A DNA stretch of 34,702 bases, taken from assembly GCF_016464705.1 (NCBI RefSeq), contig NZ_JAEHOB010000002.1:601141-635842 (forward strand), written 5' to 3'. Below are positions 1 through 34,702 of this stretch, one piece after another. A model generated the notes under the pieces. That model ran no database searches and was not told where the DNA came from. It saw only the letters and a program-made list of their open reading frames with translations. Every line of letters starts with the position of its first letter. Within the stretch, counting starts at the first letter, position 1. The stretch is from Qaidamihabitans albus. GTDB lineage: Bacteria > Actinomycetota > Actinomycetes > Mycobacteriales > Pseudonocardiaceae. The translations under genes were made by a program, and so were the position numbers.

Positions 1-26
1 CATGCGCCCGGCTACAGTGGTCACGC

Positions 27-959
27 ATGAGACGCCCCGCCTCGCCACTGCCACCGCGCAACGGCCTCGACGCCGCGCGCGTGCGGCTACCGGCCGGGGG
101 GCCGTGGGCGACCGTCCGGGACCACCTGGTCGACCGGCTGCCGCGGCTGCCGCCGCAGCGCATCGACGCGATGCTGCGCGAGCAACGGATCGTGGGCCTC
201 GACGGGCCGATCGGCATCGACACCCCGTTCGTGCCGAACACGTTCATCTGGTTCCACCGCGACCTGCCGGACGAGGTCCCGGTGCCGTACGACATCGGCA
301 TCGTCCACCGCGACGACGACCTGGTCGTGGTGGACAAACCGCACTTCATGGCGACGATCCCGCGCGGCAGGCACGTCCTGGAAACGGCTCTGGTCCGGCT
401 GCGCCGCGATCTGGAGCTGCCCGAGCTGAGCCCGGCGCACCGGCTCGACCGCGTCACCGCCGGGCTGCTCATGTTCGTCACCAGACCCGAGCTGCGTGGC
501 CCGTACCAGTCGCTGTTCCGCGACCGCGCGGTGTGCAAGGAGTACGAGGCGATCGCGCCGTACGATCCCGGGCTGCCACTGCCGCGCACGGTGCGCAGCC
601 GCATCGTCAAGGAGCGCGGCATCATCACCGCGCAGGAGGTGCCCGGCGAGCCGAACAGCGAGACCTACGTCGAGCTGCTCGAACACGCCGGCGGGCTCGG
701 CCGGTACCTGCTGGTGCCCGCGACCGGCCGCACCCATCAGCTCCGGCTGCACCTGAGCAAGCTCGGCATCCCGATCCTCGGCGACACCTTCTACCCGGTG
801 CTCACCGAAACCGCACTCGACGACTTCCGCAGGCCGCTGCAACTGCTCGCGCGGACACTGGAGTTCACCGACCCGCTCAGCGGCGAGCCTCGCCGCTTCG
901 AGAGCCGGGCGAGCCTCGCGGCGTGGTCGGCGTACGAGGACTGGGCTGCAGGCTCGTGA
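27..959 (+). CDS. RluA-family RNA pseudouridine synthase
   Basis: The 310-residue protein converts uridine to pseudouridine in RNA; which rRNA or tRNA site is modified cannot be read from sequence. It carries the RluA motif II HRLDRVTAG at residues 138-146, in which D141 is the expected catalytic aspartate, and the C-terminal segment GRTHQLRLHLSKLGIPILGD typical of the family. The N-terminal 85 residues precede the catalytic core and could be a degenerate S4-like RNA-binding region. The ATG at 27 is the first good start; little upstream sequence is present to judge a ribosome binding site. The stop codon lies inside the left arm of the hairpin at 953-998, shared with the convergent parC gene. 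Family assignment is firm, target is unknown. Confidence 0.9.
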   Translation: MRRPASPLPPRNGLDAARVRLPAGGPWATVRDHLVDRLPRLPPQRIDAMLREQRIVGLDGPIGIDTPFVPNTFIWFHRDLPDEVPVPYDIGIVHRDDDLVVVDKPHFMATIPRGRHVLETALVRLRRDLELPELSPAHRLDRVTAGLLMFVTRPELRGPYQSLFRDRAVCKEYEAIAPYDPGLPLPRTVRSRIVKERGIITAQEVPGEPNSETYVELLEHAGGLGRYLLVPATGRTHQLRLHLSKLGIPILGDTFYPVLTETALDDFRRPLQLLARTLEFTDPLSGEPRRFESRASLAAWSAYEDWAAGS

Positions 960-998
960 GTGGCTGCACGAGTTCTAACTCGTGCAGCCACTCACGAG
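953..998. terminator. Perfect 22-bp hairpin between convergent genes (repeat family copy 1)
   Basis: Arms 953-974 and 977-998 are perfect reverse complements, starting CTCGTGAGTGGCTGCACGAG, with only CT between them. It overlaps the stop codon of the pseudouridine synthase and ends 4 bases before the parC stop codon, so it can terminate transcription from both sides. There is no T-tract, as is usual in actinobacteria. The outer CTCGTGAGTG is shared with three other hairpins in this window (11698, 18265, 24592). Confidence 0.8.
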
Positions 999-1001
999 GG
1001 C

Positions 1002-3488
1002 TCAGCCGCGCTCGATCATGTGCCCGACGACGTCCGGGCCGGGGTGTGCCGCGCCGGAGCCGTCCCGGCGCGGGTCGGGTTCGGGCAGCTCCACGGCGTC
1101 GCCGTTCTTCGCCGACCCGGCGGGCCGCGGCCCGATCCACGCCACCACCAGCTCGTTCTCGCCCTTGAGGAACCGGTGCGCCCGGACTCCGGCCGTGGCG
1201 CGGCCCTTCGCGGGGTACTCCGCGAAAGGGGTCATCTTCACGCTCGACCCGGTCGCGGTGACGACCATCGGCTCGCCGTGCTCGGCGTCGTCGGTGCGGA
1301 TCGCCCCGAAGAACACCACGTGCGCATCCGCCGAAAGGTTCATCCCGGCCATCCCGCCGCCCTTGAGGCCCTGCGGCCGCACCAGCGACGCGTCGAACCG
1401 CAACAGCGCCGCCTGCGACGACACGAACGCGAAGGTCTCCGCACCGCCGGTGAGCCAGCTCGCGGCGACCACCTCGTCGCCGTCCTTGAGGCTGATCACG
1501 TCGAACTCGTCCGCCCGCACCGGCCACTCCGGAGCGCAGACCTTCACGACCCCGCGCCGCGTGCCCAGCGCCAGCCCCGGTGAGCCGGCGGCCTGCTCGC
1601 CGAGCGGCGCTATACCGACCACCCGCTCGCCCTTGGCCAGCGGCACCAGCTCCCGCGCGGGCATCCCGCCGCGCAGCGACACCGTCCCCGCCTGCTCGGG
1701 CAGTACCGGCAGCGGCAGCACGTCGGTCTTGACCGCCCGCCCCGCGCTGGTGACCAGCAGCACCTGCCCGCGGGCGGTCGAGTGCACGACGGCGGCCACC
1801 GCGTCGTGCCTGACCCGGCCACTGCGCCTGCGCGTCTCGGTGACCTCCTCCGACTCGGCGGCCGTCCTGGCGACCAGCCCGGTCGCGGACAGGATCACCT
1901 GGCACGGGTCGTCGGCGATCTCCAGCGGGCCGGCGGGCTTCGACGCCGCGAGCACCTCCTTCAGGTCGCCGTCGACCAGCGCCGTGCGCCGCTCGGTGGG
2001 GAAGTCCTTGGCGATCTGGCCCAGTTCCTTCGACACCAGCTTCTTGAGCACGGTGTCGTCGTCGAGGATCGTCGACAGCTCGGCGATCTCCTCGCGCAGC
2101 CGTTCCTGCTCGGCCTCGAGCTCGATCTTGTCGTACTTGGTGAGCCGCCGCAGGGGCGTGTCGAGGATGTAGGTCGCCTGGATCTCGGACAGCTTGAACT
2201 GCTTCATCAGGCCGTCCTTCGCGGCCTGGGCGTTGTCGCTGCCCCGGATCAGCCTGATCACCTTGTCGATGTCGAGCAGCGCCTTGAGCAGGCCCTCGAC
2301 CAGGTGCAGGCGCTCCTCCCGCTTGCGCCGCCGGTAGCGCGTGCGCCGGGTGACGACCTCGTAGCGGTGCGCGAGGAAGACCTCGAGCAGCTCCTTGAGG
2401 CCCAGCGTGCGCGGCTTGCCGTCGACGAGCACCAGGTTGTTGATGCCGAAGGACTGCTCCAGCGGCGTGAGCCGGTAGAGGTCGGCCAGCAGCGCCTGCG
2501 GGTTCACCCCGACCTTGCACTCGATCACCAGCCGGGTGCCGTTCTCCCGGTCGGTCAGGTCCTTCACGTCAGCGATGCCGGTGAGCCGCTTGGACTTGTT
2601 GACCTCGTCGGTGATCTTCTCGATGACCTTCTCCGGGCCCACGCCGTAGGGCAGTTCGGTGACGGTGATCGCCTGCCTGCCCCGGCTGCCCTCGAGCGGA
2701 CCGGTCTGCACCTGCGCGCGCATCCGGACCACGCCGCGGCCGGTCTCGTAGGCCCGCCGCACCTCGTCGAGACCGAGCAGCATGCCGCCGGTCGGCAGGT
2801 CGGGGCCGGGCACGAACTCCATGAGCTTGTCCAGCGACGCGCCGGGATGGGTGATCAGCCAGCGCGCCGCGGCGATCACCTCGCCCAGGTTGTGCGGGAT
2901 CATGTTGGTCGCCATGCCGACGGCGATCCCGGAAGTGCCATTGACCAGCAGGTTCGGGAATGCCGCAGGCAGTACCGTCGGCTCCTCCAGCGAGCCGTCG
3001 TAGTTGGGCCGGAAGTCGACGGTCTCCTCACCGAGCTCGCCGACGAGCAGCATCGCCTCGGGCGACATCCGCGCCTCGGTGTACCGGCTCGCGGCCGGGC
3101 CGTCGTCCGGCGAGCCGAAGTTGCCGTGCCCGTCGACGAGCGGCACGTTCATCGAGAAGTCCTGCGCCAGCCGCACCATCGCGTCGTAGATCGCGGTGTC
3201 ACCGTGCGGGTGGTAGCGGCCCATCACGTCGCCGACGACGCGCGAGGACTTCACGTAGGCGTGCGTCGGCCGGTACCCGTTCTGGTTCATCGAGTACAGG
3301 ATCCGGCGGTGCACGGGCTTGAGGCCGTCCCGCGCGTCGGGCAACGCGCGCGAGTGGATCACCGAGTAGGCGTACTCCAGGTAGGAGTCCTCCATCTCGG
3401 TCTTCACCGGGTTCTCGAAGACCTGCGCGCCCGGCTGGTCGAACGCGGAAGGGTCGACCCGGGTGACTGTGCTCTTGCGGCGTGCCAT
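1002..3488 (-). CDS. parC: DNA topoisomerase IV subunit A
   Basis: The 828-residue protein is the DNA breakage-reunion subunit of a type IIA topoisomerase. The winged-helix region has the quinolone-determining segment [10 protein letters not shown] (93-102), with T98 and D102 at the positions equivalent to S83 and D87 of E. coli GyrA. The active-site tyrosine is Y136 in SRYTEAR. The tower and coiled-coil region (about 340-490) is followed by a beta-pinwheel-like C-terminal domain that lacks an obvious GyrA-box, which favours ParC over GyrA. The start ATG follows the parE stop by 16 bases with GGGAG between them, so the two genes form an operon. A second gyrase-like paralogue is an alternative, but pairing with a ParE-type partner supports topoisomerase IV. 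Confidence 0.93.
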
Positions 3489-3504
3489 GGGTTTGCGTTA
3501 CTCC

Positions 3505-5562
3505 CTAGATGTCGATCGCGGCCTGGTCCACCCGCGCGGCCGACTCGATCAGCCAGTTGCGCCGCGGTTCGACCTTCTCCCCCATCAACAGCTCGAGTGC
3601 GGCCTCGGCCGCCTCGGCGTCGTCGAAGTTGATGCGGCGGACCGACCGGGTCGCCGGGTTCATCGTGGTCTCCCACAGCTCGTCGGCGTCCATCTCACCG
3701 AGCCCCTTGAACCGGGGCACCGGCTTGTCGACGCTCTTGCCCGCGCTCTCGAGCTCGGCGACCACCGCCTCCATCTCCCGCTCGGTGAACGTGTAGCGGG
3801 TCTCCGAGTTGCGGCCCTTGGTGAGGACCTTGTGCAGCGGCGGCATCGCCGCGAACAGGCGCCCCTCCTCGATGACCGGGCGCATGTACTTCGCGAAAAG
3901 CGTGATGAGCAGGGTGCGGATGTGCGATCCGTCGACGTCCGCGTCGGCCATCAGGATCACCCGGCCGTAGCGCATGGCGGACATGTCGAACGTCCGGCCG
4001 GTACCGGCGCCGAGCACCTGCACTATCGAGGCGATCTCGGCGTTCTTCAGGGTGTCGCCGAGGCCGGCCTTCTGCACGTTGAGGATCTTGCCGCGCAGCG
4101 GCAGCAGCGCCTGGTACTCCGAGACCCGCGCCATCCGGGCGGAGCCCAGCGCGCTGTCGCCCTCCACCAGGAACAGCTCGCTGCGGGAGACGCCGGTGGT
4201 GCGGCAGTCCACCAGCTTCGGCGGCATGGCCGCACCCTCCAGCGCGGTCTTGCGCCTGGCTGCGTCCTTCTGCTGCTTCTGGGCGAGGCGGACGCGGGAG
4301 GCGTCGACCACCTTCTGCAGCACCGTCTTCGCCTCGGACTTGGTCCTGCGGTGCTCGGTCCAGGACTTCAGCTCCTTCTCCACGATGCCCTGGACGACCT
4401 TGGTGATCCCGGCGGTGGAGAGCTCGTCCTTGGTCTGCGAGGTGAACTGCGGTTCGGGGATCCGCACGTGGATCACCGCGGTCATGCCTTCGAGGACGTC
4501 GTCCAGCGTCGGCGGGTCCTCTTTGGCCTTGAGCAGGCCGCGGGTCTTGGAGATGGCCTCCTGCAGGGCCTTCACGACCGCCCGGTCGAAACCCTTGCGA
4601 TGGGTGCCGCCGTGCACGTTGCGGATCGTGTTCGTGAAGCTCTCGACGGTTCGCTCGTACCCGGTGCCCCAGCGGAGCGCGACCTCGACCTCCGCATGGC
4701 GCTCCACATTGGACTGCATGACGCCGTTCTCGTCGGCGGCGTTCTCCTTGTAGGTGCCCTCGCCCTTGAGGAGCAGTGTGCCGCAGACCGCCCTGTCCCC
4801 GGCGGGGGCCAGGAAGTCGACCATGTCGACGAGACCGTTCGGGTAGTGGAAGGTCTCCTCGTTGATCGTCCCCTCGATGGCGGTGCGCAGTACGTAGGTG
4901 ACGCCGGGCACGAGGAACGCGGTGTGCCGCAGCTTCGCCCGCACGTCGTCGGCGTCGAGCGCGGCCCCGGTCTCGAAGTAGCGGGCGTCGTGCCAGTAGC
5001 GGATCGACGTGCCGGTGGACTCGCCGCGCTTCATCTTCCGGACGACCCGCAGGCCGGACTGCCGGGTGAACTTCGCCTTGGGGCCCGGCCCGTCGAACAC
5101 GCCCGGCACGCCGCGGGCGAAGGACATCTCGTGCACCTTGCCGTCCCGCTTGACCGTGACATCGAAGCGGTGCGACAGCGCGTTGACGGCGGAGGCGCCG
5201 ACGCCGTGCAGGCCGCCGGACGCCTTGTACCCGGAACCGCCGAACTTGCCGCCCGCGTGCAGCCTGGTGAGCACCAGCTCGACGCCGGAGAGGCCGGACT
5301 TGGCGTGCTTGCCGGTGGGGATGCCGCGGCCGTCGTCGTCCACCTGGACGCTGCCGTCCGCGTGCAGGGTCACCACGACCTTCGTGGCGTGCCCGGCGAC
5401 CCCCTCGTCCGTCGAGTTGTCGACCACCTCGGTGAAGAGGTGGTTGATGCCGCGGCTGTCGGTAGACCCGATGTACATACCGGGCCGTTTCCGAACCGCT
5501 TCCAGACCCTCCAGATGCGTCAGGTCGTCAGCCCCGTAGAAGGTCTCAGCAGAAGCAGTCAC
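3505..5562 (-). CDS. parE: DNA topoisomerase IV subunit B (ATPase)
   Basis: From the chosen GTG the protein has 685 residues. The GHKL ATPase domain shows EVVDNSTDEG and DDGRGIP, the Gly-rich lid GGLHGVGASAVNALS follows, and the TOPRIM domain has EGDSA (E467) and the metal-binding DADVDG (D540, D542). The frame is open upstream to 5715, but the GTG at 5562 is preferred: GGGAGA lies 8 bases upstream, the conserved family sequence begins directly after (TFYGADDL), and the predicted promoter -10 at 5691-5696 would put the more distal starts upstream of the transcript. It is the first gene of the parE-parC operon and sits behind a LexA box at 5706-5721. Confidence 0.92.
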   Translation of the reverse strand: MTASAETFYGADDLTHLEGLEAVRKRPGMYIGSTDSRGINHLFTEVVDNSTDEGVAGHATKVVVTLHADGSVQVDDDGRGIPTGKHAKSGLSGVELVLTRLHAGGKFGGSGYKASGGLHGVGASAVNALSHRFDVTVKRDGKVHEMSFARGVPGVFDGPGPKAKFTRQSGLRVVRKMKRGESTGTSIRYWHDARYFETGAALDADDVRAKLRHTAFLVPGVTYVLRTAIEGTINEETFHYPNGLVDMVDFLAPAGDRAVCGTLLLKGEGTYKENAADENGVMQSNVERHAEVEVALRWGTGYERTVESFTNTIRNVHGGTHRKGFDRAVVKALQEAISKTRGLLKAKEDPPTLDDVLEGMTAVIHVRIPEPQFTSQTKDELSTAGITKVVQGIVEKELKSWTEHRRTKSEAKTVLQKVVDASRVRLAQKQQKDAARRKTALEGAAMPPKLVDCRTTGVSRSELFLVEGDSALGSARMARVSEYQALLPLRGKILNVQKAGLGDTLKNAEIASIVQVLGAGTGRTFDMSAMRYGRVILMADADVDGSHIRTLLITLFAKYMRPVIEEGRLFAAMPPLHKVLTKGRNSETRYTFTEREMEAVVAELESAGKSVDKPVPRFKGLGEMDADELWETTMNPATRSVRRINFDDAEAAEAALELLMGEKVEPRRNWLIESAARVDQAAIDI

Positions 5563-5690
5563 AGGGTCGTTCTCCCAGAGTGTGGCGTACACGGGTGCTC
5601 GGCCTGCCGTGGTCGGCGGCGACTCACCGTACTGCAGGGTATCGGGCCCGCTCGACATTCCCGCCGTGAGAACCGCCAACCCGGCGGCCC

Positions 5691-5696
5691 ATACTA
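5691..5696 (-). promoter_or_regulatory. Candidate -10 element of the parE-parC promoter
   Basis: Read on the minus strand this is TAGTAT, a good actinobacterial -10 hexamer, placed about 120 bases upstream of the parE GTG. The SOS box lies just upstream where the -35 region would be. No strong separate -35 hexamer is visible at the ideal spacing. Confidence 0.5.
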
Positions 5697-5705
5697 GCGC
5701 AGCAC

Positions 5706-5721
5706 TCGAACTCAAGTTCGA
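5706..5721 (-). promoter_or_regulatory. LexA (SOS) box upstream of parE
   Basis: The sequence TCGAAC-TCAA-GTTCGA is a perfect match to the mycobacterial/actinobacterial LexA box TCGAAC-N4-GTTCGA. It lies in the 177-base gap between the end of the polymerase gene (5740) and parE, and overlaps the expected -35 region of a promoter facing parE. LexA bound here would block that promoter until DNA damage triggers its self-cleavage. The polymerase gene ends before the box, so the box is not in front of it. Confidence 0.75.
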
Positions 5722-5739
5722 ACGCCGCGCGGGCCGGAC

Positions 5740-6798
5740 TCAGGTTTCCGCGGGTGGCTCGAACTCGGCGCGCACGCCGAGCAGCCGCACCGGCCGGGTC
5801 AGCTCGAACCGGTCCAGCACGGCGAGGGCGGCCCGTTCCAGGGTGCCCGGGTCGCCGGTCGGCGCGTCGAGGGTGGTGCTGCGGGTCTGCGTGACGAACG
5901 GCGCGAACCGCACCTTCACCGCCACCCGCAGCGCGGGCCGCCCCTCGTCGGCCACGTCCCGCGCCACCCGCCCGGCCAGCAGGGCCACCTGCGCCTCGAT
6001 CTCCGCCCGGTCCTCCAGGTTCCGCTGGAAGGTCGTCTCGCGGCTGCGTGAGCGTGGCACGTACGGGGTCGCCACGACCTCCGTGCTGCCGCCGCCGAGC
6101 GCGAGGATCCGGTACCACGGCCCCAGGTTCGGCCCGAACCTGGCGGCGAGCTCGGCCGGATCGGCCCTGGCCAGCGCCGCGACCGTGGAAAGGCCCGCCT
6201 CGGCCAGCTTCCGCGCCGTCTTTCGGCCGATGCCCCACAGCGCGTCGGTGGGCAGCCCGGCCATGACCGCCACCCAGTTCTCCCTGGTGAGCCGGTAGAT
6301 CCCGGCCGGCTTGGCGAAGCCGGTGGCGAGCTTGGCGCGCAGCTTGTTGTCCCCGATCCCGACCGAGCAGGACAGCCCGGTCTCGGCCGCCACGGTCCGC
6401 CGCACGCGCGCCGCGAGCGCCTCCGGATCGGCGGTGCGGGCACCGAGGAACGCCTCGTCCCAGCCAAGCACCTCGACGATCACCGGCAGCTCGCGCAGCG
6501 CCGCCATGACCCGCTGCGACACCTCCTCGTAGGCGCTCGCGTCGGTGGGCAGGAACACCGCCTCCGGGCAGCGTTTGGCAGCCGTGCGCAGCGGCATTCC
6601 GGAGTGGATGCCGAACTCCCTCGCCTCGTAGGACGCCGTGGCCACGACCGCGCGCTCGGCGGGGTCGCCGGAGCCGCCGACCACGACCGGGCGGCCGCGC
6701 AGCTCCGGATGCCGCGCGATCTCGACCGCCGCGATGAACTGGTCCAGGTCGACGTGCAGGATCCAGTTCCCGGTAGTGCCGGTAGCCGCCGCGTCCAC
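5740..6798 (-). CDS. dinB: Y-family DNA polymerase IV, DinB2-like
   Basis: This 352-residue translesion polymerase has the palm motif HVDLDQF (D17), the second acidic pair in GWDEAFLG (D114, E115) and the fingers/thumb motif VGIGDNKLRAK. The little-finger domain fills the last 110 residues. Residue 22, the steric-gate position after DQF, is isoleucine rather than Phe or Tyr; in mycobacterial DinB2 a non-aromatic residue there allows ribonucleotide use. No C-terminal clamp-binding QLxLF-type motif is visible. The GTG at 6798 is chosen because the conserved core begins within 15 residues; the frame runs open further upstream but that part overlaps oppositely oriented genes. It is divergent from the small gene at 6859. 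Confidence 0.88.
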   Translation of the reverse strand: MDAAATGTTGNWILHVDLDQFIAAVEIARHPELRGRPVVVGGSGDPAERAVVATASYEAREFGIHSGMPLRTAAKRCPEAVFLPTDASAYEEVSQRVMAALRELPVIVEVLGWDEAFLGARTADPEALAARVRRTVAAETGLSCSVGIGDNKLRAKLATGFAKPAGIYRLTRENWVAVMAGLPTDALWGIGRKTARKLAEAGLSTVAALARADPAELAARFGPNLGPWYRILALGGGSTEVVATPYVPRSRSRETTFQRNLEDRAEIEAQVALLAGRVARDVADEGRPALRVAVKVRFAPFVTQTRSTTLDAPTGDPGTLERAALAVLDRFELTRPVRLLGVRAEFEPPAET

Positions 6799-6858
6799 GG
6801 GATCAGTATGTGCCGGCGGCGGGGTTCGGCGCGCGGATCGCGCGGGTATCCGGAGCCG

Positions 6859-7092
6859 ATGAACCAGAACGAGCAGGACCAGCAGCACGACCAGCAGGAG
6901 TACCTGGATCGCGTCGCCGAGCGGGAGGCGAACCGGAGCGCGCCGGTCGAGAACGACGCGGGCGTCATCGACGAGCCGGAGGCGCAACCGGGCCGGGCCG
7001 CCGTGTCGCGGCGGACCACGGAGGCCGACCCCACCGGCAACCTGAACCCGACCGACCTCCCGCCGGAGGGCAAGGACACCGCGGAGGGTTGA
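6859..7092 (+). CDS. Small acidic, Gln/Asp-rich protein of unknown function
   Basis: The predicted 77-residue protein begins MNQNEQDQQHDQQEYLDRV and is rich in Gln, Asp, Glu and Pro, with no predicted membrane segment or signal peptide. It is probably disordered. GGAG at 6852-6855 gives a suitable ribosome binding site for the ATG. It is followed after 73 bases by the CBS-domain gene in the same direction, and is divergent from the polymerase gene. I do not recognise a named family. Composition is unlike a random GC-rich frame (low Arg/Ala), which supports it as a real gene. Confidence 0.7.
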   Translation: MNQNEQDQQHDQQEYLDRVAEREANRSAPVENDAGVIDEPEAQPGRAAVSRRTTEADPTGNLNPTDLPPEGKDTAEG

Positions 7093-7165
7093 GCCCCGCG
7101 TGGCACCGGGTACGCGAAGACCACGGAAGAGACCACGAAGCAGGGAAGTGAGGAGGTGCACGGCC

Positions 7166-7585
7166 ATGGCACAGCTCGTCCGCGAGCTCATGACGGCCGA
7201 TCCGGAGGTGCTGCCCCGCGACGCACCGGTCCGGCAGGCGGCGCAGCGGATGCGTGACCGGGGCATCGGCGACGTGCTCGTGGTGGACGACGGCCGGTTG
7301 TGCGGCGTCGTCACCGACCGCGACATCGTGGTGCGGGCGCTCGCCGAGCGCGACGACCTCTCCGGCACCGAGCTGCGCGAGGTGTGCAGCGAGCAGCTCA
7401 TCACGGCCTCGCCCAACGAGGAGGCCGGCAACGCGATCGCGCGGATGCGCGAGCACGCGATCCGGCGGGTCGCGGTCGTCGACGAGGGCCGGCCAGTCGG
7501 GGTGTTCTCCATCGGCGACGCGGCGATCGAGCGGGACCCCCGCTCCGCGCTGAGCGACATCAGCGCCGCGCCCGCCAACACGTGA
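7166..7585 (+). CDS. CBS-domain pair protein
   Basis: The 139-residue protein consists almost only of two CBS domains (about residues 7-60 and 72-128), the second repeat showing [21 protein letters not shown]. Such stand-alone Bateman modules bind adenine nucleotides and act as energy or redox sensors, often through a partner that is not encoded nearby. The ATG at 7166 follows GGAGGTG at 7152 with good spacing; the frame is open 22 codons upstream without a better site. There is no catalytic domain. The next gene (RNase Z) is in the same direction, but a short hairpin separates them. Confidence 0.88.
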
Positions 7586-7586
7586 T

Positions 7587-7604
7587 CCGGCCGCCGCGGG
7601 CCGG
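7587..7604 (+). terminator. Short GC hairpin after the CBS gene
   Basis: The arms CCGGCC and GGCCGG with a 6-base loop lie 2 bases after the stop codon of the CBS-domain gene. The stem is short and has no T-tract, so it may be weak or coincidental. Confidence 0.35.
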
Positions 7605-7631
7605 CGCGGGGAGGCCATAGGGTCGACATCC

Positions 7632-8576
7632 GTGTCGGCCCGCGAGCTGGTCGTGCTGGGCACCGCGAGCCAGGTGCCCGGCCGCGACCGCAACCACAAC
7701 GGATACCTCCTGCGCTGGGACACCGAGGGGCTGCTGTTCGACCCCGGTGAGGGCACCCAGCGGCAGCTCCTGCTGGCCGGTGTGCCCGCCGCCGCGATCA
7801 CCCGGATCTGCCTGACCCACTTCCACGGCGACCACTGCCTCGGTGTGCCCGGGATCGTGCAGCGGCTCTCGCTGGACGGCGTGCCGCACCCGGTCACGGC
7901 GCACTACCCGGCCTCGGGCGCGCGGTTCTTCGCGCGGCTGCGGAACGCCAGCGTGTTCCACGAGGTGGCCGAGCTCGTCGAGGAGCCGGTTGAGCGGGAC
8001 GGCCCGATCGCCACCGGCGCGTTCGGCGAGCTGGTGGCGCTGCGCCTGGACCATCCGGTCGAGTCTTTCGGCTACCGGCTGGCCGAGCCGGACGGCCGCC
8101 GGATGTTGCCGGAGCAGCTGGCCCGGCGCGGCGTGACAGGACCGGACATCGGGCGGCTGCAGCGCAGCGGGTCGATCCGCGTCGGCGGGCGCACCGTCAG
8201 GCTGGAGCAGGTCAGCGAGCCACGCCGTGGGCAGCGGTTCGCGTTCGTCATGGACACCCGGCTGTGCGCCGCCGTCTACCGGTTGGCCGACGGCGCCGAC
8301 CTGCTGGTGACCGAGTCGACGTTCCTGTCGGCGGACGCCGGGCTCGCCGAACGGTACGGGCATCTCACGGCGGCGCAGGCGGGCCAGGTCGCGGCGGAGT
8401 GCGACGTCCGGAAGCTGGTGCTGACGCACTTCTCCCAGCGCTATCGCGATCCGGCGGCCTTTCACACCGAAGCCGCGCGGGAGTTCGGCGGGGAGATCGT
8501 GGTGGCCGCCGACCTGGACCGGATCGCCGTGCCGAAGCGTCATTCCGGCGGCAGCCGCAGCTCCCCGTCGTCGTAG
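7632..8576 (+). CDS. rnz: Ribonuclease Z
   Basis: The 314-residue metallo-beta-lactamase-fold endonuclease trims the 3' ends of tRNA precursors. The zinc motif is THFHGDH at residues 62-68 (H63, H65, D67, H68), and further ligands are expected at D229 in FVMDTR and H270 in [10 protein letters not shown]. The family exosite insertion region follows the first motif. Translation starts at a GTG. The C-terminal 12 residues overlap, on the opposite strand, the end of the retropepsin-like gene by 37 bases. Length and motif order match short-form RNase Z. Confidence 0.9.
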
Positions 8577-9064
8577 TCGACCACCACGTAGTCGAACCGG
8601 CTCAGCAGGTCGGAGCCGAGCAGTCCTTGCAGACCCTGACCCCGCTCGGGGCCGGGCAGCTCGGTGACCGCGATCTCGGCCGAGCCGAGCGGGACGTCGC
8701 CGGCCTGCCATCGCTGCACCGCGGCGATCGGCACGCGGTCCTCACCGACCAGCCCGGTGATGCGCTGCCGTTCACCAGTCCTTCGGAGGCCGACCTCGTC
8801 GGCTACCTGTGTATCCACGAGGCTGCGGGAGGCGCCGGTGTCGAGCGCGAACCGGTACGGGCCCTGGCCGTCGATGGTGACCGGCACGAAGGCGAGGGTC
8901 GCCTGCCCCTCCTCCGCGACCCGCAGCGGCACAGTCCGCAGATCAGGCGAGTCGGGCGGCTCCGCGGGTGCGCCGAACGGATCACCACCCTCGCCCCGGC
9001 AGCCGCTCACCAGACTCAGCGTGAGCAGCGCGGTGAACACCCCGGCCGTCGTCGGCGTCCGCAT
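8540..9064 (-). CDS. Retropepsin-like aspartyl protease lipoprotein
   Basis: The 174-residue protein has an N-terminal signal with a lipobox (LVSGC, C22), so it is predicted to be anchored outside the membrane. The body carries the retroviral-type aspartic protease signature FALDTGAS (D75 as catalytic Asp) and a downstream [18 protein letters not shown] segment that matches the conserved hydrophobic Gly loop of retropepsins. Such single-domain enzymes act as dimers. The ATG at 9064 gives a clean signal peptide, although the ribosome binding site is weak. It lies 37 bases after the HAD gene in the same direction and overlaps the 3' end of RNase Z. The substrate is unknown. Confidence 0.8.
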
Positions 9065-9101
9065 GGCCGTGGCGTACCCGGCACGCGGCGGCCGAAACCG
9101 G

Positions 9102-9794
9102 TCACACCCCCGCGGCGCCGGCAAGCTCGTCGAGCGAACCGAAGTGCAGGTCGGGGGTGGTGATCGCGCCGGAGGCGGGGGTCGCACCGGACCCGGCCCT
9201 TCCGCGGCGGCGCTCGATCCAGCAGACCCGGTAGCCGAGGCGCTTGGCGACGCCGATGTCGTGGTACTGGCTCTGCGCCACGTGCACGTGGTCGGCGAGG
9301 AGGTAACCGTACGCGCTCTGCCTACCGAGGCAGTAGGCGAACACCCGTGGATCGGGTTTGCTGACCCCGGCGGCCTCGGCGGTGACGGCGTCGTGGAATG
9401 GCTCACCGAGCGTGGCCGACATCTCCGCCGTGGCCCGGTCGTCGGCGTTGGTGAGGGCCACGAGCCGGAACCGGCCGCGCAGGCGCCGCAGCGCGTCGGC
9501 GGCGTCGGGGAACGCCGGCCAGCGCGGGATCGACGCGCGTAGCTCCGCGCCACGACCGGGCGGCAGGCCGAGCTCGGCCGCCATCCGTTCGTACACCGGC
9601 TCCAGCATCCGGGTGAACGGCAGTTCCGGCGTGCGCCGTTGCTGCTCCCCCTCGGCGCGCCCGAAGGCGTCGAGGACGGTCTCGTCGTCGGCCGTGCCGG
9701 CGAGCGGCCGGAGGCAGTCGAGGATGCCGGTCTCGAAGTCGATCAACGTGCCGACCACGTCGAAGGTCAGCACCCGGTGGTCCGCGAGCCGCAT
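9102..9794 (-). CDS. HAD-superfamily hydrolase, haloacid dehalogenase type
   Basis: The 230-residue protein has the HAD nucleophile motif FDVVGTLID (D12), motif II VALTNAD, the lysine motif SKPDP and the C-terminal acidic motif around HVAQSQYHDIGVAKRLG. The second Asp of the usual DxD motif is replaced by Val, as in haloacid dehalogenases, which argues for a C-halogen or related substrate rather than a phosphate. The start codon overlaps the stop of the oxidoreductase gene upstream (TGATG), so the two are translationally coupled. The true substrate cannot be read from sequence. Confidence 0.87.
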   Translation of the reverse strand: MRLADHRVLTFDVVGTLIDFETGILDCLRPLAGTADDETVLDAFGRAEGEQQRRTPELPFTRMLEPVYERMAAELGLPPGRGAELRASIPRWPAFPDAADALRRLRGRFRLVALTNADDRATAEMSATLGEPFHDAVTAEAAGVSKPDPRVFAYCLGRQSAYGYLLADHVHVAQSQYHDIGVAKRLGYRVCWIERRRGRAGSGATPASGAITTPDLHFGSLDELAGAAGV

Positions 9795-10852
9795 CAGCGC
9801 CGGCCCTCCTCTCCCGGTGTCACGACGAGCTTGCCGAAGAAGTTCTTGCGCGTGAAGTCCTCCTGCGCGCGGCCCAGCTCGCGCAGCGGGTACGTGCCGG
9901 CCAGCAATGGGGTGAGCTCGCCGGCCCGTACGTGCGTGAGCAACTGCCGGAAGTCCTCGTGTGTGCCGAAGGAGGAGCCGATGAGCTGCGTCTGTCGCAG
10001 GTAGACGGTGCGCAGGTCGGCCTCCACCAGCGGCCCTGCGATCGCTCCGGCGACCACGTAGCGGCCCAGCGGGCCGAGCATCCGCAGCAGCGCGGGGAAC
10101 GACGGCCCGGCGACGACGTCGGCGACCACGTCGACAGGCGTTCCGGCGAGCACCGCCCCGACCTCGGCGGCGAGGTCGGCGGCGTCGCGGTCCACGGTGG
10201 CCGTGGCACCGAGCCGCTCGGCCCGCTCCCGCTTGCCCGCACCGGCGACGGCGACGACCTGCGCGCCGCGGGCGACGGCCAGCTGGATCAGCGCAGAGCC
10301 GACGCCGCCGGAGGCGCCCGTGACCACCACCGTCTCGCCGGAGCGGACGGCCGCGCGGTTGAGCATCCGCATCGCCGTGGTGTAGGCGGTCGGGAAGGTG
10401 GCGAGCTCGGCGTCGGAGAGCGTGCTGTCCACCGCGTGCGCGTTGGCCGCGGGCACGGTGACCAGCTCGGCGAAGCCGCCGTCGCGCTCGCTGCCCAGGT
10501 AGTCGGTGGACACGAGCTCACGCTCACCGCCGGTGTAGAGCATCGGGTCGACGAGCACACGCTCCCCCACGCGGGTGGCCGGTACACCTTCGCCGACCCG
10601 GTCGATCCGGCCCGCCACGTCGGCGCCCTGGATCCGGGGGAACCGCAGCGGTTCGCGCCGCCACCCCGCCTGCGCGCCGGGGTCGTCCGGTGAGCCGTAC
10701 GCACCCTGCCTGGTCCAGATGTCGGTGTTGTTCAGGGCGGCGGCGCCCACCCGTACCCGGACCTCGCCGGCCGCGGGCTCCGGCTCGGGCACGTCGTCCC
10801 GGTACTCCAGTTTCTCCGGGCCGCCGAATCCGGTGAGCACTACAGCGCGCAT
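9794..10852 (-). CDS. MDR-family alcohol dehydrogenase / quinone oxidoreductase
   Basis: The 352-residue medium-chain dehydrogenase/reductase has an N-terminal GroES-like domain and a Rossmann domain with VTGASGGVGSALIQLA around residues 180-195, which binds NADPH. The structural-zinc cysteine cluster of classical alcohol dehydrogenases is missing, so a zinc-independent quinone oxidoreductase-like reaction is more likely. The ATG at 10852 is preferred over the GTG three codons upstream because GGAGGT sits 7 bases before it. It leads an operon with the HAD hydrolase and probably the retropepsin-like gene, and is divergent from the GDSL gene across a palindrome at 10894-10907. Confidence 0.88.
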   Translation of the reverse strand: MRAVVLTGFGGPEKLEYRDDVPEPEPAAGEVRVRVGAAALNNTDIWTRQGAYGSPDDPGAQAGWRREPLRFPRIQGADVAGRIDRVGEGVPATRVGERVLVDPMLYTGGERELVSTDYLGSERDGGFAELVTVPAANAHAVDSTLSDAELATFPTAYTTAMRMLNRAAVRSGETVVVTGASGGVGSALIQLAVARGAQVVAVAGAGKRERAERLGATATVDRDAADLAAEVGAVLAGTPVDVVADVVAGPSFPALLRMLGPLGRYVVAGAIAGPLVEADLRTVYLRQTQLIGSSFGTHEDFRQLLTHVRAGELTPLLAGTYPLRELGRAQEDFTRKNFFGKLVVTPGEEGRR

Positions 10853-10893
10853 CTCTGGCACCTCCTGGGTCTTCGTTCGTATCCGCGTCAGGT

Positions 10894-10907
10894 ATACCGA
10901 CCGGTAT
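10894..10907. promoter_or_regulatory. TetR-type palindrome between oxidoreductase and GDSL genes
   Basis: ATACCG-AC-CGGTAT is a perfect inverted repeat with 6-base arms in the 113-base divergent intergenic region, about 42 bases upstream of the oxidoreductase ATG. Short perfect palindromes of this type are typical of TetR/AcrR-family operators. No regulator gene is adjacent, so the protein that binds it is unknown. Confidence 0.45.
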
Positions 10908-10965
10908 GGTTACCTCAGTACAACTTGCCCGGCCCGGACCTGTCAACTCGGGTAGAGTCGGCCGC

Positions 10966-11721
10966 ATGTCCGTGGTGACCCGTCAGTTCGTCGCGACCGC
11001 AGCGACGGTGCTGCTGGCGCCCGCGCTGATCGCTCAGGGCCTGCTGATCCGCGGGAGGACGCCACGGCTGCCGGGGGCGGGCGGTCCCGCCTCGGGGCTC
11101 GTGCCCGGCATCGGCCAGCCGCTGCGGCTACTGGTGCTCGGCGAGTCCACCGTGGCCGGGATCGGCGCGGCCGATCACGGTGCGGCGCTCACCGGGCAGC
11201 TCGCCCACACACTCGCGAGGGAGACCGGCCGGAGTATGCGCTGGCGGGCGACCGGCCGGTCCGGCTCGGACGTCCGCACCGTGCACCGCGAGCTGCTGGC
11301 GGCCGCCTGCGCCGAGCCGGCCGACCTGGTGGTGCTGGCGCTCGGGGTGAACGACACGATCGGGCTGCGCCCGGCCGCCGGTTTCCGGCTCGACGTCCTG
11401 CGGCTGGTGGCCGGGCTGCGCCGGCGGCTGGGGCCGGTGCCGGTGCTGCTGGCCGGCGTGCCGCCGCTGGGCCGCTTCCCGGCGCTGCCCCAGCCGCTGC
11501 GGCTCGTGCTCGGCCTGCGCGCGCGGGCGCTCGACGCGGCGCTGGCGCAGCTGGCGGCGCTGCCGCGCACGGTGCACGTGCCGATGAGCCGGGGCGCGCT
11601 CGACGCGGGCTCGTTCGCCGGGGACGGCTTCCATCCCGGCCCGGAGGGCTACGCGTTCTGGGGCGCGCAACTGGGCACCGAGGCCCTGCGCAGCGGCCTC
11701 GTGAGTGCGCACGCGAGTTAG
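10966..11721 (+). CDS. SGNH/GDSL-type esterase, membrane-anchored or secreted
   Basis: The 251-residue protein has a hydrophobic N-terminus (residues 7-27) that acts as a signal anchor or signal peptide. The SGNH catalytic blocks are visible: LLVLGESTVAG with nucleophile S61, the Gly of block II, LGVNDT as block III, and GDGFHPG as block V with D220 and H223. The enzyme hydrolyses ester bonds at the cell surface; the substrate (lipid, polysaccharide acetyl group) cannot be told. The ATG at 10966 is chosen because it puts the hydrophobic segment at the N-terminus. The last codons form the left arm of hairpin copy 2 at 11698. Confidence 0.88.
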   Translation: MSVVTRQFVATAATVLLAPALIAQGLLIRGRTPRLPGAGGPASGLVPGIGQPLRLLVLGESTVAGIGAADHGAALTGQLAHTLARETGRSMRWRATGRSGSDVRTVHRELLAAACAEPADLVVLALGVNDTIGLRPAAGFRLDVLRLVAGLRRRLGPVPVLLAGVPPLGRFPALPQPLRLVLGLRARALDAALAQLAALPRTVHVPMSRGALDAGSFAGDGFHPGPEGYAFWGAQLGTEALRSGLVSAHAS

Positions 11722-11789
11722 CCCCACCGTCTCGCCCGACCACCCCCGGAGGATGCGCTCCGCGCCGCAGGGTCCCACGCACTCACGAG
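11698..11789. terminator. Long inverted repeat between convergent genes (repeat family copy 2)
   Basis: The 12-base arms CTCGTGAGTGCG (11698-11709) and CGCACTCACGAG (11778-11789) are perfect reverse complements separated by 68 bases. The left arm overlaps the end of the GDSL coding sequence, and the right arm ends 4 bases before the stop codon of the DUF664 gene. The arms share CTCGTGAGTG with the other family members, but the interior is unrelated. Confidence 0.65.
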
Positions 11790-11793
11790 CTGG

Positions 11794-12303
11794 CTAGCCC
11801 ATGCTCTTGGCGCCGTCCAGCGTCTCGCGGATGATGTCGGCGTGACCGGCGTGCTGCGCGGTCTCCGCGATCAGGTGCAGCAGCACCCGCCGCACCGACC
11901 AGCGCGCGCCGGGCTCGAACCACGGCGCCTCCGGCAGCGGGTGGGAGGCGTCCAGGTCGGGCGCGCTCTCCACGAACGCGGTGGTCTCGCGGGCCACCGC
12001 CTCGTACTCCTCGATCAACCCGGCCAGGGTCTCCCCCGGCAGCATCCGGAAGCCGTCCTCCCAGCCGCTGCCGCCGCCCGCCATGCTCTCCCGCTCGCCC
12101 CGCGCGAACGCGGTCCATTTCCGCTCCATGGCGGTGACGTGCTTGATCAGGCCACCGATGGAGAGCGCGCTCGCGGCCGGGCTCGCAGCGGCCTGCTCGT
12201 CGGTAAGCTCACGCGCGGTGAACGTCAGGAAGAACCGGTGCTTGGCCAGCGTCTCCAGCAGGTCGGCGCGCTCGCCGGTCAGGGCCTTCTCGGTGGTGGT
12301 CAT
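11794..12303 (-). CDS. DinB-superfamily (DUF664) protein
   Basis: The 169-residue protein is an all-helical DinB/YfiT-type four-helix bundle, unrelated to DNA polymerase IV despite the name. The metal-binding histidine triad is suggested by LIKHV near residue 55 and by LLHLIAETAQHAGHAD near residues 141-154. Members of this group include mycothiol- or bacillithiol-dependent transferases; actinomycetes use mycothiol, but a thiol cofactor cannot be shown here. The ATG is followed upstream by a leader containing 9-base tandem repeats (12329-12355). It is convergent with the GDSL gene. Confidence 0.86.
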   Translation of the reverse strand: MTTTEKALTGERADLLETLAKHRFFLTFTARELTDEQAAASPAASALSIGGLIKHVTAMERKWTAFARGERESMAGGGSGWEDGFRMLPGETLAGLIEEYEAVARETTAFVESAPDLDASHPLPEAPWFEPGARWSVRRVLLHLIAETAQHAGHADIIRETLDGAKSMG

Positions 12304-12328
12304 GTCGCTCGCCTCTCGTTCTCGTTTT

Positions 12329-12355
12329 CCCCGGAGTCCCCGGAGTCCCCGGAGT
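12329..12355. repeat. Three tandem 9-bp repeats CCCCGGAGT
   Basis: Three perfect copies of CCCCGGAGT are followed by a degenerate fourth unit and TCCGGGG, which can pair with the repeats to form a GC-rich stem. They lie 26 bases upstream of the DUF664 start codon, in its expected leader or promoter. Such short tandem repeats may vary in copy number by slippage. Confidence 0.8.
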
Positions 12356-12448
12356 CCTCGGGGAGTCCGGGGAGAACGTTAGAGGCCATTGCGGTCACTT
12401 CCCGGCCTGAATAGCCGAGCGGCCGGATCGGCACCGAACACTTAAAGG

Positions 12449-12485
12449 GCCCGCTCAACCGGCCTGGGGGTCACCGGGAGCGGGC
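12449..12485 (-). terminator. Candidate terminator hairpin of the carboxylase gene
   Basis: GCCCGCTC (12449-12456) and GAGCGGGC (12478-12485) form an 8-bp stem, with an additional inner CCGG/CCGG pairing in the loop. It lies about 65 bases beyond the carboxylase stop codon. There is no T-tract on the minus strand. Confidence 0.4.
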
Positions 12486-12549
12486 TGCTTCCCATCCTAC
12501 GCGATCCACGCCGGATGGAACGCGAATTCTGCCCGGCGATACTGGTTCG

Positions 12550-15500
12550 CTACCGGTTCGCTCCCGGTTCACTCCCGCCGCTCCCCGCCGTGAGCCCGCG
12601 CTCGACGGCCGCGATGATCTCCGGGCGCAGCTCGGCAGGCCGGATGATCGCGTCCACCGAGCCGACCTGCACCGCCCGCTGGATGCTGTGCACCCGGTCG
12701 AACTCCGTGGCGACCTCGCCGAGCTTCTCCGCCCGCACCGCCGACCGGACGTCCGCCAGCTCGGTGGTCAGCTCGGCCCGCTCCGCGCCATCGGCCTCGG
12801 CGATCCGTGCCTCGAGCTCGGTCACCCTCGGGTCGTTCGCGGTACGGGCGCCGACGTCACCGGCGAACACCACCGCCGCGGCGGGCGCGCCGCCGATGAC
12901 CGAGGCGAACGATCCCTCCACGGCGAGCACCGTCATGTTCGGGTTCAGCGCCTTCGAGAACACGACGAACGCACCACCGTGGTAGCGGGAGATCACGCAG
13001 AACACGATGGGGCCCGAGAAGTTCACGATGGCCCTGCCGATCTCGGCCCCGTACTCCAGTTGCAGCTTGCGCATGGACTCCGGCGACCCGTCGAAGCCGG
13101 AGAGGTTGGCCAGCACCACCAGCGGCCGGTTGCCGCTGGCCGCGTTGATCGCCCTGGCCACCTTCTTCGACGAGCGGGGGAACAGCGTGCCCGCCGTGTA
13201 CGCGTCGGGCCCGTCGGTGGGCGGGAAGCCGCGCCGCGGCACCGAACGCGACTCGACGCCGATCAGGCACACCGGCAGGCCGCCGAGGTGGACGTCCTGC
13301 ACCACCGCGGTGTCGGCGTCGGCCATGCCCGCCCAGCGTTCGAGGATCGGGTGGTCGGAGTCGGCGACGGCGCGCATCACGGTCCGGATGTCGAATGCCT
13401 TCTTGCGGTCAGGGTTCGCCTCGGCCGAGAAGATCTCGCCCACCGTGGTGAAGTCGCTGCCGACGACGGCGTGCGGATAGTCCGAGATGTCGCGGTCGAC
13501 CGGATCGGCCGTCCCGGCCCGCCGCGGCCCCGCCTCGCCCGGCGCCACGTAGGCGTGGTCGTAGTGCGACATCAGCACCTCGCGCGCCCCGGCGAGATCA
13601 CGCGCCCAGTACTGAGCCTGGCCGTTGGGGCCCATCACCCGGTCGTAGCCGCCGATGCCGAAGTTGTCCTCGGCCGAGACGCCGCCGGAGAAGTCCAGTG
13701 ACTGCTTGCCGGTGAGCACCATCGCCGAGTCCGGCGTCATCACCAGGATGCCCCTGGTGTGCATCAGCATCGTGGCCTCGGCGTTCCAGTACGGCTGCGC
13801 GCCGACGTTGATGCCTGCCACCACGACGTTGATCTCGCCACCGGCCTGGGTGAACTCCACGATGCGCTTGAGCGCCGCGGCGACCCAGTCCATGTTCTCG
13901 GTACCGGAGTCCATCGAGATCCGCGCGCCCGCCGAGAGCGCGAACCATTCGAGGGGCACCCGCAACCGCTCCGCGAGGTCGAGAGCGGCGATCACCCGCG
14001 CGCACTCCGGCTCGGACAGCGCGCCCAGCGCCTTCGTCGGGTCGCCGAGCAGGACGACGCGCGTGATGCCCTCCGGGTAGCGGTCGGTCGGGGTACTCAC
14101 CACGCCCGCGACGAGCGCGGCCTTGTTGTGCCCCTTCGGCCGCTCGACGGGCACCAGTGCCCCGGTGTCGTCGAGGTCGTACTCGGTGAAGGTGCCGCGC
14201 GAACCGGCGAGCATCCCGGTCAGCTCGTACGGGTAGACGGTGCCGCGGCGCCGGGCGCGCAGCACCTTCTGCCCGTAGTCGTCCAGCGGCTGGATCAGCT
14301 CGGCCGTCGGTTCGGTGACCGCGACCCGCACGCCGGAGCCGACGGCGTAGGAGATGCGCACGGCGACATCGCGCAGCTCACCGGTGCTGTGGTCGCGCTG
14401 ACGGCCGAGGAACTGGACCTCCTCAATGCCCGCGCCTGCCGTCGTGGGCACCACGCGCCGCGCGATCGTGTTCAGCTCGTCGACGGTCAGCTCGCTCGGC
14501 GGCCAGACGTAGAGGAAGATCCGGTTGGTGTCGAACCGCTTCTTGGCCGGCCGCTGGGCCTGGACCTTGCGGATCGCGTCGAGGCACGCGTCCAGCGCAC
14601 CCTCGACGGCGGGCAGCGCCACCAGCCGCCCTTCGGTGTCGCGCAGCGGCGTCAGGTCGCGGACCTGCGCCATCGCGACGAGCCGTTCGTCGGCGGGGTT
14701 CTTCGGCGCCACGCACCGGAAGAGGTAGACGTCCTCGTCGGCGGAGGGCAGCCGGGTCAGGTCGAAGTTGCGCAGGCGCCTGAGCTCCAGCCGCTGCGCG
14801 ATGAGCGGATGCAGCCCGCGGATCAGCCGTTCCTCGGTGAACCCGGTGGACGAGGGCCGGAAGGTGAAGTGGTGGTGCATCGCGGCGCCGCTGCGCCCCG
14901 CCACCGTGGTGGTGACGCGGCGCACCCGGCCGGCCAGCGGCGCGTCGGCGACCGCCTCGCGCAGCTCGGCGGCCATCGCGTCGGCGTCCGCGGGCTGCTC
15001 GTTCCAGGTGAGGTAGACCTCGGCGACGAGGTCGGCCGTTGCCGCGGAGTCGCGCGCCACCTCGGCAACGGCCCGCAGCGTCTCGGCCAGCCCCGCGAAG
15101 TCCGTGGCGGTGGCCACCAGGTGCAGACGATGGCCGTCGAGGTCGTACTCGGCGGTGAAGAACGAGCGCCCTGCGACGCGGAGGCTGCGCATGTGCTCGA
15201 GCTCGCGGTTGCGGTAGTAGCGGCGGCTGAGCACCTCCAGCAGCGGCCGCAGGTCGGTGCCGTTGCGCCCGATGCGCTGCGCGAGCAGCCGGACCAGCGG
15301 TTCCGGGCTGGCGACCATCGCCGCGATGCGCTCGGCGCGGTCGGGCGCATCCGGATTCCGCTCCAGGTGGCGCAGGTGCCTGCGCACGTCGGCGTACACC
15401 TCGGCGCGGGTGCGCCGCAGCATGGGCTGGGCGAACCAGCGGAACACGACGCTGCGGGCCAGATCGCTGACCACGGGGAAGCGGCGCTGGGTGGCCAGGA

Positions 15501-18087
15501 TCAGGTGCTCCAGCGCGTAGCCGACCGGTTCGCGCAGCGCCTCGGCCGGCGGCTGCTCGGCGAGCCACTGGCGCAGCAGCGTGGTGGCGACCACGACGTC
15601 GGCGGCGGCCCGCTGCTGGGCGAGGAAGATCCGGAAGACCGCCTCCTCCAGTGCGGGCGTGCGCTCGAAGTCATCGACGCCGTAGTGGCCGAGCACGCGC
15701 GCGAGCCGGTTCTGGAACGTCTCGGACAGCCCGGCCCGCTCGACGTCGAGGCTCTGCAGGTAGGTGTGGAAGTACTCGCGCGGGCTGTGCACGCGGGTGT
15801 CGGCCGCGCTCTCCTCGCCCGCGGGCTGGTTCCGGCTCAGCTCGGAGAGGTCGGCGAAGACCCGCAGCAGCTCGACCTCCTCGGCGAGCGGGCGGTGCCC
15901 CGAGGCCAGCAGCTCGGCCCTCGCGTCCAGGTAGTCGGCCAGGGTGCGGCCCTCGTCGCTCGGGTCGACGTCGTAGCCGAGCAGGAGGCTGCGCAGCTCC
16001 GTGCGGCTGCGCGCGGCTCGGTCGGCCGCCGAGACGCCGCCCGGTTCCGGGGGCAGCGCCAGGTCCACGCCCGCCGTCTGCGCCGCGGCGGGCCCCTCGG
16101 CCTCGGCGTCGTCACCGAGCGGTTCCAGCCGCAGCAGTGGTGCGCCGGTCTCGACCTGGCTGCCCACCGAGACGAGCGACTCCTTCAGCCGCGCACGGAA
16201 CGGCGCGCGCAGCACGGTCTCCATCTTCATGCTCTCCAGGACGAGCACCGGCGCACCGGCCTCGACCTCGGCGCCCGCGTCGAGCGGGGTGGCCACCACC
16301 AGCGCGGGCGCCGGCGAGCGCACGACGCCGCCCTCGTCCCGGCTGACCCGGTGGGTGACGCCGTCCACCTCGACCACGTGGATCGGCCCGTACGTTCCGG
16401 TGACCAGCCGGAACCGCTGGTCGTTCACGGTGATCTGGCCGGACTCCCGGTCGAACCGTTCGAGCTCCGCGTCGACGGTCCGCACGTCGTCTCCGCCGAG
16501 GATGCCGACGCGGAAGCGCGCCGGCCCGATCTGCGCGACCGTGACGCGGTAGCCCGCGCCGCGCAGCTTGAGGTCGATCGGGCGCCCGCCCTCGTGCTGC
16601 ACCTGCGGGCGCCCGCCGTGCGCGGTGGAGAGCAGCCGCTGGCGCTCGACGTGCTCCTCGTCCTGGTATGCCTCGATGGCCGCGGCGGCGAGCGCGATGC
16701 CGGAGTGCCGGTGCGAGACGAGCCGTCCCTGCGCGCGAACCCGGTCGATCCAGCCGGTGTCGGCGGTCGCCTCGATCACCTCGGGCTGGTCGAGCAGATC
16801 GAGGACGAAGCTCTTGTTGGTGGCGCCGCCCGCGACGAGCACCGTCGTCCCGGCGACCGCGCGGCGCAGCCGGGCGAGGGCCTCGTCCCGGGTGCGGCCG
16901 TAGGCGATGATCTTGGCGATCATCGAGTCGAAGTCCGCGGGGATCGTGTCGCCCTCGCTGACCCCCGTGTCGATCCGGATACCGGGCCCCGCGGGCAGGT
17001 TGAGGCGCTCGATCCGGCCGGGTGCGGGCGCGAAGTCCCGGTCGGGATCCTCGGCGTTGAGCCGGGCCTCGACCGCGTGGCCGAGCTCGGCGGGGAGGTC
17101 GCCGCCGAGCTTGCCGCCCGCCGCGACGTGCAGCTGGGCCTTGACGAGGTCCATCCCGGTCGTGGCCTCGGTGATCGGGTGCTCCACCTGGAGCCGGGTG
17201 TTGACCTCGAGGAAGGCGAACAGCTCGTCCCCGGGGTGATATAGGAACTCGACGGTCCCGGCGCCCCGGTAGTCCACGGCCAGGGCCAGCCGCTCCGCCG
17301 CGGCCTTGAGCTCGGCGACCTGCTCGGCACGCAGCACCGGGGACGCCGACTCCTCGATGATCTTCTGGTTGCGCCGCTGCACCGAGCAGTCGCGCACCCC
17401 CAGCGCCCATGCGGTGCCCTGGCCGTCGGCGATCACCTGGACCTCGACGTGCCTGGCGCCGGTCACCAGCCGTTCCAGGAACACCACGCCGCTGCCGAAG
17501 GCGCGCTCCGCCTCCAGGGTGGTCCGCTCGAAGGCGTCGGCCAGCTCCGCGTCGGAACCGGCCACCCGGATACCACGCCCGCCGCCACCTGCGGTGGCCT
17601 TGAGCATCAGCGGGTAACCGATCTCCCCGGCCGCGGTCAGGGCGGCGCCGAGGTCGGCGACGGCCCCGCGGCTCCAGGGTGCGACGGGGACGCCGACCTC
17701 CTCGGCGAGCAGCTTGGCGCCGATCTTGTCGCCGAGCCTGCGCATGGCCTCGGCGCCGGGGCCGATGAACGTCACACCGAGCCGCTCACAGAGCTCGGCG
17801 AAGGCCGGGTCCTCGGCCACGAAGCCCCAGCCGACCCAGGCCGCGTCGGCCTCCGTCTCGGTCAGCGCCCGTTCGAGCACGCCGAAGTCGAGATACGGGC
17901 GGGCGGACGCCGGGCCGAGGCAGTAGGCGGCGTCCGCGGCCCGCACGAACGTGGCCCCCCGGTCGGCCTCGGTGTAGAGGGCCACCGTCTGGATCGGCGT
18001 ACCCCCCTCGGCGGCCAGTTCCCGGACAGCGTGGATCAGCCGCATCGCAGCCTCTCCCCGGTTGACGATGGCGATACGACTGAACAC
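12550..18087 (-). CDS. Single-chain multidomain acyl-CoA carboxylase (BC-BCCP-CT fusion)
   Basis: This 1845-residue protein contains all parts of a biotin-dependent acyl-CoA carboxylase. The biotin carboxylase domain (1-450) has the ATP-grasp Gly loop GGGGRGIRV (167-175) and EVNTRLQVEHP (294-304). The biotin attachment motif ESMKMET is centred on K621. A central region of about 600 residues follows, and the carboxyltransferase halves lie in the last 560 residues (GTENMDW, AGINVGAQPYWNAEA, then GGLPVCLIGVESR and ANLSGFDGSPESM). The order and size resemble eukaryotic acetyl-CoA carboxylase rather than separate actinobacterial AccA/AccD subunits. The GTG at 18087 is chosen because homologous sequence (FSRIAIVNRGEAA) starts there and GAGGG lies about 9 bases upstream; the frame is open to 18117. 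It is transcribed alone. The acyl-CoA chain length used is unknown. Confidence 0.92.
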   Translation of the reverse strand: MFSRIAIVNRGEAAMRLIHAVRELAAEGGTPIQTVALYTEADRGATFVRAADAAYCLGPASARPYLDFGVLERALTETEADAAWVGWGFVAEDPAFAELCERLGVTFIGPGAEAMRRLGDKIGAKLLAEEVGVPVAPWSRGAVADLGAALTAAGEIGYPLMLKATAGGGGRGIRVAGSDAELADAFERTTLEAERAFGSGVVFLERLVTGARHVEVQVIADGQGTAWALGVRDCSVQRRNQKIIEESASPVLRAEQVAELKAAAERLALAVDYRGAGTVEFLYHPGDELFAFLEVNTRLQVEHPITEATTGMDLVKAQLHVAAGGKLGGDLPAELGHAVEARLNAEDPDRDFAPAPGRIERLNLPAGPGIRIDTGVSEGDTIPADFDSMIAKIIAYGRTRDEALARLRRAVAGTTVLVAGGATNKSFVLDLLDQPEVIEATADTGWIDRVRAQGRLVSHRHSGIALAAAAIEAYQDEEHVERQRLLSTAHGGRPQVQHEGGRPIDLKLRGAGYRVTVAQIGPARFRVGILGGDDVRTVDAELERFDRESGQITVNDQRFRLVTGTYGPIHVVEVDGVTHRVSRDEGGVVRSPAPALVVATPLDAGAEVEAGAPVLVLESMKMETVLRAPFRARLKESLVSVGSQVETGAPLLRLEPLGDDAEAEGPAAAQTAGVDLALPPEPGGVSAADRAARSRTELRSLLLGYDVDPSDEGRTLADYLDARAELLASGHRPLAEEVELLRVFADLSELSRNQPAGEESAADTRVHSPREYFHTYLQSLDVERAGLSETFQNRLARVLGHYGVDDFERTPALEEAVFRIFLAQQRAAADVVVATTLLRQWLAEQPPAEALREPVGYALEHLILATQRRFPVVSDLARSVVFRWFAQPMLRRTRAEVYADVRRHLRHLERNPDAPDRAERIAAMVASPEPLVRLLAQRIGRNGTDLRPLLEVLSRRYYRNRELEHMRSLRVAGRSFFTAEYDLDGHRLHLVATATDFAGLAETLRAVAEVARDSAATADLVAEVYLTWNEQPADADAMAAELREAVADAPLAGRVRRVTTTVAGRSGAAMHHHFTFRPSSTGFTEERLIRGLHPLIAQRLELRRLRNFDLTRLPSADEDVYLFRCVAPKNPADERLVAMAQVRDLTPLRDTEGRLVALPAVEGALDACLDAIRKVQAQRPAKKRFDTNRIFLYVWPPSELTVDELNTIARRVVPTTAGAGIEEVQFLGRQRDHSTGELRDVAVRISYAVGSGVRVAVTEPTAELIQPLDDYGQKVLRARRRGTVYPYELTGMLAGSRGTFTEYDLDDTGALVPVERPKGHNKAALVAGVVSTPTDRYPEGITRVVLLGDPTKALGALSEPECARVIAALDLAERLRVPLEWFALSAGARISMDSGTENMDWVAAALKRIVEFTQAGGEINVVVAGINVGAQPYWNAEATMLMHTRGILVMTPDSAMVLTGKQSLDFSGGVSAEDNFGIGGYDRVMGPNGQAQYWARDLAGAREVLMSHYDHAYVAPGEAGPRRAGTADPVDRDISDYPHAVVGSDFTTVGEIFSAEANPDRKKAFDIRTVMRAVADSDHPILERWAGMADADTAVVQDVHLGGLPVCLIGVESRSVPRRGFPPTDGPDAYTAGTLFPRSSKKVARAINAASGNRPLVVLANLSGFDGSPESMRKLQLEYGAEIGRAIVNFSGPIVFCVISRYHGGAFVVFSKALNPNMTVLAVEGSFASVIGGAPAAAVVFAGDVGARTANDPRVTELEARIAEADGAERAELTTELADVRSAVRAEKLGEVATEFDRVHSIQRAVQVGSVDAIIRPAELRPEIIAAVERGLTAGSGGSEPGANR

Positions 18088-18264
18088 CGACTGAGCCCTC
18101 ACAAGTCCGACAAACACACGAAAGGCGACGCCCGGGTCGCGGACCGTCGCCTACACCGTCCCTCACCCTGCCCGTTACCGCCGGGTACGGGAACCGTCGG
18201 ACTCGCCACACGTGAGCGGCCACGTTTGTGGAGTGTCGCCAAAAGCTCAGCTGCCGGCCACCCA

Positions 18265-18316
18265 CCCCTCGTGAGTGCCTACCCGAGTGAGAACTCGCGC
18301 AGGCATTCACGAGGGG
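18265..18316. terminator. Hairpin after the SRPBCC gene (repeat family copy 3)
   Basis: CCCCTCGTGAGTGCCT (18265-18280) pairs with AGGCATTCACGAGGGG (18301-18316) with one G-T position, and inside it CGAGT/ACTCG closes a GAGA loop, so almost the whole 52 bases fold as one hairpin. It begins 8 bases past the SRPBCC stop codon on the minus strand. It also separates that gene from the carboxylase promoter region. The outer stem CTCGTGAGTG is that of the dispersed family. Confidence 0.75.
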
Positions 18317-18323
18317 TACCGGG

Positions 18324-18764
18324 TCAGCGGGTCTCGACGATGCGCTTGAACTCCGCCGCCGCCCGCTCGACCTTTGTCTGCGGGTCGGCCAGCAACGTGG
18401 CCACGGCCTCCCCGGCCCTGCCCGCCGGCGGGTCGTACTTGAGGCTGATCTCGACGCCGGTGACGCCGTGGCCCTTGTCGTCGAAGCGGACCACGCCCGA
18501 ATGCTTGACGTCTGGATCGGCCGAGTCGTCGGTCGCCCAGGCGATCGTGTGCGGCGCCGAGTCCTCGACGATGCGGGCCTCCCAGTCGACCGACACCCCG
18601 GCCGGGCCCTTGACGGTCCACTTCGTCCGGTCGGAGTCGCCGTCGACGGCCTCCACCTTCTCGACGTCGGAGAAGATCTCCGGCAGCCGGGTCAGCGGCC
18701 GCCACCAGTCGTAGCAGGCCTGTGCCGGCGCGTCGACCTCGACGTAGTGCGCAACGGCTCCCAT
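18324..18764 (-). CDS. SRPBCC-family protein (polyketide cyclase/dehydrase-like)
   Basis: The 146-residue protein has the START-like SRPBCC helix-grip fold pattern: an N-terminal strand HYVEVDAPAQACYDWWRPL, a helix with LPEIFSDVEKVEAVDG, alternating strands, and a long amphipathic C-terminal helix (EFKRIVETR). Such proteins bind hydrophobic ligands and are used as cyclases, co-inducers or stress proteins. The ATG at 18764 has GGGAG 4 to 8 bases upstream; the frame is open 26 codons further but without a good site. It lies 90 bases downstream of the epoxide hydrolase gene in the same direction, so it may be part of the same transcript. The ligand is unknown. Confidence 0.85.
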   Translation of the reverse strand: MGAVAHYVEVDAPAQACYDWWRPLTRLPEIFSDVEKVEAVDGDSDRTKWTVKGPAGVSVDWEARIVEDSAPHTIAWATDDSADPDVKHSGVVRFDDKGHGVTGVEISLKYDPPAGRAGEAVATLLADPQTKVERAAAEFKRIVETR

Positions 18765-18854
18765 GACTCTCCCTTCGTGGCTTCTCCCGTCGAGTCGCCG
18801 CACAGCGGGTTCCCGCGGCCGGAACCGCGGAAACCACTCCATGCGGCCCAGCAG

Positions 18855-19994
18855 TCAGCCGAGCTTGGCGTAGAACTCCCGGATGTCGCCGACGAGCACC
18901 TCGGGCGCCTCGTGCGCGGCGTAGTGCCCGGCGGCGTCCGCGCCGCTTGCGCCGGAGCCGCCGGTGTCGTAGGAGTTCCAGCTGACGATGTTGTGGTGGT
19001 CGCGCTCGGCGAAACGCCGGATCGACTGGAAGTCGCCCGCGAACATGGCCAGCGCGGTCGGGGTACCGGTCGGCTCCGCCGGGTGCTCGGCGCGGGCGTC
19101 CTCGTAGTAGAACCGGATCGACGACGCCTGCGTGCCGGTGAGCCAGTAGATCGCCACGTTGGCGAGAACGAACTCCCTGTCGATGCCGTAACCGAACAGC
19201 TGGCTGTTCCACGCGAGCAGGCCGGTCGGCGAGTCCGCCAGCGCGAACGCCAGCGTCTGCGGCTGCTGGCTGTGCAGGATGTTGAACGCCATCTTGTTGT
19301 CGTGGAACCACTGCAGGTGGCGCAGCGCGGCCTGGTCGGCCTCGCTCAGGTCCGCGAACTCCGCGGGGTCACCGGACGGGAACGAGAACAGCTGGGTGAC
19401 GTGGACGCCGATGACCCCTTCCGGGTCGAGCCTGCCGATCTCGGGCGAGATCATCGAGCCGCCGTCGTTGCCGACCGCGCCGTAGCGCTCGTAGCCGAGC
19501 CGGTGCATGAGCTCCACCCACGCCCGCGCGGTGCGGTGGCGGTCCCAGCCGGTGCCTCTGGTCGGGCCCGAGAACCCGAAACCAGGCAGCGAGGGGATCA
19601 CCAGGTGGAATGCCGGATCCTCCGCGGATGCCGGCTCGGTGAGCAGCTCGACGACGTCCAGGTACTCCACCACCGAACCGGGCCAGCCGTGCGTGAGCAC
19701 CAGCGGGGTGGCGTCCTCGCGCGAGGACCTGACGTGCAGGAAGTGGATGTCCTCCCCTTCGATCTCGGTGGTGAACTGCGGGTAGGCGTTCAGCCGGGCT
19801 TCGAGCGCGCGCCAGTCGAAACCGTCCAGCCAGTACTCGGCGAGCTCGCGCACGCGGCCGACGGTGACGCCGTAGCTGTCCCCGACACCGGCCGGCTCGT
19901 CCGGCCACAGCGCGCGGCGCAGGCGCTCGTTCAGGTCGTCGAGCCTGGCCTGCGGGATATCGACACGGAAGGGGCGGATCGCGGTGCCGGTCAT
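18855..19994 (-). CDS. Epoxide hydrolase (microsomal type, EHN domain)
   Basis: The 379-residue alpha/beta hydrolase has the N-terminal EHN extension (about residues 5-110) found in microsomal epoxide hydrolases. The oxyanion-hole motif HGWPGS is at 102-107, the nucleophile motif is GNDGGSM with D177, and the catalytic histidine is H357 in AGHYAAHEAPE. The residue after the nucleophile is Gly rather than the usual Trp, which may alter the pocket. It hydrolyses epoxides to diols in the cytoplasm; the substrate is unknown. It is divergent from a TetR regulator, and two candidate operators lie between the start codons, so ligand-induced derepression is likely. Confidence 0.9.
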   Translation of the reverse strand: MTGTAIRPFRVDIPQARLDDLNERLRRALWPDEPAGVGDSYGVTVGRVRELAEYWLDGFDWRALEARLNAYPQFTTEIEGEDIHFLHVRSSREDATPLVLTHGWPGSVVEYLDVVELLTEPASAEDPAFHLVIPSLPGFGFSGPTRGTGWDRHRTARAWVELMHRLGYERYGAVGNDGGSMISPEIGRLDPEGVIGVHVTQLFSFPSGDPAEFADLSEADQAALRHLQWFHDNKMAFNILHSQQPQTLAFALADSPTGLLAWNSQLFGYGIDREFVLANVAIYWLTGTQASSIRFYYEDARAEHPAEPTGTPTALAMFAGDFQSIRRFAERDHHNIVSWNSYDTGGSGASGADAAGHYAAHEAPEVLVGDIREFYAKLG

Positions 19995-20003
19995 GCTGAC
20001 TCC

Positions 20004-20029
20004 TTCGGAACGGAATGCTTTGTTCCGAA
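20004..20029. promoter_or_regulatory. TetR operator candidate 1 (TTCGGAAC-N10-GTTCCGAA)
   Basis: TTCGGAAC and GTTCCGAA are perfect 8-base arms separated by 10 bases, 10 bases upstream of the epoxide hydrolase start codon. Within it lies GGAATGCTTTGTTCC (20012-20026), whose pattern GGAAT-N4-(T/C)GTTCC recurs at 20043. Confidence 0.65.
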
Positions 20030-20042
20030 ACAGTAGCAGAGC

Positions 20043-20057
20043 GGAATGATCCGTTCC
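20043..20057. promoter_or_regulatory. TetR operator candidate 2
   Basis: GGAATGATCCGTTCC repeats the GGAAT-N4-(T/C)GTTCC pattern of the first site, with centre-to-centre spacing of 31 bases, about three helical turns. It lies 17 bases upstream of the TetR start codon. The sequence GCTAATCT just downstream could be the -10 region of a near-leaderless regulator transcript. Confidence 0.6.
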
Positions 20058-20074
20058 AGTGCTAATCTGCCGCC

Positions 20075-20728
20075 ATGTCCGCCGGCAGCGAAGCGCCCTC
20101 CCCCGACGGCCTGGCCGGCCGCAGGCGGCAGGCCGCGCACAACGACCTGGCCATCCTCGACGCCGCGCGCGAGGTGTTCCTCGCCGATCCGAAGGCCCCG
20201 GTGTCCGCCGTGGCCAAGCGGGCCGGCGTCGGCATCAGCGCCCTCTACCGGCGCTACCCCGGAAAGGAGGACCTGCTCCGCACGCTGTGCCACGACGGTC
20301 TCCTCCGCTACGTCGAGGAGGCCGAGCGGGCCGTCGCCGAACCGGACGGCTGGCTCGCCCTGTCCCGCTTCCTCCAACGCGTCGTGGACGCCGACGTGCA
20401 CTCCCTCACCGTGCACCTGGCCGGAACGTTCACCCCGACACCGGAGATGGGCCGCGACGCCGAACGGGCCGGCGAGCTCGCCACCGCGCTGGTCGAGCGG
20501 GCCAGGGCCACGGGCAGGCTCCGCCGCGACGCCGTCACCCAGGACATCGGCCTCGTCCTGGAGGGCTGCGCCGCGATCCGCGTACCCGACGGCGAGCGGA
20601 CGAGGCAGCTGCGCCGCCGCTTCCTCGCCCTGCTGATCGGCAGTCTCGAGCAGGACGGTGGCGACCCCCTGCCGGGGCCACCACCGCAGGCGGGCGAACT
20701 CAACTGGCGCTGGCGGCGACAGGGATAG
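20075..20728 (+). CDS. TetR-family transcriptional regulator
   Basis: The 217-residue protein has a TetR N-terminal DNA-binding domain (about residues 22-68), with the recognition helix region AGVGISALYRRYPGKEDLL, and a helical ligand-binding C-terminal domain (about 80-195). The C-terminal 25 residues are Pro- and Gly-rich and may be disordered. It probably represses the divergent epoxide hydrolase gene and itself through the paired operators in the 80-base intergenic region. The ATG at 20075 has no clear Shine-Dalgarno, which fits a near-leaderless transcript. Confidence 0.92.
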   Translation: MSAGSEAPSPDGLAGRRRQAAHNDLAILDAAREVFLADPKAPVSAVAKRAGVGISALYRRYPGKEDLLRTLCHDGLLRYVEEAERAVAEPDGWLALSRFLQRVVDADVHSLTVHLAGTFTPTPEMGRDAERAGELATALVERARATGRLRRDAVTQDIGLVLEGCAAIRVPDGERTRQLRRRFLALLIGSLEQDGGDPLPGPPPQAGELNWRWRRQG

Positions 20729-20739
20729 CCCACCCATAT

Positions 20740-20778
20740 TGGTTCAGACCCTTGCGGCGAATTGTGGTCTAGACCACA
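20740..20778 (+). promoter_or_regulatory. DasR-type operator region upstream of chitinase
   Basis: TGTGGTCTAGACCACA (20763-20778) is a perfect palindrome containing TGGTCTAGACCA, the core of the DasR response element that controls chitin and N-acetylglucosamine genes in Streptomyces. A degenerate copy TGGTTCAGACCC starts at 20740, 25 bases upstream, recalling the 12-bp direct repeats of streptomycete chitinase promoters. It lies 55 bases before the chitinase ATG. Confidence 0.75.
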
Positions 20779-20833
20779 CTGGGGCGGGCAAGACCGGTTC
20801 GTCCCCGTCCCTGCCACCCTGCGAGGTCTGCCG

Positions 20834-22171
20834 ATGTCCAGATTCCGATGGCGTTCACTGACACTCTTCCTGGCTGCCGCGACGGCGCTGCTCGGCGTCG
20901 CCGCGATGCCTGCCGTCGCCGCACCGGGCCCGACGGCCACGTTCACCAAGGTGTCCGACTGGGGCACCGGCTTCGAAGGCAGGATCACCGTCACCAACGG
21001 CGGCTCCACCGCGCTCAACGGCTGGACGGTGGCGTTCGACCTGCCCGCCGGATACTCGATCACCAGCTCCTGGGACGCCCAGCGGACCAGCGACGGCCGG
21101 CACCACGAGTTCCGCAACCCCGGCTGGGCGGCGACGCTCGCCGCCGGAGCCAGCCACAGCTTCGGTTTCAACGGCAGCCCCGGCGGGCTCGGCGGGATCT
21201 CGGGCTGCACCCTCAACGGCGCGCCCTGCGACGGCGGCCCCGGCGATCCGGGAGACCCGGGAGACCCCGGTGATCCGGGTGATCCCGGCACACCGGCCGA
21301 CGGCCGCGCGGCGCCCTACCTCTACCTCGGCTGGGGCAACCCGCCCTCGCCCACCACGGTCATGAACGCCACGGGAGTCCGTTGGTTCACGCTCGCGTTC
21401 GTCCTCTCCGGCGGCGGCTGCAATCCCGCGTGGGATGGCAACCGGCCGCTACTCGGCGGTGTGGACGCACAGGCGATCGCCCAGATCCGCGCGAACGGCG
21501 GCGACATCGTGCCCTCGTTCGGCGGCTGGAGCGGCAACAAGCTCGGCCCAAACTGCGCCACGGCCGAGGCGCTGGCCGGGGCCTACCAGCGGGTCATCGA
21601 CGCCTACGGCCTCAGGGCGATCGACATCGACATCGAGAACTCCGACGAGTTCGAGAACGAGGTCGTGCAGGACCGGATCCTGAACGCGCTGAAGATCGTC
21701 AAGCGGAACAACCCCGGAATCCGGACGATCATCACCTTCGGTACCACGACCTCCGGCCCCAACTGGTGGGGCAACCGGCTGATCGAGCGGGCGAGCGCCC
21801 TGCAGGCGGACATCGACGTGTTCACCATCATGCCGTTCAACTTCGGCGGCGGCGGGAACATGTACCAGAGCACGGTCGGCGCCGCGGAGGGGCTGAAGGA
21901 CAAGCTCAAGGCGACCTTCGGCTGGTCGGACGCCACAGCCTACGGTCACCTGGGGATCTCCGGCATGAACGGGCTCTCCGACCAGCAGGAGGTCACCAGC
22001 GTGTCCACCTGGACGCAGATCCGGGACTGGGCCAGGGATCGCGGCATCGGGCGGCTCTCGTTCTGGTCGGTGAACCGGGACCGCGGCTGCGCGGGCGGCG
22101 GCGTCGCGGCGCACTGCAGCGGGATCGCCCAGCCGGACTGGGAGTTCAGCCGCATCACCGCCGGCTTCTGA
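20834..22171 (+). CDS. Secreted chitinase, CBM2-like domain plus GH18
   Basis: The 445-residue protein starts with a signal peptide (residues 1-29, AMPAVA cleavage region). A CBM2-like beta-sandwich (about 33-125) binds chitin or cellulose and is followed by a linker of Gly-Asp-Pro repeats (134-157). The GH18 catalytic domain follows; its active-site strand reads AIDIDIE, with D264, D266 and the acid E268 matching the DxDxE motif. It cleaves beta-1,4-linked N-acetylglucosamine outside the cell. The ATG at 20834 follows GAGG at 20823 and gives a proper signal peptide, whereas a frame extension to 20762 would run through the operator. The end overlaps the BASS transporter gene by 17 bases. Confidence 0.92.
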   Translation: MSRFRWRSLTLFLAAATALLGVAAMPAVAAPGPTATFTKVSDWGTGFEGRITVTNGGSTALNGWTVAFDLPAGYSITSSWDAQRTSDGRHHEFRNPGWAATLAAGASHSFGFNGSPGGLGGISGCTLNGAPCDGGPGDPGDPGDPGDPGDPGTPADGRAAPYLYLGWGNPPSPTTVMNATGVRWFTLAFVLSGGGCNPAWDGNRPLLGGVDAQAIAQIRANGGDIVPSFGGWSGNKLGPNCATAEALAGAYQRVIDAYGLRAIDIDIENSDEFENEVVQDRILNALKIVKRNNPGIRTIITFGTTTSGPNWWGNRLIERASALQADIDVFTIMPFNFGGGGNMYQSTVGAAEGLKDKLKATFGWSDATAYGHLGISGMNGLSDQQEVTSVSTWTQIRDWARDRGIGRLSFWSVNRDRGCAGGGVAAHCSGIAQPDWEFSRITAGF

Positions 22172-23138
22172 GCGGCCACCTGCTGGGCGCGCCACCCGGC
22201 CTCGCCGGCCTGCGCGCCCAGTAGGTGGCGAGCAGCGAGCCGGACACGTTGTGCCACACGGAGAACAGCGCGGCAGGCAACGCGGCCAGCGGGGCGAAGT
22301 GTGCGGTGGCCAGGCTCGCCGAGAGCCCGGAGTTCTGCATCCCGACCTCGATGCTCACCGCCCGGCGCGCGGACTCGTCCAGTCCGGACACCCGGCCCGC
22401 GAAGTAGCCGAGCACCAGGCCGATCGCGTTGTGCGCGATCACCGCGATGACGAGGAGGACCCCGCTGTCGCCGATCACCCCGCTGTTGGCACCGACCACG
22501 GCGGCGACCACGACCACGATGCCGGTGACCGAGACCAGCGGCAGGTAGGGCAGGACCCGCTCGACCAGCCGCGTGGCGAGCGCCCGGACCAGCAACCCCG
22601 CCACGACCGGCACCAGCACGATCTGCACGATCGACTCGAACAGCGACCAGAAGCCGACCGGCAGGTCCGAGCCCGCCAGCCACAGCACGAGCAGCGGGGT
22701 CAGCAGCGGCGCGAGCAGCGTGGCCACCGACGTGAGCGTCACCGACAGCGCGACGTCGCCCTTCGCCAGGTAGACGATCACGTTCGACGCGGTGCCGCCG
22801 GGTGCCGACCCGACGAGCACCATGCCGGCCAGCAGCATCCCGGTCAGCCCGAGCGCCCAGCTGACGCTCCACGCGGCGAGCGGCATGACCAGGAACTGCG
22901 CGGCCAGGCCGAGCAGCACCGCGCGCGGGCGGCGCAGCACCAGCGCGAAGTCGGCAGGCCGCAGCGTGAGCCCCATCCCGAACATGATCACGCCGAGCAG
23001 CAGCGGGATGTAGTCGGTCAGCACCGCGACCTGGCCGGGGATCAGCAGGCCGACGACCCCACCGAGCACGACCAGCAGGGCGAACCAGCGCCCCGTGAAG
23101 TCGGCGACCTTCCGCAGTACGCCACGTTGTCCGGCCAT
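22155..23138 (-). CDS. Bile acid:sodium symporter (BASS/SBF) family transporter
   Basis: The 327-residue integral membrane protein has about nine or ten hydrophobic segments and the family segments GSAPGGTASNVIVYLAKGD and EVGMQNSGLSASLA, which form the crossover helices of BASS transporters and carry the ion- and substrate-binding residues. It is a secondary transporter of an organic anion; the substrate cannot be predicted. The ATG at 23138 has GGGGAG just upstream. The last 17 bases overlap the end of the convergent chitinase gene, and the C-terminal 25 residues (Arg/Pro/Gly-rich) are encoded by a terminator-like hairpin. Confidence 0.9.
   Translation of the reverse strand: MAGQRGVLRKVADFTGRWFALLVVLGGVVGLLIPGQVAVLTDYIPLLLGVIMFGMGLTLRPADFALVLRRPRAVLLGLAAQFLVMPLAAWSVSWALGLTGMLLAGMVLVGSAPGGTASNVIVYLAKGDVALSVTLTSVATLLAPLLTPLLVLWLAGSDLPVGFWSLFESIVQIVLVPVVAGLLVRALATRLVERVLPYLPLVSVTGIVVVVAAVVGANSGVIGDSGVLLVIAVIAHNAIGLVLGYFAGRVSGLDESARRAVSIEVGMQNSGLSASLATAHFAPLAALPAALFSVWHNVSGSLLATYWARRPARPGGAPSRWPLRSRR
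22176..22228. terminator. Bidirectional hairpin at the chitinase/BASS junction
   Basis: CCACCTGCTGGGCGCG (22176-22191) pairs with CGCGCCCAGTAGGTGG (22213-22228) with one G-T mismatch. It lies 4 bases past the chitinase stop codon and inside the 3' end of the BASS coding sequence. It could end both convergent transcripts. It does not share the CTCGTGAGTG stem. Confidence 0.7.
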
Positions 23139-23227
23139 GTTCTCCCCAAGGGTCGTCGCTGACCAGTCGGCCGGGCCACTCTAGATCAAACCGGGCCGGA
23201 TGCGAATCGCCCAGGCCGGGGCGGCGG

Positions 23228-24499
23228 TCACGGCGAGCGCCGTGGCGGAACCGGCGGCGGCGTGCGGACCAGCACCGCGGCCACGGTGACGGCGACGGGC
23301 AGCGCGGCGAACCCCAGCAGGGCGGGCAGGTAGCTGGTGGCGTGGTCGCGGCCGAGAGCGAGCAGCAGCGGGCCGAATGCGGAGGCGCCGACGGTGATCG
23401 AGTGCACGACACCGCGGATCGTGCCGAGATGGCTCAGCCCGAAGCAGCGCGGGAACGCGACCGCCTCCAGCGTGCGCACCCCGTTGGCGGCGGCGCCGAG
23501 CCCCACGCCGTAGAGCACGGCGGTGAAGCCGGGTGAGAGCCAGCCCGCGCCGACGGTGGCCGCCGCCAGCACGACCATGGTCGAGATGATCAGGACCCGG
23601 TCGGAGAACCGGTCGGCGAGCCAGCCGAGGCCGAAGGTGGCGACCAGCCCGGCGACGGTCTGCGGCACGAACGTCGCGGCGGCCTCGGTCACGCTCAGCC
23701 CGCGCTCCCCGAGCACGGAGACCTGGTGAAAGTTCAGGCCGGTGGTGACCAGCGCACAGACCGCCACGCCGCAGGCCACCACCCAGAACATGCCGGTGCG
23801 CATCGCCTCGGCGAGCGTCCAGTCCACGGCGGGCAGCGCGCTGCCGGGCCTGCTGTCCGGCTCCGTCCCGGCGGCGGCTCGCTCGGCAGGCCGGCGTGGA
23901 AGCAGCAGCAGCGCCGCGGGGATGACCAGCGCCCAGACGGCGATGCCCTCGCCGATCCACACCGCCCGCCAGCCCCACTCGGACACCAGGCGTTCCAGCA
24001 GCACCGGCGCCAGGGAGATGCCCGCGGTGCCGATGGCCGAGCTGACGCCGACCGCGAAGCCGCGCCGCCGCTGCACGTAGATCGCCACGGTGGTGGTGGC
24101 CACCAGGGTCAGCGCGCCCTGGCCGCCGACCCGGATGCCCACGAAGGCCGCCGTCAGGCCGATCACCTCACCCGCCGCCGTCGAGGCGATCAGGATCAGG
24201 CCGAAGCACAGCGCGACCGCCGCCATGATGCGGCGGGGCCCGAACCGGTCGATCAGCCTGCCGAGGAACGGCATGACGAACGCACCGGAGAGCGAGCCGA
24301 TCAGGTACGCCGTGGACACCGCCGAGCGGGACACGCCGAGGTCGCGGATGAGCGGGTCGACGAACACCGACACCGCCGCGGTCTGGCCGGGGGCGGTCAG
24401 CGCGAGTGCGACGGCGGCCGCGGAGATGACGCGCGGCAGGTGCGCCCGCCCCGGCGCCTGTGTCGGAGGCGGCAGCGAGCCGGTGGCGCTGGAGGGCAC
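23228..24499 (-). CDS. MFS transporter
   Basis: The protein of about 423 residues has twelve predicted membrane segments and the MFS loop motif FLGRLIDRFGPRRIM between segments 2 and 3, repeated in weaker form as LGWLADRFSDRV in the second half. It is a secondary transporter of the oxalate/formate- or monocarboxylate-like branch by general appearance, with the substrate unknown. The GTG at 24499 is chosen because AAAGGA lies 11 bases upstream; the frame is open to a GTG at 24544, which remains possible. It is downstream of CorA in the same direction but separated by hairpin copy 4, so it is probably transcribed on its own. Confidence 0.88.
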   Translation of the reverse strand: MPSSATGSLPPPTQAPGRAHLPRVISAAAVALALTAPGQTAAVSVFVDPLIRDLGVSRSAVSTAYLIGSLSGAFVMPFLGRLIDRFGPRRIMAAVALCFGLILIASTAAGEVIGLTAAFVGIRVGGQGALTLVATTTVAIYVQRRRGFAVGVSSAIGTAGISLAPVLLERLVSEWGWRAVWIGEGIAVWALVIPAALLLLPRRPAERAAAGTEPDSRPGSALPAVDWTLAEAMRTGMFWVVACGVAVCALVTTGLNFHQVSVLGERGLSVTEAAATFVPQTVAGLVATFGLGWLADRFSDRVLIISTMVVLAAATVGAGWLSPGFTAVLYGVGLGAAANGVRTLEAVAFPRCFGLSHLGTIRGVVHSITVGASAFGPLLLALGRDHATSYLPALLGFAALPVAVTVAAVLVRTPPPVPPRRSP

Positions 24500-24591
24500 G
24501 ATCGGGCGATTCCTTTCCGGTGACCTGCGGAGCACGCCGGCCACGGTGACGACGCCCTGAACCTTCCGTGAAGCAGGGTAACCGCGTCACC

Positions 24592-24652
24592 GCTCGTGAG
24601 TGGCTACCCGTGTTCCCACGCTGTGTTCCAACGCGGCTCGACACTCACGAGC
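24592..24652. terminator. Inverted repeat after corA (repeat family copy 4)
   Basis: GCTCGTGAGTG (24592-24602) and CACTCACGAGC (24642-24652) are perfect arms separated by 39 bases. The interior contains two near-identical direct repeats around TGTTCC (CGTGTTCCCACG, TGTGTTCCAACG). It starts 23 bases past the corA stop codon on the minus strand and precedes the MFS gene promoter region. Confidence 0.65.
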
Positions 24653-24674
24653 CCTGACTGCCGCGGCGGGACCA

Positions 24675-25757
24675 CTAGAGCCAGTCACGGCGCCTGAACA
24701 GCACGTAGAGCAGGCCGCAGGCCGCGGCCATCAGCGCCAGCGCGAACGGGTAACCGAAGACCCAGTGCAGCTCGGGCATGTAGTCGAAGTTCATCCCGTA
24801 GATGGTGCCGACGACGGTGGGTGCGAACACGATCGCGGCCCACGACGAGATCTTCTTCAGCTCCTCGCTCTGCGCGTAGCTGGCCTTGGTGATGTTCTTC
24901 ATCTCCTCGTTCTGGTTCTGCGTGACGAGAGTGGCGTTGACGGTGAGGATGTCCCCGAGCATCTGCCGGAAGCCGTCGACCCGTTCGGCCACCGTGGTGG
25001 CGTGGTCGGCGACGTCGCGGAGGTAGCGCTGCAGCTCGTCGTCGATGCGGAAGGTGCCCGCGCCCGTCATCAGGCTGTCCAGAATGCCCTGCAGCGGCCG
25101 GGTGGCGCGCTGGAAGTCGATGACCTCGCGAGAGAGCTCGTAGATCCGGCGGGAGACGTGCGGATCACCGCCGAACACCTCGGTCTCGATCTCGTCGATG
25201 TCGTTCTGCAGCCCCGCGATCACCGGCGCGCAGCCGTCGACGACGCTGTCCAGGATGCCGTACAGCACGGCCGCGGGCCCGCGGCACAGCAGGTCGGGGT
25301 CGCCCTCCATCCGGCTGCGCACGGCGGCGAGGTCGGGCGCCTGGCCGTGCCGGACGGTGAGCACGAAGTTCGGGCCGACGAACAGGTGCAGCTCGCCGAA
25401 GTCGACCTCCTCGCGCGCCTCGAGGTAGCGGGCGGCGCGCAGGACGACGAACAGCGTGTCACCGTAGCGTTCGAGCTTGGGCCGCTGGTGCGCGACGATC
25501 GCGTCCTCGACCGCGAGCTCGTGCAGTCCGAACTGGTCCGCGGCGGCCAGTAGCTCCGCCTCGGCGGGGCGGTACAGGCCGATCCACGCCATGTTCCCGT
25601 CGGCTCCGGACAGCTCGCGGTAGGTGTCGGCGACGCTGCCGGGCGAGGCCACCCGGCGGCCGTCCCGGTAGATCCCGGTGTCGATCAGCGGGCGGTCGGC
25701 CGAAGGGGGCCCCTCCGGCGAGCGGGGCTCCATGGAGCGCTCGGGCGAGACGGGCAT
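24675..25757 (-). CDS. corA: CorA-family magnesium/divalent cation channel
   Basis: The protein of 360 residues has the long cytoplasmic N-terminal alpha/beta and coiled-coil domain of CorA, followed by two C-terminal membrane segments. The signature GMN at 321-323 with the loop FDYMPEL forms the pore entrance. A basic tail (RRRDWL) ends the protein. It forms pentamers and admits Mg2+ or Co2+ into the cell. The ATG at 25757 has GGAGA at ideal distance; the frame is open to 26060 but that part lies in the divergent promoter region and has no conserved sequence. Confidence 0.92.
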   Translation of the reverse strand: MPVSPERSMEPRSPEGPPSADRPLIDTGIYRDGRRVASPGSVADTYRELSGADGNMAWIGLYRPAEAELLAAADQFGLHELAVEDAIVAHQRPKLERYGDTLFVVLRAARYLEAREEVDFGELHLFVGPNFVLTVRHGQAPDLAAVRSRMEGDPDLLCRGPAAVLYGILDSVVDGCAPVIAGLQNDIDEIETEVFGGDPHVSRRIYELSREVIDFQRATRPLQGILDSLMTGAGTFRIDDELQRYLRDVADHATTVAERVDGFRQMLGDILTVNATLVTQNQNEEMKNITKASYAQSEELKKISSWAAIVFAPTVVGTIYGMNFDYMPELHWVFGYPFALALMAAACGLLYVLFRRRDWL

Positions 25758-25832
25758 ACGGATCTCCGAGACGAGGCCGACGAAAGTCTCCGACCAGCAG
25801 GGTATGCCCCGGAACGGCCCGCCGTACGCAGG

Positions 25833-25858
25833 GCGACGTAGCCAGGGCGCTACGTCGC
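25833..25858. promoter_or_regulatory. 9-bp inverted repeat in the corA/membrane protein divergent region
   Basis: GCGACGTAG (25833-25841) and CTACGTCGC (25850-25858) are perfect arms with an 8-base spacer. They are flanked by direct repeats CGCAGGGCG at 25828 and 25856. The element lies 76 bases upstream of corA and 66 bases upstream of the divergent gene. It may be an operator or a leader hairpin. Confidence 0.45.
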
Positions 25859-25923
25859 AGGGCGCAGGAGGTGTCGATCCCCGGGGGATGCGGCCAACCA
25901 CCCGCCGTTGCCACCATGGCCCG

Positions 25924-26454
25924 ATGGCGACGAAATCCGAGCGGACACGGGGGCGGCACCTCTCGCCCCGGGCCCGGAAGGCGGTACTGGTCGTCCACAT
26001 CAGCTCGGCGGTGGGCTGGCTGGGCGTCGACATCGCGCTGGGCGTGCTCGTGCTGCGCACCGTCCTGTCGTCCGACCCGAGGGTGGTCGCGCTGAGCTAC
26101 CAGGCGGTGGAGCTGTTCGCGGTCTGGACCCTCGTCCCGCTCGGCCTGCTCACCCTCGCCAGCGGCCTCGCCCTCGGCTGGGGTACGCGGTACGGCGTGC
26201 TGAAGTACTGGTGGGTGGCCGTGAAGCTGGGGCTCGCCGTGATCCTCACCGCGCTCGTGCCGGTGGCCCTCCAGCCGACCGTGGAGGCCGCGGCCGAGTA
26301 CGGCAGGCAGCTGATGGCCGGCCGGGTCACGATGGAGCGCCCGTTCGACATCTACTTCCCGCCGATCGTGTCGCCGCTCGCGCTGCTGTTCGCCATCGTG
26401 CTCGCCGTCTACAAGCCCTGGGGCCGCATCCGGGGACGGCGCTCGCAGAGCTGA
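25924..26454 (+). CDS. Four-helix membrane protein (DUF2269-like)
   Basis: The 176-residue protein has four hydrophobic segments separated by short loops, starting with LVVHISSAVGWLGVDIALGV. The histidine in the first segment and the overall pattern resemble DUF2269-type integral membrane proteins of unknown function. The C-terminus is basic and cytoplasmic in character (WGRIRGRRSQS). The ATG at 25924 is chosen because the frame upstream overlaps the divergent corA start. It lies 76 bases upstream of the ABC exporter genes in the same direction, so co-transcription is possible but not shown. Confidence 0.8.
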   Translation: MATKSERTRGRHLSPRARKAVLVVHISSAVGWLGVDIALGVLVLRTVLSSDPRVVALSYQAVELFAVWTLVPLGLLTLASGLALGWGTRYGVLKYWWVAVKLGLAVILTALVPVALQPTVEAAAEYGRQLMAGRVTMERPFDIYFPPIVSPLALLFAIVLAVYKPWGRIRGRRSQS

Positions 26455-26530
26455 GTACGCCCACCGACGTAGCCCGCGGTGTCGCTTCGCGGCCGATGCC
26501 GGGCCGCGCCTTCCCGGGGAGGCTGATGGC

Positions 26531-27416
<886 letters not shown>

Positions 27417-27427
<11 letters not shown>

Positions 27428-28241
27428 CGTCCGAGCCGAGTTCGCCAAGCACGCCCGCCGGCCCGCCAACTGGCTCCTGCTCGGCATCGCGGCCACGCTC
27501 TCCGTCGTCTTCGCCTACCTCATCCCGTACGCGGGCCTCTCCGGCGCCACCTCGGACGCCCCGAACAGCGAACGCGGGCTGGACTCCATGCTGCCCGCGC
27601 AGTTCGTGTCCAACGCCATCGGCGGGGTTCCGGTGTTCGTCGGTGCGCTCGCCCTCATCTTCGGCGTGCTCGTGGTCGGCAGCGAGTACGGCTGGGAGAC
27701 GTGGAAGTCCGTGCTGGTGCAGATCCCGTCCCGGGCACGGGTGTACGGCGCCAAGATCATCACCGTGCTGACCGGGACGCTGATCCTCGTGCTGACCCTG
27801 CTGACCGTCGCGGCCACCGCGAGCGTCGTCGTCGCCACGGTGGAGAGTCGGCCGATCAACTGGCCCGGACCGGCCGACCTGCTCGCTGGTGCAGGCGGCG
27901 CCTGGCTGGCGAGCACGATGTGGGCGAGCCTCGGCATGCTGCTGGCGATCGCGCTGCGCTCGGTGGCGCTGCCGGTCGGGCTCGGGCTCGTCTGGCTGCT
28001 GGCGGTGCAGAACCTGCTGTCCGCGATCGCGGCGCCGCTGCTCGACTGGGTCGCCGACATGCAGAAGGCGCTGCCCGGCCCCAACGCGGGCTCGCTGGTC
28101 GCCTCGCTCGGCGCGCGGCCCGACACGCCGGGAGTCGCCGAGCTGGTCGCGCCAACGCAGGCTGCGCTCGTGCTCGGGGCCTACCTCGTGGCGTTCACCG
28201 CACTCGGCGGCTGGCTGCTCCAGCGCCGCGACATCCACTAG
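27417..28241 (+). CDS. ABC transporter permease (ABC-2 type)
   Basis: The 274-residue protein has six predicted membrane segments with a short cytoplasmic N-terminus (MWSNVRAEFAKHARRPANW) and the extracellular loop after the first segment typical of ABC-2 permeases. The start codon lies inside the end of the ATPase gene, so translation is coupled. With the ATPase it should form an exporter dimer of the BcrAB type. The gene ends 20 bases from the convergent M48 gene. Substrate prediction is not possible from the sequence. Confidence 0.88.
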
Positions 28242-28261
28242 CCGCGGCCCTGTCCGGAGTG

Positions 28262-29276
28262 TCAGAGCTTGCTCCACAGCTTGCCTGCCGCACCGGACAC
28301 CGCCTCGCCGACCTCGCCGAGCACCTTCGCGAGCGGGTCGGTGGACGCGGTGAACGTGTCCCGGTAGGACCTGGCCGCCGACTTGACGTCCGCCGACCAG
28401 CCCGCCTGCGGGTCGTCGTCCGCGCGGCGCGGATAGTCCCCGCCGAGGATGGAGCGGTACTCCTCCGACGCCGCCCACTTCTGTAACTCCGCCGCACGCA
28501 CGACCGCCAGCGGGTGCGGCATCAGCTCGATGTTGGCCAGCTTCAGCAGGCTGTCCCGGAGGCCCTCCCCCGCCTCGTACTCGCGCGCCTGTTCGAGGAA
28601 GGACGGGATGTCCACCCGCGCCGGATCAAGCCCGCCTGCCAGCAGCACGTGCGCCCGCAGCGCCGCGGCCGGGTCCTGCCCGCACAGCAGGCCCGCCCGG
28701 TCGCAGGACAGCTCGGACTTGCGGAACCACTCGTTGAGGGCGGCGGTGACGGCGCGCAGGCCCAGCGCGCTGACCGGCATCCAACATGCTCAGCTGCAGC
28801 CGCAGCAGCCGGACCAGCATCGTCCGGTACACCGCGTGGCCGGACAGCACGTGCCCCAGCTCGTGCCCGATCGCGAACCGGGCGCCCTCGGCGTCGAGCA
28901 GGTCGACGAGCCCGGTGGTGAGCAGGACGAACGGCGAGTCCATGCCAAGCGTCATCGCCTGTGGCTCGGCCCCGCGGGCGACGAAGACGTCGGGTACCGG
29001 GTCCACGTCGAGGGTCGCGGCGCACTCGTGCCGGATCCGGTCGAGCTCCGGGTACTGCTCCGGCCCGACACGGATGGCCGAGCCGAGCGCCATCAGCCGC
29101 TCGCCGCGCTCGGCGAAGAAGCCGGACACCGCCTTGAGCACCTCCGCGAACCCGGGCACCATCCGCAGCGTCGCGAGCGCACCCCGGTCGACCGGATGCT
29201 CATAGGCCCGCGGGCTGATCCCGGGAAACCGGACCCGCGCCGAGGACCGCTCCGCCGCGCTGTCGCCGTCCTGCAC
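28262..29276 (-). pseudogene. M48-family metallopeptidase gene with a frameshift
   Basis: The reading frame is split. The 5' part starts at a GTG at 29276 with GGAAGGA 7 bases upstream, and encodes an M48 peptidase with the zinc motif HELGH (H138, E139, H142). The conserved sequence then jumps frame at 28778-28787, where two ATGs are separated by TTGG, a 4-base gap, instead of a multiple of three. The 3' part (28262-28780) continues the family sequence, including SELSCDRAG with the expected third zinc-ligand Glu. As read, the first frame runs on out of family sequence to a stop at 28626. It may be a real decay event or a single-base error; if intact it would be a zinc protease of about 338 residues. 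Confidence 0.75.
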
Positions 29277-29396
29277 GTGCTCTTCCTTCCGCCGATGGTC
29301 GGTGCCGGTCCATCCAACAGCACCCCGGAGCACCGGCGACGGCGAACGGCTATCGATCCGATCACGGACGGAGCGGGCAGATCCGGACTAGGCTCC

Positions 29397-29435
29397 GCCC
29401 ATCTCGAGTGCCCATCTCGAATGCCCATCTCGCAC
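29397..29435. repeat. Three tandem 13-bp repeats GCCCATCTCG(A/C)(A/G)(T/C)
   Basis: Three consecutive 13-base units begin GCCCATCTCG at 29397, 29410 and 29423. They lie in the 258-base divergent intergenic region, 16 bases upstream of the ECF42-type -35 element for the DGPF gene. They could be binding sites for another regulator or slippage-prone repeats. Confidence 0.8.
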
Positions 29436-29450
29436 AGTCCGTCGTCCGGG

Positions 29451-29477
29451 TGTCGAGTTCCGGCCGTCCGGCTCGTC
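29451..29477 (+). promoter_or_regulatory. ECF42-type promoter for DGPF/sigma module A
   Basis: TGTCGA (29451-29456), 17 bases, CGTC (29474-29477) match the ECF42 target promoter pattern described for Streptomyces (TGTCGA in -35, CG(A/T)C in -10). The predicted transcript would start about 50 bases upstream of the DGPF start codon, giving autoregulation. Confidence 0.75.
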
Positions 29478-29534
29478 ATTCTCTGTACGACAGGAAACGT
29501 GTACCGCAGGAAACAGGCCGGACAGGAGGACTCG

Positions 29535-29930
29535 ATGCGCTACATGATGCTCATCTACGACTGCGGCGGTCCGCCGGAGCCGGGCGATCCGGGCTTCGAC
29601 GAGGCGCTGGAGCGGATGAACGCCTTCGCCGACGAGTGCCGCAGGCGCGGCACCTTCGTCGGCGGCGATCCGCTGCGGCCTGCGGAAACGGCCACCACGG
29701 TGCGGGTGCGCGAGGGCCGCACGCTGATCACCGACGGGCCGTTCGCGGAGACGCACGAGCATCTCGGCGGCTACTACATCCTGGACTGCCGCAACCTCGA
29801 CGAGGCTCTCGAGCTGGCCGCGCTCTGCCCGCTGGCCGAGCAGGGCTCCATCGAGGTCCGGCCGATCTTCGAGGCACCCGGCCTGCACCGCCGCAACGCG
29901 GGCCCGCCCGCGGCGATCGCCCCGGAATGA
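29535..29930 (+). CDS. DGPF (YCII-related) protein of ECF42 module A
   Basis: The 131-residue protein has the dimeric ferredoxin-like YCII fold and the DGPF motif at residues 67-70 (ITDGPFAET), which marks the partners of ECF42 sigma factors. It starts with MRYMMLIYD, the typical first strand. AGGAGGA lies 5 to 11 bases before the ATG. Its stop codon overlaps the sigma factor start (ATGA), so the two are translationally coupled. The function of DGPF proteins is not firmly known; they are often the main targets of their sigma factor. Confidence 0.9.
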
Positions 29931-31174
29931 CCGGGAGCGCGTCCGCGGCGGCGGTCGAGAAGGCGTATCGCGAGCACCGGGCCAGGATGCTCGCCGCGCT
30001 GGTCCGGGTGCTCGGTGACTTCGAACTGGCCGAGGACGCACTCCAGGAGGCGTGCGCGCTGGCGTTGCGGACCTGGCCGCGGACGGAGGTGCCCGGTGAT
30101 CCGGTCGCCTGGCTGCTGACGGCTGCCCGCAACCGGGCGATCGACCGGCTCCGCCGGGCGCGGACGGCGCACGCCAAGCAGGAGCAGGCCGGTAAGGGCG
30201 AGGCGGTGACGGTGATGACCGGCTACGGCGAGGACCGCCTGGCCCGGGTCGGGGACGACCGGCTGAGCCTGATCTTCACCTGCTGCCATCCCGCGCTGTC
30301 GGAGGAAGCGCGAGTGGCGCTGACGCTGCAGGCGGTCGTCGGGCTCACCGCGGGCCGGATCGCGCGTGCCTTCCTGGTCGGCGAGGCCACCCTCGCCCAG
30401 CGGCTGGTGCGGGCGAAGCGGAAGATCCGGGACGCGGGCATCACCATGGAGGTGCCCGCCGATCACCTGCTGCCCGAGCGGCTCTCCGGAGTGCTCGCCG
30501 TGGTCTATCTGGTCTTCACCCAGGGCTACACGGCCGGGCGCGGCGAGCAGGGGCAGCACCTGCGTGCGGAGGCGGTCCGGCTCGGCAAGCTGATCGCCAG
30601 CCTGATGCCCGACGAGCCGGAGGCGCTCGGCCTGGTGGCCCTGATGCTGCTGCACGACGCGCGCAGCGCCGCACGGCACACCGCCGAGGGCGAGCTCGTC
30701 CTGCTCGACGATCAGGACCGGTCACGCTGGGACCGGGCTGCGATCGAGGAGGGCGTCCGGCTGCTTGACCGTGCGCTGCGGCACGGCAGGCCGGGTCCGT
30801 ACCAGGTGCAGGCGGCGATCGCCGCGGTCCACGCGCAGGCGCGGACGCCAGGGCAGACCGACTGGGCGCGCATCGCGGCGCTGTACGCCGAGCTGCACGA
30901 GATGGCGCCGTCGCCCGTGGTCGCGCTCAACCACGCGGTCGCCGTCGCCATGACCGAGGGCCCGGCCGCCGGGCTGGAGCGGATCGAGCGGATCGACGGG
31001 CTCCAGGAGCTGCGGCGCTACCACCTGCTGCACGCCACCCGCGCGGACCTGCTGCGCAGGCTCGGCCGCCTTGACGAGGCCGCCACCGAGTACCGCCGCG
31101 CGCACGAGCTGGCGACCAGTCCCGCCGACCGGCGCTTCCTCGCCGGCCGGCTGCTCAGCCTGGACGGCGCCTGA
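29927..31174 (+). CDS. ECF42-type RNA polymerase sigma factor A with TPR extension
   Basis: The 415-residue protein has sigma region 2 (about residues 10-80, [19 protein letters not shown]) and region 4 (about 115-170, [31 protein letters not shown]), followed by a 240-residue helical extension with TPR-like repeats. This is the hallmark of group ECF42, where the extension is needed for activity in place of an anti-sigma factor; none is encoded nearby. It overlaps the upstream DGPF gene by 4 bases. It ends 24 bases from the convergent sigma factor B. Confidence 0.92.
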
Positions 31175-31198
31175 TTTCCGGCCGGGCCGTTCGCGGGC

Positions 31199-32467
31199 TC
31201 AGCGCCGTCGCTGGGCGTGGGCTGTCCCGAGACCGGCGGAGAGCCGCGCGGCCTGCGCCACGAGGTAGCGCTGCTCGGGGATACCGGTAGCGCGGCGGGC
31301 GGCGAGTTCGTATGCGGCGCGGGCTGCGTCGTGCTCTCCCGCCATCTCGAGCAGGTGCGCGCGGACGGCATGAAGCCGGTGCCGGTCCGCCATCGCCTTG
31401 TCCGACTCGAGCCCGGCAAGGTGGTCGAGCCCGGCCCGTGGGCCACGCACCATCGCGACGGCCACGGCGTGGTTCAACGTCACCACCGGGTTCGGCCAGA
31501 CGCCTTCGAGCAGCCGGTACAGCAGCAGGATCTGCGGCCAGTCGGTGTCGTCGGCGCAGGCCGCCTCGCTGTGCACGGCGGCGATCGCCGCCTGTAGCTG
31601 GTAGGGGCCGATCGGCGCCGTGCTCAGGGCGGTGGTGAGCAGCGCGGTGCCCTCGGCGATGTGCTCCCGGTCCCAGAGCCGGCGGTCCTGCTCCGCGAGC
31701 GGCACGAGCGTGCCGCCCGGCCCGGTCCGGGCGGCGCGCCGCGCCTCGGTCAGCAACATCAGCGCCAGCAGTCCGGTGACCTCACCGTCGCCGGGCAACA
31801 GGCGGTGCAGCTCACGGGCGAGCCGGATCGCCTCGCCGGTCAGCTCGGTGCGCAGCAGGTCGGGGCCGGAGCTGGCGGCATAGCCCTCGTTGAAGATCAG
31901 GTAGAAGACGTGCAGGACCACCCGCAGCCGGTCATCCCGCTCGTGCTCCGGCGGCATGCGGAACTCGCTGCCCGAAGCCTTGACGCGCTGCTTGGCGCGG
32001 CTGATGCGCTGGCTCATCGTCGCATCCGGGACGAGCAGGGCGCGGGCGATCTGTCTCGTGCTCAGCCCGCCGACGGCGCGCAGCGTGAGCGCCAGTTGCG
32101 CGGACGGTGGCAGTGCCGGGTGGCAGCACAGGAACAGCAGGGTGAGCGTGTCGTCCCGATGGACCGCGCTGTCCTCGTCCGGCCCCGGCGACACCGGCTC
32201 ATCGGGCGGTGCCAGCGCCGTCTCCCGCCGGCGGCGCGCCGCATCGCTGCGCCACGCGTCGGTGAGGCAGCGGCCCGCGACCGTGAGCAGCCAGCTGACC
32301 GGGTGGTCCGGGATGCCCGCCTCCGGCCACTGCAGGGCGGCGGCGAGCAGCGCCTCCTGAACGGCGTCCTCGCAGGCGTCCAGGTCACCGCGGCGGCGCA
32401 CGAGCGTGCCGAGGACCCGCGGCGCCAGCCGGCGCAGCAGGTCCTCCAGCTCAGCCGGTGCCGTCAC
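31199..32467 (-). CDS. ECF42-type RNA polymerase sigma factor B with TPR extension
   Basis: The 422-residue paralogue has sigma region 2 (LDACEDAVQEALLAAALQW), region 4 (ALTLRAVGGLSTRQIARALL, TMSQRISRAKQR), and the same long helical C-terminal extension with [14 protein letters not shown] and NHAVAVAM segments shared with sigma factor A. It starts at a GTG whose first bases overlap the DGPF stop codon (GTGA). The two sigma genes are clearly different in sequence, so this is not a recent duplication. It probably recognises TGTCGA-N17-CG(A/T)C promoters. Confidence 0.92.
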   Translation of the reverse strand: MTAPAELEDLLRRLAPRVLGTLVRRRGDLDACEDAVQEALLAAALQWPEAGIPDHPVSWLLTVAGRCLTDAWRSDAARRRRETALAPPDEPVSPGPDEDSAVHRDDTLTLLFLCCHPALPPSAQLALTLRAVGGLSTRQIARALLVPDATMSQRISRAKQRVKASGSEFRMPPEHERDDRLRVVLHVFYLIFNEGYAASSGPDLLRTELTGEAIRLARELHRLLPGDGEVTGLLALMLLTEARRAARTGPGGTLVPLAEQDRRLWDREHIAEGTALLTTALSTAPIGPYQLQAAIAAVHSEAACADDTDWPQILLLYRLLEGVWPNPVVTLNHAVAVAMVRGPRAGLDHLAGLESDKAMADRHRLHAVRAHLLEMAGEHDAARAAYELAARRATGIPEQRYLVAQAARLSAGLGTAHAQRRR

Positions 32468-32853
32468 ATCTCCATCCCCGCCATGTCCATGATCGGCCGG
32501 ACCTCCACGGCGCTGTAGCGCGCGTCGGGAAAGCGGGCCGCGAGCTCGGTGGCCCGCTGGATGCCGTCGCAGTCGACCACGAAGTAACCGGCGAGGTGTT
32601 CCTTGGTCTCCAGGAAGGGCCCGTCCGTGGCGGTCATGGCGTCATCGCGCACCCGGACCGTTCTCGTGTTGATCGGGTCGGCCAGTGCCGCACTGTCGAC
32701 GAGCTCGCCGGACTCGGCGATCTCGGTGAGCAGCGCGGCCAGCTCCTTCGTGGCGGCCTCGCGCTCCTCGGGGGACAGATCGTCGTGCTGATGCAGGAAC
32801 ATGGGGTGCTCCCAGCTCCGCGGGTTGCTGTAGATCAGGATCAGGTACTTCAT
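32464..32853 (-). CDS. DGPF (YCII-related) protein of ECF42 module B
   Basis: The 129-residue protein has the DGPF motif at 77-80 (ATDGPFLETKEHL) and the ferredoxin-like first strand MKYLILIYSN. GGAGGA is 5 to 10 bases upstream of its ATG. It overlaps sigma factor B by 4 bases and is transcribed from the ECF42-type promoter at 32899-32925. It is paralogous to the protein of module A but clearly diverged, with a longer Asp/Glu-rich loop after residue 20. Confidence 0.9.
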   Translation of the reverse strand: MKYLILIYSNPRSWEHPMFLHQHDDLSPEEREAATKELAALLTEIAESGELVDSAALADPINTRTVRVRDDAMTATDGPFLETKEHLAGYFVVDCDGIQRATELAARFPDARYSAVEVRPIMDMAGMEM

Positions 32854-32898
32854 GCCGCTCCTCCCGGTGGTGGCCGCTGTGCTGCCCTTCGTCGAGGA

Positions 32899-32925
32899 GT
32901 CGGCGCACGCGGCCCGATTTCGACA
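32899..32925 (-). promoter_or_regulatory. ECF42-type promoter for DGPF/sigma module B
   Basis: On the minus strand TGTCGA (32925-32920), 17 bases, CGAC (32902-32899) match the ECF42 promoter pattern. The predicted start of transcription is about 40 bases before the DGPF start codon. Confidence 0.72.
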
Positions 32926-32933
32926 TCTCCGGC

Positions 32934-32960
32934 TGTCGAATCGGCGAACTCTGCTACGAC
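32934..32960 (+). promoter_or_regulatory. ECF42-type promoter for the alpha/beta hydrolase
   Basis: TGTCGA (32934-32939), 17 bases, CGAC (32957-32960) face the hydrolase gene and lie 8 bases back to back with the module B promoter. The predicted transcript starts about 45 bases before the hydrolase ATG. Confidence 0.7.
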
Positions 32961-33009
32961 ACTCTCATGACGGGTGCCGCGACGGCGCCCGCGCGACTGG
33001 GAGGCTCTC

Positions 33010-33795
33010 ATGGAGAAGGCTGTCTCGAAGGACGGAACGCCGATCGCGTTCGAGCGAGCAGGGCAGGGCCCGCCGCTGATTCTCGCCGCCGCAGCACTGT
33101 GCGACCGTTCGGCGACCCGCCCGCTCGCCGAACGGCTCGCAAGCCGGTTCACCGTGTTCAACTACGACCGCCGTGGCCGCGGTGACAGCGGGGACACGGC
33201 ACCGTACGCGGTCGCCAGGGAGATCGAGGACCTCGACGCCCTCATCGCCGCGGCCGGTGGAAAGGCCGCGTTGTACGGCCACTCCTCCGGCGCGGGCCTG
33301 GTCCTGCACGCGGCGGCGCACGGCCTGCCGGTCACCAGGCTCGTGCTGCACGAGCCGCCCTACGGACCCGACAGCGAGGACGAGCGCAGGAGCGCTCGGG
33401 AGATCGCGGAGAACATCGGGGCCGCGCTGGCGAAGGACCGCCGGGACGAGGCGATCGCACTGTTCCTGGGCGGCGCCGGCATGCCGCCGGAGATGGTCGA
33501 GGGAATGTGCCAGGATCCGTCCGTGCTGGCGATGGCGCACACCCTCGCCTACGAGTTCGAGATCATGGGCAACATCGACCAGGGTGGCACGGTCCCGGTC
33601 GAGTCACTCGGCGACGTGCCGATGCCCGCGCTGGTCCTGGCGGGCGGCGCGAGCCCGGAGTGGATGAGGGACTCGGCCCGGCGGATCGCGCGGACCCTGC
33701 CCGACGGCCGGCTGCGTGTACTCGAGGACCAGGGACACATGCCGTCCCCCGAGGTGCTCGCTCCGGTGCTCGCGGAGTTCCTCGCCGACGGCTGA
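33010..33795 (+). CDS. Alpha/beta hydrolase
   Basis: The 261-residue enzyme has the nucleophile elbow GHSSG (S92) and the catalytic histidine H243 in QGHMPSPE, with the NYDRRGRGDSG oxyanion-side motif at residues 51-61. The cap region (about 120-190) is helical. It hydrolyses an ester, lactone or similar bond in the cytoplasm; the substrate is unknown. The ATG at 33010 follows GGGAGG and matches the family N-terminus (SKDGTPIAFERAG). It is divergent from ECF42 module B and has its own ECF42-type promoter, so it is a likely regulon member. Confidence 0.9.
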   Translation: MEKAVSKDGTPIAFERAGQGPPLILAAAALCDRSATRPLAERLASRFTVFNYDRRGRGDSGDTAPYAVAREIEDLDALIAAAGGKAALYGHSSGAGLVLHAAAHGLPVTRLVLHEPPYGPDSEDERRSAREIAENIGAALAKDRRDEAIALFLGGAGMPPEMVEGMCQDPSVLAMAHTLAYEFEIMGNIDQGGTVPVESLGDVPMPALVLAGGASPEWMRDSARRIARTLPDGRLRVLEDQGHMPSPEVLAPVLAEFLADG

Positions 33796-33853
33796 GCCGC
33801 CTCGTCGCTCATCCCGGGACGGCCAGCCGTGCCCTGGAGGCCCTGGAGGCGGC
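33796..33853 (+). terminator. Candidate terminator of the alpha/beta hydrolase
   Basis: GCCGCCTC (33796-33803) and GAGGCGGC (33846-33853) are perfect arms directly after the stop codon, with inner complementary ACGGC/GCCGT and two copies of GCCCTGGAG in the loop. Folding of the interior is uncertain. Confidence 0.45.
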
Positions 33854-33929
33854 GCGGCATCGGTGATCCGCGCCGGAAGCCGCAAGAATCTTCAAGCCCG
33901 CGCGCGTCGCGGGCACCGACAATGGCGGC

Positions 33930-34469
33930 ATGATCGAGTATCTGGCGGCGGCTGGACCGGATCCCGCGCTGGGCGACCGGCTGGACGACTTCGGACGGTT
34001 CGTCGGCGGCTGGGACATGCGGATCAGGCATCTGCCCGCAGGCGGCGAACCCGTGGAGCTGACCGGCGAATGGCATTTCGGCTGGGTCCTCGGCGGCCGG
34101 GCGGTGCAGGACGTGCTGGTGACCCACCAGGCGGGACGCCACGACGGCTTCGTCGCCGTTGCCGGCGGTGCGGGCACCACGGTGCGGTTCGCCGATGCAC
34201 GGACGGGGCGCTGGTACGCCTGCTGGCTCGGACCGGTCAACGGCAACGTCTGCACGCTGACCGGCGGCGCGGAGGGCGACCGGCTCGTGCTGCACGGCAC
34301 CGACCAGCGCAGCGGTGAGCTGCTGCGCTGGTCCTTCTCGGACATCTCGGCCACGTCGTTCTCCTGGACCGGCGAGGTCTCGGCCGACGACGGCCGCACC
34401 TGGCGCGTCGAACAGGAGATGGCGGCAACGCGGCGCGCGCAGCATTCGGGGAGCGCCGGGTGGCCGTGA
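33930..34469 (+). CDS. Lipocalin-like beta-barrel protein of unknown function
   Basis: The 179-residue protein has a strand-rich pattern with FGRFVGGWDMRIRHL at the start and GEWHFGWVLGGRAVQDVLV, which recalls DUF1579-type or fatty-acid-binding-like barrels. No signal peptide or membrane segment is seen. Its function cannot be assigned. It is followed at once by a strong hairpin (34462-34507). It may be co-oriented with the hydrolase but is separated from it by 134 bases with a terminator-like element. Confidence 0.8.
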   Translation: MIEYLAAAGPDPALGDRLDDFGRFVGGWDMRIRHLPAGGEPVELTGEWHFGWVLGGRAVQDVLVTHQAGRHDGFVAVAGGAGTTVRFADARTGRWYACWLGPVNGNVCTLTGGAEGDRLVLHGTDQRSGELLRWSFSDISATSFSWTGEVSADDGRTWRVEQEMAATRRAQHSGSAGWP

Positions 34470-34507
34470 CCCTTCGACGCCTTCAACGGCGCCGAAGGAT
34501 CACGGCC
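34462..34507. terminator. Strong hairpin between 34469 and the edge gene
   Basis: The 20-base arms 34462-34481 and 34488-34507 pair with two mismatches around a 6-base loop TTCAAC. It overlaps the stop codon of the lipocalin-like gene. A minus-strand stop codon (34483-34485) falls in the loop, so it probably serves two convergent genes. Confidence 0.65.
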
Positions 34508-34701
34508 ACGGTGCTCACGGTGCCCGGGTGCAGGTTCCGCGGGCGTGCCGCCATGGCGACGTGGATGCCGGTGCCCGGGCGGCCCAGCACCGCCCCCCGG
34601 GTGCGCTCCTCCAGCTCGGCCAGGCTCAGGGTGACGGTGAGCACCGCCCGTTCCCCGCCCTGGACGCTGGTGTCCTCGGCGCGGGCAGCGCATTCGATGA
34701 T
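34483..34701 (-). CDS. Possible C-terminal end of a minus-strand gene (partial, cut by window)
   Basis: The frame is open for at least 72 codons up to the window edge and ends in the loop of the hairpin, which supports a convergent gene. The segment GGERAVLTVTLSLAELEERT resembles the GGERPxLTVTxxLxxL part of DUF222/HNH-type proteins of actinomycetes, but the rest does not follow that family, so it may be degenerate. Open frames are common by chance at this GC content. I cannot assign a function. Confidence 0.3.
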   Translation of the reverse strand: MIECAARAEDTSVQGGERAVLTVTLSLAELEERTRGAVLGRPGTGIHVAMAARPRNLHPGTVSTVAVILRRR

Positions 34702-34702
34702 C

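Follow-up and report, generated by a model that had tools for sequence, protein, structure and literature searches.

Two ECF42-type sigma factor modules with different -10 letters and a divergent hydrolase gene as a candidate additional target in Qaidamihabitans albus

Introduction

The ECF42 sigma factors and their promoter type are already known. The primary paper on the group reportedly gives the consensus TGTCGA / CG(A/T)C, three ECF42 factors of S. venezuelae are said to have nearly one common motif, and the known targets are, to our knowledge, mostly limited to the factor's own DGPF gene. Factors of this type are found widely, and a genome may encode many of them: 10 in Q. albus and, among the genomes examined, as many as 15. 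As described in print, an ECF42 protein contains the sigma regions 2 and 4 and a long C-terminal extension of about 200 residues, and a YCII-domain gene adjoins its own (PMC8999054). The promoters of RpoE10, an ECF42 factor of S. meliloti, read TGTCGG-N17-CGTC in Table 1 of the corresponding article, with the spacers counted by eye, and the RpoE10-induced genes include those of glyoxalase-like and hydrophobic-ligand-binding proteins (PMC6180224).

Genes and promoters of the locus

The window, i.e. the whole analysed stretch of 34,702 bases, contains two genes for ECF42-type sigma factors, sigma-A (29927..31174, plus strand, 415 aa) and sigma-B (31199..32467, minus strand, 422 aa). In Pfam, the sigma families matched by both are Sigma70 regions 2 and 4, and behind region 4 the C-terminal extension of about 200 residues is represented in both by DUF6596; a TPR_2 match was obtained in sigma-A only, sigma-B being without a TPR match at an E-value of 0.001. 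A YCII/DGPF gene adjoins each sigma gene. DGPF-A (29535..29930, plus strand, 131 aa), whose stop codon is overlapped by the start of sigma-A, matches PF03795 with an E-value of 1.5e-19, DGPF-B (32464..32853, minus strand, 129 aa) matches the same family, and both translations contain the letters DGPF. The alpha/beta hydrolase (33010..33795, plus strand, 261 aa) has a GHSSG motif in its translation, matches Abhydrolase_6 (E 3.2e-18) and has a relative in the PDB, 3r0v (E 2.1e-72). A Pfam scan of ten proteins of the window revealed no anti-sigma family.

A pattern scan of the window returned exactly three matches to TGTCGA-N17-CG(A/T)C, compared with a mean of 0.40 in dinucleotide shuffles of the window, of which 1 in 100 reached at least three. 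As an earlier sequence-only reading of this DNA had claimed, they precede both YCII genes and the hydrolase, each with a 17-base spacer. The sites lie 45-57 bp before the start codons. The predicted promoter of the DGPF-A/sigma-A operon (29451..29477, plus strand) has the form TGTCGA-N17-CGTC, here called the sigma-A type, and its -10 element lies 57 bases from the ATG at 29535. That of the DGPF-B/sigma-B operon (32899..32925, minus strand) is TGTCGA-N17-CGAC, the sigma-B type, with a gap of 45 bases to the ATG at 32853, and the hydrolase promoter (32934..32960, plus strand) is likewise TGTCGA-N17-CGAC, with 49 bases to the ATG at 33010. The latter two stand back to back, also as claimed, with their -35 elements 8 bp apart. 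The one regulon of three sites that had been predicted is not supported, as DGPF-A has CGTC and DGPF-B and the hydrolase have CGAC; a single sigma factor for all three window sites was rejected on the split of this letter between the sigma lineages described below.

Placement of the promoter motif in the genome

The genome search suggested in the sequence-only reading gave a divided answer, in that the bare count of the motif is unenriched but its placement at promoters is enriched (12/37 against 7/343 in the control). The N17 form has 37 sites genome-wide, whereas the spacings N14-N20 together have 754, or about 108 per spacing, and the bare count was rejected as evidence. In 0.8 Mb of the genome, N15 and N18 are each about four times commoner than N17, an excess that we put down to reading frame, and a reversed-pattern control (6 matches) was left unused because its dinucleotide make-up differs.

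Positions relative to genes were more informative. Genome-wide, 12 of the 37 N17 sites are at promoter distance; these include L020, whose ATG 45 nt downstream was read by eye, the gene caller having placed the start at 286, and leave out L011, with a start 72 bp from a weak ORF. When sites that fall in no called gene and precede a start by 20-75 bp were counted in the 0.8 Mb (12% of the genome), N17 gave 4/7 and the 24 other spacings gave 7/343 (Fisher P 2e-5), three of the four N17 sites being the window's own. With the window excluded, 9/34 N17 sites genome-wide are placed in this way, compared with the same 7/343 from the 0.8 Mb (P 1e-6). The predicted set of three sites was therefore too small. 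YCII genes account for 5 of the 12 predicted targets, and VOC and AHSA1/SRPBCC-type genes are also among them. These data support the view that the sites behave as ECF42 promoters, and the 12 promoter-like sites appear to be split between several ECF42 sigma factors out of the 10 encoded.

The -10 letter and the sigma factor lineage

In our preferred reading, to which we assign a probability of about 0.55, the locus comprises two ECF42 circuits with CGTC and CGAC dialects and the hydrolase is an extra ECF42 target, most likely of sigma-B. The two circuits would be paralogous and arranged tail to tail. From a TGTCGA-N17-CGWC promoter, each sigma factor would read the DGPF(YCII)-sigma operon that encodes it, and the W of the -10 element, together with nearby bases, would constitute a lineage-specific dialect, CGTC for sigma-A and CGAC for sigma-B. 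The sigma-B operon promoter backs onto that of the hydrolase, and active sigma-B would induce the hydrolase along with its own operon. The positions of the sites, their enrichment at promoters, the lineage-bound letter and the recurrence of the hydrolase with ECF42 modules are computed results, whereas we infer the use of the promoters and the sigma factor that reads each.

The A/T letter, as judged from the sequences compared, tracks the sigma lineage. Among 29 ortholog loci each for sigma-B and sigma-A, the split rests on those with the exact motif, which is CGAC in 13/13 sigma-B and CGTC in 17/17 sigma-A orthologs; an exact promoter is absent from the searched stretch in 16/29 and 12/29 loci, respectively. 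Placed on a tree built from 55 sigma factors, the letter requires two changes, as opposed to a mean of 17 after shuffling, with 0/500 shuffles as low, although near copies inflate this signal; the window copies L038 and L042 and the poor or partial sigma rows L287 and L309 were left out. Close relatives, L225 and L227 among them, were retained in the analysis. The letter of new promoters, called from the nearest relative, was right in 24/25 cases compared with 20/25 for a majority guess, after one of the 26 promoters had been dropped because it was already in the training set.

The strongest alternative, which we nevertheless consider unlikely, is a shared ECF42 regulon without specificity, in which all 10 factors read all sites, any one of them, sigma-A included, controls the hydrolase, and the letter is neutral inheritance. 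It would fit the common pattern of the 37 sites, although they share it by construction, the reportedly near-common motif of the three S. venezuelae factors, and a tree signal overstated by near copies. However, the letter is kept within lineages though the spacers vary, and it equals the module's letter in 14/15 extra sites beside modules (the palindromic site at L208 being entered twice). The fifth -35 base also speaks against it: TGTCCA is found on both promoters in two loci, C10 of the same genome and L311, while L218 is mixed, its module being preceded by TGTCGA and the neighbour by TGTCCA. Close relatives of the C10 factor (L239, L356) have TGTCGA, and the coupling of this base within a locus is weak. 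No single sigma residue explaining the letter was found; in the rows compared, a region 2.4 Asn occurs only with CGTC, but Arg with both types. Clusters built with the letter labels known were excluded from the evidence.

Assignment of the hydrolase and of distant genes

Returning to the two-dialect reading, the CGAC of the hydrolase promoter and the tracking of lineage by the letter make control by sigma-A unlikely. The hydrolase promoter scores 5.5 with the sigma-A matrix, 13.8 with the sigma-B matrix and 12.9 with that of clade I, the last being built from 4 promoters. Sigma-B is favoured as its factor by place and letter, while by score it hardly stands out from other factors of the CGAC type. 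The sigma-B matrix ranks two CGTC sites above the hydrolase, at a VOC gene (C6, 24.2) and a YCII gene (C20, 20.3), and thus does not follow the letter alone.

Somewhat less probable than the unspecific regulon is that another CGAC-type ECF42 factor, namely of clade I, drives the hydrolase instead of sigma-B. The genome encodes two clade-I sigma factors (C56), their matrix scores the promoter nearly as high as that of sigma-B, and the nearest promoter in the same genome belongs to the C56 YCII gene, with 18/27 identical bases compared with 16/27 for DGPF-B. Yet the hydrolase is divergent beside the sigma-B module and not at C56, and CTA precedes its -10 element, as opposed to the GTT common in clade-I promoters.

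The promoter of a DinB-like gene at C62 scores 27.4 for sigma-A and 6.8 for sigma-B, and homologs of this gene adjoin the sigma gene in 9/29 sigma-A ortholog loci. Tentatively, and with slightly less than an even chance, promoter dialects may insulate the ECF42 factors of one genome from each other, above all through the -10 W and its flanks and in some loci through the fifth -35 base, so that circuits would run in parallel and the sigma factor of distant genes could be read from the promoter. Read in this manner, the DinB-like gene at C62 would belong to sigma-A, the VOC gene at C6 to the C20 factor (by eye), and the hydrolases to sigma-B and the C10 factor.

Recurrence of the hydrolase and the divergent arrangement

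The earlier suggestion that the hydrolase belongs to the ECF42 circuit stands in part, as it recurs with ECF42 modules but most of its homologs lack the motif. A second module in the same genome, C10, has a divergent hydrolase paralog, and both promoters there are TGTCCA-N17-CGTC with 23/27 bases alike. Among the matches listed, from whose better-scoring homologs 77 hydrolase regions were drawn, the exact motif is upstream in 9/77 regions from about three lineages (five sites from one genus, three from another), compared with one match in 15 control spacings, and an ECF42 gene is within about 5 kb in 8/52 hydrolase loci; L057 and L070, on one contig, were both kept in the 77, while the 52 include L057 as well as L242. 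Flanks of about 1.5 kb at the 29 sigma-B ortholog loci showed no hydrolase homolog.

A chance origin of the hydrolase site is improbable: in 61/77 of these homolog regions among the matches listed, a motif at promoter distance is absent even with up to one mismatch, but the expectation for each gene and spacing is only about 0.0004 promoter-placed exact matches (7 matches divided by 24 spacings and 742 called genes), and the site recurs in other lineages.

In a search for gaps of 2-24 with at least one CGAC -10, the back-to-back geometry was not found as a conserved feature, as divergent pairs occur in 3/297 family genomes and at an ECF42 locus only in Q. albus; in the other two, the locus gave no match to a sigma, YCII or hydrolase gene. 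C10, with 31 bp between its -35 elements (counted by eye) and TGTCCA, is invisible to this search. The inverted repeat TCGACA-N8-TGTCGA between DGPF-B and the hydrolase is a real palindrome, but its reading as an operator bound by a dimeric regulator, instead of two -35 elements, is the least probable alternative, given the wider C10 spacing, the single site before DGPF-A, the rarity of the pair within the gaps and letters searched and its occurrence away from such genes, and the conserved 17-base distance to CGWC, which an operator leaves unexplained.

Comparison with described ECF42 systems

Lineage dialects and a recurrent hydrolase look new, at least against the literature compared, outside of which the main ECF42 papers lie. 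Should the -10 letter act as a specificity code, the regulons of many uncharacterised ECF42 factors could be assigned from sequence, cross-talk between paralogs would be directly testable, and pairs could be usable as orthogonal switches. The promoter type of the S. venezuelae and P. putida ECF42 factors is reportedly that of the window. Unlike in these systems, the window has two convergent paralogous modules and a divergent hydrolase, and the -10 A/T is lineage-bound in the sequences compared here instead of free. Sven_0747, Sven_4377 and Sven_7131 of S. venezuelae and ECF-10 of P. putida resemble sigma-A and sigma-B in regions 2 and 4, the long extension and the YCII neighbour (PMC8999054). 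In S. meliloti, the RpoE10 article describes the factor's own YCII gene as uninduced on RpoE10 overexpression, whereas YCII genes make up 5/12 of the targets predicted here; the layout of the RpoE10 promoters matches that of the window promoters, and the induced set resembles the predicted VOC and AHSA1/SRPBCC-type targets (PMC6180224).

Two ECF42-type modules and their promoters

The window contains two ECF42-type modules arranged tail to tail, with a divergent hydrolase gene beyond them. DGPF-A (29535-29930, plus strand), a YCII protein with the letters DGPF in its translation, precedes sigma-A (29927-31174, plus strand), in which Sigma70 regions 2 and 4 and DUF6596 were found and which, of the two window sigma proteins, carries the TPR hit. 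Sigma-B (31199-32467, minus strand), with Sigma70 regions 2 and 4 and DUF6596, is partnered by DGPF-B (32464-32853, minus strand), likewise a YCII protein with DGPF in its translation. The product of the alpha/beta hydrolase gene (33010-33795), which is divergent from DGPF-B, is related to the solved structure 3r0v (E 2e-72), itself named only an alpha/beta hydrolase fold protein. A further pair of DUF6596 matches in a same-genus genome (L340 and L365, G020 contig C10), about 1.1 kb apart on opposite strands, has the same tail-to-tail layout as sigma-A and sigma-B. Two overlapping minus-strand ORFs in different frames (28262-28780 and 28626-29333) match different halves of an M48 peptidase; the gene looks frameshifted or affected by a sequence error. 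Immediately 5' of the DGPF-A promoter lies a 13-bp tandem repeat (29397-29432, 2.8 copies of GCCCATCTCGAAT); by eye, it was not seen in the 60 bases 5' of the printed CGTC-type sites of sigma-A ortholog loci.

The sequence-only reading had placed TGTCGA-N17-CG(A/T)C promoters before DGPF-A (29451), DGPF-B (32925, minus strand) and the hydrolase (32934), and exactly these three sites were recovered in the window. It had also proposed a genome-wide search, in which the bare count of 37 sites (6.53 Mb, 63 contigs) proved uninformative, because spacers N14 to N20 together give 754, whereas the position of the sites was informative. Eleven of the 37 lie outside called genes, 33 to 58 bp 5' of a same-strand start (start minus site end, genes from our own gene caller), and L020 counts as the twelfth, on the strength of an ATG read by eye 45 nt downstream; 19 fall within called genes and six have no called gene, or none accepted, at promoter distance. 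In a 0.8-Mb stretch of this genome, 4/7 N17 sites lay 20-75 bp before a start, as opposed to 7/343 sites with 24 other spacers (Fisher P 2e-5); against the same 7/343, P is 4e-9 for the 12/37 genome-wide sites and 1e-6 for 9/34 with the window left out, the gene caller having been trained differently for the genome-wide and the 0.8-Mb counts.

Five of the twelve promoter-placed sites stand before YCII genes (window A, window B and contigs C1, C20 and C56); the other predicted targets are the hydrolase, a VOC/glyoxalase gene (C6), AHSA1/SRPBCC-like genes (C13, C34), a DoxX-like gene (C23, L020), a TIGR03086 DinB-like gene (C62) and a small unknown ORF (C9). The DoxX-like gene has near-identical Thr/Ser-rich repeats at its N-terminus. 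This genome holds 10 DUF6596 sigma genes and 11 YCII genes; among the remaining six YCII genes, an N18 site was seen at one, a TGTCCA-N17-CGTC site at another, and no site in the region inspected for the last four.

The -10 letter as a mark of sigma lineage

A and T in the -10 element had been pooled into one predicted regulon, but the letters split by sigma lineage. An exact site precedes the YCII gene in 13/29 sigma-B ortholog loci, all CGAC, and in 17/29 sigma-A ortholog loci, all CGTC, as in three more found by a wider upstream search (L225, L227, L239). A tree built from 55 sigma factors, which spans family to phylum and in which near copies contribute to the result, accounts for the letter with 2 changes (mean 17 after shuffling, 0/500 as low). 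Exact sites were present in 26 of 58 further loci. For the 25 of these sites that were new, the letter of the closest labelled relative was the right one in 24/25 (majority guess 20/25), the one miss being L331. The 73 loci with a module promoter yielded 15 extra sites at 13 loci, and 14 of these sites carry the module's own letter. Among these loci, L311 has TGTCCA at both sites, but in L218 the module has TGTCGA and its neighbour TGTCCA, so that the variant -35 marks lineage less well. The letter is a lineage mark dividing the supposed single regulon, and a real addition.

Score matrices built on 19 promoters of the sigma-A type and 14 of the sigma-B type, none of them from the window, gave sigma-A and sigma-B scores of 33.8 and 14.4 for the DGPF-A promoter and of 7.3 and 26.1 for that of DGPF-B. 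An independent check came from the DinB-like gene on C62, a different contig from sigma-A, which scored 27.4 versus 6.8. Homologs of it (~50-69% alike), searched for beside sigma genes only after the promoter scoring, adjoin the sigma gene in 9/29 sigma-A ortholog loci, five of them, found via the extra sites, with CGTC promoters; the rest of the 155 loci searched gave no match at E 1e-15. The promoter type of the C62 gene so pointed to the lineage whose sigma genes have homologs of it as neighbours in other genomes.

The hydrolase and its sigma factor

The hydrolase had been suggested to belong to the ECF42 circuit. Its promoter scores 5.5 for sigma-A, which is accordingly disfavoured as the putative factor, 13.8 for sigma-B and 12.9 for clade I, the lineage of the C56 factors, whose matrix rests on 4 promoters. 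The score does not separate sigma-B from the C56 factors; position and letter are the grounds on which sigma-B is preferred. The sigma-B matrix ranks two CGTC sites above the hydrolase (C6 VOC 24.2, C20 YCII 20.3), which by eye have TGTCGAGAAC and GGCTCCGTC in common and seem to form a separate dialect. Within the flanks searched, a hydrolase was beside the sigma-B ortholog in 0/29 loci.

The exact N17 motif stands 5' of 9/77 hydrolase homolog regions, every one at -90 to -20, with one exact match in total for 15 control spacings; these nine represent about three lineages (one genus five times, another three times, and one Cohnella). With one mismatch allowed, N17 gives 16/77; control spacings give 1 to 8 anywhere in the region and, counted at promoter distance, 0 to 6. 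The remaining 61/77 have none at promoter distance at this tolerance, and the link of hydrolase and motif is therefore facultative.

An ECF42 sigma gene occurs in the fetched flanks (up to ~5 kb) of 8/52 hydrolase loci, in several arrangements: the hydrolase leads a hydrolase-YCII-sigma row behind a one-mismatch site (L063, Paenibacillus), follows the sigma gene (L062, L065, L266), or, in two Streptomyces (L066, L067), has a sigma-B ortholog nearby, with the motif absent before the hydrolase. The best module promoter candidates of L062, L063 and L065 (Paenibacillus, Cohnella) are TGTCGA-N17-CGTT, a further -10 variant. The 155 sigma loci searched added two with a hydrolase homolog beside the module, L286 and L312; in L286 it is divergent, and an exact, nearly palindromic N17 site points to it. 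Within this genome, 2/3 hydrolase homologs (query included) are divergent beside an ECF42 module. On C10, both divergent promoters have TGTCCA rather than TGTCGA, are alike in 23/27 bases and are each other's nearest match among 14 own-genome sites compared. The C10 paralog, in locus L049 (C10 94606-97938), loses homology past ~residue 177 and has a stop in the frame read, for which decay or misassembly may be the reason. The hydrolase is a recurrent companion of ECF42 modules, which is a real addition to the known type.

Comparison with known ECF42 systems

According to a review, ECF42 factors are activated by a partner via the C-terminal extension (PMC8999054). The activated factor would most likely switch on its own DGPF-sigma operon together with a small enzyme. 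The -35 elements of the divergent pair at 32899-32960 lie 8 bp apart, and the two promoters may compete, because, judging by polymerase footprints, two polymerases probably would not fit at this distance at once.

When RpoE10, an ECF42 factor of S. meliloti, was overexpressed, the proteins raised included glyoxalase-like and ligand-binding ones (PMC6180224). The RpoE10 promoters printed there read TGTCGG-N17-CGTC, spacers counted by eye, which supports the 17-base spacing from outside. The two induced operons have printed sequences that stop 9 nt past the -10, an end taken here to be the start site; at the YCII gene, motif and mapped start overlap (PMC6180224). In their overall kind, the modules described here are ordinary ECF42 modules with the known promoter type.
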